From Sphingobacterium sp. UBA7855 (lineage in GTDB: Bacteria > Bacteroidota > Bacteroidia > Sphingobacteriales > Sphingobacteriaceae): a DNA stretch of 64,000 bases. The notes below the pieces were generated by a model. It had not been told where the DNA came from. It made no database searches and saw nothing but the letters and a program-made list of their open reading frames with translations. The translations under genes and the position numbers were made by a program. Of the stretch, positions 1-64,000 are shown in pieces. Position 1 is the first letter of the stretch, and each line of letters begins with the position of its first letter. The stretch covers positions 248,001-312,000 of the forward strand of contig DLST01000002.1 in assembly GCA_002500745.1 (NCBI GenBank), in the 5' to 3' direction.

Positions 1-860
1 ATTATCTGGCTAGGCGTAAATTTTATAACTTGATCTTCGGTACGGGTAATCGCTATGGACGGACACCGAAGCTAGAAGATTATGACGCGATTACTCGCAT
101 GCAACTCATCGAATTGTACCAAAAACAAATTGTACCTGGCAATTGCACGTTAATTGTTTCTGGAAACGTTTCCGACGAGCTTTTACAAGAACTTGAGCAG
201 ATTTTTGGAGAGGAGTGGCATGGGGCACCTTCGGTTTCCTTAGAGAAACCTGTATTGATCCAAGGTTCCTCCGAATTATCCTATGAGGAGAAAGATAGCG
301 CTTTGCAGTCTGCTATTCGCTTAGGTTGTCAAACCATTTCAAGAACACATCCTGATTATCCTGCTTTACAGTTTGTTAATACCTTGTTAGGAGGCTTTTT
401 TGGTTCCCGTCTCATGCGTAATATTCGAGAAGAAAAAGGCTACACCTATAGTATTGGTTCAGCCATAGCTACCCTCAAACATACAGGCTTTATGACCATT
501 GTAACCGAAGTTGGGGTGGATGTAACACAAGCGACTTTAGCAGAGATTGAAAAGGAGATCAACTTGTTAAAAGCACAAGTGGCTTCAAAAGACGAGGTAA
601 ATCTTGTTAAAACCTATATGGAAGGTTCAATGTTAGGATCATTGGAAAGTATCTTTTCGCATGCTGATAAGTTTAAAAGTGTATTGTTAAATGAGATGAC
701 ATTAACATATTATTCTTATTATATGGATCAGATTAGAAATATGTCACCTGAAAAGGTGTATGATATTGCCAATAAATATTTGGACTTTAACGCGATGGTG
801 AAAGTTGTTGTTGGTAAAATAAGCCAGGAAGAACCAGTTCATCAAGCGGTTGTAAATTAA
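1..860 (+). CDS. M16 family peptidase, C-terminal part (5' truncated by window edge)
   Basis: This is the distal part of an M16 (insulinase/pitrilysin-like) peptidase. The frame is open to the first base, so the gene starts outside the window; the TTG at 30 is internal coding sequence, not a start. Visible hallmarks are the GGFFGSRLMRNIREEKGYTY region typical of the C-terminal M16 half and a TLIVSGNV strand. The HxxEH zinc motif is not in the visible part. It may therefore be the inactive partner of a two-subunit peptidase or the second half of a long one. The next gene follows after 71 bp on the same strand. Confidence 0.85.
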   Translation, partial: YLARRKFYNLIFGTGNRYGRTPKLEDYDAITRMQLIELYQKQIVPGNCTLIVSGNVSDELLQELEQIFGEEWHGAPSVSLEKPVLIQGSSELSYEEKDSALQSAIRLGCQTISRTHPDYPALQFVNTLLGGFFGSRLMRNIREEKGYTYSIGSAIATLKHTGFMTIVTEVGVDVTQATLAEIEKEINLLKAQVASKDEVNLVKTYMEGSMLGSLESIFSHADKFKSVLLNEMTLTYYSYYMDQIRNMSPEKVYDIANKYLDFNAMVKVVVGKISQEEPVHQAVVN

Positions 861-931
861 ATTTCTTAGACTACGAAAATCGAATACTACTTTGTATTTT
901 TGGTTTTTGATAAAAAAGTGAACTATCCAGT

Positions 932-1885
932 ATGGAATTAAAATTAAAAAGGCCATTGGTATTTTTCGATTTGGAAACTACAGGCGTTAATGTAGCGTCC
1001 GATCGTATTGTTGAAGTGTCATTTCTGAAAGTGATGCCCAGTGGAGAAGAAACAGTCTATACTAAGAAGGTTAATCCGGAAATACCTATTCCGGCGGAAT
1101 CCTCTTTTTTCCATGGGATCTACGATGAGGATGTAAAAGATGCTCCTAATTTTAAAGCGATAGCAGTCGAACTAGCTTCTTTCATTGCGGATGGAGATTT
1201 AGCAGGATATAACTCCAATAAGTTTGATGTGCCAATGTTGATGGAGGAGTTTTTAAGGGCTGGTGTGGATTTTTCATTGGAGGGTAGGGCATTTGTGGAT
1301 GTTCAAAATATCTTTCATCAAATGGAACAACGGACTTTGAAAGCTGCCTATAAGTTTTATTGCAATGAAAACCTCGAAAATGCACATACTGCTGAAGCGG
1401 ATGTACGCGCAACTTACGAAGTTTTGAAAGCGCAGCTGACTAAGTATGAAGGTGTACCTTTTGAAGATAAACATGGTGTGGTGTCTCATCCTGTCGTCAA
1501 CGATGTGGAAGCTTTACATGCATTTACAAATTTAAGTAAGCCAGTGGATTTTGCCGGACGTCTTGTTTACAATGCCGACGGTTTGGAAACGATCAATTTT
1601 GGAAAACACAAAGGAAAACCAATTGTAGAGGTATTTGAGCAGGAGCCGAGCTACTACGCTTGGATGCAAAATGGAGATTTTCCATTGTATACCAAAAAAG
1701 TGCTAGAAAATATCTGGAATAGGTACAAAAAGGAAAAGAATGAGCAAAAAACTAAAGCTGCTGTAGCTCATTCTGCAGAAGATAAAAAACTTGCGAAAAA
1801 AGAGTTCAATAAACAAAATGAAGAGGCGCCACAGAGCATTTCTTTGGATATGTTGAAAGGATTGCAAGATAAATTTAAAAAATAA
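932..1885 (+). CDS. DEDDh-type 3'-5' exonuclease (DnaQ-like)
   Basis: A 317-residue exonuclease of the DnaQ/epsilon fold. ExoI is FFDLETTG with D13 and E15, ExoII lies in GYNSNKFDVPML, and ExoIII is HTAEADVRAT, whose HxxxxD spacing marks the DEDDh class. Metal-dependent removal of 3' nucleotides is therefore expected. Beyond the nuclease domain is a module around INFGKHKGKPI and PSYYAWMQNGDFP, resembling the small domain that follows ExoX-type nucleases, then a Lys-rich tail. No polymerase domain is fused, so this is more likely a repair or recycling nuclease than the replicative epsilon subunit. It sits 28 bp before trxB. Confidence 0.85.
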   Translation: MELKLKRPLVFFDLETTGVNVASDRIVEVSFLKVMPSGEETVYTKKVNPEIPIPAESSFFHGIYDEDVKDAPNFKAIAVELASFIADGDLAGYNSNKFDVPMLMEEFLRAGVDFSLEGRAFVDVQNIFHQMEQRTLKAAYKFYCNENLENAHTAEADVRATYEVLKAQLTKYEGVPFEDKHGVVSHPVVNDVEALHAFTNLSKPVDFAGRLVYNADGLETINFGKHKGKPIVEVFEQEPSYYAWMQNGDFPLYTKKVLENIWNRYKKEKNEQKTKAAVAHSAEDKKLAKKEFNKQNEEAPQSISLDMLKGLQDKFKK

Positions 1886-1913
1886 CTTTAATTAATAGCT
1901 TAGAAAAAGTATT

Positions 1914-2870
1914 ATGGAATTCAAACAAGAAGTTGAGCATATACAGTGTTTGATTATTGGTTCGGGGCCAGCAGGCTATACGGCAGCAATTTATGCAGCA
2001 CGTGCGGATATGAAACCAGTAGTTTATACCGGTATTGTTCCGGGGGGACAATTGACACAAACCACTGAAGTGGACAATTTTCCAGGTTATCCAAAAGGTA
2101 TTACGGGCCCCGTGATGATGGAAGATCTGCGTGAACAAGCGGAGCGCTTTGGTACTTCAGTTCGTTTTGGATATGTGACTAAAGTGGATTTTACAGGGGA
2201 GTTACACCGTGTTGAGATCGATGGAACTGTACAAGTTACCGCAGATACAGTCATTATCGCAACAGGAGCAACCGCAAAATGGTTAGGTCTGGAATCTGAA
2301 CAAAAATATAATGGCTTTGGAGTTTCTGCATGTGCTGTTTGCGATGGATTCTTCTTTAAAAACCAAGAGGTTGCAATTGTAGGTGCTGGGGATACAGCGG
2401 CAGAAGAAGCAACATATCTTGCAAAATTATGCTCAAAAGTACATATGTTGGTGCGCCGTGACGAGTTTCGTGCTTCTAAAGCAATGGTACATCGTGTTAT
2501 GAACACGCCAAATATTGAAGTTCACTACAATTCTGAAGCAAAAGAAGTTTTGGGAGATGGTCAAGTGGTGACCGGAATACGTGTTATTAACAACAAAGAC
2601 CAGTGTGAAAAAGATCTCGAAGTAACAGGTTTCTTTGTCGCTATTGGGCATAAGCCTAATACCGAGCTTTTCACAGGTGTATTGGATATGGATGAAACAG
2701 GCTATTTGATCACCAAACCCGATAGTACAGCTACCAATATACCAGGAGTGTTTGCTTGTGGAGACGTTCAGGATAATGTCTTCCGTCAGGCGATCACCGC
2801 TGCGGGTACAGGTTGTATGGCAGCTTTGGAAGCTGAAAGATATTTAGCGGCTAAAGAAAGCGGCGAATAA
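1914..2870 (+). CDS. trxB: Thioredoxin-disulfide reductase
   Basis: A cytoplasmic FAD- and NADPH-dependent reductase of 318 residues, the usual bacterial TrxB length, that keeps thioredoxin reduced. The N-terminal FAD site is IGSGPAGYTAAIYAARA, the redox pair is C140/C143 in ACAVCDG, the NADPH site is GAGDTAAEEA, and the C-terminal flavin motif is ACGDVQDNVFRQA. All expected elements are intact. A strong hairpin follows 12 bp after the stop. Confidence 0.97.
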   Translation: MEFKQEVEHIQCLIIGSGPAGYTAAIYAARADMKPVVYTGIVPGGQLTQTTEVDNFPGYPKGITGPVMMEDLREQAERFGTSVRFGYVTKVDFTGELHRVEIDGTVQVTADTVIIATGATAKWLGLESEQKYNGFGVSACAVCDGFFFKNQEVAIVGAGDTAAEEATYLAKLCSKVHMLVRRDEFRASKAMVHRVMNTPNIEVHYNSEAKEVLGDGQVVTGIRVINNKDQCEKDLEVTGFFVAIGHKPNTELFTGVLDMDETGYLITKPDSTATNIPGVFACGDVQDNVFRQAITAAGTGCMAALEAERYLAAKESGE

Positions 2871-2881
2871 TCAAGTTGAAA

Positions 2882-2920
2882 TAAAAGAGGGGCATTGCAC
2901 AAAAGCATGTCCCTCTTTTA
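2882..2920. terminator. Bidirectional terminator between trxB and rnhA
   Basis: Arms 2882-2895 and 2907-2920 pair over 14 positions with one G-U. There is an A-run on one flank and a T-run on the other, so it can act on both strands. It lies between the convergent 3' ends of trxB and rnhA. Confidence 0.85.
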
Positions 2921-3421
2921 TTTACCTTCCTCCATTTCAAAGACACTGTCAATTTTCCAGTTCACTTTGTCCTTGGCTGCAGCAACAGCCAAACGATCGC
3001 AACGCTCATTTAACGGATGCCCAGCGTGACCTTTTACCCATACAAGTCGTACGTTGTGCAATTTATAGGCGCTCATTAACCGCAACCAGAGATCCTTATT
3101 TTTTTTCCCAGCGAAACCTTTTTGGATCCAGCCATATACCCACTTTTTATCAATGGCATCAATAACATATTTGGAGTCAGAATACACGGTAACTTGCTGA
3201 TGCAAGTTTTTTAAGGCCTCAAGGCCAACGATAACCGCCATTAGCTCCATTCTGTTGTTGGTCGTTTTACGGTAACCACCCGAAAACTCCTTTTCGATAA
3301 GTTTGCCTTTAAAGGTTTCATTATCGCCCGTATAAATAGTTCTTAAAATAGTTCCGTAACCTCCTGGGCCTGGATTCCCGCTTGAAGCACCATCTGTATA
3401 TAATTCGATCATACCCCTCAA
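2918..3421 (-). CDS. rnhA: Ribonuclease HI
   Basis: Cleaves RNA in RNA-DNA hybrids. The 167 residues hold the whole RNase H fold: D10 in [12 protein letters not shown]59 in NNRMELMA, D82 in YSDSKYV and D142 in NERCDRLA form the metal-binding DEDD set, and the GHAGHPLN loop supplies the mobile His. Translation could begin at the first Met (3421) or at the Met three codons later (3412), which gives the more typical MIELYTDG start. It is convergent with trxB and shares its terminator. Confidence 0.95.
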
Positions 3422-3689
3422 ACATAGATAAATTTGCTTTTATATCCAATAATAACGAACATCTATTGCGATAGGTTATAAGTAACTTTCTGAATATCCT
3501 CGTGTTTATTATCCATATGTAGCTAATCATAAGCGATTCTTGGGATAAGCGATTCAATTTATGCTGCTTCTAAAATATGGAAGCAATTTGTTTGTTGTAT
3601 GCACAATTTATCGCTTAAACAATATAACTCTGCAAATTTATATGTATTTTTCCGGCATAAACTTGTTATGTAAACTGTAAAATTACCTT

Positions 3690-3775
3690 ATGAACTATCG
3701 AAAGATTTCTCTTTTTATCTTTTAGCGTCTGCGTGCCTAAACGTTTCAGCTCAGGACAATGTATCCACGCAAAAA
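3690..3775 (+). other. Out-of-frame signal peptide of the GH29 gene (apparent 1-bp frameshift)
   Basis: ATG 3690 opens MNYRKISLFIF and then meets TAG at 3723. The frame of the downstream fucosidase has no start codon here but reads LLASACLNVSAQ, a classic signal-peptide core and cleavage site, straight into the enzyme. One extra T in the run 3712-3716 would join them as MNYRKISLFYLLASACLNVSAQ. The break is therefore probably a homopolymer deletion, real or a sequencing error. Confidence 0.75.
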
Positions 3776-5527
3776 ATGGATTGGTTTGAAGATGCCAAAT
3801 TGGGTATTTTTATTCACTGGGGTATTTATTCTGTAGATGGGATCTCAGAATCTTGGTCATTCTTCAATAATTATATTAACCATGACAATTATATCAAACA
3901 GCTTAATGGGTTTACAGCAAAGGGTTATAAACCCAAGGAATGGGCCAAATTGATTAAAGATGCTGGTGCGAAATACACGGTGATTACGACCAAACACCAT
4001 GACGGAATCTCGATGTGGAATACGAAGGCTGATAAAGCGATCACTACATTACAAGACGCGGCTGCAAAACAGGATGTAATTACACCGTTTGTGAAAGCAA
4101 TACAAGAAGAGGGCTTGCACACTGGACTGTATTATTCGTTACCCGATTGGAGCCACCCATATTATGATGTTTTTACGCGCAATAGAAAGCGTTATGAATT
4201 GAAAGGAGAGCCTATCCGTTGGAATAACTACGTCAAATACTACCAACAGCAACTAAGCGAATTATCTGAACAATTTAAACCGGATTTAATTTGGTTTGAC
4301 GGAGACTGGGAACATACGGCAGAAGAATGGAAATCGCAAGAGACTCTGAATCTTTTGCGAAAATATAATCCGAATATTATTATAAACTCGCGATTGAACC
4401 ATCATGGCGATTACGAAACTCCTGAGCAGGGGATTCCGGTAACGCGTCCAGATAGTAAGTTTTGGGAACTTTGCTATACTATGAATGATTCCTGGGGATA
4501 TCAACCCTTTGATAAGAAATACAAATCATCCAATATGATTATTCGGACATTGGTAGACTGCATTTCCATGGGAGGAAATCTTTTATTGGATATTGGTCCG
4601 AAGGCTGACGGAACTATTCCTGAGGAGCAATTAGAGATTTTAAAGCAGCTTGGACGATGGACACGTAAACATGCCGACGCAATCTACGGTACAAGGGCTG
4701 GTATTCCATTTGCAAACTACAGTGGGAAGTCTGCTTTATCGAAAGACAGAAAAACACTTTATCTATATGTTTACGAAAAGAAACCAGAGCTTTTGCTCAA
4801 AGGGCTGGTCAATTATACAGCCATCAAAACTGTTTCAGTTGTTGGAGATATAGCCTCGAAAGTGAACCTTAAATCAGCGGATGGAGTTGTTCAGCTAGAT
4901 TTGACCAAGGTGAATTTCGATCAGGATGTTACCGTACTCGAGTTGAATTTTGCCGAGGCGCTTCGTTGGGAGTCACCGAGAGATACCAAAGTTACATTGA
5001 AATCTGTGTTGGATAACCCAGTTGCCGATAGAGCCTTGGTTCAGATTGCCTCAACACTGCACCTAGGTAACAATATTTTTAATAATTCAGGATTGACTGT
5101 GGATGGTATGGATACCAAACTAGGGAGTAACAGTGAGATCAATTCAACGGTACTGAATTGGATTAAAGATCATGCCGAAGCACTTTACGAAACTGGAGAA
5201 GGATTGCCTGAGGGACATTACGAAGGGCTCAGTACGCTTTCCAAAGATCGTCAGACCCTATATCTTTTTGTCGAGGGGAAACCAACAGGCCCAATTGCGC
5301 TAAAAGGTATCAAGAATGGCGTAGCGAGAGTACGTTTAGTTGGCGAAGGATCAATGATCAACCATGAAGTCTTTAATAAGCTATACTGGAGTACTATTCC
5401 CGGGATTATCTATATCGAAGCCCCTGCAGAACGATTAGATAAAAACATGACGGTTATTGCCATATTATTGGATGCCCCTATAGAACTCTATCGGGAGAAA
5501 GTCGGTGCTATTGAGAGTAACCTTTAA
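3776..5527 (+). CDS. GH29 alpha-L-fucosidase (start affected by frameshift)
   Basis: Family GH29 retaining alpha-L-fucosidase, which releases fucose from glycans. The first ~330 residues form the barrel: WFEDAKLGIFIHWGIYS at the N-terminus, TKHHDGISMW, and PDLIWFDGDW with D175 as likely nucleophile. MGGNLLLDIGPKADG closes the barrel. Two related C-terminal modules follow, around RWTRKHADAIYGTRAGIP (about 300) and NWIKDHAEALYETGEGLP (about 460), each followed by LSKDR(K/Q)TLYL, so the tail is duplicated. ATG 3776 is the first start in frame but lies after the mature N-terminus. The signal peptide is encoded upstream in a shifted frame, so as written the protein would stay in the cytoplasm, unlike most Bacteroidota homologues. 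Confidence 0.88.
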   Translation: MDWFEDAKLGIFIHWGIYSVDGISESWSFFNNYINHDNYIKQLNGFTAKGYKPKEWAKLIKDAGAKYTVITTKHHDGISMWNTKADKAITTLQDAAAKQDVITPFVKAIQEEGLHTGLYYSLPDWSHPYYDVFTRNRKRYELKGEPIRWNNYVKYYQQQLSELSEQFKPDLIWFDGDWEHTAEEWKSQETLNLLRKYNPNIIINSRLNHHGDYETPEQGIPVTRPDSKFWELCYTMNDSWGYQPFDKKYKSSNMIIRTLVDCISMGGNLLLDIGPKADGTIPEEQLEILKQLGRWTRKHADAIYGTRAGIPFANYSGKSALSKDRKTLYLYVYEKKPELLLKGLVNYTAIKTVSVVGDIASKVNLKSADGVVQLDLTKVNFDQDVTVLELNFAEALRWESPRDTKVTLKSVLDNPVADRALVQIASTLHLGNNIFNNSGLTVDGMDTKLGSNSEINSTVLNWIKDHAEALYETGEGLPEGHYEGLSTLSKDRQTLYLFVEGKPTGPIALKGIKNGVARVRLVGEGSMINHEVFNKLYWSTIPGIIYIEAPAERLDKNMTVIAILLDAPIELYREKVGAIESNL

Positions 5528-5591
5528 ACTAGGTGTACGCGATATTTCTCCTGGTTTGTGGCACGATAGCATTTTTTATTAATTTAGTCCT

Positions 5592-6047
5592 ATGAATGTG
5601 TTTCAAATTGCATTAATTCCGCTTTTCGCTCTTATTTTTATTTGTTGCTATTCTGGGGATGGAAGTAAGACTGAACGCTTGCGGGCTGATTCTTTGGTAA
5701 GGGAAGTGGTTCAAGGAAATTTATCTTTACTAAGTTTGGCAGAGTCTAATGAATTTATGTATTTTAAGGATAAATATTTTTATGAGCCTGCAAATTTAAA
5801 GATTATTTCGAAGTTTGATAAAATACAAATTCAAGTGGTGACCTATAGAATATATCAGCATGTTAAATTGGAGAACAATCGGTATCGGTTTCATATTCAA
5901 AATGCCAGGCAATTGCATATTCCAAATAAAGCTTTTGTATATTACCAACGTTCGTTTGAGGAAATGAATCGGCGGGCTGCGGCGAGTAAAGATTCTATTC
6001 GATTAAAGCTTCCTAATGATTATGCGACTTTGCTGATAGCGGAATGA
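5592..6047 (+). CDS. Hypothetical exported or lipoprotein-like protein
   Basis: 151 residues, not recognised. A hydrophobic N-terminus (FQIALIPLFALIFICCYSG) ends in a Cys pair, so it could be a lipoprotein or secreted protein, though the lipobox is poor. The rest is charged and Tyr-rich with predicted mixed alpha/beta content and no known motif. It stands alone between the fucosidase and the sirtuin. Confidence 0.6.
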   Translation: MNVFQIALIPLFALIFICCYSGDGSKTERLRADSLVREVVQGNLSLLSLAESNEFMYFKDKYFYEPANLKIISKFDKIQIQVVTYRIYQHVKLENNRYRFHIQNARQLHIPNKAFVYYQRSFEEMNRRAAASKDSIRLKLPNDYATLLIAE

Positions 6048-6121
6048 TCGATGGTAGGCGTTCTTCCTCCAGATGGTCACCTAAGAGGGTTATTTTTAAA
6101 TTCATTACGAAGTAAATTGAG

Positions 6122-6811
6122 ATGAAAAAGAAAAATATCGTAGTATTAAGTGGAGCTGGTATTTCGGCAGAAAGTGGTATACCTACATTTAGGGATGCAA
6201 ACGGATTATGGGAGGGGCATGATGTGATGGAAGTAGCTTCTATTGAGGGCTGGCGTAGAAATCCGTCACTGGTCCAAGAGTTTTATAATCTGAGAAGGAG
6301 GGCGGCTTCGTTGGCACAAGCAAACCTCGCTCATTTTGCTTTAGCCAAACTTGAATCTAAATACAATGTAGTTGTTATCACACAAAATGTCGATCTCTTA
6401 CACGAGCAAGCGGGGTCATCGCAAGTTATTCATTTGCATGGTCGCCTAGATCAGGCAAAGTCCTCTATTGATGACCGACTGGTTTATCCAATTGTCGGAA
6501 ATGAGATCAAAATGGGGGATCTGTGTCAAAAAGGGAGTCAGTTGAGGCCTAATATCGTCTGGTTTGGAGAGGCCGTACCAGCAATCGAAGAGGCTGTCCA
6601 TTTCGTTTCGGAAGCTGATATATTGATCATTGTAGGTACCTCGTTGCAAGTTTATCCTGCAGCTGGACTCAAAGAATTTGCACCCAATCGTTGCAAAACA
6701 TTTTTAATCGATAAAAAAATACCGAACAACAAATCCTTGCGTAATATAACTTTTTTTGAGGAGGCAGCTACTGTCGCTGTTCCCAAATTAGTAAAGGAAT
6801 TACTTGATTAG
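6122..6811 (+). CDS. cobB: Sir2-family NAD-dependent protein deacylase
   Basis: Class III-type sirtuin of 229 residues that removes acyl groups from lysine using NAD. The motifs are LSGAGISAESGIPTFRD (NAD site), TQNVD at 87-91, catalytic H106 in HLHG, and NIVWFGE. Y55 and R58 in EFYNLRR match the Tyr-x-x-Arg pair that favours succinyl/malonyl-lysine in CobB and SIRT5. The four-Cys zinc knuckle is missing: only one Cys (DLCQKG) remains where four are usual. The next gene begins 23 bp later. Confidence 0.92.
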   Translation: MKKKNIVVLSGAGISAESGIPTFRDANGLWEGHDVMEVASIEGWRRNPSLVQEFYNLRRRAASLAQANLAHFALAKLESKYNVVVITQNVDLLHEQAGSSQVIHLHGRLDQAKSSIDDRLVYPIVGNEIKMGDLCQKGSQLRPNIVWFGEAVPAIEEAVHFVSEADILIIVGTSLQVYPAAGLKEFAPNRCKTFLIDKKIPNNKSLRNITFFEEAATVAVPKLVKELLD

Positions 6812-6834
6812 ATAACAGACAGTTTAAAAAAAAT

Positions 6835-7932
6835 ATGAAAAAAGCAATAGGAATTCTTTGCGTATCATTTGCTGTTATAGCCTGCCATAATAATTCGCAA
6901 ATTAAAGTAAACACAAGCACATATAATCAGCCTTTAGTTTTGGATAGTATGCAAGCGAAGCATTTGCTCAGTTTACCATTACATTGCATCGGAGTGGAGT
7001 ATCCCAATAAACTCGGACAGGTGCTAGGTAATGATCTCGATCTGAAATCACCGCGCATACTACACCCAATTTTTTATGGTTGTTTTGATTGGCATTCTTC
7101 TGTACATGGTTATTGGTCAATCGTCCATATTTTGAAGGAATTTCCCAATCTGGATAGTTCTGGAGAAATTCGGCGGCAATTAAACCAAAATATAACAGCA
7201 GAAAATGTTGCGATCGAACTAGCTTTTTTCAAAGATAAGAATAATAAAAATTTTGAGCGTACGTATGGATGGGCTTGGTTGTTACAGTTACATAAAGAGT
7301 TGTTAACCTGGAAAGATGCAGATGCAAAACGCTGGGCCATGAACCTAGAACCTTTGGCGAGTCATGTCGTACGATCTTATGAGGAGTATCTGCCCAAATT
7401 GGTTTATCCGATCAGAACAGGATACCACGATAATTCTGCATTTGGTCTTTCGTTGTCTTTAGATTACGCGAGAACTACGGGGAATGTAACATTCGAAAAA
7501 TCATTGATGACTAATGCTTCACGATTATTTAGCCAAGACAAAGGCTGCAACATTTCTTTTGAGCCAAGTGGAAGTGATTTTCTTTCTCCTTGTCTTGAGG
7601 AAGCACTATGTATGAGTTTGGTACTTCAAAAGGAGGATTACCGCAAATGGCTGAAGGAATTTATGCCAGAGCTGTTTAGTGTAAGCTTCAATCTTGAGCC
7701 CGGTATTGTGAAAGACCGGACAGATGGACATTTAGTTCATTTGGATGGACTTAACTTTAGTCGTGCAAATTGTTTGAATGGTATCGCAAGGGCTCTTCCT
7801 GAGTTGAGTTATCTACACAAATTGGCTAATAAACATTTAATGTACTCTTTGCCTAATATTACAAACAATGATGACTATATGGGTTCGCATTGGCTAGGTA
7901 CATTTGCTTTGTATGCCTTATCCAAGCATTGA
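6835..7932 (+). CDS. DUF2891 family lipoprotein
   Basis: 365 residues with a lipoprotein signal (VSFAVIAC, Cys at about 17). The mature part matches the DUF2891 pattern: HPIFYGCFDWHSSVHGYW near the N-terminus, RTYGWAWLLQL in the middle, YHDNSAFGLSLSLDYAR later, and DYMGSHWLGTFA at the end. The fold is probably an alpha/alpha toroid. The function of the family is not established; carbohydrate-related activity is only a guess. Confidence 0.85.
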   Translation: MKKAIGILCVSFAVIACHNNSQIKVNTSTYNQPLVLDSMQAKHLLSLPLHCIGVEYPNKLGQVLGNDLDLKSPRILHPIFYGCFDWHSSVHGYWSIVHILKEFPNLDSSGEIRRQLNQNITAENVAIELAFFKDKNNKNFERTYGWAWLLQLHKELLTWKDADAKRWAMNLEPLASHVVRSYEEYLPKLVYPIRTGYHDNSAFGLSLSLDYARTTGNVTFEKSLMTNASRLFSQDKGCNISFEPSGSDFLSPCLEEALCMSLVLQKEDYRKWLKEFMPELFSVSFNLEPGIVKDRTDGHLVHLDGLNFSRANCLNGIARALPELSYLHKLANKHLMYSLPNITNNDDYMGSHWLGTFALYALSKH

Positions 7933-8055
7933 TTTTAGAAGATTATTTTGGTAAAATAAAAAGTAACAAATCGCCATTTTGTACAAAATAAATAGAGAAC
8001 TTAAACGTTATTAATACAAATACTTTTCATAAAATAGGTTAATATATGGCTAAGA

Positions 8056-8085
8056 CCCTAGAGTTCCCCGCTCTAGGGCTTTTTA
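8056..8085 (+). terminator. Rho-independent terminator after the DUF2891 gene
   Basis: Perfect 8-bp stem (8056-8063 with 8071-8078, CCCTAGAG/CTCTAGGG), a 7-nt loop, and a following CTTTTTAT tract on the plus strand. It lies about 120 bp after the stop codon. Confidence 0.75.
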
Positions 8086-8106
8086 TGTTTAGTTAATGGT
8101 GTACTA

Positions 8107-8772
8107 TCAATCTCCTTTAATTAATTTGAGATCTTTAAAATGTCCTAAAGTGCCCGGGCCGACCCAGAGTGCAATGCTTCCCCGCAAGTCTTTGCCCTGT
8201 TTGAGATCATTAACGATCAAAGTTGGCTGAGAAGATTCATTTAAATAAAGTTTCGCCTTTTCGTCATTGACTTCAATTTTTACTTTTATCCATTCCCCAG
8301 GTCCCATATCAGCATAAGCTTCATACTTTCCAGGACTCTCTTCCCTTAATTTTTCCCAAGGATATCCCGGAATAGAGATATATTGGGTTGCATGGTTTCT
8401 ACGCAATTGTTCTTCAGCCCGGCCATTTGTTGGACGTAGGTAAAAGATTTCTGTTTTTGAGATGTCGCCGCTTGTTCGAAAAGCAATGCCCACAAAGCCA
8501 CGGGCGGTTTCTCCCGCTTGATCCATGGGCTGGCCCGCAACGCTTACCTCAATCACTCCGTTATGGAAGTCGACATTTTTTAACAGTGCCATTGTTTTTT
8601 CACCATCTGTAAGTCCTTTTACCTGTAGTACATTTTCTCCCTTGAAGTTCGTTAACTGAGTAGCTACCTGCGAAGGCAATACATTATTTGGTATCAATTT
8701 GATTTTTTGAGCATATAGCTGCGAAAGTAAAAAGTAGCCAAGAGCAAAACAGAGAATCTTCTTTGTAAGCAT
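8107..8772 (-). CDS. Secreted DUF1080-like (concanavalin-fold) protein
   Basis: 221 residues with a signal peptide (LCFALGYFLLSQLYAQ, cleaved after AQ). The remainder reads as a jelly-roll domain: NGVIEVSVAGQP, GFVGIAFRTS, FYLRPTNG, EWIKVKIEVND, and a terminal GHFKDLKL, the pattern of DUF1080/LamG-like domains. Some relatives act as 3-keto-disaccharide hydrolases, others only bind sugar. It is divergent from the Gfo/Idh/MocA oxidoreductase gene, a frequent partner of DUF1080 proteins in keto-sugar metabolism. Confidence 0.75.
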   Translation of the reverse strand: MLTKKILCFALGYFLLSQLYAQKIKLIPNNVLPSQVATQLTNFKGENVLQVKGLTDGEKTMALLKNVDFHNGVIEVSVAGQPMDQAGETARGFVGIAFRTSGDISKTEIFYLRPTNGRAEEQLRRNHATQYISIPGYPWEKLREESPGKYEAYADMGPGEWIKVKIEVNDEKAKLYLNESSQPTLIVNDLKQGKDLRGSIALWVGPGTLGHFKDLKLIKGD

Positions 8773-8920
8773 AATAGTTATTTAATGATCTTAATCGTTA
8801 CCTAAGGTAGTAAAAGTGTTATTTAAAAGCAATTAAATATTCACGTAAACAGCTATTAATGACAGCTTTTTAATGGTTTATTGCCTATTATTCTTATATT
8901 AGGTAATAAACTATTAAATT

Positions 8921-10279
8921 ATGAGTACTTTCAATTTAAATCGCAGGAAATTTATCCAAGGAGCAGGAGCAGTCCTAACCTTGTCAGCCTTGCAAGTTAA
9001 AGCCTTGTCATTTAAAGATATCGTGAAAAAATTTCGGGTTGGGTTGATTGGTGCAGGCTGGTACGGGAGAAGTGATTTGTGTCGTTTAATTCAGGTTTGT
9101 GATGTCGATGTCGTTGCGATATGTGATGTTGATAACCATCACTTACATGAAGCGGGGCGCCTAATTAGTGATCGTCAGGTTTCGAAAAAGGTTCCGAAAC
9201 TTTACAATGACTACAGGGAAATGCTGGCTAATCACAAATTTGATCTCGTTCTAATAGCAACTCCAGATCATTGGCATGCAAAACAGGCTATTGACGCAAT
9301 ACGTTCGGGTGCCCATCTTTATTTGCAAAAACCTATTAGTGTTGATGTGCTCGAGGGCGATGCGATTTGGCGTGCTGCAAGAAAATATAACAGAAAAGTT
9401 CAGGTAGGAACTCAACGCAGAAGCACAGCTCATCTTGTGGATGCCAAGAATCGTGTGATCGATCGCGGTTTACTCGGTAAAATTTCTCATGTAGAAATGT
9501 GCTGTTACTATCCTATGCGAAAGAATGGCAATCCTCCTGCCGAAGCAGTGCCAGATTTTTTTGATTATGAACTTTGGACTGGGCCAGCACCTTTGCGTGC
9601 CTATGATGGCCTACCTCATGGTAGCTGGTGGCGAACCTTTATGGACTACGGGAACGGAATAACCGGGGATATGGGAATGCATATGTTTGATACAGTGCGT
9701 TGGCTTTTGCAGCTTAAATGGCCAAAAAGCGTTTATGCGAAAGGGGGAATTTATGTTCAAAAAGGTGGGAAATCGACAATTGCCGATACGCAAACGGCCA
9801 TATTTGAATACGAAGATCTGAATTGCGTATGGCAGCATAGGACATGGGGTTCACCAGTAGACCCAGACTATCCTTGGGCATTCATTATATATGGTGATAA
9901 AGGTACTTTGAAGGGGAGCGTTATGAAATATGAATTTATCCCTATCGGAGATGGTAAGTCCATTCGACAAGATGTTATTTTGGAAAAAGAAGAGTTTCCC
10001 GAAGATCTTACAGAGCAACGGATAGAGCTTCATACTGCTCCTGCTACCAGAAAGCATATGCTTGATCTTTTATCGGCAATTGATAATAATCGTCTTCCTA
10101 TAGCGGATATCGAAGAAGGGTATATATCGACCGCAAGCTGTATTTTAGCCAATTTGTCGATGCAGCTAAATCGCCCCTTAGTGTATGATCCAACACATAA
10201 AATATGTATTGGTGACCCCGAGGCCACTCGAATGCTGCGCAGACCCTATCGCAGTCCGTGGCAGCATCCGTATGAATAA
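8921..10279 (+). CDS. Tat-exported Gfo/Idh/MocA family oxidoreductase
   Basis: 452 residues. The N-terminus has a twin-arginine signal (NRRKFIQGAG, then a hydrophobic stretch), so a folded, cofactor-loaded protein is probably exported to the periplasm. The Rossmann site is VGLIGAGWYGRSDL, the DHWHAKQAIDAIRSGAHLY segment precedes the KP motif (QKPIS), and GDMGMHMFDTVRWLL belongs to the C-terminal catalytic domain. These proteins oxidise or reduce sugars with NAD(P). The adjacent DUF1080-like gene supports a role in glycoside handling; the substrate is unknown. Confidence 0.88.
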   Translation: MSTFNLNRRKFIQGAGAVLTLSALQVKALSFKDIVKKFRVGLIGAGWYGRSDLCRLIQVCDVDVVAICDVDNHHLHEAGRLISDRQVSKKVPKLYNDYREMLANHKFDLVLIATPDHWHAKQAIDAIRSGAHLYLQKPISVDVLEGDAIWRAARKYNRKVQVGTQRRSTAHLVDAKNRVIDRGLLGKISHVEMCCYYPMRKNGNPPAEAVPDFFDYELWTGPAPLRAYDGLPHGSWWRTFMDYGNGITGDMGMHMFDTVRWLLQLKWPKSVYAKGGIYVQKGGKSTIADTQTAIFEYEDLNCVWQHRTWGSPVDPDYPWAFIIYGDKGTLKGSVMKYEFIPIGDGKSIRQDVILEKEEFPEDLTEQRIELHTAPATRKHMLDLLSAIDNNRLPIADIEEGYISTASCILANLSMQLNRPLVYDPTHKICIGDPEATRMLRRPYRSPWQHPYE

Positions 10280-10420
10280 TTGGTAAATTTAGTATGATTT
10301 AATTTTACTCCCTTGTTTTGAACATTGTATTGGCTGATACGATAATTAATAATAATTTGCTAATAATTTATTTTACATTTATCTGCTTAATTATTGTACG
10401 TTATAAAATCATTACAGTTT

Positions 10421-11941
10421 ATGCTAAAAAACAGCTTAAAATTAGTTCATTTTGTCCTTTTCATGAGTGTGTTGAATTTTATATTCTTCCATTTTCCGTT
10501 TTATACTTTTGTTTTTAACAACATTGATTATAGAAGCTTTGGCGGCGTTATTCTGATTGCTAGTTTAATCGTTTTAATGCTGGTGATGAATGCTTTTGTA
10601 CTTTATCTGTTTTTTTCGGCGTCACGTCGCTTCGGGAAATCCATACTTGTTTTGTTCTTTCTGATCAATTCAGTCGCCGTTTATTTTGTCAATACGTATA
10701 GCGTGATTCTAGATGAAACAATGATCGGTAATATATTGAATACCCGGTATTCTGAGTCCAGTGGTTTCTTTTCATTCAAATTGATACTCTACTTAATTTT
10801 TCTTGGCATTATTCCTAGTATCTTCATTATCAAAGCCAAAATAATAAAAGATAAACCGAAAAAGTTCCTTATTACGACCTCTTTATCCCTGTTGTTTATT
10901 ACTATTTTAATATTTGCTAATGCAAGTAACTGGCTATGGATTGATAAGAATTCTAAGACTCTCGGCGCGCTTGCCATGCCTTGGTCTTATACCGTAAATA
11001 TTTCACGTTTTTACATTCACGAACATCAAAAGAATAAAAAAGAGATATTATTGCCTGACGCGACGATAACTGACCACAGAAAAGCGGTGGTCGTGCTTGT
11101 TATTGGAGAATCTGCAAGAAGGGAGAATTTTTCGTTGTATGGATATCAAAAAAATACAAATCCTTTGCTTTCAAAGACACCCAATCTTTATCATTTTGAT
11201 GCAACCTCTTGTTCGACCTACACCACAGCAGGAGTAAAGTGTTTATTGGAACACAAAAATACAGACGATTTATACGAAATTCTGCCAAATTACCTTTACA
11301 GAAATGATGTTGATGTAATATGGCGTACAAGCAATTGGGGTGAGCCGCCTGTACATATTAAAGAATATGAAACAATTGACCAGCTTGCAGCAAACTGTAA
11401 AGGTGAAGAATGTGCTTACGATGAGGTTTTATTAACACGATTAAAAGAACGGATATGCGCGAGTAAAAAGGATAAAGTATTTGTCGTTCTTCACACAAGT
11501 ACAAGCCATGGTCCAACATATAGCAGGAAGTACCCAGCTCGATTCGAAAAGTTTAAACCCGTTTGTAATAGTGTAGAATTAGGGAATTGTTCAAAAGAAG
11601 AGCTGATCAATGCTTACGATAATACGGTCGTCTATACGGACTATATTTTACACAAGCTGATAGAAGACCTAAAAGGATTAAAAGAATATAACAGTGCCAT
11701 GTTATTCGTGTCTGATCATGGGGAGTCATTGGGTGAAAATAACCTATATATGCATGGGCTTCCAATGAGTATTGCTCCAAAAGAGCAATATGAAATTCCT
11801 TTTATTGTCTGGGTGTCTGACCATTCAAAACAGTTGAAACCAAATAAAACCTTGACCCAAAATCATGTATTTCATAGTGTGCTGAAATTTTTGGATATGA
11901 AGAGCCCTATCTATGATGAGAATATGGATATTTTCAAATAG
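10421..11941 (+). CDS. EptA-type phosphoethanolamine transferase
   Basis: An inner-membrane sulfatase-fold enzyme that transfers phosphoethanolamine to lipid A or a similar envelope acceptor. Starting at ATG 10421 gives about 506 residues; a TTG nine codons upstream (10394) is less convincing. Five hydrophobic segments occupy the first ~170 residues. The periplasmic domain has VLVIGESARRENFSLYGY, a Thr nucleophile region in SCSTYTTAGVKC, HTSTSHGP, and the metal site FVSDHGESLGE followed by YMHGLP. Lipid A decoration can change sensitivity to cationic peptides. The acceptor here is inferred, not seen. Confidence 0.87.
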   Translation: MLKNSLKLVHFVLFMSVLNFIFFHFPFYTFVFNNIDYRSFGGVILIASLIVLMLVMNAFVLYLFFSASRRFGKSILVLFFLINSVAVYFVNTYSVILDETMIGNILNTRYSESSGFFSFKLILYLIFLGIIPSIFIIKAKIIKDKPKKFLITTSLSLLFITILIFANASNWLWIDKNSKTLGALAMPWSYTVNISRFYIHEHQKNKKEILLPDATITDHRKAVVVLVIGESARRENFSLYGYQKNTNPLLSKTPNLYHFDATSCSTYTTAGVKCLLEHKNTDDLYEILPNYLYRNDVDVIWRTSNWGEPPVHIKEYETIDQLAANCKGEECAYDEVLLTRLKERICASKKDKVFVVLHTSTSHGPTYSRKYPARFEKFKPVCNSVELGNCSKEELINAYDNTVVYTDYILHKLIEDLKGLKEYNSAMLFVSDHGESLGENNLYMHGLPMSIAPKEQYEIPFIVWVSDHSKQLKPNKTLTQNHVFHSVLKFLDMKSPIYDENMDIFK

Positions 11942-11980
11942 CGAGCAATAGAGATTGTCAAGGTTTATTGATTTTACAGT

Positions 11981-12271
11981 ATGAAATCAGCTAAGAAGAT
12001 TATAATTGAACCTGTAATAGATGATTCTTTTTCTATAAGTCGGATAGATCATCACCTTAACGATCATGAAACATTTAATAGACCGACCTATAATCGTATT
12101 TTTTTTGTCGAAACCGGTACCGGCTATCTTTCTAATGATAATAATATATTTGAGTTACATGACAATAGCATTTTTCTCTTACCCAAGAGACAGATCTATG
12201 CTTTTTCAGATCAGACTTCGGTAATGGGTTTTCCCCTGAACTACCGTAATCAATTTGTCGATACAGATTGA
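11981..12271 (+). pseudogene. AraC-type regulator remnant (N-terminal cupin only)
   Basis: 96 residues that look like the start of an AraC-family sensor: NRPTYNRIFFVETGTGYL, then HDNSIFLLPKRQIYAFSD, the usual cupin strands. The frame stops right after this domain, and no helix-turn-helix AraC domain follows in any frame I could read. It is probably a decayed gene. Its position at the head of a stretch of broken reading frames supports that. Confidence 0.55.
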
Positions 12272-12667
12272 AAATTGCACACGGTAAATTTTGACATTTC
12301 AAACGTACTCATTGCTATTCCTATGGGCTGTTGCCACCATAATTTTGTTCTAAATATCTTAAAGTTATGGCAGTAAATCATCTAAAAAAAGTTTAAAAAA
12401 AGTGGCGGGCATTGTTATTCCGGACAGTAAAATCGCAACGCAAGCGACAGCATTACTATTAGATCTGACTTTCAAAAATATTTTGATGAGTGTCATGTTA
12501 ATGGCGCGGTTGCACTTTATGACAATAATGATATTGACCATATAACACCCTTCGACACGAAACAGCGTTTTGTGTTTTGCAGTTTTCGCTAAGAGCTGTT
12601 ATAGCAGGGTCAAATACTTCTCTCGCAAATAGAGCATCGCTTTGTCGATCGAATCTGCCCGTTTGTG
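12272..12667. other. Degenerate intergenic stretch with a second gene remnant
   Basis: No intact gene. ATG 12367 reads MAVNHLKKV and stops. In the next frame, just after an A-run, VAGIVIPDSKIATQATALL (from 12402) resembles the N-terminus of HD-domain cyanamide-hydratase-like proteins. A further shift near 12475 opens 35-40 codons ending VFCSFR at about 12592, which I do not recognise. I read this as a frameshifted, truncated gene relic. The family match is from memory of the motif and is weak. Confidence 0.35.
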
Positions 12668-13009
12668 CTAACTTTTATTGGAATTTTCCAATAAAAGTTC
12701 TCCCCAAGCATTCAATTTCCAGAGTACTTCCACTAAACTTTTCCCTAAGGGGGTCAATGAATACTCCACTCTTGGAGGAAGCTCATGGAAAGATTGTTTG
12801 ATTAGAATGCCATCATTGACCATTTCACCCAATTGTTGGTTTAGCACTCGTCTATCAACTTTTGCAATACCACGAAGCATTTCACTTGGGCGTTTTTCCC
12901 CTTCATTGATACGCCATACAATCGGAATTTTCCATTTCCCACTAATCGCATTGACAGCAAATTCCAATGGACATATTTTTTGTTTTATTGTTTTCTCTGT
13001 TATACGCAT
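12668..13009 (-). CDS. HxlR family transcriptional regulator
   Basis: 113-residue winged-helix repressor or activator. HxlR hallmarks are CPLEFAVNAISGKWK at the start, RPSEMLRGIAKVDRRVLNQQL in the recognition helix region, and RVEYSLTPLGKSL in the wing. It is transcribed away from the peroxiredoxin gene across a 93-bp gap. The two probably share a control region in which this protein senses oxidants or reactive electrophiles, as HypR/YodB-type members do through an N-terminal Cys; here the Cys in KICPLE is placed to do so. Confidence 0.9.
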   Translation of the reverse strand: MRITEKTIKQKICPLEFAVNAISGKWKIPIVWRINEGEKRPSEMLRGIAKVDRRVLNQQLGEMVNDGILIKQSFHELPPRVEYSLTPLGKSLVEVLWKLNAWGELLLENSNKS

Positions 13010-13102
13010 AAAATTGACTTTTTTGTCCCATAGGGATAATAAAATGCGGTATTGTGATTGTACATTTACTTTTAAAACTTTGCAGAAACAACATACAGCA
13101 TC

Positions 13103-13738
13103 ATGAAAAATTTAGAATACGAAATTGCTAAATTAAATGCGAATTTAGCAACTCTTCCTCTCGGAATAAAGGAAATATTTGGCAGATCCATTCAGGATCT
13201 ACAGTCTGGAGATCTAACCGAAAAGAGTCTGCAGATAGGGGACAAGTTCCCTGATTTTTATTTGGTGAATTCGAAGCGTGAAGAAATTGAGCTGGGAAAA
13301 CTTCTGAAGAAAGGAAAGGTCATTGTGGCTTTTTTCCGCGGTAGCTGGTGTCCCTACTGTAATCTCGAGTTAAGAGCTTTACAACAGAATTTGACTCATT
13401 TTAATGCTGTTGAAGCCACTCTTCTTGCAATTTCGCCACAAGTGCCTAAATTTAGCGAAGCACTTCTGACGGACAACAATTTGGATTTCGAATTGCTGTT
13501 TGACGAAGATAATACTTTGGCAATTAGTGTTGGCATCTCATTTGAACTTCAGGATTATGCCATTTCAAGCTATGATCGCTTGGGAATCAACTTGTCCGCC
13601 TACAATGGTAATGACAGCAACAGACTGCCGGTCCCTGCTGTTTTTGTGATCGATCCTGATTATACGATATCTTATCGATTTATGGATGTCAACTATATGA
13701 ATAGGCTTAATATCGAAGAGTTAATAGCACAGCTATGA
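13103..13738 (+). CDS. AhpC/TSA-family peroxiredoxin
   Basis: 211 residues with a thioredoxin fold. After an N-terminal helical extension comes IGDKFPDFYLVNS, then FFRGSWCPYCNLELRAL with C83 (peroxidatic) and C86, a CxxC arrangement found in the peroxiredoxin-like branch rather than typical 2-Cys AhpC. VPAVFVIDPD is the expected later strand. It should reduce peroxides in the cytoplasm. It is divergent from hxlR, its likely regulator, and its TGA stop overlaps the ATG of the next gene (ATGA at 13735). Confidence 0.87.
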   Translation: MKNLEYEIAKLNANLATLPLGIKEIFGRSIQDLQSGDLTEKSLQIGDKFPDFYLVNSKREEIELGKLLKKGKVIVAFFRGSWCPYCNLELRALQQNLTHFNAVEATLLAISPQVPKFSEALLTDNNLDFELLFDEDNTLAISVGISFELQDYAISSYDRLGINLSAYNGNDSNRLPVPAVFVIDPDYTISYRFMDVNYMNRLNIEELIAQL

Positions 13739-14538
13739 GTAAAATACAACGTAAAGGAGCAAGACGGATAGCGGATATTTCGATAGATTGCCTGGCCAGT
13801 CTGAACCGCTGAGAAATTGAAACTGCAAATCTTATGGAGTCGCTCGCTGTTGACCAACGGTTTTTACTCGAGTATATCCTTCAGCAAAATGGGCGTATTC
13901 ATTACTTGAAACCAATCTTGGTACTGCTTGATCAATTACAGAAACCGACGGTAAATTCCATCAATGAAACGATCGGGCGGGCGCTGCTCGATTTGATCAC
14001 ACAATATCGTGATAATACCTTCCTGACAATACTATCCAATCATGCTGCAGATCTCGTGCGTTGCTGGGCAACCTACACGGTCGGAGATGATAAGCAGCTT
14101 GAAATTGAGAAACTACTGTTGTCAATGCGTCCTTTTGCCGCAGATCGGCATTTTGGGGTACGAGAAATCAGCTGGATGGCGATACGTAATAGGATAGCTT
14201 TTGACTTGGAAAGGAGTTTTGCCGGTCTGAGTCTATGGACGATGGAGAAGGATGAAAATTTGAGACGTTTTGCTTCGGAGGCAACCCGACCGAGAGGTGT
14301 ATGGTGTAAGCACATCGATCGCTTGAAGCAGGAGCCAAGTCTAGCCTTGTCTATTTTAGAACCGCTAAAATCTGACCCTTCAAAATATGTTCAGGATAGT
14401 GTTGGAAATTGGCTGAATGACGCCAGCAAAAGCCAACCCAGTTTTGTTAGGGCACTTTGTAATCGCTGGGAACAGGAAAGCGATACCAAGGAAACGCAAT
14501 ACATCATTCGAAAAGCACTTCGAACTATTCTGAAATAA
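13735..14538 (+). pseudogene. DNA alkylation repair protein (HEAT-repeat) interrupted by an in-frame stop
   Basis: The gene appears to start at ATG 13735, coupled to the upstream stop. It reads MSKIQRKGARRIADIS and on to ASLNR, meets TGA at 13810-13812, and continues in the same frame as EIETANLMESLAVDQRFLL. A Gly or Arg codon one base different would restore a continuous protein of about 267 residues. The remainder shows RRFASEATRPRGVWC and DPSKYVQDSVGNWLNDASKS, typical of the AlkD-like HEAT-repeat glycosylase family that excises alkylated bases. ATG 13834 could restart translation and give a 234-residue protein lacking only the first helix, so function may be reduced rather than lost. Confidence 0.75.
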
Positions 14539-14678
14539 ATATGTCCGGTGGTTACAGAACAAAAAATGACGATCGCTCGCTTGAGCGACATTTGACCTCA
14601 GTTTACGACAATAAATCTAAGTTTGCGTACGTTAACTAACGCAGGTTAGATGGATGATCGGCTTATCCGAAATTAAAT

Positions 14679-14718
14679 GCCGCCATTCATTGTTCTTAAA
14701 AGGACGATAAATGGCGGC
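14679..14718. other. Interrupted stem-loop
   Basis: Outer arms GCCGCCATT (14679-14687) and AATGGCGGC (14710-14718) pair perfectly. Inside, GTTCTT and AAGGAC pair again with one G-U, giving a long hairpin. It sits between the 3' ends of the alkylation-repair gene and the czcA pseudogene and may end transcription of either, although no U-tract follows. Confidence 0.5.
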
Positions 14719-14753
14719 TATCACTTGAAATGATTTATTCGATAAGTATGATT

Positions 14754-15470
14754 TTACTCTTCCTTATTCTGTGCTTTCATTAGTAACGCGAAAGCATTTT
14801 TGAGTGCTAATTGTGTATTCTCGTTGTTGTTTTCGAGTGCCGTAAAGACGTCGCTTATGCTGATATTCAAGACTTTCAGCTTGGATGGGTTTACAGCAAC
14901 CTTATATTGTTTGAGTTCTCCACCAAATGTAGCAACATCTGAAACTCCGGGAGTTCCGAGAAGTTGACGGCGCACAGTCCAGTCCTGAATGGTGCGCTAG
15001 TCTGACAGCGAATAGGTCTGTTCATAACCTTTTTGAGGTTTGAGGACATATTGGTAGATTTCACCAAGTCCTGTATTGACGGGAGCGAGTGTAGGAGCAC
15101 TTGCATTTTCGTTTATTTCAATTTGTGCGAGACGCTCTGTGACTTGCTGTCTCGCCCAGTAGATATCGGTGCCATCTTCAAATACAATGGTTATTAAAGA
15201 TAGACCAAACCGCGACATACTTCGACTTTCCTTGATTTCGGGAACATTGCTGACAGCCAATTCCACGGGAAAGGTGATAAGTCGCTCAACGTCTTCGGCA
15301 CCAAGAGAGGGCGCGGTCGTGATAACTTGAACTTGATTGTTCGTAATATCTGGTACGGCATCGATAGGCAACTTGGTCAATTGGTAGATGCCATAGCCGA
15401 CCCATACCAATATAAAAAGACCAATCGCCAGTTTGTTTCGAACTGAGAATTGTATTATTCTATTAAGCAT
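14754..15470 (-). pseudogene. CzcA/CusA-family RND pump pseudogene (truncated, internal TAG)
   Basis: The reading frame begins like a complete heavy-metal RND pump: FSVRNKLAIGLFILV, then LPIDAVPDITNNQVQ, as in the intact pump at 48911. At 14997-14999 a TAG replaces the Leu of the conserved DLRT(I/M)QDW segment, and the same frame continues as RTIQDWTVRRQLLGTPGV and FGGELKQYKVAVNP. Homology stops after TALENNNENT, and a short unrelated tail ending KAQNKEE closes the frame. About 220 of the more than 1000 residues of a normal pump remain, so it cannot be functional. Confidence 0.88.
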
Positions 15471-15545
15471 TTTAGTAAAATCTAAATTATAAGAAATCGT
15501 GCAAACTCATTTTCGGACAAAAAAAGACTTGGAACGGTGTCAATG

Positions 15546-16814
15546 TTAGCCTTTACTTTTTAGATGAAATATTGTGACCTCTGGCAACATTCCTAATCTG
15601 CTCGGATAGTCTAGATAGCCAAAACCAGCATTTACATAGAGTGCCTGCTGTCCTTCATGATATAAACCTGCCCATTCCTGGTAAGCATATTTCACTGGAC
15701 TCCATTGATAATTTGGGTTGATATAACCAAATTGTCCGCCATGAGTATGGCCGCTAAAAGTAACATCGATATTGGGATATTTGGGGATGATTTCAGCTCG
15801 CCAATGTGAAGGATCGTGTGAAAGCATGAAGTTGACAGAAGATGAATTATCAACCTTAGCCATTGCCAAATCGATGTCACCATAATTCTTAGGGTTATTT
15901 AACCCCCAGTTTTCCACGCCGATAATTGTAATTTTATCATTGTTCACTACAAGTTCTTTTGATTCATTGAGAAGCAGTTGCCATCCCAATTGACTGTGAA
16001 TGCTTTTAAGCTCGGCGAAGTTCTGTTCTTTTGTTAATCGACTTTTATCAAAAAAATGATGTCTATTGAAATGATAGTCTCCATAATCATGATTACCGAG
16101 TATAGAAAATGTTCCTAAGGGGGCGTTGAGGTGTTTGAATACGTCCAAATAATGATCCATTTCGGATGCAAAATCATTGATTAAATCTCCCGTGAAGAAA
16201 ATGATATCAGGATTTTCACCCAATAGCAAGTCAATGCCCCTTTTCACTTTATCCTGATTGAAAAGACTTCCTGCGTGTATATCAGAAATCTGAGCAATAG
16301 TCATTCCATCGAAAGATTGTGGTAAATGTGGTAAAACTAAATCGATATGTTTAATTTGATAGTCATATAAACTTAATGCAAATCCACGGGTAAGCGCAGC
16401 GATAGGAACGCTGGCCAAAGCAAGACCACTTTTGATTATAAAATCAGATCTTGTAATGGATAGTGTATTTCCATCTTTTTCAGATAATCGTTTAGGTCTT
16501 ATAAAGAGATTCTTGAACACAGTGGAAGCACGCCACATTGCATCAATTCCAATAAAGAAGAGAACTATAATTTTAGCAAACAGTAAAGTGATAGGAAAAA
16601 ATACCAGACATGCTGATGCGAAACTATTCCATTTATAAAATAAATTGAGAAATATCGAGAGATAGGATAGCAAACTTAACGACCACCAAACTCGTTTAGC
16701 AAAAAGTTCATTTGATTTCCAGATTGATAATCTCCGTATTCTCAGTAAAATCAATAGATCTACAGCTAGAAAGAATGAAATAATTTTTAGGTAGGTGTAA
16801 AACTGTTGGATCAT
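15546..16814 (-). CDS. Membrane-anchored metallophosphoesterase
   Basis: 422 residues. The first ~100 residues hold several hydrophobic helices, then a linker (ITRSDFIIKSGLALASV), then a calcineurin-like phosphoesterase domain with all five metal motifs: AQISDIHAGS, FTGDLIND, LGNHDYGDYHF, SHDPSHW and SGHTHGGQFG. The architecture resembles YkuE/YaeI-type enzymes, which act on UDP-diacylglucosamine or other phosphoesters at the membrane. The substrate cannot be told from sequence. Confidence 0.88.
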   Translation of the reverse strand: MIQQFYTYLKIISFFLAVDLLILLRIRRLSIWKSNELFAKRVWWSLSLLSYLSIFLNLFYKWNSFASACLVFFPITLLFAKIIVLFFIGIDAMWRASTVFKNLFIRPKRLSEKDGNTLSITRSDFIIKSGLALASVPIAALTRGFALSLYDYQIKHIDLVLPHLPQSFDGMTIAQISDIHAGSLFNQDKVKRGIDLLLGENPDIIFFTGDLINDFASEMDHYLDVFKHLNAPLGTFSILGNHDYGDYHFNRHHFFDKSRLTKEQNFAELKSIHSQLGWQLLLNESKELVVNNDKITIIGVENWGLNNPKNYGDIDLAMAKVDNSSSVNFMLSHDPSHWRAEIIPKYPNIDVTFSGHTHGGQFGYINPNYQWSPVKYAYQEWAGLYHEGQQALYVNAGFGYLDYPSRLGMLPEVTIFHLKSKG

Positions 16815-17103
16815 AGTTATTAGGTTAAAATAATGTTGAAAAATAAATAAATCTATTTATTAAAAACGATATTCCCTTAGCTACTGTTTGGTTTCAAAAG
16901 AGATTTGAACGTCTTAGTTTACTAAATTTAGGGAAAAGTTCTGACTGTTCAGGCGACATACCTGGTTTGGACAACAAAAATAAAACAAATAGCGACAGCA
17001 TATTTACAAGTTAGCGCAACATTTGAGTGCTGAACGACGGAAATTTATTATAAAGTTAAAAATAAATTGGCCACTAAGCAGTTACATTACTTATTTTTAC
17101 AAT

Positions 17104-17610
17104 ATGACGCAAATAGATTTTCCAGAAATAGTATTAAAAGAGGTAAGACAAAGTCTAATTAATACTAAAACCCGTGTCTCTACTGCCGAAAGTGTAACTG
17201 CAGGATTTTTGCAGTTAGCATGCTCGCAGATGGAAGGAGCAACAGAAATTTTCGCTGGCGGTGTTACAGCCTATTCTATTGATACCAAAATTAACACACT
17301 TGAAGTCGATGCGGAGCTAGCGGAAAGGTGTGACTGTGTATCGCCAACAACAACAGAAGAAATGGCACTAGCGGCGGGCAGAATGTTCCATACAGATTGG
17401 TCGGTTGCCACAACCGGATACGCAACCGTAGTCCCTGAATCAAAAGGCAAATTGTTCGCATTTGTCTCTGTTGCATATAAGCAGGAGATCTTATTGACAT
17501 CAACAATAGAGTTGAGTTCGACTATAAGGATGCAGGAAGCTCAGTTTAGGTATAGCATCAAGGCGTTAGAAATTCTAAATACGCTTTTAAAAAATAAAGG
17601 TTCTCAGTGA
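17104..17610 (+). CDS. CinA C-terminal-type protein (nicotinamide-nucleotide amidase family)
   Basis: Single-domain CinA_C/PncC-like protein of 168 residues. ATG 17104 is chosen because upstream in-frame codons encode no family sequence. Family motifs are VSTAESVTAGFLQ, whose Ser is the candidate nucleophile, EIFAGGVTAYSIDTKI, CVSPTTTEEMALAAG and SVATTGYA. Known members deamidate NMN to nicotinate mononucleotide in NAD salvage. The usual AESCTGG is here AESVTAG, so activity should be checked. The last codons lie inside the stem of the terminator. Confidence 0.82.
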   Translation: MTQIDFPEIVLKEVRQSLINTKTRVSTAESVTAGFLQLACSQMEGATEIFAGGVTAYSIDTKINTLEVDAELAERCDCVSPTTTEEMALAAGRMFHTDWSVATTGYATVVPESKGKLFAFVSVAYKQEILLTSTIELSSTIRMQEAQFRYSIKALEILNTLLKNKGSQ

Positions 17611-17635
17611 TTACTGAGAACCTTTATTTTTATGC
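17591..17635. terminator. Perfect 18-bp bidirectional terminator overlapping two gene ends
   Basis: Arms 17591-17608 and 17613-17630 are exact complements with a GATT tetraloop and flanking A/T runs. The left arm contains the final codons of the CinA-like gene and the right arm reaches the stop codon of the convergent glycosyltransferase gene. Confidence 0.92.
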
Positions 17636-18811
17636 TTCTCTTTTCAAGTCAAAAGAGACATATTTTTCATAATCGACTAATGACCTGACTGGTGTGGCTA
17701 AACTGTGAAGGAGATCGATGTACATTTTTGCTACTTTCTTCCACACAGTCTGCTCACCGTAACTGCGGGCTTTAAAGCGATGCCAAGCTAAAAGACGTTT
17801 TGAAGAGTACAATAAATTGATATTAGCACGCATTGCCTCTAAATCGTTAAAAGGCGTCAATATACCGCGTTCATCTTTTAATAAATCGCTGGCATGCCAA
17901 TATGGTGTAGAGATAACAGCAGCACCTGCTCCCACAGCGAATGACAGTGTTCCACTGCTGATTTGCTGTTCGTGAGGGTAGGGGGATAGATAGATATCGC
18001 ACGCGGTCAGATACTCTTTCAATTCATCATCTGTCAGAAATTTATCAATAAAAACAACTTTATCTTCCAAATTCAGTTGACTGATTAAATTTTGCAATTC
18101 AAAACGATAGGATTCTCCCTCATGAGCCAAAACATTAGGATGTGTCTTTCCGATGATCAGATATTTGAATCCAGGTAGATCGGTACCAGCTAGGGATTTT
18201 ATAGCATACTCCAATCCTTTACTCCTCCCAATCAGGCCGAAGGTCATCATGACAAAATTGTCTTGGAGACCTAATTTGTATTTTGCTAAACCTTGATTGT
18301 AATCAAACAGCGGAACACCATGTGGTATAAATTTAATCTTACCCGCTTGCGCTGGATCAAATTGCTCTTTCAATAATTCGACCCCTTTCGGTGAAAGACT
18401 TACAACTGCCTGGGATTTCTCTAAAAGTAATTCCATAATTTCTTTTTGCTGCAACGATGGTGTCTGCAAAATAGTATGAAATATTGTTAATAATGGTATG
18501 GTGAGGTTGTTTGCAATTTGTGTAATAAAAATACCATCAACACCGCCAAAGATTCCAAACTCATGTTGAATAATACAATAGTCGTATTCCTCATTGATAA
18601 GGCGGGCCGCTTGATGATAACTGTCCAGTCGATCTCTATGAATAACAAAGCGAACAGATTCGTCGAAATCCTCTACTCCATGTTTTGATAATGCGATAAG
18701 ATCAATATGGACGCTAGGATCTAACTCCATACCTTCTTTAAGGTCTTTGGTAAAGGTAGCCAGTCCACATTCTTGTGGTGGGCATGTACTTATAATTGCT
18801 ATTTTTTTCAT
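17630..18811 (-). CDS. GT4-type glycosyltransferase
   Basis: 393-residue GT-B glycosyltransferase (group 1). The start is MKKIAIISTCPPQECGLATF, the acceptor-side domain contains YDYCIIQHEFGIFGG, and the donor-side domain has MTFGLIGRSKGLEYAI, KYLIIGKTHP, the E/D region DIYLSPYPHEQQISSGTL, and GAAVISTPYWHA. Members use a nucleotide sugar to extend glycans or make disaccharides. No polysaccharide genes adjoin, so the product is unknown. Confidence 0.88.
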   Translation of the reverse strand: MKKIAIISTCPPQECGLATFTKDLKEGMELDPSVHIDLIALSKHGVEDFDESVRFVIHRDRLDSYHQAARLINEEYDYCIIQHEFGIFGGVDGIFITQIANNLTIPLLTIFHTILQTPSLQQKEIMELLLEKSQAVVSLSPKGVELLKEQFDPAQAGKIKFIPHGVPLFDYNQGLAKYKLGLQDNFVMMTFGLIGRSKGLEYAIKSLAGTDLPGFKYLIIGKTHPNVLAHEGESYRFELQNLISQLNLEDKVVFIDKFLTDDELKEYLTACDIYLSPYPHEQQISSGTLSFAVGAGAAVISTPYWHASDLLKDERGILTPFNDLEAMRANINLLYSSKRLLAWHRFKARSYGEQTVWKKVAKMYIDLLHSLATPVRSLVDYEKYVSFDLKREA

Positions 18812-19260
18812 AAAACTTAACCCTCCTTACTTGTATTTTGTACTTCTTCAACTGGAAGATCGAGAATGGCCATTAGCAACAAATAATATCCCTTTTCCAA
18901 TCCTATTTTTTTTGCTTTTATATCAATATTTTCCATATCAGTACGCGATTTTGAGTGTAATTATTTTGATGAGGATAAATCAAAATTTATACCCAAAGAC
19001 AGTGTGTAATGGCATATCCGTACTTTTTTACTTGAAATAGCGTAGCATAGTGATGCAACTACCGTAAAATTCAATATAACTCCGTATTTATAGCGTAGTA
19101 AAACTTGTTTTTGTCTTTGTAGCCATTCAACATTGACGTCAATACCTAATAACAATTGATAAGACATGTTGGATGTAGATTTTATAATACGATAATATCA
19201 GAAATTTTCAAACAATTTTGACCTTTGGCTCGTTGTGTTTTCAGTTAACATACTTAGTTC
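18812..19260. other. AT-rich intergenic region without recognised genes
   Basis: About 450 bases between the divergent glycosyltransferase and exonuclease III genes. It must contain both promoters. Short open frames exist (for example 18961-19167, minus) but have no recognisable motif or convincing start, and I do not call them. Confidence 0.6.
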
Positions 19261-20043
19261 ATGAAGATAGCAACTTATAATATAAATGGTATCAACGCGC
19301 GGCTTCCAGTCCTTTTAAGATGGTTGGCAGAAGAGTCGCCAGATGTGGTTTGTCTTCAAGAACTAAAATCGGCCCAGGAGCGTTTTCCGTTGAAAGAGAT
19401 AAGTGATCTTGGCTATCATGCCATTTGGCATGGCCAGAAAAGTTGGAACGGAGTTGCGGTGCTTTCGAAATACGAGATTGAAGAAATCACAAGAGTTCTC
19501 CCCGGAGATCCTGAGGATAATCAAAGTCGATATTTGGAAGTCATAATCCAAAACGTTGTCATATGTTGTATTTATCTACCGAATGGCAATCCTCTCCCAG
19601 GGGCCAAATATGATTACAAATTAAATTGGATAGAACGGTTGAACAAAAGGTCTAAAACACTTCTTAAGATGAATGTACCGGCTATTCTGATCGGTGATTT
19701 CAATATTATTCCAGGAGAGATAGACACCTATAAGCCAGAAAAATACAGCGATGATGCACTCTTTACAAAAGAAGTTAGGGAAGCTTTCAGTCTACTGCTA
19801 ACAGATGGATGGCAAGATGCTATACGTTCACTTTTTCCAGATAAGGAAGTTTATACCTTCTGGGATTATTTTAGGCATGCCTATGCTCGAAATGCAGGGA
19901 TGCGTATAGATCACATTCTTTTGAGTCCTTCGATTCAGGCTCGGTTAATGGAAGGTGGTATAGATCGCGATGTTCGTGGATGGGAGAAGAGTAGCGATCA
20001 TGCCCCTACATGGATTAGATTAAATAATAACACGAATGGCTAG
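19261..20043 (+). CDS. xth: Exodeoxyribonuclease III / AP endonuclease
   Basis: 260 residues, the standard length of ExoIII. It cuts at abasic sites and trims 3' ends in base-excision repair. Visible motifs are KIATYNINGINAR, CLQELKS (metal Glu), ILIGDFNIIP (Asp/Asn catalytic), MRIDHILLS and the final SSDHAPTW. Every catalytic element is present. It overlaps the Nudix gene by 8 bp, indicating translational coupling. Confidence 0.95.
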   Translation: MKIATYNINGINARLPVLLRWLAEESPDVVCLQELKSAQERFPLKEISDLGYHAIWHGQKSWNGVAVLSKYEIEEITRVLPGDPEDNQSRYLEVIIQNVVICCIYLPNGNPLPGAKYDYKLNWIERLNKRSKTLLKMNVPAILIGDFNIIPGEIDTYKPEKYSDDALFTKEVREAFSLLLTDGWQDAIRSLFPDKEVYTFWDYFRHAYARNAGMRIDHILLSPSIQARLMEGGIDRDVRGWEKSSDHAPTWIRLNNNTNG

Positions 20044-20503
20044 AAAACTTAATTGTAGTGCGGGACTATTATTGTATAAAGTGTATGAACAACAAATTTA
20101 TTTTTTCTTAGTACACCCTGGAGGACCATATTTTGCCAAGAAGGATGGGGGTTATTGGACTATTCCGAAAGGAGAGATCGATATTGCCGAAGATGCCCTC
20201 ACAGCTGCCAAAAGAGAGTTTATGGAAGAAACAGGATATGTGCCTGATGGAAAGTTTATGGAATTGCGTCCTATTCAACAGAAAGGAGGAAAAAAAGTAT
20301 TGTGTTGGGCAATTGAGGGAGATATGGATCCGCATAAACTCATCAGCAATACCTTTGCATTGGAATGGCCTCCTAGATCAGGAAAAATACAAATTTATCC
20401 TGAAGTGGATCGTGGCGCCTGGTTTACATTCACACAAGCCATCAAAAAGATAAACGAACGGCAAATCGATTTTTTAAAGCAAGTTATTGCTAATGTATTT
20501 TAA
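20036..20503 (+). CDS. NUDIX hydrolase
   Basis: 155 residues with a complete Nudix box running from PKGEID to REFMEETG, in the canonical Gx5Ex7REUxEExGU spacing. N-terminal SAGLLLYK and the VHPGGPYFAKKDGGYW loop resemble the branch with DUF-type NTP/diadenosine hydrolases. The reaction is cleavage of a nucleoside diphosphate linked to another moiety. Coupling to exonuclease III suggests a DNA or nucleotide maintenance role. Confidence 0.92.
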   Translation: MARKLNCSAGLLLYKVYEQQIYFFLVHPGGPYFAKKDGGYWTIPKGEIDIAEDALTAAKREFMEETGYVPDGKFMELRPIQQKGGKKVLCWAIEGDMDPHKLISNTFALEWPPRSGKIQIYPEVDRGAWFTFTQAIKKINERQIDFLKQVIANVF

Positions 20504-20690
20504 CTCTGTATCCAAAGTCTTTTGCTCTGCGACGGATCATCAAGAAAATTTTTAAGAATTTCGCGTTATAACATATTTATGAATTATATTTGATGAATAT
20601 CGCTCATTGAAGACGGGTCAGGTAAACAAAGGAACACAATGTGATAATGAATGAGCAGATAATGTTCAAAATTAGGGATTGGAGTAAAGT

Positions 20691-21062
20691 ATGGAAAACA
20701 AAACGGTTTTCATTTGTGATGATGATAGTACAATAGTTGACATGTTACAAATGCTTTTGGAAATGTCGGGTTACGACACAATTGTTGAGACAAATAGTCT
20801 TAATGCCTTAGAAGTGATCCGGGAAAATAGACCCGATGTCATTTTATTAGACCTATGGATGCCGATGCTTTCTGGAGATGAGTTGACAAAAAAAATTAGA
20901 GAAGATGAAGAACTGAAAGGACTGTTTGTAATATGCATATCCGCCAGTAAGGATGGAAAAGATGTGGCATTTCGAGCAGGGGCTAATCGTTTTATAGCAA
21001 AGCCATTTGATATCAATGACCTGCTAGAAGCAGTACAAAGTTCATCAAATGTCGATAGATAA
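20691..21062 (+). CDS. Single-domain response regulator (CheY-like)
   Basis: 123-residue receiver with no output domain. The acidic pocket is CDDDS (9-13), the phospho-acceptor D54 is in VILLDLWMP, followed by ISAS (Ser switch) and the Lys in AKPF. It has no adjacent kinase and is probably phosphorylated by a kinase elsewhere. It converges on the lipoprotein gene at 21173. Confidence 0.9.
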   Translation: MENKTVFICDDDSTIVDMLQMLLEMSGYDTIVETNSLNALEVIRENRPDVILLDLWMPMLSGDELTKKIREDEELKGLFVICISASKDGKDVAFRAGANRFIAKPFDINDLLEAVQSSSNVDR

Positions 21063-21098
21063 TTGCATAATTTAAACTTCGTTTCACCATAAAAATGA

Positions 21099-21135
21099 GG
21101 ATGTCCTGCAATTAAAATCAATCTGCAAGACATCC
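21099..21135 (-). terminator. Probable terminator between receiver and lipoprotein genes
   Basis: Arms 21099-21110 and 21124-21135 pair over 12 positions with one mismatch. On the minus strand the stem is soon followed by a CATTTTT run. It lies between convergent genes. Confidence 0.55.
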
Positions 21136-21172
21136 CCGATATCACAATTATTGTTATTATTTCTCCGCCGTA

Positions 21173-21643
21173 TTAAAGAGCAGCTTTTACTGCGGCGATA
21201 CAGTCGGATTGATATTTCATGATATTATCTTTATCCGAAGCTGATATTTTACCGTCAGCAACACTTTTTTCAATTTCGTTTTTGATATCTAACAACGATT
21301 TTTCTTTATCCAATGCTTTGTCAGCAGTTTCAGCGTTGATACGTTCTACCCAAGTTTTTCCAAGTTTTGTATAGAGCTCTTTTGCTTTATCATTGGAAAG
21401 AACAGGCGCAGCAACCGAAGCTATAGCAGCGTTTGCTGCTGCTTTATCCGAATAGACTACTGCTTCGGCATCCTTTGTAGCAGCGTCTTCAGAAGTCTTC
21501 ATCGCTTCTTCGTTCGCATCTGCCGCTTTTTCTTCCGCATGTTCCATATTTTCAGCCGCCTTTTCCTGTGGCGTCTGGTTATTACACGATGCTAACAATG
21601 TTAAAGCGGCTAGGGATGCAAATAATGTTTTGTTTGAAATCAT
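21173..21643 (-). CDS. Ala/Glu/Lys-rich lipoprotein
   Basis: 156 residues. A type II signal ends in LTLLASC at about residue 20, so the protein should be lipidated. The mature part begins with a long Ala/Glu-rich, probably coiled-coil segment (KAAENMEHAEEKAADANEEA), followed by a helical region with SLLDIKNEIEKSVADGKIS. No known family is recognised. The composition resembles stress-induced envelope lipoproteins. An ECF sigma gene lies immediately upstream on the same strand. Confidence 0.75.
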   Translation of the reverse strand: MISNKTLFASLAALTLLASCNNQTPQEKAAENMEHAEEKAADANEEAMKTSEDAATKDAEAVVYSDKAAANAAIASVAAPVLSNDKAKELYTKLGKTWVERINAETADKALDKEKSLLDIKNEIEKSVADGKISASDKDNIMKYQSDCIAAVKAAL

Positions 21644-21741
21644 AATATTCTTTATTTAGTGAAGTTTTTTAAATAACAAGATTTATCTGTAAATAGTTTT
21701 CTTTTTTATAATTTAACGAAGGTTTAATTAACGATAGCCTA

Positions 21742-22236
21742 TTAATGGTATACCGAAAGTTGTTTTTTCATCGTCTTACGAATAAAATGGATACGTGTTT
21801 TGATCGTTCCCTCGGGCATATTCATATATTCCGCGATTTCATAGTATTTAAATCCTTCCAGAAACATATTAAAAATTTCATAATTTTCATGTGAAAGTTG
21901 ATTTAACGCTTTCTGAATATCATCTAAAATAAACTTAGTTGTGCTTGCATTTGTCGAAGTAGATTCATTCATTACAAGGGACGCATACTCATGATGATAA
22001 TTTTCAGTCCTTTTCGTTTTTCTATAATGATTAATATAGATGTTCCGCATGATTACGTATAACCAAGAACCTACTTTTGGATTATGCATCAGCTTTTCAA
22101 TTGATTTTAATGCATTAACCATGGTGTCCTGTATGAGGTCATTCTTAATCTCAGGATCCGAGGTGAATTGTGAAGCGAAATTTTTGAGCAAACCTCTCTT
22201 TTCTCTAAAAAATGAATTTATTTCGATATGTTGCAT
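21742..22236 (-). CDS. ECF-type RNA polymerase sigma factor
   Basis: About 164 residues from the Met at 22236; a start at 22302 would add 22 residues absent from the paralogue at 36314. Region 2 includes LIQDTMVNALKSIE and SWLYVIMRNIYINHYRK, and region 4 includes ALNQLSHENYEIFNMFLEG and YMNMPEGTIKTRIHFIRK. No anti-sigma gene follows. It is strikingly similar to the sigma gene at 36314, so the two are duplicates in the same neighbourhood. Confidence 0.9.
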   Translation of the reverse strand: MQHIEINSFFREKRGLLKNFASQFTSDPEIKNDLIQDTMVNALKSIEKLMHNPKVGSWLYVIMRNIYINHYRKTKRTENYHHEYASLVMNESTSTNASTTKFILDDIQKALNQLSHENYEIFNMFLEGFKYYEIAEYMNMPEGTIKTRIHFIRKTMKKQLSVYH

Positions 22237-22555
22237 ATTGTTATTTAATAATCTTAATGAATACTGGTCAGTCAGTACAACAACAGTGCAGTTTTTTGTC
22301 AAAAATGCCTATTTATAAGCTTCTGCACTATCTTCAAGTAAATATCGCGGGATATGTGATTTATACTTAAATTTGCTTAGGTATTCTGATTATGAGTGTT
22401 ATAGATGCTGTAATTTTTTCCATTGTTTAAAAACATCCAAAAAACAAAACCGTATAAAACTTTTCCGAGTAGCGTTTTATCGCTAAACCAGTTTATCTAC
22501 GTTATTTATACGCTGACAAGTTGAAGGAACAACGTAATCGGATCGCTAATTTCAT

Positions 22556-22595
22556 ATACTTGTCTAGTTTGACATATATCGAACTAGACAAGTAT
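22556..22595. repeat. 14-bp perfect inverted repeat
   Basis: ATACTTGTCTAGTT (22556-22569) is exactly complementary to 22582-22595, with a 12-bp AT-rich spacer. There is no T-run, so it looks more like a protein-binding site or an RNA structure than a simple terminator. Confidence 0.75.
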
Positions 22596-22666
22596 CGAAC
22601 GTTCTTAAAAGGATTGATAGAATGAATAAATTTGAGGTGGGTGGTGCAGTGAATTTATATAATGAA

Positions 22667-22709
22667 TAGCAGCAATTCGGGCTTGTTCTAAAATTGTGAA
22701 TTGCTGCTA
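22667..22709. repeat. 12-bp perfect inverted repeat
   Basis: TAGCAGCAATTC (22667-22678) pairs with GAATTGCTGCTA (22698-22709) across 19 bases. It could form a hairpin in RNA from either strand. Confidence 0.7.
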
Positions 22710-22854
22710 ATAGATTTAAATCATTGCGCTATACAGAAGAATGCTGCAGGGGGGCGAATAAACACCTATTTCAATTTTTCCGATTTCAATTTTCCTGACT
22801 ACGGAAGGAATGCTGTTGATTAGAATCCTGTCGAACAAGTCTTTCAGTGGTTTC

Positions 22855-23340
22855 TCAAGATGGAGTTATAGCTGTGTGATCGGCAGTATGATATTTTAGA
22901 TTCGTGTTAAAATTTTTTTCTGCCTTTTCTATCTCTCTTTCGCTTACAATTTTTCGCAGTGATTGGCTTGAAAATCTATTTTTGTTTTTGGTGTAATAAA
23001 TTTCAATTCCTTCTGAAACGCAGTAATCTCTCCCTGAAAAATCTACGGCCTTATACTCTTCACCTATAAAGTATTTGTGTACAGGAAGCGACTGAAGCAT
23101 ATCCGTAATATCATCATCAGACTCATACGGAATAATCTCGTCAACAAAGTGGCAGCCTTCTAATTTGATAAACCTTTCAACCATAGTTTGTGCAGCATCA
23201 TGATTATCGTTTTCTTGTCGTTTTGAGTCTGTCTTAAGACCTACAATAAGATAATCGCATTGACTCTTAGCTTCCTGAAGAGCCACAATATGGCCTACAT
23301 GCAACATGTCGAATACCCCAAATATAATACCTATTATCAT
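22855..23340 (-). CDS. Cytidylyltransferase-like nucleotidyltransferase, copy 2
   Basis: 161 residues of the TagD/RfaE-C cytidylyltransferase superfamily. It has GVFDMLHVGHI (HxGH, CTP binding), a central LIVGLKTD, and the RFSSQSLRK signature near residue 130. A tail of about 25 residues follows that the other copy shares only in part. It lies 15 bp after its paralogue, so the two form an operon. Activated-alcohol or sugar synthesis is the family theme; the substrate is unknown. Confidence 0.85.
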   Translation of the reverse strand: MIIGIIFGVFDMLHVGHIVALQEAKSQCDYLIVGLKTDSKRQENDNHDAAQTMVERFIKLEGCHFVDEIIPYESDDDITDMLQSLPVHKYFIGEEYKAVDFSGRDYCVSEGIEIYYTKNKNRFSSQSLRKIVSEREIEKAEKNFNTNLKYHTADHTAITPS

Positions 23341-23355
23341 ATGTTAATTGTTAAA

Positions 23356-23838
23356 TTATGCATTTATACGCTTCAAAGCGTAATTTGGTGCCTCATTTAT
23401 ACTCACTACAGCACCTTTGTTGTTTTTTTCTTTGGACGCAATTATTTTCCGTAAAGACGAACTCGAAAATCTATTTTCCCTTCTGTTGAAATATAGTTCT
23501 ATGCCTTTGTCTTCGCAATATTTTCTGCCTGTAAATGCTTTATCCATATATTCGTCTCCCAAAATGCGAACATGAACCTTAAACGATTGTAATACATCTT
23601 CTAAGTCCTGTTCAGTAGCATATGGTATAATCATATCAACGTGCTTGCACGCTTTCAACTGCATATAGCGTTCAAATACAGATTGGGTCGGCTTATTCTT
23701 TTCTGGGCGATCGAGAGTAGGATCTGTTTGTAATCCGCAGATCAAAAAGTCGCATTGTTCTCTGGCATCTTCGAGCATCTTAATGTGACCTGCATGAAGC
23801 AAATCAAAAGCAGAAAACGTAATTCCTATTTTTTTCAT
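23356..23838 (-). CDS. Cytidylyltransferase-like nucleotidyltransferase, copy 1
   Basis: 160 residues, first gene of the tandem pair. SAFDLLHAGHI gives the HxGH motif, LICGLQTDP the central strand, and RFSSSSLRK the C-terminal nucleotide motif. It closely resembles glycerol-3-phosphate cytidylyltransferases in layout. The high similarity with the next gene points to a local duplication. Confidence 0.87.
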   Translation of the reverse strand: MKKIGITFSAFDLLHAGHIKMLEDAREQCDFLICGLQTDPTLDRPEKNKPTQSVFERYMQLKACKHVDMIIPYATEQDLEDVLQSFKVHVRILGDEYMDKAFTGRKYCEDKGIELYFNRRENRFSSSSLRKIIASKEKNNKGAVVSINEAPNYALKRINA

Positions 23839-24027
23839 GTGTATAATATTTTTTAAACTGCAATTATTGAAGAAGTACTGTAAGAACGCAACTCACGCAA
23901 ATTCGTTTTAATTTTAAAATGTTTTTTTGCTTTACCGTTTTTTATAAATCATAACCTTTTTTTCTTAAAAATCCAATGAACTAAAATTGGCGAAAGATGT
24001 TCTGATTTAAAAAGATATCAGCAAGCC

Positions 24028-27000
24028 ATGCACACAACTAAAAAAGTGTCTATTAATACGCCACATACCACATACAGGATTCAGTTTCATAAAGATTTCA
24101 ACTTCTCAGACTTCAAAAGTGTAATTCCTTATCTCCGAGATCTAGGTATAGATACAATTTACGCTTCACCTATTTTCCAGTCGACTCCTGGGAGCATTCA
24201 TGGCTATGATGGTGTAAATTTTAATCGGATAAATAACGAGTTGGGTAATCTAGAAGATCTGAAATCGATTAAGGATCTATTGAATAAATACCAAATTAAA
24301 TGGTTACAAGACATTGTTCCTAACCATATGGCATTTCATCCAACAAATGAATGGCTTATGAATGTTCTGGAATTTGGTCAATCATCGAAATTTAGCACTT
24401 TTTTTGATACCTGTTATAGTGCAGGTTTGTTTGAGAAGGGCAAGTTGATGGTCCCTATATTGACAGATAATCTGGATGAAGCGATTTCAAAAAACGAAAT
24501 CATTATCATTTTTTTGGATAATAGTCTTCAGCTGTCTTATAAGGGAAACCGTTACCCAATTTCTCCTGAATCTTATAGTGTTATCCTCAAGGATTATTTA
24601 CAGGCTACACCATCTAATTTTGAGGGACTTTTGACTCAGATAAATACCGTTCAAGCCGATGGAGATCATGAAGAATGGAAAGTATTGCGTGCTCAAATTT
24701 TTAATAAACTGACGAAAAGAAAGTTAAAGAAAATTCTCGATCAATTTAATAGTAATTTGAATGATGTTGATGCGTTGGTCAACGCTCAACATTATGAACT
24801 TTGCCCTTGGTGGATCACAAACGAAAAAATAAATTTCAGACGTTTCTTTACAGTAAATGAACTCATTTGTTTAAATGTACAAGATGATAATGTATTCAAT
24901 GAATCCCATAAGCTGATAAAAACACTGGTTAAAGAGGGAGTGATTGACGGATTGAGGATTGATCATATCGATGGACTTTACAATCCGACCGCCTATCTGT
25001 ATAATTTGAGGAAGTCTGTTGGCTCAGCGACATACATAGTTGCTGAGAAAATATTGGAGCATGGAGAAGTGCTACCCCATGAATGGCCAATACAGGGAAC
25101 AACAGGGTACGACTTCTTATCGATGTGCAATAATGTCTTAACATCAAAATCTGGAAAGAAAATTTTAGATAAATATTATACCAAATTAGTTGGCAAAAAT
25201 TCATCTATTGCGGAACAACAATATTTAAAAAAGTCTGCAATTCTCAATAAACACATGCAGGGCGAGCTTGGAAACCTCACAAAGTTACTGTCAAGTATTT
25301 TACGTATTAATAGCAAAGTTAAAAAAAAACAGCTAAAAGATATTTTACAATCATTCTTATCATCTTTTCCTATTTACCGCGTTTACGATGATCACTTTCC
25401 GTTGTCTGCATCAACCTACAAATTGTTTTTATCAATTTTTGAAAAATTAACGCATATTTCTGAGCTTGACCAAACTCTGGTTAATCAGTTCAAGAATCTC
25501 TTTGAACAGGCACAGGTGAATTATCAGTCGGAAACCCAAAGTGTTCTGTTAGAATTTTTCATGCGTTGTATGCAATTGACAGGTCCTGTAATGGCGAAGG
25601 GGGTGGAAGATACTTTAATGTTTACGTATAACCGCTTTATTGGCCATAATGAAGTGGGCGATCATCCAGGGAATTGGGGTGTGAGTAAAAAGGAATTTCA
25701 TAAAATGATGCAGGAGCGCCAAATGAACTGGTCGCTGTCGATGAATGCAAGTTCGACTCACGATACCAAACGCGGTGAAGATGCGCGTAGTCGTCTTTTA
25801 GTACTAACCGCTATGGCGCAAAGGTGGATTAAAGAAGTGAAAATCTGGCACGATGTCGTGCGTAGCGAATATCCAAGAGATCTTCCGCATCCAAATGATG
25901 AATACTTTATCTATCAGTCTCTGGTCTCTTCTTTTCCCATGGAACAGAGTGATTCCAATATATCCTTAGCATTTGAAAAGCGCTTTTTAGACTACTTGGT
26001 TAAATATCTCCGAGAGGGGAAAGAACGATCTAGCTGGGAGAGTCCAAATGTGGACTATGAAACTTCTGTTCAGGAGTTTGCCACTTTCCTGCTGGACAAA
26101 GACCGTCCATTTTTTACCAGCTTTTATCAGTTCTTAGAAGTGGTGGCAGATTTTGGTGTCATAAATTCGCTTACTCAGCAAATTTTAAAGTTTGCTTGCC
26201 CTGGCGTACCTGACATCTATCAGGGTTCAGAGCTTTGGAACCATAGTTTTGTCGATCCGGACAATAGAAGACCCATAGATTATAAGCGTAGGAAGGAGAT
26301 TTTGTCTGCTATTGAAAATGGGGATAAAAAAATACTTATCCAAGATCTATGGAAAGATAGGTTTGATGGAAAAATTAAATTATGGTTAGTAAAAGAATTG
26401 GTGAAACTGCGTAAGGAACACCGTGCGCTCGCATCAGATGGTAGTTACGTGCCCCTTAAGGTAACTGGTCGCTTTCGCAATAATATTTTAGCATTCGCGC
26501 GTAGATCGGGTGAGGAATGGATAGTTGTAGTTGTTCCCTTAAATCTCGCAGAAACCGGCGATATCTCAGAATTTGTTCTTGGTTCGTTTGATTGGTCTGA
26601 TACGAAAATTCATCTGTTATCAAACCATTCCGTGGCCTGGAAGCATATCCTTACGGGATCACAGGGCGAAGGAATGGACATTGCTGTCAATACGATATTT
26701 TCGGATCTTCCAATGGCCATCATAAGTTATACGGATTGTCCACCTCAGCGGAGCTCGGGCATTTTGATGCATGTTAGTTCAATTCCATCTCCTTTCGGGA
26801 TAGGAAATTTGGGCGCAGAAGCTAGACGATTTGTGAAGCAACTTTACCGAAGCGGTCAAAGCTGGTGGCAAGTTCTTCCATTGGGCCCTACGGATGCTAC
26901 ACAATTCCATTCCCCTTATAGCACGCTGAGTAGCAGGGCCGGAAATCCATTATTCATAGATCTACGGGAGATGATAAAATTAGGTCTGCTCCAAAAGGAT

Positions 27001-28230
27001 GAAATAAAACACTTAAAAAGTAAGGTGTCGCCAACGATAAATTTTGCTGAAGTAGTTTTGGAAAAATACCAACTATTGGAACATGCCTATAATCGTTTGC
27101 CAGCTCATAAAGGATTTGAATTTTCCGATTTTATAGATCGCGAATCGAAATGGTTAAATGACTATGCACTTTTCAAGGTTTTAAAAAACAAAAATGGAAA
27201 TAAACCGTGGTATGAGTGGCCAAAGCCTTATAAACATCGCGAAAGTGCTGCGCTGACCAATTTTGCAGATGAATTTCGAGATGAATTACAACAAGAAAAG
27301 TGGTTCCAATTTCTATTTTTCAAACAGTGGGATGACTTAAGAAAATATGCTCGGGATTATGGCATCAGAATTATTGGTGATATTCCATTTTACGTAGCCT
27401 ACGATTCAGCAGATGTGTGGGTGAATCCACACTATTTTTCCTTACAACCAGACGGAGATATGAAATCTGTTGCAGGAGTACCTCCCGACTACTTTAATGC
27501 TGAAGGCCAATTATGGGGAATGCCAACTTTTAATTGGGAATCTCTTCAACATGATGGATACCAATGGTGGATCGATCGGCTAGCGCACAACTGTTCGCTG
27601 TTCGACATTTTGCGATTGGATCATTTTAGAGCATTTTCATCTTATTGGGAGGTTCCTAGTCAAGAGAACTCTGCAAAGAATGGAAAATGGGTGGCTGGGC
27701 CTGGTGAGGCTTTCTTTGAGCAAGTTAAGATCAATCTGGAAAATATGCCCTTTATCGTGGAGGATCTCGGTGACGTCGATGCCGCTGTATATGATCTTCG
27801 AGATCGATTTAAATTTCCCGGTATGGCGGTATTGCAATTTGCCTTTGGCGAGGATATGCCCCGATCACCTCACATACCACATCAGTATCGCCGAAATTCA
27901 GTTGCCTACACCGGTACACATGATAATAATACTACATTTTCTTGGTACAATCAGGACCTAAGTCTATCGAGCAAAATAAATATGAAAAACTATTTTGGGA
28001 AAATAGTGAATAGTGAGCATGTAAATGATGTCCTTATTCGCTCAATTTATGCCTCTGTAGCCGATAAGGTTATAGTGCCGATGCAAGACATTTTAAATCT
28101 TGATGGATCATGTCGTATGAATAGGCCAGCCAGTACTGTTGGTAACTGGCTATGGCGCATGCACAAGCGAGCATTTACACCCGAAATTCAAGAAAAAATA
28201 CTTAATTACAATAGATTATATAATCGTTAA
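24028..28230 (+). CDS. treY: Fused maltooligosyltrehalose synthase / 4-alpha-glucanotransferase (TreY-MalQ)
   Basis: A 1400-residue two-enzyme protein. Residues about 12-890 are a GH13 maltooligosyltrehalose synthase, which turns the reducing end of maltodextrins into a trehalose linkage: YRIQFHKDFNF, IHGYDGVNFNRIN, nucleophile D312 in GLRIDHIDG, E340 in VAEKIL, and D579 in STHDTKRGEDARSR. From about residue 905 a GH77 amylomaltase begins (GILMHVSSIPSPFGIGNLG), with D1198 in LRLDHFRAF, E1245 in VEDLGDV and D1299 in GTHDNNT. Both active sites are complete, and no stop or frameshift separates them. The glucanotransferase may recycle short maltodextrins into chains long enough for TreY. The operon continues with treX and treZ. 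Confidence 0.95.
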   Translation: MHTTKKVSINTPHTTYRIQFHKDFNFSDFKSVIPYLRDLGIDTIYASPIFQSTPGSIHGYDGVNFNRINNELGNLEDLKSIKDLLNKYQIKWLQDIVPNHMAFHPTNEWLMNVLEFGQSSKFSTFFDTCYSAGLFEKGKLMVPILTDNLDEAISKNEIIIIFLDNSLQLSYKGNRYPISPESYSVILKDYLQATPSNFEGLLTQINTVQADGDHEEWKVLRAQIFNKLTKRKLKKILDQFNSNLNDVDALVNAQHYELCPWWITNEKINFRRFFTVNELICLNVQDDNVFNESHKLIKTLVKEGVIDGLRIDHIDGLYNPTAYLYNLRKSVGSATYIVAEKILEHGEVLPHEWPIQGTTGYDFLSMCNNVLTSKSGKKILDKYYTKLVGKNSSIAEQQYLKKSAILNKHMQGELGNLTKLLSSILRINSKVKKKQLKDILQSFLSSFPIYRVYDDHFPLSASTYKLFLSIFEKLTHISELDQTLVNQFKNLFEQAQVNYQSETQSVLLEFFMRCMQLTGPVMAKGVEDTLMFTYNRFIGHNEVGDHPGNWGVSKKEFHKMMQERQMNWSLSMNASSTHDTKRGEDARSRLLVLTAMAQRWIKEVKIWHDVVRSEYPRDLPHPNDEYFIYQSLVSSFPMEQSDSNISLAFEKRFLDYLVKYLREGKERSSWESPNVDYETSVQEFATFLLDKDRPFFTSFYQFLEVVADFGVINSLTQQILKFACPGVPDIYQGSELWNHSFVDPDNRRPIDYKRRKEILSAIENGDKKILIQDLWKDRFDGKIKLWLVKELVKLRKEHRALASDGSYVPLKVTGRFRNNILAFARRSGEEWIVVVVPLNLAETGDISEFVLGSFDWSDTKIHLLSNHSVAWKHILTGSQGEGMDIAVNTIFSDLPMAIISYTDCPPQRSSGILMHVSSIPSPFGIGNLGAEARRFVKQLYRSGQSWWQVLPLGPTDATQFHSPYSTLSSRAGNPLFIDLREMIKLGLLQKDEIKHLKSKVSPTINFAEVVLEKYQLLEHAYNRLPAHKGFEFSDFIDRESKWLNDYALFKVLKNKNGNKPWYEWPKPYKHRESAALTNFADEFRDELQQEKWFQFLFFKQWDDLRKYARDYGIRIIGDIPFYVAYDSADVWVNPHYFSLQPDGDMKSVAGVPPDYFNAEGQLWGMPTFNWESLQHDGYQWWIDRLAHNCSLFDILRLDHFRAFSSYWEVPSQENSAKNGKWVAGPGEAFFEQVKINLENMPFIVEDLGDVDAAVYDLRDRFKFPGMAVLQFAFGEDMPRSPHIPHQYRRNSVAYTGTHDNNTTFSWYNQDLSLSSKINMKNYFGKIVNSEHVNDVLIRSIYASVADKVIVPMQDILNLDGSCRMNRPASTVGNWLWRMHKRAFTPEIQEKILNYNRLYNR

Positions 28231-28238
28231 ACACAAAG

Positions 28239-30350
28239 ATGGAAACAAAAATTTATACCGGAAATCCTTACCCTTTAGGAGCAACCTACGATGGGGAAGG
28301 AGTGAACTTTGCACTCTGCTCCGAACACGCTGAGGCTGTTGAACTTTATCTCTATGATAATTCAGATGAGCGAGAAATCGCTAAATTTAAAATCACGGAG
28401 AAAACACATCAAGTGTGGCATATCTATGTTTCTGGAATAAAACCTGGACAACTTTACGGTTATCGAGTACATGGCCCTTATGACCCATCAAACGGACATC
28501 GCTTCAACCCACATAAATTATTGATCGATCCATATGCAAAAGCAATTTCGGGAACCGTTAAATGGAATGATGCTTTATTTGCGTACAAAATAGGAGAAGA
28601 TGACTTAAGCATGGATACAACTGATAGTGCTCCGTTTATTCCTAAAGCTGTCGTTACAAACGACAAATTTGACTGGGGTAGCGATAAGAAACCCAATATT
28701 CCTATGCATAAGAGTGTGATTTATGAAACACACGTAAAAGGCTTTACAGCAATGCACCCCGATATTCCTCAAGAAATAAGGGGAACCTATGCCGCAATGG
28801 GTCACCCTGTTGCCATAAATTATCTGAAGGAATTAGGTGTTACAGCGGTAGAATTATTACCAATCCATCACTTTTTGACGGACCGTCATCTAAAGGATAA
28901 GGGGCTCAGCAACTATTGGGGTTACAACAGCATTGGGTTTTTTGCACCAGATGTGCGCTATTCCGCCTCAGGCTACCATGGAGAACAGGTTTCGGAATTT
29001 AAAGCGATGGTTAAAGCGCTGCATGAGGCAGGGATAGAAGTTATTTTAGATGTGGTGTACAATCATACCGGAGAAGGTAACGAAATGGGACCAACACTCT
29101 CTTTCAGAGGTATTGACAATGCCTCTTATTATCGATTAGCTGACGACCCTCGTTATTACATGGACTTCACCGGAACAGGCAATACACTAAATACCCGCCA
29201 ACCAAATGTACTAAGGATGATTATGGATAGTCTCCGTTATTGGATTCAAGAAATGCATGTAGATGGATTTCGATTCGACCTGGCTTCAGCATTGGCGCGT
29301 GAACTGCACGAAGTCGACAAATTGAGCTCTTTTTTCGATGTGATCCATCAAGATCCAATCATCTCGCAGGTTAAACTGATTGCCGAACCATGGGATATCG
29401 GAGAAGGGGGATATCAAGTTGGCGAGTTCCCTCCCGGCTGGGCCGAATGGAATGGAAAGTATCGCGACTGTATCCGTGATTACTGGATTGGAGCAGATAG
29501 CATGATTGCCGAATTCGCAAACCGACTTACTGGTTCTTCTGATTTATACCATGGCGACAACCGGACCCCTTCGGCCAGTGTCAATTTCATTACCGCACAC
29601 GATGGATTTACGCTTCACGATCTCGTATCCTATAATGAAAAGCACAATGAGGCAAATGGTGAGGACAATCAGGATGGAGAGAGTCATAACCGTTCTTGGA
29701 ACTGTGGTTTCGAAGGACCGACAGATGATCCAGCGATTAATAGCTTAAGGGAGAAACAGAAACGAAATATGCTGACAACATTGTTTCTTTCTCAAGGGGT
29801 TCCCATGCTTGTGGCTGGCGACGAATTTGGCAGAACGCAGCAGGGAAACAATAATGCGTATTGCCAGGACAATGAGATTTCGTGGTTGGATTGGACTAAA
29901 ATGGATGAAAAGCAATTGGATTTCACCAAAAAATTAATCCATCTTCGTAGCGAACATCCTGTATTTTGTCGCCGAAAATGGTTTCAAGGATTACCAATTC
30001 GCGGTACAGGTGTTGAGGATATTGTATGGTTTTTACCTGATGCATCCGAGATGGACGATCATCATTGGCAGGAAGATCATGCTCGTTCACTTGCTGTATA
30101 TTTAAATGGTGAAGGTATTAGATCAGTTGATAACGACGGCAAGAGAATTGTGGATGCAAGTTTTTACCTCTTGTTTAATGCGTATTGGGAAGAGGTATCA
30201 TATCAGCTTCCAAACGAAAATTATGGAACTGGGTGGATTAAGATCTTAGATACGAATAACGATACGATAGAGAATTTCGGAGAGTTTGCTGCGGGTGATA
30301 CTGTCTTGGTTCCGTCACGTTCCATCCTGTTATTTCAATCCCAACAATAG
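28239..30350 (+). CDS. treX: Glycogen debranching enzyme (TreX/GlgX, isoamylase type)
   Basis: 703 residues, typical for the GlgX/TreX branch of GH13_11. It hydrolyses alpha-1,6 branches of glycogen to release linear maltodextrins. An N-terminal CBM48 (YPLGATYDGEGVNFALCSEHA) is followed by the catalytic barrel: ILDVVYNHTGEGNE, the nucleophile in FRFDLASALARE, the Glu in LIAEPWDIG, and the Asp in TAHDGFTLHDLVSYNEKHN. It starts 8 bp after treY-malQ and feeds linear chains to it. Confidence 0.96.
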   Translation: METKIYTGNPYPLGATYDGEGVNFALCSEHAEAVELYLYDNSDEREIAKFKITEKTHQVWHIYVSGIKPGQLYGYRVHGPYDPSNGHRFNPHKLLIDPYAKAISGTVKWNDALFAYKIGEDDLSMDTTDSAPFIPKAVVTNDKFDWGSDKKPNIPMHKSVIYETHVKGFTAMHPDIPQEIRGTYAAMGHPVAINYLKELGVTAVELLPIHHFLTDRHLKDKGLSNYWGYNSIGFFAPDVRYSASGYHGEQVSEFKAMVKALHEAGIEVILDVVYNHTGEGNEMGPTLSFRGIDNASYYRLADDPRYYMDFTGTGNTLNTRQPNVLRMIMDSLRYWIQEMHVDGFRFDLASALARELHEVDKLSSFFDVIHQDPIISQVKLIAEPWDIGEGGYQVGEFPPGWAEWNGKYRDCIRDYWIGADSMIAEFANRLTGSSDLYHGDNRTPSASVNFITAHDGFTLHDLVSYNEKHNEANGEDNQDGESHNRSWNCGFEGPTDDPAINSLREKQKRNMLTTLFLSQGVPMLVAGDEFGRTQQGNNNAYCQDNEISWLDWTKMDEKQLDFTKKLIHLRSEHPVFCRRKWFQGLPIRGTGVEDIVWFLPDASEMDDHHWQEDHARSLAVYLNGEGIRSVDNDGKRIVDASFYLLFNAYWEEVSYQLPNENYGTGWIKILDTNNDTIENFGEFAAGDTVLVPSRSILLFQSQQ

Positions 30351-30362
30351 ACTGGATAGTGT

Positions 30363-32180
30363 ATGAGCAAGACCGAAATTAAACATGTAGGCGTTCGTTT
30401 TGAAGGCGAATCATGTCAAATCTGCGTATGGGCACCAATAGCAAAAATTGTAATTTGTCGATTGCATGACAAAAACTTGGAAATACCCCTAAAACCACAG
30501 CAATATGGCTATTGGTATGCAGAGAGTACGTTAATAACTCCTGGAGATCGGTATAAGATCGATGTGGACGGAAACGAATTCCCAGATCCGGCTTCACTTT
30601 CCCAGCCTGAAGGAGTGCACGGACCATCAGCGGCAATGGATCTCCGATTTAATTGGACTGATCAAGACTATCAGCCTCCTAAAAATTCCGAGTTCGTGAT
30701 CTACGAAGTTCACGTCGGAACATTCACTTCATCTCACGACTTTGATGGTGTCATAAAAAAAATTCCGCACTTAAAGGATTTGGGTATAACTGCGATAGAG
30801 ATCATGCCTATCGCACAGTTTCCAGGAGTGAGGAACTGGGGGTACGATGGGGTTTTCCCGTTTGCAGTGCAGCATTCCTATGGAGGAGTCTCAGAATTTC
30901 AGCGGCTTGTGAATGCCTTCCATGCAGCTAATATAGCTGTGATTTTGGATGTGGTCTATAACCATATCGGACCTGAAGGAAATTATTTTTCGAATTACGG
31001 ACCATATTTCACCGACAAATATCATACGCCATGGGGTGATGCTCTTAATTACGATGATCGTTTCTGTCATGGGCAGCGGGATTTTGTAGTCAATAACGTC
31101 CGTATGTGGTTTGAAGACTTTCATATTGACGCTCTTCGACTCGATGCGGTGCACGCGATTAAAGATTTTGGAGCAGTCCACATCCTCCAGGAAATCCGAA
31201 AAGAAACGGACCAAATTATCATCAAGTCAGGTAAAAATCGCTTTTTATTCGTTGAGTGTGATCTCAATGATAGGCGATTCTTAGATCCATTGACAAAAAA
31301 TGGCTTTAATATGGATGCACAGTGGCTAGATGAGTTTCATCACGCCTTAAGAGTGTCGGTGGGCGAACCGAAAAAGGGATATTATGAGGAATTTAATGGA
31401 TTGAATGATTTGGCAAAAGCCTATGAGAAAGCCTATGTTTTCGACGGCAATTACTCTTTCCACCGGGAAAAGTTCTTTGGAACAGACAGTTTTGGTCTCG
31501 AAGGGCCTCGCTTCATCGTTTTTTGCCAAAATCATGATCAGGTCGGTAATAGAATGCTAGGAGACCGTGCGGTGACGATTTATTCTACAGCAAAAGCGCG
31601 TCTCATGGCTTTTGCCGTGTTTATGTCTCCCTACCTTCCTTTACTATTTATGGGTGAAGAGTGGGGGACGGAAAAACCTTTTCCATATTTTATAAGTCAT
31701 GGCGATCCTGAGCTTGTGCAACAAGTTAGGGAAGGTCGGAAGAAAGAGTTTGAAGATTTTCTTACAAATTCCAATGTCCCAGATCCACAGAGCGAAAGTA
31801 CATTTAGAGAGGCTGTATTGGATTGGGAAGAGCTCAATAGCGAACCATATCGACAACGTTTATTTTATTACAAATCTTTAATAGCATTGCGAAAAACGCA
31901 CCCGTTGCTAAAAGATATACAACGGAATGAGTTAACGGTCAAATGCATCGAAGATAGAAAAATCCTTCTGCTTCGGGTGCAAAAAAAGGAGCGGGCTATC
32001 GTAGTAATCATGAACTTCTCCGACATTATACAGCGCGTAAATTTACCCGAAGATCTCAAGTGGCGATTGATATTTGATACTCATGAAACGCAAGATGAGC
32101 TTATTGTTGATACTAACGAGCACGCAATTACAGCCTATTCCTTATCACCATGGTCTGGGTACGTTTTTAGTGCTCAATAG
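30363..32180 (+). CDS. treZ: Malto-oligosyltrehalose trehalohydrolase
   Basis: 605 residues of GH13_10. It releases free trehalose from the product of TreY. An N-terminal CBM48-like domain (VRFEGESCQICVWAP) leads into the barrel: AVILDVVYNHIGPEGNYF, nucleophile in ALRLDAVHAI, Glu in FVECDLND, Asp in CQNHDQVGNR, then LLFMGEEWG. It is the last gene of the treY-malQ / treX / treZ operon, 12 bp after treX, and a hairpin terminator follows at 32311. Confidence 0.96.
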   Translation: MSKTEIKHVGVRFEGESCQICVWAPIAKIVICRLHDKNLEIPLKPQQYGYWYAESTLITPGDRYKIDVDGNEFPDPASLSQPEGVHGPSAAMDLRFNWTDQDYQPPKNSEFVIYEVHVGTFTSSHDFDGVIKKIPHLKDLGITAIEIMPIAQFPGVRNWGYDGVFPFAVQHSYGGVSEFQRLVNAFHAANIAVILDVVYNHIGPEGNYFSNYGPYFTDKYHTPWGDALNYDDRFCHGQRDFVVNNVRMWFEDFHIDALRLDAVHAIKDFGAVHILQEIRKETDQIIIKSGKNRFLFVECDLNDRRFLDPLTKNGFNMDAQWLDEFHHALRVSVGEPKKGYYEEFNGLNDLAKAYEKAYVFDGNYSFHREKFFGTDSFGLEGPRFIVFCQNHDQVGNRMLGDRAVTIYSTAKARLMAFAVFMSPYLPLLFMGEEWGTEKPFPYFISHGDPELVQQVREGRKKEFEDFLTNSNVPDPQSESTFREAVLDWEELNSEPYRQRLFYYKSLIALRKTHPLLKDIQRNELTVKCIEDRKILLLRVQKKERAIVVIMNFSDIIQRVNLPEDLKWRLIFDTHETQDELIVDTNEHAITAYSLSPWSGYVFSAQ

Positions 32181-32827
32181 GTTATTTTAAAAATTACAGC
32201 ACTTATCTTAGCGAACAAAGGGCATACAGAGATAATCACAAATTTCAAACAAAGTATTTATTACTGTTGTTTACTATCAAAGACGGCTTGTCCAGCCATG
32301 AAGAAAGTTTAAAAGCTAGGTCCTTTCCAACCTAGCTTTTTCTCGCTTTAGGGGTTCCCGTAATGTACATATAATTGCTAAAAAAGTTTTAACAGTAGTC
32401 TTGGACGAGAGGCAACCGCGGCAATAGATAAGTACATAGAAAGCCAATAAAGAAGTGAACCCTTTTCTATGATGACCTTAAAATCCACTTTTCCCCGATA
32501 AATTTTGCCGCTCAAATGATGTTAATGAGAAATGATCTTTCGAAAGATAGGATACCTAAAATGTCAAAAAAATATGATGTTATGTAATTTTTAAGACCAA
32601 ACCGATCGATCCACGAAATAAAATTCAAAATATCTTAGTGAGCAGCAAACAACAGTGATAGCGAAAAGCTAGAATTTATATTATAAATAAAACAAACGAT
32701 TAATGGGTTGGAAGAGTTCCTACAAGGAATATCGAATATTTTTTACTAGGATTAGCGTGAATAGTTAGTCTATGCTTTCACAAGTCTTAACTCAATTAAA
32801 AATGTGTAAACCCATAAATCGACTATA
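32181..32827. other. Long intergenic region between treZ and katE
   Basis: About 650 bases with no gene I can support. Apart from the terminator at 32311-32341 the sequence is AT-rich; it must hold the katE promoter. No clear repeat or RNA gene was recognised. Confidence 0.6.
32311..32341 (+). terminator. Terminator of the trehalose operon
   Basis: An 11-bp perfect stem (32311-32321 with 32330-32340), an 8-nt loop, and a T-run on the plus strand (GCTTTTTC). It is about 130 bp after the treZ stop. Confidence 0.85.
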
Positions 32828-35014
32828 ATGAAAAAAAAAGAATCGAAAACGGAAAAGGTTGAGGCAGTTGATAATCAGAAAGTCAGCGCACTAAGACCTC
32901 ATACCGCAGATGCTACAGGTCAAGAGATGACAACGGATCAGGGAGTCAAGGTGAATGATGATCAAAATTCGTTACGTGCAGGTGATCGAGGTGCAACGCT
33001 CCTAGAGGATTTTATTCTACGGGAAAAGATCACCCATTTCGATCACGAACGCATTCCGGAGCGTGTTGTGCATGCTCGAGGGTCTGGTGCACATGGTGTT
33101 TTTAAATTATATAAGCCTTTGAGTGAGTTAACAAAAGCAGGCTTTTTGAACAAAACCGAAATAGAAACGCCAGTGTTCGTTCGTTTCTCAACAGTTGCTG
33201 GATCAAGGGGATCAACAGATTTGGCACGCGATGTACGTGGTTTTGCCGTCAAATTTTATACTGAAGAAGGTAATTTCGATTTGGTCGGTAATAATATGCC
33301 GGTATTCTTCATTCAGGATGCCATGAAATTCCCAGATCTTGTTCATGCGGTAAAACCCGAACCTGATAATGAAATTCCACAGGCTGCATCGGCCCACGAT
33401 ACATTTTGGGACTTTATTTCTCTGATGCCCGAGTCGGCACATATGATCATGTGGTTAATGAGTGATCGTGCCATACCTCGTAGCTATCGTATGATGGAGG
33501 GTTTTGGAGTGCATACTTTTCGATTTATCAATGCCCAAGGAGAATCAAATTTTGTTAAATTTCATTGGAAACCAATGCTTGGAGTTCATTCTGTTGCATG
33601 GGATGAAGCTCAAAATATTTCTGGAAAAGATCCCGATTTTCACCGGAGGGATCTTTGGGAAGCTATCGAAAGTGGTGCCTTTCCAGAATGGGAGCTTGGC
33701 GTACAAATCATCCCTGAAGCTGACGAATTTAAGTACGAATTTGACCTATTGGATTCGACGAAGCTTGTTCCTGAAGAACTTGTACCCGTATTGCCTATAG
33801 GTAAAATGACATTGAATCGAAACCCGGATAATTTCTTCGCTGAAACAGAGCAGGTTGCCTTCCATATCGGCAACATTGTCCCCGGAATCGATTTTACGAA
33901 TGACCCGCTCTTACAGGGGCGTTTATTCTCCTATACAGATACCCAGTTGATTCGGCTAGGAGGCCCCAATTTTCACGAAATTCCGATTAATAGACCTATT
34001 AGCCCATCCCACAATAACCAACGTGATGGATTTATGCGTCAACGGATCGACCGCGGTAAGACAAGTTATGGACCAAATTCATTGGGGGATAATTATCCGC
34101 TGCAAGTTAAAGAAGAGGCAGGGGGATTTAAGAGCTATCAAGAACGTATTGATGCGAGAAAAGTTCGTGCAAGAAGTGATAGTTTCCGAGACCATTTTAG
34201 CCAGGCACGATTATTTTATAATAGTCAATCTGAGCCAGAGAGGAACCACATTATCGACGCGTTCAGTTTCGAATTAGGAAAAGTAAAATCAGTTCCGGTA
34301 AGACAGCGAATGATTGGAATATTATCTTTGGTTGATAAGAGCCTAGCAGGCGAAGTAGCCGCCGCTCTGGGGCTGGAGGTACAGGAAAAGCTCGAAACTC
34401 CAATCAATAAAAGTCTACCAGCAGATGCAAATCCTTCCGACTATGAGCCTATTGAAGTTAAAGTGAAATTAAAAAAATCGGCTGCGTTAAGTATGGAAAA
34501 TACTGTTAAAGATACGATTGCAAGCCGAAAAATCGCGGTACTTGCTGCTGATGGTGTAGACGCAAGTTCGCTCAAAATTGTGACAGATGCTATCCAATCA
34601 GAAGGAGGCATCGTTCATATAATCTCACCAAAGTTAGGTCAAATTACAGGTTCAGATAATAAGCCGATTCAAGTTGAGGAAAGCTTCTTGACGGCAGCAT
34701 CCGTACTGTATGATGGTATATACGTGCCGGGAGGAGAGGCCAGCGTGAACAAATTACAATCCAATCCTGATGCAATTCATTTTCTAAATGAGGGTTTTAA
34801 GCACTGTAAAGCTATCGCCGCGGATTCGGAGGCCCGTCCAGTATTGGATGCTACCTATTTTCTTAGTAATGCGCCGGAGTTTGACGGAGGCTCTCCCTTG
34901 GACGCGGGGTTAATCATTGAAGGTGACGCGAAGTCTTTAGCTGATAAATTTATTAAGGCAATTGGCAGACACCGGTTTTGGGAGCGTGAAAAAAAACGTA
35001 AGGTTCCAGCATAG
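32828..35014 (+). CDS. katE: Large-subunit catalase HPII
   Basis: 728 residues, the size of clade II monofunctional catalases, which break hydrogen peroxide into water and oxygen. Catalytic H82 lies in VVHARGSGAHG, and haem-ligand Y369 lies in RLFSYTDTQLIRLGG. FVRFSTVAGSRGSTD and GNNMPVFFIQDAMKFPD are the other family landmarks. From about residue 560 comes a class I glutamine-amidotransferase/DJ-1-like domain (RKIAVLAADGVDASSL, GIYVPGGEASV), as in E. coli KatE. A 19-bp stem terminator follows at once. Confidence 0.97.
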   Translation: MKKKESKTEKVEAVDNQKVSALRPHTADATGQEMTTDQGVKVNDDQNSLRAGDRGATLLEDFILREKITHFDHERIPERVVHARGSGAHGVFKLYKPLSELTKAGFLNKTEIETPVFVRFSTVAGSRGSTDLARDVRGFAVKFYTEEGNFDLVGNNMPVFFIQDAMKFPDLVHAVKPEPDNEIPQAASAHDTFWDFISLMPESAHMIMWLMSDRAIPRSYRMMEGFGVHTFRFINAQGESNFVKFHWKPMLGVHSVAWDEAQNISGKDPDFHRRDLWEAIESGAFPEWELGVQIIPEADEFKYEFDLLDSTKLVPEELVPVLPIGKMTLNRNPDNFFAETEQVAFHIGNIVPGIDFTNDPLLQGRLFSYTDTQLIRLGGPNFHEIPINRPISPSHNNQRDGFMRQRIDRGKTSYGPNSLGDNYPLQVKEEAGGFKSYQERIDARKVRARSDSFRDHFSQARLFYNSQSEPERNHIIDAFSFELGKVKSVPVRQRMIGILSLVDKSLAGEVAAALGLEVQEKLETPINKSLPADANPSDYEPIEVKVKLKKSAALSMENTVKDTIASRKIAVLAADGVDASSLKIVTDAIQSEGGIVHIISPKLGQITGSDNKPIQVEESFLTAASVLYDGIYVPGGEASVNKLQSNPDAIHFLNEGFKHCKAIAADSEARPVLDATYFLSNAPEFDGGSPLDAGLIIEGDAKSLADKFIKAIGRHRFWEREKKRKVPA

Positions 35015-35015
35015 T

Positions 35016-35057
35016 CTTAAAATAAATAGCCCGCATAAGCGGGCTATTTATTTTAAG
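35016..35057. terminator. Perfect 19-bp bidirectional terminator, katE / ankyrin gene
   Basis: Arms 35016-35034 and 35039-35057 are exact complements with an ATAA tetraloop. It sits between convergent katE and the ankyrin gene, whose TAA stop (35048-35050) lies in the right arm. Confidence 0.93.
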
Positions 35058-35536
35058 ACAGTGTCATTTTGTAAAAGGGCAACTGCGGCATCATTCCCTT
35101 GTTGGGCGGCTAAGTCAACTACAGATAGCCCACGCGTGTCAAGCAAACTTGTATTTGCACCGTGTTGCAGCAAAAGTTGAAGAACTTCATTTCGACCAAA
35201 CATGGCTGCAAACATGATAGCTGTGCCGCCGTTGCCATGCTGCAAATTTAAATTTGCACCATAACTTATTAATAGTTTAGCAATATCGTAATAGCCTTTG
35301 AAAGCTACTCCCATAAGCGCTGTATTTCCACCATAGTCCTGAGCATTCACATCGGCACCAGCTTCCAATAATAATTTGGCTGCGGCGAGTTTATTATTGT
35401 AGCAGGCAATTATCAACGCCGTATAGCCCTTGCTATCACGAGTATTGACATCAGTCTGCTGAGAGATCAATTCACGTAGAACTTCGATATTGCCTAAGCG
35501 AGCGGCGTGTATCATAACTTCTGAATTTTGTATCAT
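35048..35536 (-). CDS. Ankyrin-repeat protein
   Basis: 162 residues made almost wholly of ankyrin repeats: IHAARLGNIEVLRELI, DSKGYTALIIACYNNKLAAA, DYGGNTALMGVAFKGYYDIA, NGGTAIMFAAMFGRNEVLQ and TRGLSVVDLAAQQGNDAAV. No signal peptide is seen. The convergent neighbour is catalase katE. In Pseudomonas an ankyrin protein (AnkB) encoded beside a catalase is needed for full catalase activity, which suggests, but does not show, a partner role here. Confidence 0.9.
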   Translation of the reverse strand: MIQNSEVMIHAARLGNIEVLRELISQQTDVNTRDSKGYTALIIACYNNKLAAAKLLLEAGADVNAQDYGGNTALMGVAFKGYYDIAKLLISYGANLNLQHGNGGTAIMFAAMFGRNEVLQLLLQHGANTSLLDTRGLSVVDLAAQQGNDAAVALLQNDTVLK

Positions 35537-35684
35537 AGTGGATAAGTTTTTGTGTTAAGTTTATTGAAATCGATTGCTGCCTTGCAACGTTTTTTCGTAG
35601 TCTGAACAAAACTGTAGGACAAAATGTTTGCCGACAATTTAATTTTATTTAAATAAACTACCATCCTTGCTGACGAGCAGTTTT

Positions 35685-35720
35685 TTGTAAAAAAAGCCGA
35701 ACAAGGAACTGTTCGGCTTT
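35685..35720 (-). terminator. Terminator of the Lmo0937-like gene
   Basis: AAAGCCGAAC (35693-35702) pairs with GTTCGGCTTT (35711-35720). On the minus strand the stem is followed by a T-run, so it ends the transcript of the small membrane-protein gene. Confidence 0.85.
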
Positions 35721-35747
35721 CAAAATTTTCAGCTCGCTACGGTCACA

Positions 35748-35900
35748 CTAGGCGGCACCGCGAATAACGCGTAGCAGTACAACAATAATAGCAATAACCA
35801 ATAATACGTGGATGATATTTCCTGTAGCATAGCCTCCAAAAAAGCTGATTGCCCAAATGATAACTAAAATAACAGCGATGATGTACAATAAATTTCCCAT
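35748..35900 (-). CDS. Tiny membrane protein, Lmo0937/DUF5670-like
   Basis: A 50-residue protein below common gene-finding limits. It starts MGNLLYIIAVILVIIWAI, has a glycine-rich turn (FFGGYATGNI), and then a second hydrophobic helix ending VLLRVIRGAA. Two transmembrane helices separated by a short loop are the pattern of the Lmo0937 family, often induced by general stress. A dedicated terminator follows. It faces away from the ECF sigma gene at 36314 across about 410 bases. Confidence 0.85.
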   Translation of the reverse strand: MGNLLYIIAVILVIIWAISFFGGYATGNIIHVLLVIAIIVVLLRVIRGAA

Positions 35901-36313
35901 AATTTTTGATTTGTTTCACCAGTAGAACATCGTTCGCATACGTATGGTTTGTTTTGATAAATTATTTTAGATCGATTTAAATGTTCAGTTTATAATACGG
36001 TTTGCACACTAACCTGTCAGAACTAAATCGTTAAGATACAGTCTCAACGTATTTCTAACATTTTAATAGTATATAAATACCTTATTATCTATTTATAATA
36101 TCGCTCATTTTTTGATTGTTATTCATATTATATGGAATATATCCGTTAAAGCTCGCTAATTAGGCTTGGGAGAGTTGGAAAACGTATTTCTACTCGGAGC
36201 AATGTGATTTCTCTTTCAAGATAAACAGGGATTAAATTGTAGCACTTTTCTTGTTACCCTAATCGTGTAAAACCATTTTAAACAATCAGTTGAACAAAGA
36301 AAGAGGATAAGTT
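35901..36313. other. Divergent promoter region, Lmo0937-like gene and sigma factor
   Basis: About 410 AT-rich bases with no gene. It separates two divergently transcribed stress-type genes and must contain both start sites. I could not identify a definite promoter. Confidence 0.55.
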
Positions 36314-36814
36314 ATGAACAATTACAATTTAAACGTACTCATTAACGAAAAAAGAAGTTTGCTTAATCATTTTGCCGCCAAATTTACAGCTGATCCGGAT
36401 GAAAAGGAAGATCTGATACAAGAGACATGGATTAGAGCATTGAAGTCAATAGATGAATTTGTACAACATCCAAAATTGATGAGCTGGTTATATGTCATTA
36501 TGAAGCATACGTACATCAATAAGTATCGAAAAGCAAAACGAATTACTGAAATTCAAGATCAGTACGTCGTTTTAGAAAGTACAAATACAACTGAACATAA
36601 TAAAGGAATAAATAAATTCATGGCTGAAGATATTGAAAAAGCGATGACGAGCTTAACTTCAGATAATTATGAAATTTTCCGCCTGTTTTTGGACGGTTAT
36701 AAATATCACGAAATCGCATCCTATTTTGATATGCCAGAAGGTACTGTTAAAACTAGAATACACATGGTGCGTAAAAAACTCCAAAAACAGCTTAAAGTGT
36801 ATAGGATGAACTAG
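36314..36814 (+). CDS. ECF-type RNA polymerase sigma factor (paralogue)
   Basis: 166 residues with sigma region 2 (LIQETWIRALKSIDEF, SWLYVIMKHTYINKYRK) and region 4 (AMTSLTSDNYEIFRLFLDG, YFDMPEGTVKTRIHMVRKK). It shares length and most motif residues with the product at 21742. The upstream AAGAAAGAGG around 36298-36307 is a fair ribosome site. No anti-sigma factor is adjacent, so control must come from a distant partner or from transcription. Its neighbours are stress genes. Confidence 0.92.
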   Translation: MNNYNLNVLINEKRSLLNHFAAKFTADPDEKEDLIQETWIRALKSIDEFVQHPKLMSWLYVIMKHTYINKYRKAKRITEIQDQYVVLESTNTTEHNKGINKFMAEDIEKAMTSLTSDNYEIFRLFLDGYKYHEIASYFDMPEGTVKTRIHMVRKKLQKQLKVYRMN

Positions 36815-36829
36815 CAGTCCCCAGTAGAT

Positions 36830-36868
36830 TACATATCAGCGAGTCAATACCTGATTTGCTGATATGTA
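36830..36868 (+). terminator. Possible terminator after the ECF sigma gene
   Basis: An 11-bp inverted repeat (36830-36840 with 36858-36868, TACATATCAGC/GCTGATATGTA) with a 17-nt loop begins 15 bp after the sigma stop. The following T-content is weak, so termination is only possible. Confidence 0.45.
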
Positions 36869-37107
36869 TTACTGAAAAACTACATACTTTCTAGATCAAC
36901 CAACACAATGCTCACAGATCCAATGGTCTTTGATACTATTGCTCTAATCTTTCTACCGATTAAACGGATGTAGAGTTTTTAAAAGGTCTAAATTCAAGTA
37001 TAATAACCTCCCTTAATTCACAGTGTTACGGACGCCTTAATGGCCTTAACCGGTCGAAAGGTATGTTGAAAAGTGCTAACCAAATGATACCCTTTCCAGA
37101 ATTAATA

Positions 37108-37338
37108 TTAATCATTTTCCGTAGAAGCAAATGAAAATTTAACCGACTTTTGAGGATAAGCCTCCATGCTTTTGCGGCTTGTGTTTTTAATGATGGTTTT
37201 TAGGCTAACACGGTCACCCAATTTATAGTAAGTTTCTACGGTCTGATAATCCAGTAGGTAAGGGCCGCAAAAATAGTTTCCATTGTCATCTTTCTCTATA
37301 ACTCCTTGATAAAGCCCTTCTTTAGTCTCTTTTGGCAT
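37108..37338 (-). CDS. Hypothetical small protein
   Basis: 76 residues from the Met at 37338; the longer frame upstream lacks protein-like composition. It contains GLYQGVIEKDDNGNYFCGPYLLDYQ and KLGDRVSLKTIIKNT, suggesting a small beta-rich fold, but no family is recognised. It is flanked by non-coding DNA and faces away from the methyltransferase gene. Confidence 0.55.
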   Translation of the reverse strand: MPKETKEGLYQGVIEKDDNGNYFCGPYLLDYQTVETYYKLGDRVSLKTIIKNTSRKSMEAYPQKSVKFSFASTEND

Positions 37339-37624
37339 ATTTATTTGATTTGAATCACAAAGGTAGCAAGAGTATTTGAAGAATATCATAGGAAAAATAA
37401 AATTAGATTATATTAGGGGAAAAGAGTGTCATTTCCTTGATTGTTTCCACAGAAATCGTCTTCATCGAGTTCTAAATCCAAAGAAAGAAATGTAGTGCGG
37501 TTAGAGAGTGATTTCGTCTAAATGAGTCCATTAGAAACAGAAAATATAGCATTGTTTTTCTCGTTAGATTTCTATAAATTCACCACATAAAAATAAAAGA
37601 ACGAATCAGAATAAACCAAAAATA

Positions 37625-38404
37625 ATGAACGAGTTAGAAAGTTATTTCCGGAATAATGATGCAAAATTGATTAATAAATGGATGCATTATTTCGATATAT
37701 ACGACAGACATTTTAGTCGTTTTAAAGGCAAAGATATCGTCGTTTTAGAAGTGGGGGTTTTTCAGGGAGGAAGCCTTCAGATGTGGAAAAACTACTTTGG
37801 TGATCGCGCGAAAATATACGGTATTGACATCAACCCGCATTGTAAGGAGCTCGAAGAACAGAATGTGGAGATATTTATTGGCTCACAGTCTGACCGAAAA
37901 TTCCTGCGTCAGGTAAAAGAATCTATTCCACCGATTGATATTTTAATCGATGATGGCGGCCATACCATGAAACAGCAGATTGTGACTTTTGAAGAACTTT
38001 TTGATCATGTAAAAGATACTGGAGTTTATCTGTGCGAAGATCTGCACACATCTTATCAAGTGTTTTATGGTGGGGGACATAAAAGGAATGGAACTTTTAT
38101 TGAATATAGTAAGAATTTCATCGATTACATCAACGCCTACCATTCGGAGCAAAGTGGGTTGAAAGTAAATGGATTTACACGTTCGGTAAGCTCGCTCCAC
38201 TATTACGACAGTATTTTAGTTGTGGAGAAGAACCGAAGAGATGATGCGCCAATACATATGAAAACAGGAAAGGCAACAGTAAAGGATTTCAATGCAGCAC
38301 CCACAGGAATTGATGGGTTAAAATGGAAAGTTAAAAAGCCTGCCTTGACGATGATCAATAAGTTGCTGCGTTTTTTTCGTATAGGTGGCTTTATGTGGCG
38401 CTAG
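37625..38404 (+). CDS. Class I SAM-dependent methyltransferase (TylF/macrocin-type)
   Basis: 259 residues. The Rossmann SAM site is VVLEVGVFQGGSLQMW, then IYGIDINPHCK and the metal/acceptor motif DILIDDGGHTMKQQI, as in sugar O-methyltransferases of the macrocin/mycinamicin type and cephalosporin-hydroxylase-like proteins. CEDLHTSYQVFYGGGH follows. It probably methylates a sugar of a surface glycan, but no glycan genes adjoin. The start is preceded by AAACCAAAAATA with little ribosome complement, usual here. Confidence 0.83.
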   Translation: MNELESYFRNNDAKLINKWMHYFDIYDRHFSRFKGKDIVVLEVGVFQGGSLQMWKNYFGDRAKIYGIDINPHCKELEEQNVEIFIGSQSDRKFLRQVKESIPPIDILIDDGGHTMKQQIVTFEELFDHVKDTGVYLCEDLHTSYQVFYGGGHKRNGTFIEYSKNFIDYINAYHSEQSGLKVNGFTRSVSSLHYYDSILVVEKNRRDDAPIHMKTGKATVKDFNAAPTGIDGLKWKVKKPALTMINKLLRFFRIGGFMWR

Positions 38405-38423
38405 GAATGTAAAAGACAAAAAA

Positions 38424-38453
38424 AAGGCGGATCAATTGATATTGATCCGCCTT
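38424..38453 (-). terminator. Terminator between methyltransferase gene and tRNA-His
   Basis: Perfect 13-bp stem (38424-38436 with 38441-38453) with a TGAT loop. The A-run before it gives a U-tract on the minus strand, so it ends the tRNA transcript; it may also serve the plus-strand gene. Confidence 0.88.
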
Positions 38454-38456
38454 CAG

Positions 38457-38531
38457 GGTAAGTAATCGGGCTCGAACCGACGACCCCTAGAACCACAATC
38501 TAGTGCTCTAACCAACTGAGCTATACCTACC
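38457..38531 (-). tRNA. tRNA-His (anticodon GTG)
   Basis: The minus strand folds as a full cloverleaf: acceptor GTAGGTA/TACTTAC, D-arm GCTCAGTTGGTTAGAGC, anticodon loop TTGTGGT with GTG, and T-arm GTCGG TTCGAGC CCGAT. The extra G-1 (38531) opposite discriminator C73 (38457) is the identity element of tRNA-His. No CCA is encoded. Confidence 0.96.
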
Positions 38532-38731
38532 GTGATTTTGATGTCACAAAAGTAGTATTATACCAGATATTTTCCAAATGTTTTTTAAACTTTTTAATTA
38601 AACAATTGTCTATCAAAAGATAGAATTTTTATTTTTACCAAGTTGGCGAATTTTACATTACTATTTGGATAATATTTCGAGGTTAATTGGATAAATAGGC
38701 AACTTGGTCTTTAATTTGTACAGTATAATTT

Positions 38732-39292
38732 ATGGGAAAATTTTTAAAATTTTTAATTGTCGTAGCCATTTTGGTAGTGGGCGGTTGGTTTATCTACAAT
38801 AAATACAATAGCGGTCCGTTAGTGGAAAGTAAGCATCAGTTGTTAGTGGATCGTATTGAGGCTATGGGGAAATTAGAATTGGTGAAATATCGTTATAGTG
38901 ATGTTGTAGAACATAAGAATGTCAATACATTTTTACCTGATGCAAGTGTATTATTAATTGTCAAAGCGGATGCAGTAGGGTGTGTAAATCTGACGAAACT
39001 TACTCCAGAAGATATTGAAGTGATTGGAGATTCAGTCGCTATCAGGTTACCGGCTCCTGAAATTTGCTATATTAAGATTGACCACGAAGCGTCCAAGGTA
39101 TATGATACTAAAATGGCCTTTATGAGAGAAGCCGAACTTGTAGATGAAGGGTATAAAGCTGCAGAAAAGGCAGTTGCAGATGATGTTAAAAAATCAGATA
39201 TTCTTCAGCAAACCAAAGCGAACGCCAATACGGTTTTTAAACCACTTCTGCAGGGCTTGGGATTCACGAAAATCAATTTGACTTTCAAATAA
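38732..39292 (+). CDS. DUF4230 family membrane-anchored protein
   Basis: 186 residues. An N-terminal helix (FLKFLIVVAILVVGGWFIY) anchors it. The rest resembles DUF4230: KLELVKYRYSDVVEHKN, VLLIVKADAVGCVNLTKL, VIGDSVAIRLPAPEI and LQGLGFTKINLTFK. No enzymatic motif is visible; family function is not established. A hairpin lies just after the stop. Confidence 0.83.
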   Translation: MGKFLKFLIVVAILVVGGWFIYNKYNSGPLVESKHQLLVDRIEAMGKLELVKYRYSDVVEHKNVNTFLPDASVLLIVKADAVGCVNLTKLTPEDIEVIGDSVAIRLPAPEICYIKIDHEASKVYDTKMAFMREAELVDEGYKAAEKAVADDVKKSDILQQTKANANTVFKPLLQGLGFTKINLTFK

Positions 39293-39302
39293 CTTTAAAT
39301 AG

Positions 39303-39336
39303 GAGAGCTAGAAGATTTTATAATGCTCTAGCTCTC
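39303..39336. terminator. Possible terminator after the DUF4230 gene
   Basis: A 10-bp perfect stem (39303-39312 with 39327-39336, GAGAGCTAGA/TCTAGCTCTC) lies 10 bp after the stop. No U-tract follows. Confidence 0.45.
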
Positions 39337-39428
39337 GCTAATGAATTGACTACATGTTCTTCGAATAAAAGAGAATTGACGGTTATCCAAATTCTATTGG
39401 AATGACTGTAGCAAATTCTCGTACGCTA

Positions 39429-39644
39429 TTATCGCGTCGTCGATGTGTCTGGCTGAGGGGTCGGTGGTATTTCTCCTCTAGATTGCGCAGAGGTGGTGTC
39501 ACGATATTGTATCGTTGTAGTATCATTTGGGACAGAGTCCCGCATCAGCTCTTTTGATTTCTCATCATCGGTCTTCGCGCTGTTACATCCGTAGGCGGCA
39601 AAACAAACCAACCCAACGGCAATTAATTTTGTTAAATTTCTCAT
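39429..39644 (-). CDS. Small hydrophilic lipoprotein
   Basis: 71 residues from the Met at 39644. A clear lipoprotein signal, LIAVGLVCFAAYGC, gives a short mature tail rich in Asp, Thr, Ser and Pro (DTTTIQYRDTTSAQSRG, then PPTPQPDTSTTR). It looks like a small flexible outer-membrane or periplasmic peptide of unknown role. Confidence 0.7.
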   Translation of the reverse strand: MRNLTKLIAVGLVCFAAYGCNSAKTDDEKSKELMRDSVPNDTTTIQYRDTTSAQSRGEIPPTPQPDTSTTR

Positions 39645-39905
39645 ATGTACTTTATTATTTAATGGTAGTATGCAGTGGCATACGCTCAACTGGAGAACAA
39701 TGTTCAAATTGAAAGTGTTTCGAATTTAATTTATCTATTGTTATAGGAAAGAGGGTTGCGCTTATTTATTGTTGAAAAAATAGAATTCTAAAGAACTTTA
39801 TAAAGTTGAAGGCTGTTCCTTTATGCATACCTGAAACAAATTTGGTCCTGCATATGAAATTAATGTATCATACTATATTAATTATAAAAAATAAACGAAA
39901 AAGAT

Positions 39906-40109
39906 ATGGCAACAAAGAACGAAAATCGCGTAGTCGGAACAGAAATGGAGAAGAAGAAAAAAGTTAAATTAGGCGTGAATGGCGAAGTAATACGGGATGT
40001 AAATGATAAGGATCAAGGCGATGCAGAGGCTGGGGTAGACCCCCAGGTCGATCAACTTAACGATATGCCGAACGATCCTACAGATAGGCCTAAGGAAAGT
40101 AAGAAGTAA
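39906..40109 (+). CDS. Small highly charged hypothetical protein
   Basis: 67 residues, hydrophilic throughout: a Lys-rich stretch (EMEKKKKVKLG), then an Asp-rich one (VDPQVDQLNDMPNDPTD). Probably disordered, like stress-induced hydrophilin-type proteins. A strong terminator immediately after the stop supports a real transcript. Confidence 0.6.
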   Translation: MATKNENRVVGTEMEKKKKVKLGVNGEVIRDVNDKDQGDAEAGVDPQVDQLNDMPNDPTDRPKESKK

Positions 40110-40140
40110 AAGAGACCCGCAATTCAGCGGGTCTCTTTTA
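40107..40140. terminator. Strong terminator after the charged small protein
   Basis: Perfect 14-bp stem (40107-40120 with 40127-40140) with a 6-nt loop and A/T flanks on both sides; the stem takes in the stop codon. Confidence 0.9.
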
Positions 40141-40313
40141 TCATCCACGCTATTCATTTATATTAACGCTATTTTTTTTCATGTTTATTAACAGCATTCG
40201 TACCACCTGAACTTTTTGTCGTATTCATGATATATGTGTTTATTTTTACTTATACATTGAACATGTTGCAGCATATAATGGTTGACTGTTTAAGTACCTA
40301 TGGAATCGTTCTA

Positions 40314-40868
40314 TTACGCTTTATTCTTTCTATCCTTAGCGAATTCTTTAATAATCGATTTATTGAAGACCGGCAGATCATCTGGTGTGCGACTCGTGAT
40401 GAGTTTATCATCGACTACCACCTCGCTGTCCTCCCATAAGGCGCCTGCATTAATAAGGTCCATTTGAATAGCTGCAACAGAGGTAAGCTTTTTATCACGT
40501 ACCAAATCTGCATTAATCAACAATTGAGGACCGTGGCAAATTGCTGCAATCGGTTTGTCCCGTTCCCAAAACGCGTTGATCAATGCAATAGCAGTTTTAT
40601 TCGTCCTCAATTTATCAGGACTTATTACTCCTCCTGGAAGAAGTAAAGCATCGTATCGATCCTCCTCTGCTTCTTGGAGAGCAACATCGACTGGATAATC
40701 ATTTGACCATTCATCTCCACTTTTTGCTCTAACTTTTCCATCAGCAGGCGATATGATATCCGTCTTTGCGCCCGCATTTTCCAGTGCTTCTTTAGGGCTT
40801 GTTAATTCAACTTCTTCAAAACCATCCGCAACCAATATAGCGATCCGTTTATTCTTTAAATTTTCCAT
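40314..40868 (-). CDS. DJ-1/PfpI family protein (type 1 glutamine amidotransferase fold)
   Basis: 184 residues. RIAILVADGFEEVELTSP opens the flavodoxin-like fold, ALLLPGGVISPD is the glycine loop, and AAICHGPQLLINADL carries the nucleophile elbow with Cys and His. ALWEDSEVVVDDKLITSRTPDDLP is the typical C-terminal part of the PfpI/YhbO branch. Relatives are linked to stress survival and repair of glyoxal-damaged molecules. It stands alone among stress genes. Confidence 0.92.
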   Translation of the reverse strand: MENLKNKRIAILVADGFEEVELTSPKEALENAGAKTDIISPADGKVRAKSGDEWSNDYPVDVALQEAEEDRYDALLLPGGVISPDKLRTNKTAIALINAFWERDKPIAAICHGPQLLINADLVRDKKLTSVAAIQMDLINAGALWEDSEVVVDDKLITSRTPDDLPVFNKSIIKEFAKDRKNKA

Positions 40869-41037
40869 GTAATTAAATTTTAATGATATCCTTTATTTAC
40901 TGTTATATAACCGATTCAAATCATCTAAAGTTTGAAATAAGATAATTTAACGTGAACAATTAGGCTATTAGCTTCCTAAATTACGTCATCAAATCTGAAC
41001 CATCAATCTGAAAGTAACCAATGAATGATGTATCCCA

Positions 41038-41769
41038 TTAGATATCGATAAGAGCATAAGCCCTATCGTTTCCGTGATGCGCTCTCAGTACAGGCACTGC
41101 TACGTTGTAAATCGGTATTCCAGTGGGCGATAGGGCTTCGAATTTTCCAGCATGTGCATGGCCGTGGAAGGCGGCGCTAACTTTACGACGTTGTAGTGGC
41201 TCCATTAAATGTGTAGAGCCTAAAAACGGATAGATTTGTTCGGGTTCTCCTGAAACAGTCTCTGCGATAGGTGCATAATGGAGCAAAGCGACTTTTTTTA
41301 TAGTCGCATGTTCTTGCTCAAGCCGTGCCAACGCGCGGTCCAGCAGCAAAGACTCATTGACAGCTTCCTGAACAAAACTTTTCATGGCGTCTTCCCCAAA
41401 CATTGAGAGCATGTAGCGGTCAAATCCACCACCAAAACCTTTCACTCCTGCAAATCCAATGTTTTCGACTACAGTGGCTTCTCCATCAAGAACAATAATT
41501 TTATTGTCAATCAAAATCTGGCGAATCTGCTTATGTCGTCCTTTTTCATAATCGTGGTTCCCTAATACCGCAAGCACCGGAATTTTTACGGACTGCAGTT
41601 CCGAGATAAGTAACTCAGCTTCTTCCTCATCGCCAGTGTCGGTTAAATCACCACATAATAGTAGCACTTTGGCTTTCTCTGAAATTTCTTCAAAAGCTAT
41701 TTTCCATTTTCCCTGCTGACTCACATTCATATGTATATCGCCCAAGGCGGCTATCGTTGTTTTGTTCAT
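41038..41769 (-). CDS. Cytoplasmic metallophosphoesterase
   Basis: 243 residues, calcineurin-like fold with AALGDIHMN, LLLCGDLTDTG, VLGNHDYEKG, ALLHYAPI and AFHGHAHAGKFE. No signal or membrane segment. It starts one base after the stop of the nucleotidyltransferase gene at 41771, so the two are translated from one message and probably act on related phosphoester or nucleotide chemistry. The substrate is unknown. Confidence 0.9.
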   Translation of the reverse strand: MNKTTIAALGDIHMNVSQQGKWKIAFEEISEKAKVLLLCGDLTDTGDEEEAELLISELQSVKIPVLAVLGNHDYEKGRHKQIRQILIDNKIIVLDGEATVVENIGFAGVKGFGGGFDRYMLSMFGEDAMKSFVQEAVNESLLLDRALARLEQEHATIKKVALLHYAPIAETVSGEPEQIYPFLGSTHLMEPLQRRKVSAAFHGHAHAGKFEALSPTGIPIYNVAVPVLRAHHGNDRAYALIDI

Positions 41770-41770
41770 A

Positions 41771-42514
41771 TCAAACAGTTTTTATAGTATAAGATTTATA
41801 GTCCCAGTGTTTAATGTCGATCTCGTATTGTGTCTGATCAATTAGCGGTCCCAAGCATACTTTTTCAAGGCATGGAGGTAGGTTATACTGATCCGATGCG
41901 CGTAGGAGAAGCTCGTCAAATAGTCCTTTTGGGATAATGTCGCGATAATCATGTGGATACGTAAATTGAAAAATCAGTATCTGTGCAAGCAACAGATGCC
42001 AGTGCTGATCCATGCGCACCAATAAATGATCCCAATCAAGTTTGTTTCCGTATTTTAAAAAAATGTGATTAATATCAGCACTATCGTGTCGCTCTCTATT
42101 CTGTACATACAGCTTACACCAGACCAACTCTTCTGCTGGTATATAGCGCACTTTGGTGTCAAAAAGAATTCCTTCTGGACCTCGATCAAACCAATCCTGC
42201 TGTACTGTACAATAGTGATTGACACTATCAAAAATGATGTCGATAAAATAAGGGTCTTTGTAGATCTTAGCCAGCCACCTAACATCGGTCAATTCCGTTT
42301 GATAGCCGTTTGCCGCAAAATGCTTAAGAATTTTAGGGTATTCACTGCTTTTGCAGAATATATCGAGATCTTTTGTAGGCCTTATTATTCCCGTATAGTG
42401 GAACATTGCTAATGCTCCGCCTACCATGAATTGGCTATCACTCTGCTGTAAAAGTTGAAGGGTGTCCTGGAAGAAGTTAAGGCAATCTTCAGGTAAATTA
42501 TCTAAATGAATCAT
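41771..42514 (-). CDS. Nucleotidyltransferase-fold protein
   Basis: 247 residues. An NTase core is visible: FMVGGALAMFHYTG (GG motif) followed by RPTKDLDIFCKS (DxD metal pair) and later YFIDIIFDSVNHYC as the third acidic strand. This is the layout of the AbiEii/MNT-like superfamily. The C-terminal half is helical and not recognised. It is the first gene of a two-gene operon with a metallophosphoesterase. Confidence 0.8.
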   Translation of the reverse strand: MIHLDNLPEDCLNFFQDTLQLLQQSDSQFMVGGALAMFHYTGIIRPTKDLDIFCKSSEYPKILKHFAANGYQTELTDVRWLAKIYKDPYFIDIIFDSVNHYCTVQQDWFDRGPEGILFDTKVRYIPAEELVWCKLYVQNRERHDSADINHIFLKYGNKLDWDHLLVRMDQHWHLLLAQILIFQFTYPHDYRDIIPKGLFDELLLRASDQYNLPPCLEKVCLGPLIDQTQYEIDIKHWDYKSYTIKTV

Positions 42515-42748
42515 GTAATCTGCTTTTTTTTATAAACAGCCAACTAAATCGAGTGGTTTGGCGACCAGTGTTTAAAGCGTATAAGGCACATCAGTAATAA
42601 GTAGAAGTACTCAATTTGAAAATCGCGACCGCTGAGATGCCGGCTGCATATGTTCTAGTTAAAGAGTATGTACACGAGATATTATTCGCGTGGATGATAA
42701 CCACAACTTAATGGAACAGTAAAAGGTTAAACTATTAAATAGAAGATA

Positions 42749-42982
42749 ATGGTAAAATACATGTATTTAGCAATTGTAATTGCAGCTGTGTCAACCGCAT
42801 GCGGTGACGCTAACAAGCATAGCGAAGTAGAATATAAAACAGACACAATAACCCAACAAAGTGGCCTTCCATTGGACAACATCCATCGAAGCCGATCGCA
42901 GGATAGGACCAAGGAAAATGAGCAAAGTAAGGAACAGGGAGTTCCGTTGGATAACTTACACAGAGACAAGCCCTCGGACTAG
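42749..42982 (+). CDS. Small lipoprotein with a repeated PLDN(I/L)HR motif
   Basis: 77 residues (a Met four codons later is an alternative start). AIVIAAVSTAC is a lipoprotein signal. The mature part contains LPLDNIHRSRS and VPLDNLHRDKPS about 27 residues apart, an internal duplication. The function is not recognised. It lies 78 bp upstream of the MscS gene and may be co-transcribed. Confidence 0.65.
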   Translation: MVKYMYLAIVIAAVSTACGDANKHSEVEYKTDTITQQSGLPLDNIHRSRSQDRTKENEQSKEQGVPLDNLHRDKPSD

Positions 42983-43060
42983 AATTATCTCGACAATAAT
43001 TTATACGGCGGCTCTGGGAACAAACCCAATTAAACCCATAATAAAAAAGAAATAAGGAGT

Positions 43061-45214
43061 ATGCTAACTATTAAGGGTGTAATAAATCGCACCGTACTTA
43101 AGTTAAGTTTGTTGATTCAACTTAGCTTATTCATTTCTACATTGTACGCGCAAAAAGTTGATTCCGCTTTAAGGGCTAAGGATTCGATCGCTTTAATCGA
43201 TTCATTACCTGAAAACCCAGTCGCCTCAGCCAGAAATTTGCTCGAAAAATGGCGTATGGAGGTAGACCATTCTTATGCCGAGTTTGACAGCGTGAAACGG
43301 AGAGTGGCCTGGCAAAGAACAAACAACGAGTTGGTTGTGCCAAATCAAGTACAACGGTACATCCAAGAGGTTAAACCCCCTTTGCTTTCTTTACAGAAGA
43401 AAGTGGATATGCTGAAAAAGCAGACAGTTCCTCAGGATTCTACTGGAATTTCCTGGCGCGCAATTCAAGATAGTGCGGCTACTTTAGGGCGGAATATTGA
43501 ATCACTTCTATTAGACATGAAGGATCTTAGCGACAAAGCCCAGCAGCAAGAGAAGGTGGTCCAGGCAGCTTCAGGTATTACCACTTGGCTTCATTGGAAA
43601 CATATTATACAAAAGAATCTTGAGCAAGATGGCTTCTCGCAAAGTTATTATGACACTGGATGGGACGGCCGCGTTCTACTTATCATATTCAGTTTTGCCT
43701 ATTTTTATTGGTTATATCAGATGCGGAGAAGCGCAGTGGGGGCGGATGAAGCCTTACCTTTACATCGCAATCAGCCATGGTGGATTCCAATTCTGAAATA
43801 TGCAATATTCTTTCTCATTCTACTACCCTTGACCTCGCTTAGAATTCCAGTGTTTGTGCTGGAAATGACCTATCTACTTGTGTTTGCATTTTTATACTTA
43901 CTGATACGTGCCGCGTTGTCGGATATACAAGTTAAAGTCATGCAGTCCATTTTCTTTTACTATACTGCGGTTTTGGTCAGCAATTTAATTTTAGACGTAG
44001 ATTGGATTTCACGGACCATAGTTGTCTTTGTCAACCTTTTGGGACTCCGTTTACTCTGGGGGCTGCGATGGAATAGCGACGGAAAAGCACCATTCAATCA
44101 CTTAGGATCAACAGCACGATGGTTATTACTATTTTTTTGTATCGTAGCGATTATATGTAATATTTTGGGTTTCCTAAATTTAGCACGCACATTCAATATC
44201 GCAGGTGCTGTAGGATTGTTGCAAACATTATCGATGCGCGCATTTCGTGATATGCTCGCTCATGATGTGGTTAATTCTTATGAAAATTCAAGGAATGACC
44301 AATTTATAAATCGTTTTGATAAGCATAAAATGATTGCAGCATTGCACCGAATAACTGGATTTTTTTCTTTTATATTGGCCATTATCATCTGGGCAAACAC
44401 TTTGCATATTACGAGTGAGCTACGCCGGTTAGGTGACCGACTATTGAATAGCACGCACACCATCGGCAGTGTGACCTATACATATGGTGATGTTCTCTTA
44501 GCCTTTGTAGTAATATGGACCGCAAACTGGATTCAAAAGAACTTAAAAGATCTTCTTGATCGGCCGACCTCAAAAGTAAATCAGCGTCCTAATGCATTGT
44601 TGCCGCTCGTGCGTGTCGTAATTTTTATTATTGGGTTTCTTATCGGAATACGTATCCTAGGCTTGGGTGTTGACAAACTCACTGTGATTATAGGTGCATT
44701 GAGTGTTGGTATAGGTCTAGGCTTGCAAAATATAATCAACAATTTCGTCTCGGGCGTTATCTTAGTATTTGAGCGGCCATTTAAGGTTGGAGATTATGTC
44801 GAACTTGCAGACAAAAAAGGACAAGTTATGCAAGTCGGAATCCGATCCAGTACCTTGCTGACCGATCAGGGTGCGCAAGTAATTATACCAAATGGTGATC
44901 TGCTCTCAGGTCGATTAGTCAATTGGACATTTGACGATTCTGATATCCGATTGAACCTCCAGCTAACGATCATCACAGCCCGAAATATCGAAGATTGGAA
45001 AAAATGGTTGCGGGATACCATTTCTTCTTTTGATGAGATTGATCTCAGTCTCGATGTAAAAATTTTAACGAAAGACATTACGGCAGACGCCTATGTTATA
45101 TCCGTTCAAGTAGGTTTGAAGAATGTGAAAAAAATCGAGCGCTTTAGAAGCAGTTTTCTAGAGAAAGTTAGAGCCGAAGCCATCCGCTGTGATTCAAAGG
45201 TGACTTCGGCCTAA
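43061..45214 (+). CDS. MscS-family mechanosensitive ion channel
   Basis: 717 residues, a large MscS type. A signal peptide (LSLFISTLYAQ) precedes a helical periplasmic domain of about 180 residues, then a series of hydrophobic helices, then the MscS core: IGALSVGIGLGLQNIINNFVSG (pore and gating hinge), VFERPFKVGDYVELADKKG and GAQVIIPNGDLLSGRLVNW. Such channels open under membrane tension and protect against hypo-osmotic shock. An AAGGAGT ribosome site precedes the ATG. The trehalose operon nearby fits an osmoprotection theme. Confidence 0.93.
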   Translation: MLTIKGVINRTVLKLSLLIQLSLFISTLYAQKVDSALRAKDSIALIDSLPENPVASARNLLEKWRMEVDHSYAEFDSVKRRVAWQRTNNELVVPNQVQRYIQEVKPPLLSLQKKVDMLKKQTVPQDSTGISWRAIQDSAATLGRNIESLLLDMKDLSDKAQQQEKVVQAASGITTWLHWKHIIQKNLEQDGFSQSYYDTGWDGRVLLIIFSFAYFYWLYQMRRSAVGADEALPLHRNQPWWIPILKYAIFFLILLPLTSLRIPVFVLEMTYLLVFAFLYLLIRAALSDIQVKVMQSIFFYYTAVLVSNLILDVDWISRTIVVFVNLLGLRLLWGLRWNSDGKAPFNHLGSTARWLLLFFCIVAIICNILGFLNLARTFNIAGAVGLLQTLSMRAFRDMLAHDVVNSYENSRNDQFINRFDKHKMIAALHRITGFFSFILAIIIWANTLHITSELRRLGDRLLNSTHTIGSVTYTYGDVLLAFVVIWTANWIQKNLKDLLDRPTSKVNQRPNALLPLVRVVIFIIGFLIGIRILGLGVDKLTVIIGALSVGIGLGLQNIINNFVSGVILVFERPFKVGDYVELADKKGQVMQVGIRSSTLLTDQGAQVIIPNGDLLSGRLVNWTFDDSDIRLNLQLTIITARNIEDWKKWLRDTISSFDEIDLSLDVKILTKDITADAYVISVQVGLKNVKKIERFRSSFLEKVRAEAIRCDSKVTSA

Positions 45215-45220
45215 TGGAGG

Positions 45221-45721
45221 CTACTTACTTTCAGACCGGTAATAAATCCAGCCCCGCAAATTTTCCAGTTCGTCGCTATTTTTGAGATCAATCAAATTAT
45301 TGATGCCTAATTTAGCAGATAATGTTCCAAATTCATCAATTTCGTGAACCGGATAAAATAGAACATTTTCATTGGGCATGTCTACATTACCCTGCAGCCA
45401 TTTATAGCCCGCAGCTTGCAGGTTGTCGATAAATGTATCAGTGACTGCCTCCAAATAGTGCATCATTTTATTAATCCAAATAAGTTCATCATTAGTTCGC
45501 GCTGGATAATGCTCTGCTACATAATCTTGTATTAGTTGCTCGCCCTCTACGTCCCAACCGTCACGAATCATCGCCAACCCCATCGCTCTTACTTCCTCTT
45601 GATAAAAATCTTGGCCGTAAACCATCATGATATCCCCAGCTATTGGGCTCTCTTCAATTTTGGCACGTAAGGCCATCTGTCTATTAAGCAGTTCGTGTAC
45701 GTAGTCAAATGTGTGTTCCAT
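45221..45721 (-). CDS. Hypothetical protein
   Basis: 166 residues, no signal, mostly helical and acidic. Features are YVHELLNRQMALRAKIEES near the start, AEHYPARTNDELIWINKMMH in the middle, and a C-terminal NNLIDLKNSDELENLRGW. No family recognised. It is convergent with the MscS gene, with only 6 bases between the two stops. Confidence 0.65.
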   Translation of the reverse strand: MEHTFDYVHELLNRQMALRAKIEESPIAGDIMMVYGQDFYQEEVRAMGLAMIRDGWDVEGEQLIQDYVAEHYPARTNDELIWINKMMHYLEAVTDTFIDNLQAAGYKWLQGNVDMPNENVLFYPVHEIDEFGTLSAKLGINNLIDLKNSDELENLRGWIYYRSESK

Positions 45722-45953
45722 AATATACCGATACTTGATTTTTATTTGTTTACTAAGTGAACATAGGTTGAGAACTTAGGGTTTGTTTTAGAAGAGAATA
45801 AAAAATGATAATCCTTACATCTTGATCGATCGAGTATTTATCAGAGCGTGTTTGTATTTACTCAACATTTTTTTACTAAAACATTTTTGGTCTGAAAGCT
45901 GTTTCTTTCAATATCAGTCACTCAACTAAACTAAAACGAAAATACATAAAGCT

Positions 45954-46610
45954 ATGAAACAGTTGCTTTTGGTGGATGATCATACATTGGTGCGATCTGG
46001 TTTCCAACTAATATTAGAGGCACAACAGGACATCACTGTAATAGCGGGGGTCGAAAATGGCGAAAAAGCCCTGGAATATCTAAACAGTTCATCGAAGCCA
46101 GATATCATTTTAACAGATATTCACATGGAGCAGATAGATGGCATTCAGCTCATTCAAGAAGTAAAAAAGAAATATGTGGATATAAAAATCATCGTTTTAT
46201 CGATGGAGGATAATATCCACGTTGTCCAGGAAATTTTTAACCTCGGCGCCGATGGCTATTTGTTAAAAGATTCTAATGTGGAGGAAATCCTTTTTGGAAT
46301 CCAGCAGGTTATCCGAGGTGAACAATACATTAGTGCATCACTGAGTATTGATATTATTAGAAATTTATCGAAATATACCCATATGGATGTAGACCGAACA
46401 GCAATAATGGCCAGGTATGATATTTCTGAACGGGAGCTATCCGTACTGGAATTGATTGCTCAAGGGCATACCAATGCTGAAATAGCGGATCAGATCTATT
46501 TAAGCAAAAGGACGGTCGAAGGGCATAGGCAACAATTAATCGAGAAAACAGGATCTAAGAATACTGCAGGACTTGTACGCTTTGGTTTTCAGAAGAAATT
46601 ATTGAGCTAA
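45954..46610 (+). CDS. NarL/FixJ-type response regulator
   Basis: 218 residues. The N-terminal receiver has LLLVDDHTLVRSGF, phospho-Asp in DIILTDIHMEQIDG and VLSMED, followed by a LuxR-type helix-turn-helix: ISERELSVLELIAQGHTNAE, then YLSKRTVEGHRQQLIEKTG. It should bind DNA when phosphorylated. No kinase is adjacent. The lactate-dehydrogenase-type gene 190 bp downstream is a possible target by position only. Confidence 0.93.
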   Translation: MKQLLLVDDHTLVRSGFQLILEAQQDITVIAGVENGEKALEYLNSSSKPDIILTDIHMEQIDGIQLIQEVKKKYVDIKIIVLSMEDNIHVVQEIFNLGADGYLLKDSNVEEILFGIQQVIRGEQYISASLSIDIIRNLSKYTHMDVDRTAIMARYDISERELSVLELIAQGHTNAEIADQIYLSKRTVEGHRQQLIEKTGSKNTAGLVRFGFQKKLLS

Positions 46611-46802
46611 CAGTAAAGTACTGGCATTCTTTTAAAAATGTTTGGCCGGCAGATCTATATGCTTCAATCATTTAAATTATCCTGCTTATCTCTTTTTCTA
46701 GCGAGGATTGATTTTATAATAGTTGTAATTATTTTGCATTTGAAATGCATTTTATCTAAGTTTGGCGCGCAGTTATAGACTATATGTAAACAATAATCAG
46801 TC

Positions 46803-47969
46803 ATGAGCCAAAAATTTGTATATAATACGCGTTATCCTTCTGTTGAAGATTTAAAGAATAAAGCGAGGAAAAGAATTCCCCGATTTGCATTTGATTATTT
46901 GACCGGAGGAGCAAACGAAGAGTTGAATCTCGCCAGAAATGAAAACGATTTTGACAACATTTTGTTAAAGCCTCAATATCTTTCAGCGAGCGATGAAATA
47001 GATCTTTCTGTCGAATTATTTGGTCGCCGTTATAGCGCGCCATTTGGTGTTTCACCCATTGGACTTCAAGGATTGATGTGGCCAAATGCACCGGAAATTC
47101 TTGCGAAAGCGGCAGCGGAAAATGATATTCCCTATATTTTGAGCACCGTATCGACAAGTAGTATTGAGCGTATTGCCGAGGTGTCGGATGGGAAAGCATG
47201 GTTTCAGCTCTATCACCCTACCGAGAATAAATTGCGAGATGACATTATCAGGCGTTTACAGGTTGTCGAATGTCCAGTATTGGTGGTATTGGTCGACGTG
47301 CCGGCGTTCGGACTTCGGTATCGCGAAATAAAAAGTGGATTGTCCATGCCACCTAAAATGAGCGTTTCGAATATTTTGCAAACATTTGCATGTCCAACTT
47401 GGGGTATTGAGACCTTAAGACATGGTATTCCTTCTTTCGCTACTTTAAAACCTTATATGGAAAAAGGTCTTGACTTAGCCCAACTCGGACAGTTTATGAA
47501 TAAGACATTTACGGGTAAAGTTGATGTTGAAAAGATTAAAGCAATAAGGGACCTATGGAAAGGCCCATTGGTGCTGAAGGGAATTGCAACAGATGAAGAT
47601 ATGCAGGCTTCCATCGCATTGGGGGTGGATGGTGTGATTGTTTCAAACCATGGGGGACGACAGCTAGACGCAAGTGAGTCTTCGATCAATTCATTAATTC
47701 GTTTGGCTAGTAATCCCGAATATAAAAAGAATATAAAAATAATGTTGGACGGTGGGATTCGCTCGGGTGTTGATTTGGCGCGTGCTCATGCTGTAGGATC
47801 AGAATTCAATTTTATAGGTAGGCCTTTTATGTACGGTGTAGGCGCATTAGGTGCAGCAGGCGGCAAACATACGATCAATATGTTCAAGACACATTTGTAT
47901 CAGGTTATGAAACAGTTGAGTCTTTCGAAGATAGCAGATTTTCCACAGCGTCTACAGGCTATTCTCTAA
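46803..47969 (+). CDS. lldD: FMN-dependent alpha-hydroxy-acid dehydrogenase (LldD-type)
   Basis: 388 residues, full-length TIM-barrel flavoenzyme that oxidises L-lactate or a similar 2-hydroxy acid. RIPRFAFDYLTGGANEE is the usual start, PFGVSPIGLQGLMWP and STVSTSSIE bind FMN, SNHGGRQLD holds the catalytic His, and IMLDGGIRSGVDLARA and FNFIGRPFMYG complete the flavin site. It is probably linked to the respiratory chain. The exact substrate is not decided by sequence. Confidence 0.9.
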   Translation: MSQKFVYNTRYPSVEDLKNKARKRIPRFAFDYLTGGANEELNLARNENDFDNILLKPQYLSASDEIDLSVELFGRRYSAPFGVSPIGLQGLMWPNAPEILAKAAAENDIPYILSTVSTSSIERIAEVSDGKAWFQLYHPTENKLRDDIIRRLQVVECPVLVVLVDVPAFGLRYREIKSGLSMPPKMSVSNILQTFACPTWGIETLRHGIPSFATLKPYMEKGLDLAQLGQFMNKTFTGKVDVEKIKAIRDLWKGPLVLKGIATDEDMQASIALGVDGVIVSNHGGRQLDASESSINSLIRLASNPEYKKNIKIMLDGGIRSGVDLARAHAVGSEFNFIGRPFMYGVGALGAAGGKHTINMFKTHLYQVMKQLSLSKIADFPQRLQAIL

Positions 47970-48428
47970 CTATTCTGTTCGGTAAGATCATCAATCTAAC
48001 CTTGTAATAGGCTTATGCCGAATGTTTACAATTTTGCTTGTAGCTTTTTTTTTTTGTGTCATCTCACAGCGCAAAAACCAAAGATCAACGCTATACCAAA
48101 TTTGGTGTTTTGACAGTGCTTGTTCAGTGCTTGTTCAGAGATCATTCAGTGCTTGTTCAGTGACAACTGAATGAGCGCTGAATGATCACTGTGAAATAAT
48201 TGACGTAAAATTGTTGTTTGGTATAATTTGGTATTACTATGATTTAGTTTTCATTGCTTGCCAAACAAAGAAATTATGGGGATTATCAAAAATGGCATCC
48301 GTTCGGACGGTTTGCCAAAAGGCATAAAGCTAAAAGAGGTTTGATCGATAGCAAAAGTTAATGTGGAGCAAGAGGATTTTTCAGTCAATGAAGAGAATTT
48401 TGATTTAATTTCTTAAGTTTGCATATCC
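47970..48428. other. Repeat-rich intergenic region before the metal-efflux operon
   Basis: About 460 bases without an intact gene. It contains an 11-bp repeat cluster (48115-48190) framed by a 10-bp inverted repeat (48093-48102 with 48225-48234). A 22-codon frame from 48276 begins MGIIKNGI, like the N-terminus of DUF6266 proteins, and stops at 48344. I read it as a relic of such a gene. Confidence 0.55.
48115..48190. repeat. 11-bp tandem repeats switching to inverted copies
   Basis: Four units on one strand: AGTGCTTGTTC at 48115, 48126 and 48148, and AGAGATCATTC at 48137. After a 10-bp bridge (48159-48168) two units in reverse orientation follow (48169-48179 and 48180-48190, GAATG-type). The whole cluster can fold on itself. 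Confidence 0.85.
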
Positions 48429-48758
48429 ATGAGGTTAATTGTTTTCATATTGATAGCATATATTCTGGGACTTTCCTTTGTCCCGTGCAGCGATTCGAAC
48501 AATCACTGCGAAGAGACTGCTATGGAAGCGAAGCTAAATCAAACACACAACCATGGTGATGATGCATCTGATGCGTGTTCAATTTTCTGTTATTGTAATT
48601 GTTGTAGCGGAAATATAACAGCTTATACGTATCAATTTCCGGAAATTGCGGGTGTTCCGGTTGCTATTTATTTTGACAATCGTATACCCGTCCTCAATAC
48701 CGCAATTCTTTCCAGCTATTTTGGAAGCATCTGGCAGCCGCCAAAGATTAATGCTTAA
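48429..48758 (+). CDS. Cys/His-rich exported protein, DUF6660-like
   Basis: 109 residues. A hydrophobic signal (LIVFILIAYILGLSFVPC) precedes a His/Asp segment (NQTHNHGDDA) and a Cys cluster (CSIFCYCNCC), both good metal ligands. A gene of this type often stands just ahead of CusA-type pumps in Bacteroidota, as here. It may bind or sense copper or another soft metal at the cell surface. The family name is from memory. Confidence 0.75.
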   Translation: MRLIVFILIAYILGLSFVPCSDSNNHCEETAMEAKLNQTHNHGDDASDACSIFCYCNCCSGNITAYTYQFPEIAGVPVAIYFDNRIPVLNTAILSSYFGSIWQPPKINA

Positions 48759-48910
48759 GTTTTTGTAAAAATTCTACAAACAAATCTGATAGAGCATCCT
48801 ATGCTGTTCATTATTCAGCTTTGTGCTCGGAATACGCCTGTTGCATTTTATTGCGACAAGCAATGAAGATATTCTAATGAGCTATTCCTTAAGCATTAAT
48901 CACGTATATT

Positions 48911-51900
48911 GTGTTAGATCATATTATAAAATTTAGCATCAAGAACAAGATTGTTATCGGTTTGATGACCTTGTTGCTTATCATTTGGGGGGCATGGAGT
49001 GCGACGAAACTGCCCATAGATGCCGTTCCCGATATTACCAATAATCAAGTCCAGATCTTTACATCTTGTCCAACGCTTGCCGGACAGGAAGTGGAGCAAT
49101 TGGTTACTTTTCCAATTGAACAAAGTATCGCGACTGTACCCAAAATTGAAGAGATCAGGAGTATCTCACGCTTCGGCCTTTCTGTCATTACCGTTGTTTT
49201 TGACGATGATGTAGATATTTATTTTGCCCGTCAGCTGATTGGTGAGCGTTTAAATGAAGCTGTGGATCAGATTCCACAAGGTATTGGTAAACCGGAGCTG
49301 GCTCCAGTAAGTACGGGACTGGGAGAAGTATATCAATACATTATCCATCCCAAAAAGGGTAGCGAAAAGAAATACAATGCAAAAGATTTGCGCACCATGC
49401 AAGATTGGATTGTTGCCCGTCAGCTCTATGGAACACCTGGGATTGCCGAGGTCAACAGTTTCGGTGGTGAGCTCAAACAATATGAAGTAGCTGTTGATCC
49501 GAATAGACTTAAGGCAATGAATATCACCATTCCGGAGCTATTTACTGCCTTGGAGAAAAACAATCAAAATACAGGTGGTGCCTATATTGATAAAAAACCG
49601 AATGCCTATTTTATCCGGGGAATTGGTCTGGCGACGTCCTTGGAAGATGTCAGAAATATTGCTATCCGCAAATCAGGATCTATACCGATTTATGTAAAAG
49701 ACGTTGCCGATGTGCGTTTTGGTCATGCAGTGCGCTATGGAGCCCTGACCTACAATGGTGAGGTCGATGCGGTAGGGGGTGTTGTCATGATGTTGAAGGG
49801 TGAAAACAGCAATGAGGTGGTCAATCGGGTGAAAGAGAAATTACCTACTATTCAGCAATCTTTACCGGATGATGTCGTCATAGAACCCTATTTGGACCGA
49901 ACAGATCTCGTTGGGCGTGCGATCAGTACCGTTGAAAAAAATCTGATCGAGGGTGCCCTGATCGTCATTTTTGTCTTGGTACTCTTTCTAGGCAATTTGC
50001 GGGCAGGTCTTATTGTAGCATCAGCAATCCCTCTGGCTTTACTGTTTGCACTTGGACTGATGAACGTCTTCGGCGTAAGCGCCAATTTAATGAGTTTGGG
50101 CGCGATAGATTTTGGTTTGATTGTGGATGGAGCCGTCATTGTGGTGGAAGCTACGTTACACCATTTAGGCTTACGAAAATCAACCGAGAAATTGACCCAG
50201 GCCGAAATGGACCATGAGGTATTTGAGTCTGCTTCAAAGATCCGTACCAGTGCAGCCTTTGGTGAGATTATTATTCTCATTGTCTATATTCCAATTTTAA
50301 CATTGGTGGGGGTTGAAGGGAAGATGTTTCGTCCAATGGCACAAACGGTTGGGTTTGCTATTTTTGGCGCATTGATTCTCTCGCTAACCTATATTCCTAT
50401 GATGTGCGCTTTGTTCCTGCCGAAAAAACAGAACGACAATCAAACCTTGAGCGACCGCATGATTGTGGGATTACAGCTTATTTATGCCCCTTTATTACAG
50501 AAAGCCATTCGGTTTAAATACCTGATCGTGAGTTTAACTGTTGCCATTTTTGCTTTATCGGTCTTCTTTTTTAAGCATATGGGTGGCGAGTTTATTCCAC
50601 AATTGCAGGAAGGTGATTATGCATTCCATTGCATACTTCCGCAGGGAAGTTCGCTTTCGCAGAGTATTGAAACTTCCATGCAGGCTTCCCGGATTATCAA
50701 AGAGTTTGCTGAAGTGAAGATGGTTGTTGGCAAGACAGGAGCCGCTGAGGTGCCAACGGATCCTATGCCACCGGAAGCAACAGATGTTATGGTGGTATTG
50801 AAGCCCCAAAAAGAGTGGAAGTCGGGCCGTTCTTATGAAGAACTGGGGCGTGCTATTCTGGAGAAGCTAGAAGTAATTCCGGGTGTTTTCTTCGAAAAAA
50901 ATCAACCGATTCAAATGCGCTTTAACGAGTTAATGACGGGTATCCGTCAGGATGTTGCTGTAAAGATCTTCGGTGAAAACATCGATTCACTGGCCGCTTA
51001 CGCCAATGTGGTTGCCGCTCAGATTCAATCTGTTCAAGGGGCAACTTCTCCACAGGTGGAGCGTGTATCCGGTCTCCCGCAAATCAATATCGTTTATGAC
51101 CGCACCCGTATCGCAAATTATGGATTGACAATTCAGGACGTCAATGATGTGGTGAGTACTGCCTTTGCCGGTCGGAGTACGGGACAGATCTATGAAAATG
51201 AACGTCGCTTTGATCTGGTCGTCAGGTTAGATACAACGCACCGAAACAGCATTGATGATGTGCGTAATCTGATGATTCCTACAGATACGGGTACGCAGAT
51301 CCCGCTTTCTCAGGTTGCTGCCATTGATTACAAATTGGGGCCGGCACAGATCAGCCGCGAAGCGGGTAAAAGAAGAATTGTGATCGGTTTTAATGTGGCC
51401 GGGCGTGATGTTCAAACCGTCGTAAAAGAAATCGAACGACAATTGACTGCAAATGTAAAGCTTCCCGCGGGCTATTATTTCACCTATGGGGGGCAGTTTG
51501 AGAATTTACAGAAGGCGAGCTCACGCTTGTTGATTGCTGTGCCAGTTTCCTTATTGCTTATTTTTATGCTGTTGTATTTCACGTTTCATTCCTTTAAGCA
51601 GGCCACACTCATCTTTACCGCAATACCAATGAGTGCTATCGGAGGTATCTTTGCTTTAATGTTGCGTGGCATGCCTTTCAGTATTAGTGCCGGTATCGGT
51701 TTTATTGCCTTATTTGGGGTGGCCGTACTCAACGGTATTGTTTTAATTGGAACCTTTAATCAATTGAAAAAGGAGGGGGTAGATGATATTTTTCAGCGTG
51801 TTAAAGAAGGCACTTTGACGCGTTTACGTCCTGTTCTCATGACAGCGACGGTAGCCTCACTGGGCTTTTTACCGATGGCTATCAGTACAAGTGCCGGCGC

Positions 51901-53233
51901 TGAAGTTCAGAAGCCTCTGGCCACCGTTGTGATTGGCGGATTAATAACGGCAACTTTCCTGACCTTGTTTGTGCTGCCGTTATTGTATATAATTTTTAAT
52001 TCTAAATGGAATATGAAACGAAGTAGTGGTGCTAAGACCTTTTTTACAATATTTATTTTCTTATTTATGATGTTGGGCTTTCAGGTGTTTGCCCAGGAGC
52101 GCATTTCTGTTACAGAAGCTGTGGAATTTGCGCTGAAGAGCAATCGTCAGTTTCAGATCAATCAGGCTGAGATCGCAGGAGCAGGTTTTAATGTCAAAAC
52201 GGCAACCGAAATTCCCAAGACAGGGATCTTTGCAGAAAATGAAGACTATCGTCCATCAGATAAGACCGGGCTGCTGAAAATCGGTGTAACGCAAAGTATG
52301 GCCTGGCCCGGACTCTATGCGGCGCGTAAAGATTATTTTAAACAGCAACTAAAATATGCGAATCTAAATACGGATGTATTGAAATCTGCGATTACCAAAG
52401 ATGTAAGGGCAGCCTATTTTCAGCTCTGGTATCTCCAGGATCGCCAAAAGTTGTATATGGAGTTGGATAGTATCTACAGCGGCATGTTTAAAGCAACAGA
52501 ATTACGTTTTAAGACTGGTGATGTCGCTGCGCTGGATAAGATCGCTGCAGAAGCAAAATTGAAAGAGCTGCAGGCTCAGTTGGTTCAAAACAAAAAGGAT
52601 ATTGTTATTCAGCAGCAGCAATTGATGATGTTGTTAGACCGTAATGAGTGGATGCTTCCTTTGGATCAGCCCTTGGAGAAGATTATCGTGAACGCCAGTC
52701 CATCTGAGGAAACAGTACATCCTTTACTTGTTTTACAGCAGCAAAATGTAAATATCGCATCATCAAATATCAGTGTTCAGAAAAATACAAATAAGCCGGA
52801 GTTCTCGGGTCGATTTTTCTCCCAACGTGTTTGGGGAGCCAAGGATCCGTTATCGGGATTCTCGGTCTCCGCATCTTTTCCGGTCTTTAGCCTAGGCGCT
52901 TATAAAAGTAAAGTAAAGGCTGCCAACGCTGAAATGGAAGTTCAACAGCGTAAGTTAGAATATGAGACGCAGGTATTTCAGACAAATAAAGGGAATGCAC
53001 TTGCTGAAATTGACAAGAACAGTGCATTACTGCAATTTTACGAGTCTTCGGGTCTAAAACAAGCCGATGCAATCATTAAAGCGGCTAGTTTGGGTTATAG
53101 AACAGGGGAGATCAATTTTGCTGAATTAAGTCAATTTTTAAGTCAGGCTATAGGGATTCGCCAGAATTATTTAGAAGTCCTTAATCAGTATAATCAATCA
53201 GCAATTCAATATAATTACTTCAATAACAAATAA
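48911..53233 (+). CDS. cusA: CusA/CzcA heavy-metal RND pump fused to a TolC-like outer-membrane domain
   Basis: 1440 residues from a GTG start. Residues 1-~1030 are a proton-driven RND pump: LPIDAVPDITNNQVQ at the first periplasmic loop, proton-relay helix GAIDFGLIVDGAVIVVE, MGGEFIPQLQEGDYA, and a long C-terminal transmembrane block. At about residue 1035 comes MKRSSGAKTFFTIFIFLFMM, reading like a fresh signal peptide ending QVFAQ, followed by a TolC/OEP domain (VTEAVEFALKSNRQFQINQA, YFQLWYLQDRQKLY). Pump and outer-membrane channel are thus one polypeptide. The CusB adaptor gene follows 7 bp later. Confidence 0.93.
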   Translation: MLDHIIKFSIKNKIVIGLMTLLLIIWGAWSATKLPIDAVPDITNNQVQIFTSCPTLAGQEVEQLVTFPIEQSIATVPKIEEIRSISRFGLSVITVVFDDDVDIYFARQLIGERLNEAVDQIPQGIGKPELAPVSTGLGEVYQYIIHPKKGSEKKYNAKDLRTMQDWIVARQLYGTPGIAEVNSFGGELKQYEVAVDPNRLKAMNITIPELFTALEKNNQNTGGAYIDKKPNAYFIRGIGLATSLEDVRNIAIRKSGSIPIYVKDVADVRFGHAVRYGALTYNGEVDAVGGVVMMLKGENSNEVVNRVKEKLPTIQQSLPDDVVIEPYLDRTDLVGRAISTVEKNLIEGALIVIFVLVLFLGNLRAGLIVASAIPLALLFALGLMNVFGVSANLMSLGAIDFGLIVDGAVIVVEATLHHLGLRKSTEKLTQAEMDHEVFESASKIRTSAAFGEIIILIVYIPILTLVGVEGKMFRPMAQTVGFAIFGALILSLTYIPMMCALFLPKKQNDNQTLSDRMIVGLQLIYAPLLQKAIRFKYLIVSLTVAIFALSVFFFKHMGGEFIPQLQEGDYAFHCILPQGSSLSQSIETSMQASRIIKEFAEVKMVVGKTGAAEVPTDPMPPEATDVMVVLKPQKEWKSGRSYEELGRAILEKLEVIPGVFFEKNQPIQMRFNELMTGIRQDVAVKIFGENIDSLAAYANVVAAQIQSVQGATSPQVERVSGLPQINIVYDRTRIANYGLTIQDVNDVVSTAFAGRSTGQIYENERRFDLVVRLDTTHRNSIDDVRNLMIPTDTGTQIPLSQVAAIDYKLGPAQISREAGKRRIVIGFNVAGRDVQTVVKEIERQLTANVKLPAGYYFTYGGQFENLQKASSRLLIAVPVSLLLIFMLLYFTFHSFKQATLIFTAIPMSAIGGIFALMLRGMPFSISAGIGFIALFGVAVLNGIVLIGTFNQLKKEGVDDIFQRVKEGTLTRLRPVLMTATVASLGFLPMAISTSAGAEVQKPLATVVIGGLITATFLTLFVLPLLYIIFNSKWNMKRSSGAKTFFTIFIFLFMMLGFQVFAQERISVTEAVEFALKSNRQFQINQAEIAGAGFNVKTATEIPKTGIFAENEDYRPSDKTGLLKIGVTQSMAWPGLYAARKDYFKQQLKYANLNTDVLKSAITKDVRAAYFQLWYLQDRQKLYMELDSIYSGMFKATELRFKTGDVAALDKIAAEAKLKELQAQLVQNKKDIVIQQQQLMMLLDRNEWMLPLDQPLEKIIVNASPSEETVHPLLVLQQQNVNIASSNISVQKNTNKPEFSGRFFSQRVWGAKDPLSGFSVSASFPVFSLGAYKSKVKAANAEMEVQQRKLEYETQVFQTNKGNALAEIDKNSALLQFYESSGLKQADAIIKAASLGYRTGEINFAELSQFLSQAIGIRQNYLEVLNQYNQSAIQYNYFNNK

Positions 53234-53240
53234 GCCAACA

Positions 53241-54551
53241 ATGAAAGTTTTCATAAAGATATTTATCGTATGTGTAGCCGTTACTGTTTTTTACGGTTGC
53301 AGTTCTAAAGAATCGAAGCATAAAGTTCAACCAGAAGGAAAGGAAGCGCCTAAATCCGAAGAAGGGCATGAGGAAGGGCCGGTTACCATAGCGGCACTGA
53401 GTGCGGCGCAAATCAAAGCCGTGGGTATCGTTTTTGGCGGTATTGAAGAGAAGGAACTAACGGCTACCCTTAAGGCTAATGGAATTTTGAGTGTACCCAA
53501 TAACAATAAAGCCAATGCAACAGCGCTTTATGGTGGTGTGGTGAAGACATTGAATGTACAATTGGGAGACAATGTACGTAAGGGGCAGGTGATCGCTACG
53601 ATTACCAACCCGCAGTTTGTACAGCTGCAGGAGGAATATGTATCCCTTGCAAGTAAGATTACCTTAGCTGAACAAGAAATGGCAAGGCAACAGGAACTTA
53701 ATGAAGGTAATGCGGGCGCACGGAAAAATCTGCAGGCAGCAACAGCAGAATTCAACAGCTTACGGGCTAGGAAGGCTTCTTTGCAACAACAGATCCAATT
53801 GATGGGCATTAACCCCAATAGCGTGAATCTGTCCAATATGCGCACTTCATTGGCCGTGACAAGCCCTATCAATGGAACAGTGAGTAATGTTTTTGCGAAA
53901 ATTGGGAGTTATGTAGATGTCTCTTCGCCGGTAATTGAGATTGTTGACAATAGTCTGCTGCACTTGGATCTGCAGGTGTTTGAGAAGGATCTACCCTTAG
54001 TTAAAGTGGGGCAGTTAATACACTTCCAACTGACAAACAATCCAGACAAAACGTATACCGCGAAAGTATTTACTATTGGTTCTTCCTTTGAAAATGACAG
54101 CAAGACCATCGCTGTGCACAGTACCGTTGTGGGCAGCAAAGTGGGCTTGATTGATGGAATGAACATTACGGGGATGATCGGTATCAATAATGTGCGGACC
54201 CCGGCTGTTCCGAATGACGCCATTGTGGAGGCCGACGGCAGGTACTATATTTTTGTAGAAACAGAAAAGAAACCTGAGGAGCATGATGAAGGGCACGACG
54301 ATCACGGGCATGCGCACGATGAGGGCGAAGCAGAACATGCGCATAGCAACGAGAAAGAAGCCGGCAATCATGGAGAAGGACAGGCCAAGAACATTAATTT
54401 TGAAAAAATTGAGATTCAAAAAGGTGTGTCTGCTTTGGGGTATACGGCGATTACCCCGGTTAGCGAAATTCCTGCCGGAACTAAAATTGTTGTAAAGGGC
54501 GCCTTTTTTATCAATGCTAAAATGAGCAATACAGGTGGGCACGAACATTAA
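53241..54551 (+). CDS. cusB: Periplasmic adaptor of the metal efflux system (CusB/CzcB), lipoprotein
   Basis: 436 residues. VAVTVFYGC is a lipoprotein signal. The membrane-fusion elements follow: a lipoyl-like half (GGVVKTLNVQLGDNVRKGQ), a coiled-coil hairpin (LQEEYVSLASKITLAEQEMA), the second half motif TSPINGTVSNVFAKIGSYVD and a beta-barrel. Near the C-terminus, about residues 345-380, is a His/Glu/Asp-rich stretch (HDEGHDDHGHAHDEGE) suited to metal binding. It links the pump to the outer-membrane part. Confidence 0.93.
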   Translation: MKVFIKIFIVCVAVTVFYGCSSKESKHKVQPEGKEAPKSEEGHEEGPVTIAALSAAQIKAVGIVFGGIEEKELTATLKANGILSVPNNNKANATALYGGVVKTLNVQLGDNVRKGQVIATITNPQFVQLQEEYVSLASKITLAEQEMARQQELNEGNAGARKNLQAATAEFNSLRARKASLQQQIQLMGINPNSVNLSNMRTSLAVTSPINGTVSNVFAKIGSYVDVSSPVIEIVDNSLLHLDLQVFEKDLPLVKVGQLIHFQLTNNPDKTYTAKVFTIGSSFENDSKTIAVHSTVVGSKVGLIDGMNITGMIGINNVRTPAVPNDAIVEADGRYYIFVETEKKPEEHDEGHDDHGHAHDEGEAEHAHSNEKEAGNHGEGQAKNINFEKIEIQKGVSALGYTAITPVSEIPAGTKIVVKGAFFINAKMSNTGGHEH

Positions 54552-54681
54552 TTATCAGCATTTGTTCACATAATGAAATCAAATAATGTCATATATATGA
54601 ACTGAAAGCTAAGGAAGGCAGCTATGCTATATGCTAGTTTCGCAGGATCGCGCAACATAACGAAAATCCATTGACGGATAT

Positions 54682-55917
54682 TTAAAGATGATTTATATGT
54701 TGTTTCCGCTTCTTCTTAAAAGCGCTATATACAATTATTACACTTATTGACATCAGAACAAATGCTAAGAAAAATGGTGCGCCGGAGAATTTGAATGGTG
54801 CGTTGTCATGAGTAAAGTAATAGAAAAGATTGGTCATCATCGGAGGACCAATGATTGACGTTGCACTCATCAGGCTGGTCAATGCGCCTTGAAGTTCCCC
54901 TTGCTCGTTTGAAGGAACATTTTTGGTTATCACCGATTGTAAGGCTGGGCCACAAATACCGCCTAGGCAGTAGGGGATTAGGAATGCGAACATCATCCAT
55001 CCTTGGCTCGCAAATGAGAATAGCAATAAGCCAATGGCATAAAGGGTCAGACCATAAAAAATGCTTTTCTGTTCGCCAAGTTTGGGTGTTGTCCATCGAA
55101 TCAAAACACCTTGTACCAAACCAATCAACAAACCAATGACACCCAACGAAATACCGACCATTCTTTCGGTCCAATTGAATTTATACATGGTGAAAAAGCT
55201 CCAATTGCTCTGAACAGCATGTCCTGCAATATATATTAAAATTAAGGCAACGATTAAACCAGATATTTCCGGGTGTTTTCCGAGAAATTTAAAAGATCCA
55301 ACAGGATTGGCACGTTTCCAGTCAAAGGCTCTGCGTCTATTTTTTTCTAAGCTCTCAGGCAGAATAAAATAGCCATAAAGGAAGTTTAGCATGCACAACC
55401 CAGCGGCGGCATAAAATGGAACTCTAGCGCCATAGTGGCCGAGTAAACCTCCGATAACAGGACCAATGATGAAGCCCAAACCAAATGCAGCACCTATCAA
55501 GCCGAAGTTCTTCGCCCGATCTTCATCGGTTGATATATCTGCAATATAGGCACTTGCTGTTGTAACGCTGGCTCCAGTCAATCCGGCAATAACTCTTCCC
55601 AAGAAAAGCCATCCTATAGTTGGAGCAAGGGCAAGAAAGATATAGTCTACCGCGAATCCAAAAAGGGAAATCAATATAACAGGCCTTCTCCCATATTTAT
55701 CACTGAGATTGCCAACGACAGGAGAAAATATGAACTGCGTAAAAGCGTAAGCAAAGCCAAGCCAGCCACCATATTTAGCCGCTTCGCTGATGTCACTATG
55801 GATCAGCTCCTCAATAAGTTTAGGAACAACAGGAATGATGATTCCCCAACCTGTAATATCGATGAGTAATGTGATAAATATAAATCCGATTGCTGCTTTT
55901 TTCTTGGAATTTTCCAT
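54682..55917 (-). CDS. MFS drug/H+ antiporter, TCR/Tet type
   Basis: 411 residues with 12 hydrophobic helices. Motifs of the TetA branch are [20 protein letters not shown] in helix 1, the loop motif [37 protein letters not shown], and [19 protein letters not shown]. The second half has [20 protein letters not shown], also typical. It may export tetracycline or other compounds; sequence does not prove a drug substrate. OsmC gene is 84 bp upstream on the same strand. Confidence 0.9.
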
Positions 55918-56001
55918 TATGTTCCAAAAATAATCAAATCCTTAAAAACTTGTATGTTATTTGATTACTAAATTGTAATCAGTCTTTTATTTTCGATCGC
56001 G

Positions 56002-56484
56002 CTAAGATGCTGTATTGATGGCTTTACATGTCGGATGGTGCAGTATCTTGAAATTGCATGAATTGGCAATAAAACAAAGTTTGTTTGCATTTTTATGTAG
56101 CGATAAAGCAAGTTCTATTTTTGAATCATCTGCGATAATCACTTCAGGGTGTAATGTCACCGATGTAAAACGGCCGCTGCCATCTCCTTCAGTCGCCAAG
56201 GTAGCAAGGGCGTTATCCGTATAAGATAAAACCTGAATGCCGTTTTGCGAACATACATATAGGTAAGACATCATATGGCAAGAAACCAGGCTGCTGAGAA
56301 GCAGATCTTCTGGATTGTATAATAAGGGGTCGCCCTTGAATGCTTTTGCGGCTGAAACGTGAAGATCTGCTTTTCCCTCAATTGCAATGGAATGGCTTTT
56401 ATTATAAACTTTTAATCCCTGAAGATTGGGCTGTTCAGCATGATGCCAAGTTAAAGATACTTTAAAAACGTGTTTGTAACTCAT
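56002..56484 (-). CDS. OsmC/Ohr-family protein
   Basis: 160 residues. LLLSSLVSCHMMSYLYVCSQNG holds the first Cys of the OsmC pair, and FIANSCNFKILHHPTC supplies the second. FKVSLTWHHAE and the central DADL-like region (GKADLHVSAAKAFKGD) complete the family pattern. Members reduce organic hydroperoxides with a Cys thiol. The position of the second catalytic Cys should be checked against a structure. Confidence 0.88.
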   Translation of the reverse strand: MSYKHVFKVSLTWHHAEQPNLQGLKVYNKSHSIAIEGKADLHVSAAKAFKGDPLLYNPEDLLLSSLVSCHMMSYLYVCSQNGIQVLSYTDNALATLATEGDGSGRFTSVTLHPEVIIADDSKIELALSLHKNANKLCFIANSCNFKILHHPTCKAINTAS

Positions 56485-56720
56485 TTAATAAAAGTAAGAG
56501 TTTATAGTAAGATTGAGAACCGTGTATACCTTTAGAGTTGTTTTCGCTCCCTATTTGCGCCCTATCGAATTGTTGCTTTTGTCGGTTCTGTAAAGTTAAA
56601 TATAAGGAAGATAGTAATAGCTTTTTTTTTTCGAAAATGTGTTTTTGCTGCATTTCCTGACAATTTACATTCGTACAAACTAAATGATATTTTTATATTA
56701 GAGTGATATTTTTGAAAGAT

Positions 56721-57839
56721 ATGCTATCTATGAACAGTTTTTTCCAAAATTACAATACGGGGAAACGTATTCTTCTTCATTTGTGTTTTTGGTTTTTGGT
56801 TTTGGGAATGCAATTTATTTCCTATCAACGGATAGATATTCATAATTCGTGGATATTGTTTCTAAAAGATGTATTTTCTTTATTGACCATATTTTATGTG
56901 ACAGCTTATGTTATTATTCCGCGTTGGTTTATTTCGGGAAAGTTTTTGCTGTGTATTTTATGGCTATTGTTTATTTACGCCTGGTGGTCGTTTCTAAGTT
57001 ATTTTGGTGCCATATTAACACTAAAATATTTGACGCCAGATATTCGTTTGTCAAGTTATCTCGAAATAGTACAAAGCAATGGAATCTTTGGAGCCTTTCG
57101 GCTTTCTTCCCTTAGCGATTATTTATTAGATTTTATTTTTTTAGTGGCCCTACCATTGACCGTAAAAATAGTGCAGGCATTTATGTCTGTCAGAAATTCC
57201 AAGACGAAGCTCGAACTGAAAAATGCTGCATTGGAATTAAACAACGTTCAATTGGAGCTCGCTTTTCTAAAATACCAGATCAACCCGCATTTTTTACTTA
57301 ATACACTTTATAGTATCTATGTGCTAGTATCGGATCGTGATGAAAGAGGTGGTGAAAGTATGATGCGTTTAAGTAGTATTATGGTGTATCTGCTTCACGA
57401 AAGCAACCAGCCCCAGGTGGATATTAGTCGCGAATTTCAACTGCTTAAAGACTATGTTGAATTGGAAAAGTTGCGTTATAGTGAGACCGTGCAGATCAAT
57501 CTAAATCTGGCGGCTGATGACGAGAACTGTATGATGGTGCCCCTCATCTTCTTTCCGTTTGTTGAAAATGCATTCAAACATGGACCTCGCCTAAGTTCAT
57601 CGGCGGGATGGATATCCATAGCCATAAAAGTGAAGGACCATAAGGTGCATTTGAACGTGTCCAATGCGTATAGGGAACTTTCAAAACCAGAAAATTATAT
57701 CGGTGGCTTAGGGATAGAAAATGTAAGAAAAAGACTGGAACTTCACTATCCCCATCATCACATTTTGGAAATAAAGTCAAATGAGGGTGTGTTTACTGTT
57801 AATCTCGTCGTAACTTTACTTCCTGAAGAAAAGCCGTAG
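56721..57839 (+). CDS. LytS/YehU-type sensor histidine kinase
   Basis: About 372 residues; a GTG at 56703 and an ATG at 56730 are alternative starts. Four hydrophobic helices fill the first ~160 residues, then a coiled coil, then the His_kinase domain with phospho-acceptor His in LKYQINPHFLLNTLYSI. The ATP-binding region has FFPFVENAFKHG and GGLGIENVRKRLELHYP. It has no large extracellular domain, so the signal is probably sensed in the membrane. The cognate LytTR gene follows after 28 bp. Confidence 0.93.
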   Translation: MLSMNSFFQNYNTGKRILLHLCFWFLVLGMQFISYQRIDIHNSWILFLKDVFSLLTIFYVTAYVIIPRWFISGKFLLCILWLLFIYAWWSFLSYFGAILTLKYLTPDIRLSSYLEIVQSNGIFGAFRLSSLSDYLLDFIFLVALPLTVKIVQAFMSVRNSKTKLELKNAALELNNVQLELAFLKYQINPHFLLNTLYSIYVLVSDRDERGGESMMRLSSIMVYLLHESNQPQVDISREFQLLKDYVELEKLRYSETVQINLNLAADDENCMMVPLIFFPFVENAFKHGPRLSSSAGWISIAIKVKDHKVHLNVSNAYRELSKPENYIGGLGIENVRKRLELHYPHHHILEIKSNEGVFTVNLVVTLLPEEKP

Positions 57840-57867
57840 CACCAAAGCTGTGGATTGCTAAGTACTT

Positions 57868-58572
57868 ATGAATAGAATTAGAACTATCCTTATTGAAGAT
57901 GAGCCAATTGCAAGAGGTCGCCTGGAGAAATTAGTTTCCAAATTGGGGCTGATCGAAATATTGGGTGTATTTGAAAATCCGTCGCAGGCCATTGATATCT
58001 TGAAAAAGCATGAGATAGACCTTATTTTGTCGGATATTGATATGCCGGAGATGGATGGCATTACTTTTCTCAAAGGACTTGTTCATCCGCCTTTTGTTGT
58101 GTTTATAACTGGCCATTATGAATATGCCGTCGATGGATTCGAACTGGATGTAATCGATTATATTTTAAAGCCACAGCTGACAGAAGAAAGGTTAATCAAA
58201 GCAATAGAGAAAGTTCAGAAGGCTATGCTGTTTTCTAGAAGGGCCGCTAATGGAGAAAGAAAAGCGATTAAAATAAGGGATCGGAATAAGACTATTTTTA
58301 TAGATCCTACGGATGTTTTCTACCTAAAAGCTTGGGGGGATTATATACAGATCTATTCCGTAGAAGGGATGCAAACTTTACTGTCTACCATGAAAGATAT
58401 GGAAGCAGAACTGCCATGGGATATGTTTGCGCGCATGCATCGTTCTTATATCGTTAATGTCAAGCAGATCAAGGGTGTTGAGGCAAGCAAAGTAATTCTG
58501 AAAAATGGAACAGAACTCGGTATAGGTTTGCAATACCGCAATCAGCTTTTTGCTAAGATGGGACTGATATAA
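57868..58572 (+). CDS. LytTR-type response regulator
   Basis: 234 residues. The receiver holds LIEDEPIARGRLEKL, D56 in LILSDIDMPEMDG, and the Lys in DYILKPQ. After a linker, the LytTR DNA-binding domain begins at about residue 140: IFIDPTDVFYLKAWGDYIQI, MHRSYIVNVKQIKG and NGTELGIGLQYRNQL. It forms an operon with the kinase and ends 4 bases from the convergent dehydratase gene. The direct repeats at 62322-62527 have the spacing preferred by LytTR domains and are candidate targets. Confidence 0.94.
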   Translation: MNRIRTILIEDEPIARGRLEKLVSKLGLIEILGVFENPSQAIDILKKHEIDLILSDIDMPEMDGITFLKGLVHPPFVVFITGHYEYAVDGFELDVIDYILKPQLTEERLIKAIEKVQKAMLFSRRAANGERKAIKIRDRNKTIFIDPTDVFYLKAWGDYIQIYSVEGMQTLLSTMKDMEAELPWDMFARMHRSYIVNVKQIKGVEASKVILKNGTELGIGLQYRNQLFAKMGLI

Positions 58573-58576
58573 AAAT

Positions 58577-61500
58577 TTAATTTATCGAGGCCATACGCTC
58601 TTTCTGTTTCCCGATCTGCATTTTATAATAGCAAACCATAAAATGATAGACCGCAAGTTCATGCAAACGTTGATCCGACATGAACAATCGATTAATAAAC
58701 ATGTGAATATAGCTTGACAATAACGAGGCCCGGGTTGACCGGAACTCTTCTTCATCTGTATGTTTCCGTAAGGTGGAGAATATGCTGTATTGGACTGCAC
58801 TTAGTTTCTCTTTGGTTTCTCCCAGGTGGTCTAATGGCTGAGCGAACCAGTCTTTCCTATCTTTGAACTTATTGTTTAGATGAACCCATAGATTTTTATT
58901 ATTGTCAAACTCTTGCTGATACAACGTATTCATCTGGATGCAAAAATCTCTTTTTTCGAATAGCGTAAATTTTGCAGCATCAAATAACGATTCCATATGT
59001 TGAAAAGCCAAAAGCCAGCGATCGTTTATTGAGCTGCTTTGCTGGATTGCCATCAATATGATTTCGCTCTGCCGGAAGAATAACTCCTCGCTAGGTTCCA
59101 TACATAATGGGGTATATCGTTCAATCTCGCGTTTGTAAGTATCAAAGGATATTGATGAAATCTGGCCCTCTTCCACAAATTGTTCCAATAGATGATTTAT
59201 AGTGGAGACAACGAAAGAACAATAGCTTGGGTCTGAAAGCTCCACCCTCAATCTTATGTGGGGAGCTGGATCGTTATAACGTATGAAAAACCATTTTTTT
59301 ATGGCATTTTTTCGATTGATAGCAGCGATGAACGTGGGGAAAAGATCCTTTAATAGGGTGTCTGCAAAATGTAATCCGCAATAAATTTTAGCGTAAAGCC
59401 ATTCCGTTCCCAGGGGAAAACATCTTTTTAGGTTGTTTTCTTGGGGGGCCGATTCATCTGTGAAAGTCTTCTGCTGAGCTTCAATTGGAATAATGATCTC
59501 ATTGGCAAAAACATTTCCATCTTTATCGTTTACAACGGATGAATAATCGTTCAGGATATATTCGATTAAAATTGTTTCCCTTTTGCAGATGTGATCCAAT
59601 AGTATTTCCGCGCAAAAAGGATTGTCTAAATTTATCAGCAGTTCATTATCGCCGCTGCTGATGACAACCATTGTTGGGATTTTGAGCTCTGCCTGCATAT
59701 TTTTCACGAAATCGTGGGGGTGACTTGGGTATTTTGAAAGTCTTTGAATGCGCCATTGCGCTCGGGATAAGATAATATTTTTGTAGCTTATTCTCGGGAG
59801 CCTAGGCTGTTCTTTCATAATTCCCCAATTCCAAGAGATATCCAGCCTGTTATTTTGGAATTGGAAATCTGCAAGAAATTTATAGATATTCATACCCTGC
59901 TCAAAATTGTGGGCCGTCGTCAAACGGGGGATAACCATTTTATTGCAATTTTTGGACCACAAGACTAGGCGATTGTCTTTGACAAACAGGTATAAGTCAC
60001 TTACGTCAATTTGTTCTTGTTCTTTGTCAATAGTTGCGGTCAAACAGATGGATGCTCTTCGGAGTGCTGGTCTAGAAATAATATTTGCGGCATTGCTATC
60101 TGGATAATGGCATATCTCAGCGAGTATTGCATTTGGAAATTGCTGTTGTTCGCTGTTGGCAGATTCCTTTAATTTGTTAGCCAATTTCTCATCCAGATGT
60201 GCAAATCTGGAAATTAAGTTTCCGGATGACGAGCCACCAATAGTACCCAGATTGAAGCATAAATGTTCCTCACGTGAGCTTCTCAGAAGATTGCCAATGG
60301 CATAGAACGAGGAAGGTATGGCATTGGGAGTCTGTTTGCACCCTTTAGCAATATGATCTAGATCGCTTTTGGTTAGCTGAATTTCGGTGAAATGACTTTT
60401 TACACTTTCTACAAATTTTTCAATCACCAGGTCTTGATAATGGTGGTCGTCATATTTTTTTTCTTCAGTTATGGCTATATTTTTTACTTCTCCAAGTATT
60501 TCATCATTTATATTGTATACACCCTCCTGACGGCCATAACCAATACCGGTATCGGGGTCTAAGGCCGTAGTCAATGGGATCATTCTATCTTCATATTTAT
60601 CAGAGAATGCAGCTTTAAACCGGTCAAAATCTGTCAACTTTGCCGGCGTGCAAAGTGGTAGTAAATCCTGAAATTGATCGCTTAGGTGATTTAATGCAGT
60701 ATTGGGTAATTTGTTGTCTTCCATTTCAATAAGTAGGTCTCCCTGCAACAAATTGTTCCTGTCGAGGTCTGGAATTATAGGCTGCAATAATTTAACCACG
60801 TCATTCTGTATGTTAACGGCAGATGGAGAACTACGCAGCAGTGTTTGTATCCTTGATAAAGCATTCAAATAATATCCCTCCTTATCCACTCTTTCAAGCG
60901 TCTTGATCAAACTGTCAAGATAACCTCGACCAATCACATTGGGTTGTAATTCGGAGGATATAATCCCGAGACTGATGAGGTTATTGACGAATAGGGTAGC
61001 ATGTGCTTTTAAAGCTCCAAGAAGCTGCAGCAAATCAGTCAATGATTGATAGTTGGCAGTTCGCTCATCGCTTTGGAAATATTCGACGACACGATCCAAA
61101 ACAGGAGTAGGTCTTATGCGCTTTAGTATATTCTGCCCTTTCTTCCCATTTGTTACTTTTTGATAGTATTTGTAATACTTGCCATCTAAGTATAAGGTTG
61201 GATTAATGCGATAATTGAGTTGACTATAAACTCTTCTGTCTTTTGAGACCTGTGCAATAATCCCTGTCACAATGGAGGCATCGAGTTTCAATACAGTTTT
61301 ATGGGTATTACCCCTGATTAATGACACCTTTTTTTCGGAGGCTATAACGTTCCCTAAAGATACACCTGCGAATAAACCGAAAGGCGTACTCCTTGTGCTC
61401 ATCCGAATCGCATATTTGAGTAGCGAAGCCATTATTTTTGGGTTACTCGCTTTCTTGTAGTCAATCCATTTTTCTACTTCCACGGAGAAGGAGGGGCTTG

Positions 61501-61660
61501 CTAGAAATAGTGCCTCTTTTAATCGCTCACCTTGAAACAGATGACGAAGTTTCTCTTCCATAACATCTGCCTCTTTTATCCTTAAAAGATCAACGGCAGC
61601 TGCAGCTGGAAGTAATGGTGTCCGCAGAAGAAAATAATCGGATAACTGGAATAATGACAT
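58577..61660 (-). CDS. Full-length lantibiotic dehydratase (LanB-type)
   Basis: 1027 residues, close to the length of NisB-type dehydratases. These use glutamyl-tRNA to activate Ser/Thr of a precursor peptide and then eliminate glutamate to leave dehydroalanine or dehydrobutyrine. The N-terminal glutamylation domain has IRMSTRSTPFGLFAGVSLG and RPALRRASICLTA. The C-terminal elimination (SpaB_C) domain, from about residue 740, has WLYAKIYCGLHFADTLL and KKWFFIRYNDPAPHIRLRV. Both halves are in one protein, unlike split systems of some Bacteroidota. It starts 12 bp after the receiver gene and lies downstream of the peptide gene. No cyclase gene is near. Confidence 0.93.
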   Translation of the reverse strand: MSLFQLSDYFLLRTPLLPAAAAVDLLRIKEADVMEEKLRHLFQGERLKEALFLASPSFSVEVEKWIDYKKASNPKIMASLLKYAIRMSTRSTPFGLFAGVSLGNVIASEKKVSLIRGNTHKTVLKLDASIVTGIIAQVSKDRRVYSQLNYRINPTLYLDGKYYKYYQKVTNGKKGQNILKRIRPTPVLDRVVEYFQSDERTANYQSLTDLLQLLGALKAHATLFVNNLISLGIISSELQPNVIGRGYLDSLIKTLERVDKEGYYLNALSRIQTLLRSSPSAVNIQNDVVKLLQPIIPDLDRNNLLQGDLLIEMEDNKLPNTALNHLSDQFQDLLPLCTPAKLTDFDRFKAAFSDKYEDRMIPLTTALDPDTGIGYGRQEGVYNINDEILGEVKNIAITEEKKYDDHHYQDLVIEKFVESVKSHFTEIQLTKSDLDHIAKGCKQTPNAIPSSFYAIGNLLRSSREEHLCFNLGTIGGSSSGNLISRFAHLDEKLANKLKESANSEQQQFPNAILAEICHYPDSNAANIISRPALRRASICLTATIDKEQEQIDVSDLYLFVKDNRLVLWSKNCNKMVIPRLTTAHNFEQGMNIYKFLADFQFQNNRLDISWNWGIMKEQPRLPRISYKNIILSRAQWRIQRLSKYPSHPHDFVKNMQAELKIPTMVVISSGDNELLINLDNPFCAEILLDHICKRETILIEYILNDYSSVVNDKDGNVFANEIIIPIEAQQKTFTDESAPQENNLKRCFPLGTEWLYAKIYCGLHFADTLLKDLFPTFIAAINRKNAIKKWFFIRYNDPAPHIRLRVELSDPSYCSFVVSTINHLLEQFVEEGQISSISFDTYKREIERYTPLCMEPSEELFFRQSEIILMAIQQSSSINDRWLLAFQHMESLFDAAKFTLFEKRDFCIQMNTLYQQEFDNNKNLWVHLNNKFKDRKDWFAQPLDHLGETKEKLSAVQYSIFSTLRKHTDEEEFRSTRASLLSSYIHMFINRLFMSDQRLHELAVYHFMVCYYKMQIGKQKERMASIN

Positions 61661-61672
61661 AGGTAGGCGGGA

Positions 61673-62041
61673 CTAGTATCTCATGACCTGTTTTATACAG
61701 GACTGAAACATTTCGGGCGAAATTGGTTTTTGCAGTGCAAAATGCTTCCTATTTTTGATAAATTCAGGATATTGCCGATGTGACAAAGCGGAGGTAATAA
61801 TTAGGATAGGAATATCGACGATCAAATCGGCAAGCGTACTGATATTGCCGCCGCTAACGATGAGATCTAAGAATAGGATGTCTGCCGATTTTAAATCTTG
61901 CCTAAATAATGCTGGATTTTCAATGTCTTCGACCATTCTTATCAATTGAAGATCTGGAAACATATGGATGTATTCAACCATTTTTTTTGTTGCCAAGGGT
62001 TCATCCTCTATGAGAATACATTTGAGTTGGGGTGAAGTCAT
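61673..62041 (-). CDS. Stand-alone receiver within the RiPP operon
   Basis: 122 residues, one receiver domain without output: CILIEDEPLATKKMVEY, D59 in ILFLDLIVSGG, IITSALS and the Lys in LQKPIS. It is related to the receiver of the LytTR regulator at 57868. It sits between the peptide gene and lanB, 12 bp from the latter. It could accept phosphate from the same kinase and so damp or branch the signal. Confidence 0.9.
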   Translation of the reverse strand: MTSPQLKCILIEDEPLATKKMVEYIHMFPDLQLIRMVEDIENPALFRQDLKSADILFLDLIVSGGNISTLADLIVDIPILIITSALSHRQYPEFIKNRKHFALQKPISPEMFQSCIKQVMRY

Positions 62042-62084
62042 ATACTTGGTTTGTTTTTTATGTATCGGGGTCGCAAAGACGATT

Positions 62085-62118
62085 GCTGTAAAGACGCCTA
62101 CCAGAACGCCTTTACAGC
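62085..62118 (-). terminator. Stem-loop between precursor peptide and receiver genes (attenuator-like)
   Basis: GCTGTAAAG (62085-62093) pairs with CTTTACAGC (62110-62118), extended by C-G pairs after one mismatch. It begins 11 bases after the peptide stop codon. Such hairpins often stabilise or partly terminate the message so that the peptide is made in excess over its enzymes. Confidence 0.6.
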
Positions 62119-62129
62119 TTTATCCTCTT

Positions 62130-62273
62130 TTATACTACTTTTGAAGATGTGACTGTCCTAATCGTTACTAGTTCCATATCATCAAAATCAAAAAATGAGA
62201 TCGGTTCAACCACGCAGACAGTTTGTACATCCAATACAAAATCTTCCGCTAAAAAATTTTCAATGTTTTCCAT
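62130..62273 (-). CDS. Putative RiPP precursor peptide (lanthipeptide-type leader)
   Basis: 47 residues from ATG 62273. A longer in-frame opening to 62375 has Arg/Phe-rich, non-protein-like sequence, so I prefer the internal start. The acidic leader contains FVLD at 12-15, matching the F(N/D/x)LD box recognised by class I dehydratases, then DVQTVC with the single Cys at 20 and a DFDD cluster at 29-32. The tail TIRTVTSSKVV is rich in Thr and Ser, the targets of the dehydratase, and has no Cys. It is the first gene of the operon with receiver and lanB. Precursor assignment is by context, leader and composition; the cleavage site is unknown. Confidence 0.72.
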   Translation of the reverse strand: MENIENFLAEDFVLDVQTVCVVEPISFFDFDDMELVTIRTVTSSKVV

Positions 62274-62321
62274 AAATAATACGTTTAAATTGTACACAAA
62301 TATGCTTTCTACGGAAAAGAA

Positions 62322-62391
62322 CGACGAAAAATATCGACGGAATGGAAAATGAAGCCGACGAACTAAAAAATCCATTCGACGAAAAAATAGC
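62322..62391 (-). promoter_or_regulatory. Candidate LytTR operator cluster A
   Basis: CGACG cores start at 62322, 62335, 62356 and 62377. The last three are exactly 21 bp apart, two helical turns, which is the spacing of LytTR-bound direct repeats (9-bp boxes with 12-bp gap). They lie 49 to 118 bases upstream of the precursor ATG. The link with the LytTR protein at 57868 is inference. Confidence 0.55.
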
Positions 62392-62494
62392 GCCTGTTGC
62401 TATTTCTGTTTAATTTTATGCTAAACTTTGTTTATGCAACCTTTCAGAAGATGATTTGTGTGAAAGAAGGGCAACTGTATGCTGTTATCATATT

Positions 62495-62527
62495 CGACGA
62501 AATAGCATTTGAGTACGATGAAATAGC
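62495..62527 (-). promoter_or_regulatory. Candidate LytTR operator cluster B
   Basis: CGACGAAATAGC (62495-62506) and CGATGAAATAGC (62516-62527) are near-identical direct repeats 21 bp apart. The distal copy of cluster A (62377-62391) shares CGACGAAA and ATAGC. Cluster B is about 220-255 bases upstream of the precursor start and about 200 bases upstream of the divergent gene at 62729, so it could serve either. Confidence 0.5.
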
Positions 62528-62728
62528 GGTAGCTTAATTGTAGAATTCTATTTGGGTCATTATCTTAGACCTATCTATTTTAGCTTCGGAAAACCATTTC
62601 TTTAGCCATCAAAATCTTGTGGCTCCAATAGATAAGCTAGATATAAGTTTTGAGGTAATTCCTTAAACGATAAAAGCGTCTGCCAAATGAAGAGGTGAGT
62701 AGGGTGAGCGATTGAAACAAATGAGAAT

Positions 62729-62989
62729 ATGAATTTATCGAATGAAATGCACTGTTTTTTGAAAAGAGAAGGTTTACGGTTATTTAGAAAAAAAGTAAGC
62801 TGGCAAAGCTCCGCCAAATATCAGATTTATAGGGACGGGGAAACAAAAATCGGTGTCGCATTTGACCGAATTCAAAATTTTATGGATAAAGAAAACAATG
62901 CATCCATGGGGAATGGAGTGGAAACGATTAAACTCGAACAACGTGGTGATTATATCATTTACGGTTTTGTTGAAAAAGTTGAAATGTAA
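62729..62989 (+). CDS. Hypothetical small protein
   Basis: 86 residues, no signal, mildly basic N-terminus (FLKREGLRLFRKKVSW) and a YQIYRDGETKIGVAFDRIQN strand-turn-strand region. Not recognised. It is divergent from the RiPP operon across the control region and could be an accessory, immunity or unrelated protein. Confidence 0.55.
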   Translation: MNLSNEMHCFLKREGLRLFRKKVSWQSSAKYQIYRDGETKIGVAFDRIQNFMDKENNASMGNGVETIKLEQRGDYIIYGFVEKVEM

Positions 62990-63135
62990 AGCGTTTCAAA
63001 GAGATTAATTCTTTCCGTTGAATTTAACCTTCATATCTTATTAGTGATTAAATCTTACAAATCAATTCCTTAATTGTGTAACGATTTGCATCTTATTTGT
63101 GGCCAAATTTGTTGTATAAAATTAAACAATCAGTT

Positions 63136-64000
63136 ATGGCGACAGATCTTTATAAAGATACAGTTTATATACCTTTGGAAGATGTTGAAAGCGAACATTG
63201 CGCATCAATTGTCGAAAAAGGACTAGCCCAGGTTAAAGGCCTGGCGAGCTATCGGGTGGAATTGAATAATCACAGAGCTGCTATCGTACCGAAGGATAGT
63301 GCAGCAGTCATTAGCAGTGTAAAGGCGATCAAAGATCTTGGTTATGGTGTTTCTACATTGACCAAAACATTTCCAGTTCTTGGGATGACTTGCGCCTCAT
63401 GCGCCAGTAGCGCTGAAAGTATGGCGAAATATGAACAGGGGGTTGTTAATGCAGCTGTAAATTATGCAACAGGAAATCTCACTGTTGAATATATTCCCGG
63501 TGTGACAGATCCTTTAAAAATCCAAAAGGCGGTCCAAGCTGGTGGCTATGATCTGTTAATTGAAGAGGAATCCACACAGCAGGAAACTTTGGAGGCTATT
63601 CACGCGGAGAAATTCCGTAAGCTTAAGGTCAAAACACGTTGGGCAGTGTTGCTATCACTTCCCGTAGTGATCATTGGTATGTTTTTTATGAATATGCCTT
63701 ACGCTAATCCTATCATGTGGCTTTTTTCCACGCCAGTGGTTCTTTGGCTGGGCAAGGATTTTTTTGTCAATGCGTGGAAGCAGGCAAAACATCGTTCCGC
63801 CAACATGGACACACTCGTTGCATTAAGTACAGGGATAGCCTACATTTTCAGTGTATTCAACATGCTTTTTGCTGACTTTTGGCATCAACGCGGCTTACAT
63901 GCGCATGTATATTTTGAGGCCGCTTCAGTTGTCATAGCTTTCATTTTGTTGGGTAAACTACTGGAGGAGAAGGCCAAAGGTAACACCTCATCCGCTATTA
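63136..64000 (+). CDS. copA: Copper-type P1B ATPase, N-terminal part (3' truncated by window edge)
   Basis: Frame open to the window end, 288 residues visible. The first metal-binding domain is degenerate: DVESEHCASIVEKGL keeps one Cys where GMxCxxC is expected. The second is intact with VLGMTCASCASSAES. After a basic linker the first membrane helices begin (WAVLLSLPVVIIGMFFMNMP, ANPIMWLFSTPVVLWLG), then HRSANMDTLVALSTG and the start of the actuator region (EAASVVIAFILLGKLLEEKAKG). It exports soft monovalent metals from the cytoplasm and complements the efflux operon at 48.4-54.5 kb. Confidence 0.92.
   Translation, partial: MATDLYKDTVYIPLEDVESEHCASIVEKGLAQVKGLASYRVELNNHRAAIVPKDSAAVISSVKAIKDLGYGVSTLTKTFPVLGMTCASCASSAESMAKYEQGVVNAAVNYATGNLTVEYIPGVTDPLKIQKAVQAGGYDLLIEEESTQQETLEAIHAEKFRKLKVKTRWAVLLSLPVVIIGMFFMNMPYANPIMWLFSTPVVLWLGKDFFVNAWKQAKHRSANMDTLVALSTGIAYIFSVFNMLFADFWHQRGLHAHVYFEAASVVIAFILLGKLLEEKAKGNTSSAI

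Follow-up and report, generated by a model that had tools for sequence, protein, structure and literature searches.

Locus, precursor peptide and dehydratase

The window, by which we mean the whole stretch of 64,000 nucleotides of Sphingobacterium sp. UBA7855 DNA that was analysed, contains a LytS/LytTR gene pair on the plus strand which converges with a minus-strand group encoding a small peptide, a receiver domain and a LanB-type dehydratase. The genes and associated features are as follows.

56721..57839, plus strand: LytS-type sensor histidine kinase (PF06580 match, hydrophobic N-terminus)
57868..58572, plus strand: LytTR response regulator (PF00072 and PF04397 matches)
58577..61660, minus strand: full-length class I LanB-type dehydratase, 1027 aa (PF04738 and PF14028)
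61673..62041, minus strand: divergent stand-alone receiver domain, 122 aa, 12 bp upstream of lanB
62130..62273, minus strand: precursor peptide, 47 aa (FVLD box, Cys20, tail TIRTVTSSKVV)
62335..62383, minus strand: putative LytTR binding array of three half-sites (TTCGTCG, TTCGTCG and the TTCCGTCG region) at 21-bp spacing
62495..62522, minus strand: half-site pair further upstream, TTCATCG ... TTCGTCG, also at 21-bp spacing

With a PF06580 kinase adjoining a receiver-LytTR regulator, the plus-strand pair has the make-up of a LytS/LytTR two-component system; the kinase start is ambiguous between GTG 56703, ATG 56721 and ATG 56730, all in the same frame. All five genes were found again where a preliminary description of this DNA had placed them and, as stated there, no LanC gene is linked to them.

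The window peptide reads MENIENFLAEDFVLDVQTVCVVEPISFFDFDDMELVTIRTVTSSKVV. Re-reading it recovered the features first ascribed to it, namely FVLD at positions 12-15, a single Cys at position 20 with no later Cys, and a Thr/Ser-rich, Cys-free tail. A longer in-frame start, giving an 81-aa peptide, was rejected and the 47-aa start adopted because several orthologues have only a 47-48-aa form and eight of the nine database homologues are 47-49 aa long. The term 'unannotated', previously applied to the precursor, is true of it only in part, as two of the nine database clusters are recorded as 'hypothetical protein'; the peptide had no match in the NCBIfam or Pfam profile libraries.

The window LanB matched PF04738 with 404 bits and PF14028, the elimination domain, over its complete length with 198 bits. 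Based on an alignment with NisB and on the HxxxNR motif, the NisB key residues Y80, R83, R87, T89, W616 and H961 (PMC4341554) correspond to Y83, R86, R90, T92, W636 and H986 of the window LanB; LanB motif positions were taken from PMC3091789. Y83, R86, R90, T92, W636, R803, R805, R848 and H986 are invariant in all 25 LanBs aligned, four of them from LanC-bearing loci. The window enzyme thus retains the residues for both glutamylation and elimination, including the arginines of the HIRLR and ERY motifs. In NisB, the Y80F and H961A mutants are described as losing dehydration (PMC4341554). A structural model of the window LanB (pLDDT 82.8, pTM 0.70) was closest to MadB, MibB and NisB (Foldseek E 2.5e-51 for MadB and 6e-44 for NisB), with a high rmsd of 17-18 Å to the closest structures that leaves the domain packing uncertain. 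On these features, the window LanB should dehydrate. Alternatively, it could be a PEARL-like aminoacyl-tRNA ligase or glutamylase that adds residues instead of dehydrating, given that PEARL clusters likewise lack LanC and precursor Cys (PMC11002830). However, the PEARLs described in that source are short LanBs with a glutamylation-like domain only, whereas the window LanB has a complete elimination domain in which the H961 equivalent and the HIRLR/ERY arginines are invariant (25/25), and we regard this alternative as quite unlikely.

Recurrence of the cassette in Sphingobacterium

A LanB match was found in 33 of 93 genomes of the genus. We read 24 cassettes in 18 genomes, and parts and gene order were identical throughout: peptide, receiver and LanB with a convergent LytTR/LytS pair (24/24). 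The stand-alone receiver, listed but left unexplained in the preliminary description, is therefore a constant member of the cassette. By clade, 14 loci belong to the window's clade A (including L043, whose LanB is broken), eight to clade B and two, with two kinases, to clade C. The nearest genome compared (G001) carries a LanB 99% identical to that of the window and, in addition, a second cassette of clade B whose LanB is 30% identical. Since the flanking genes differ among subclades, the five genes form the unit; neighbouring MFS, OsmC and copper-ATPase genes are common only to the close relatives of the window. It had been proposed that homologous loci without the peptide beside lanB would count against the locus as described; the homologous loci retain the peptide.

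The window-type peptides (clade A1) are under purifying selection, with a pN/pS of 0.19 when the eight closest orthologues are compared in all pairs; the A3 pair gave 0.23 and that of clade C 0.56. The recurrence of the gene order in 24 cassettes, together with this pN/pS, argues that the cassette is not a chance assembly.

Precursor tails vary between clades, with ...TIRTVTSSKVV, ...TIRTITSSRII and ...TTITISSSVFI in clade A, ...TVTMTTSYS and ...LTIMTSMTYN in clade B, and ...PTFATSTLF in clade C. None of the 24 genus precursors has a Cys within the last 25 residues, and 13 are entirely Cys-free (L046, L047 and L049 of clade A and all ten of clades B and C); in the L048 precursor, Cys is found at position 3 only. 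GG is absent from 22 of the 24, being present in L049 and L052. The FxLD leader box noted for the window holds for its clade; the other clades instead carry a K-E/T-[IV] box or FLKIEK/YLELE. The ten precursors from Chitinophaga are Cys-free, and their box, of the type LxLxKE[IV][VI]xK[AT]D, is a variant of the canonical LxLDKETIAKL leader. A leader box was found in 16 of 17 placed precursors compared to 14 of 1024 other small ORFs of the same loci, a count that is not blind because the placing of the 17 was partly guided by the box.

Cyclases, exporters and distribution beyond the genus

PF05147 (LanC) had no match in 11 of the 18 cassette genomes, the other seven having full or partial matches. 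The match in G001 is partial (32.8 bits, profile positions 3-150 of 350) and lies 1.13 Mb from the cassette. These data bear on whether the cassette specifies an ordinary lanthipeptide, with a LanC encoded elsewhere and acting in trans on Cys20. The LanC-like gene of G001, the PF05147 matches of some kind in 7/18 cassette genomes and the one Cys of the window peptide would be in line with this. On the other hand, G092, G070 and G079 have a peptide of the same Cys20 type and are among the 11 genomes without LanC, three window-type orthologues and all ten clade B and C precursors are Cys-free, as described above, L048 has Cys at position 3 only, and the G001 gene adjoins a glycosyltransferase-like ORF. 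We consider a LanC in trans very improbable, and the earlier suggestion of cyclisation by an enzyme elsewhere is, as far as LanC chemistry is meant, unlikely with 11/18 genomes LanC-less and 13/24 peptides Cys-free. The probable product of the cassette, as read from these sequences, is a dehydroamino-acid peptide without lanthionine. The Cys20 of the window peptide leaves room for a single ring formed without LanC.

To place the cassette in a wider frame, contigs of named genomes were scanned with the LanB alignment, which confirmed at least 565 stretches; the best 80 were used, corresponding to 79 loci and biased toward the cassette's own LanBs. LanC, sought within about 5 kb, and receivers were called at these loci by home-made HMMs. 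Among the best 79 loci, 26 had a receiver without LanC, 43 LanC without a receiver, one both and nine neither. Receiver-bearing loci thus lacked LanC in 26/27 cases and LanC loci lacked the receiver in 43/44 (Fisher p 3e-12, ignoring shared ancestry). Four of the nine 'neither' loci do have a receiver: L087 (broken LanB), L119 (degenerate), and L130 and L139 (opposite strand). The 26 LanC-less receiver loci, five of which are also among the 24 genus cassettes, span Sphingobacterium, Olivibacter, 'bacterium A37T11', Chitinophaga, Rudanella, Spirosoma, Fibrella, Dyadobacter and Emticicia, and further include a Pedobacter MAG and two uncultured Cytophagales-type MAGs. In a family-wide search, 172 of 399 genomes matched at E <= 1e-60. 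Eleven further loci from this search, read with 1.5-kb flanks, comprised seven with LanC and receiver, two with receiver only and two with neither; the receiver is therefore not confined to LanC-less loci. A Pedobacter-type order LanC-receiver-LanB exists (L089, L163-L169).

On a quick, unrooted LanB tree of 110 rows with long branches, the LanC-less receiver label required five changes compared to 34.9 when shuffled, and the label fell mainly in three LanB clades, from Sphingobacteriaceae, Chitinophaga and Cytophagales. The preliminary description had spoken of a small, regulated and possibly new branch: the class I RiPP assignment and the regulation stand, while 'small' does not fit a distribution over several Bacteroidota families.

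Precursors were compared between loci with and without LanC. Of the motif-bearing small ORFs, 75 of 78 at LanC loci had a tail Cys (such ORFs covering only 24 of the 44 LanC loci), as did 6 of 21 at LanC-less receiver loci. Using one hand-picked precursor per locus, Cys occurred in the last 25 residues of 20/20 LanC-linked and 8/46 LanC-less precursors; GG or GA was present in 20/20 and 10/46, respectively, and the Ser+Thr share of the last 15 residues was 0.18 and 0.36. One LanC-less locus with such a Cys, L100, has GG/Cys precursors nearby. When phylogeny is taken into account, the LanC-Cys link comes down to four independent contrasts and is not significant alone.

Gene families found in all or nearly all of 48 LanC-less receiver loci (about 43 distinct) were the receiver/regulator, the kinase and LanB. 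The next-commonest families were mainly common to close relatives, the exception being an export-type cluster (HlyD-like by eye) at five loci outside the genus (L094, L095, L100, L121, L150). ABC/C39 matches outside the genus were seen at L094, L118 and L121, and a C39/ABC match cluster was present at 23 of 52 LanC loci. A constant exporter or peptidase was considered and rejected. Within the genus, C39/ABC matches occurred at four of 24 cassettes (L038, L052, L059, L061; stretches of up to 20 kb). Of 13 LanC-less genomes checked for C39 peptidases, namely the 11 with read cassettes together with G052 and G038 with broken LanB, 12 encode such proteins at some position. Secretion is thus unsupported within the genus; outside it, exporter-type genes lie within the stretch at 6 of 21 LanC-less receiver loci. 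Given that an exporter or leader peptidase is not constant and that 22/24 precursors lack GG, the product in the genus may act in the cell or leave by a general route.

The same survey of gene families bears on a cyclic, non-lanthionine product, made if the dehydrated peptide were cross-linked by non-Cys nucleophiles or an unlinked enzyme. Dha/Dhb are electrophilic, and most window-clade tails have a basic or polar residue after SS (SSKV, SSRI, SSQI). Yet there is no extra constant enzyme, the largest further cluster lying wholly outside the genus at 5/48 loci and being export-like, and the tails of clades B and C show no conserved Lys, which leaves such cross-linking with a slim chance.

Regulation, the receiver and the proposed mechanism

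The putative array at 62335-62383 precedes the peptide start by about 60-110 bp. Typical sites of LytTR proteins are described as 9-bp repeats 12 bp apart (9 bp-12 bp-9 bp; PMC6193735). The exact pattern of half-sites at 21-bp spacing matched four times in the window against 0.22 expected, a number reached in none of 100 shuffles, and three of the four matches are at this locus, the fourth being at 29944. Elsewhere this exact pattern was found twice in G001, three times in G092, once each in G079 and G057 and not at all in G080, with six of these seven occurrences at the cassette; a reversed control pattern occurred twice in total across the five genomes. When spacings of 10-32 bp were scanned, GTC[GT] pairs at 21 bp were present in 10/14 clade A and 9/10 Chitinophaga promoters, compared to at most 2/14 and 1/10 at any other spacing. 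In strict form, the repeat pattern was found in 10/14 window-type, 9/10 Chitinophaga and 1/7 Cytophagales promoters. A relaxed half-site, defined post hoc on sequences already inspected, was present in 14/14 window-type, 10/10 Chitinophaga and 6/7 Cytophagales promoters (shuffle maxima 3, 2 and 2). In a three-copy repeat test, 10 of the 14 window-type promoters reached p <= 0.06. With the relaxed pattern, direct repeats were detected in 0/10 promoters of clades B and C, 0/3 of the Olivibacter type and 0/2 of Pedobacter. Upstream direct repeats with a period of about 21 bp, as expected of a LytTR regulon, are present in the window clade and absent from clades B and C. In the clades that bear the repeats, the adjacent LytTR protein would drive the operon.

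The conserved repeats also bear on whether the cassette is a decaying remnant which has lost LanC, exporter and peptidase and whose remainder is drifting. LanB genes with internal stops or splits in the relatives G088, G052 and G038 and in S. multivorum NCTC11343 (L087), as well as the existence of a LanC-bearing arrangement with receiver (L089, L163-L169), could be taken as traces of such decay. Against it stand the pN/pS of 0.19 of the window-type peptide, the invariant catalytic residues, the conservation of the promoter repeats and the spread of LanC-less receiver loci over three main clades of LanB. We judge decay to be highly unlikely.

The small protein beside LanB scored below the Pfam cut-off for a receiver (16.2 bits versus 30.2). 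Its model (pLDDT 91.9) matched solved receiver domains with TM 0.63-0.78 and a best E of 1.1e-5 among the matches listed, and by this model the protein has a receiver fold. The acid pair, Asp, Ser and Lys are all present in the window receiver. Among 52 receivers compared (about 47 distinct), five (L095, L119, L138, L140, L155) have lost the acid pair and phospho-Asp or most of these; in alignment A2, the Lys is missing from these five as well. That the gene is kept beside LanB despite loss of the phosphosite suggests a structural role with LanB and not only that of a phosphate sink; the receiver probably serves as a subunit or switch associated with LanB. No receiver-LanB fusion was found among 120 listed of 1821 LanB relatives. 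The long N-terminal extension of P0080, flagged by a motif scan as a possible receiver fusion, does not read receiver-like.

We propose that the LytS kinase would receive a signal and activate the LytTR regulator, which would bind the 21-bp-spaced direct repeats and switch on peptide, receiver and lanB together. LanB would then bind the leader box (FxLD in the window's clade), glutamylate Thr/Ser of the tail from Glu-tRNA and eliminate glutamate to give Dhb/Dha. With neither LanC nor a usable core Cys, a non-lanthionine product would result, most likely a linear dehydropeptide. On the evidence of the sequences compared, the locus is likely to be a two-component-controlled class I RiPP cassette whose product carries Dha/Dhb without lanthionine. 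A further-reaching idea, which we hold only tentatively and think rather doubtful, makes the receiver a dedicated dehydratase subunit: one sensor kinase would set transcription via LytTR and also gate LanB activity or leader release via receiver phosphorylation, the lanthionine-free dehydropeptide would remain inside the producer or close to it, serving as a signal or reactive effector and not as a secreted lantibiotic, and in lineages without the phosphosite the switch would have turned into a constitutive structural partner. If true, this would be a RiPP enzyme under direct two-component control.

Two-component control is also known from the nisin cluster. With class I lanthipeptides (nisin; pinensins in Bacteroidota, PMC7268733) the cassette shares a full-length LanB with glutamylation and elimination domains, the key residues and a recognisable leader box. 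It differs from them in having no linked LanC, no constant exporter or C39 peptidase, one precursor gene with a stand-alone receiver beside LanB, and genus precursor tails that are Cys-free and mostly without GG. LanC-less loci of the LanB family are also known for pearlins and for pyritides/thiopeptides/goadsporin, and the pearlin and pyritide precursors described in PMC11002830 and PMC10676384 lack Cys. Unlike the cassette, with its complete, single-chain LanB and no further constant modifying enzyme, the related cyclase-less systems described in these sources have truncated or split LanBs, and several of the pearlin, pyritide, thiopeptide and goadsporin loci carry azole- or pyridine-forming enzymes, a family that is not constant here. 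PEARLs are short LanBs without an elimination domain, whereas PF14028 is complete in the window enzyme. By the tests made, then, the cassette is no lanthipeptide, because linked LanC and Cys in the core tail are missing, and no pearlin or pyritide system, because its LanB is complete; it resembles a class I LanB system that goes no further than dehydration.

The Pedobacter-type loci (L089, L163-L169) share the receiver beside LanB and the convergent LytTR (with LytS where the stretch reaches), but have LanC; at L089, a C39 transporter and GG/Cys precursors are present as well. LytTR-controlled peptide and bacteriocin loci share the upstream direct repeats of 21-bp period (PMC6193735); the window differs from them in its GTCG/GTCT half-site, in the three copies found in its clade and in the extra receiver. 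In Clostridium acetobutylicum, a LanM-like protein without other lanthipeptide genes is described as acting downstream of Agr (PMC10301443), which sets a precedent for a role in regulation and not as an antibiotic.

No description of the cassette was found in the paper titles and abstract openings searched, a weak form of absence as subscription literature (for example on Pedobacter lanthipeptides) is mostly outside this coverage. The survey described in PMC7268733 used a PF05147 search and dropped any ORF lacking a Cys in the estimated core, and that in PMC3091789 began with a LanC screen; such LanC-anchored surveys would miss the cassette family, although it recurs in Bacteroidota. The cassette offers a minimal system for asking how a complete LanB behaves when no cyclase is present, what purpose a lanthionine-free dehydropeptide may serve and whether a RiPP enzyme can be controlled by a receiver domain.

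LanB clades and loci with LanC

Eight loci of the genus Sphingobacterium (L065-L071 and L073) encode LanB proteins of 919-971 aa that form a separate clade. LytTR/LytS genes lie near LanB at these loci and are convergent in seven of the eight. Neither LanC nor a receiver was called at any of the eight, and no precursor was evident there by eye.

Consecutive genes for LanC, a receiver and LanB, together with convergent LytTR, were observed at the Pedobacter-type loci L089 and L163-L169, the first of which additionally carries a C39 transporter and GG/Cys precursors. In G001, the nearest to the window's genome among the genomes compared, locus L003 contains:

L003 1432-2334: partial LanC-like protein (32.8 bits)

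Its gene is adjoined by a glycosyltransferase-like ORF, and no LanB was found within this 3.4-kb locus.

Interrupted LanB genes and clade B promoters

In several relatives the window-type LanB is interrupted by stops or frameshifts, with other cassette genes still present:

L087: S. multivorum NCTC11343
L008/L043: genome G088
L013: genome G052
L016: genome G038

The direct repeats, putative LytTR binding sites, are absent from the promoters of L038, L054, L057 and L058, which belong to clade B, another Sphingobacterium cassette clade. An inverted GTCAAAC / GTTTGACGAG-like arrangement was observed 5' of the peptide at these four loci.

Other ORFs of the window and an extended LanB relative

Reading of translations added these features of the window:

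14997-15470: a second pump, CzcA-like and present as a 157-aa fragment
48911-53233: 1440-aa ORF, which reads as a fusion between a CzcA/CusA pump and a TolC-like part
start 63136: P-type-ATPase-like ORF

The LanB relative P0080 (1156 aa) has an N-terminal extension of ~130 residues. The sequence of this extension does not look like that of a receiver; judged by eye, it is perhaps Ntn-hydrolase-like.
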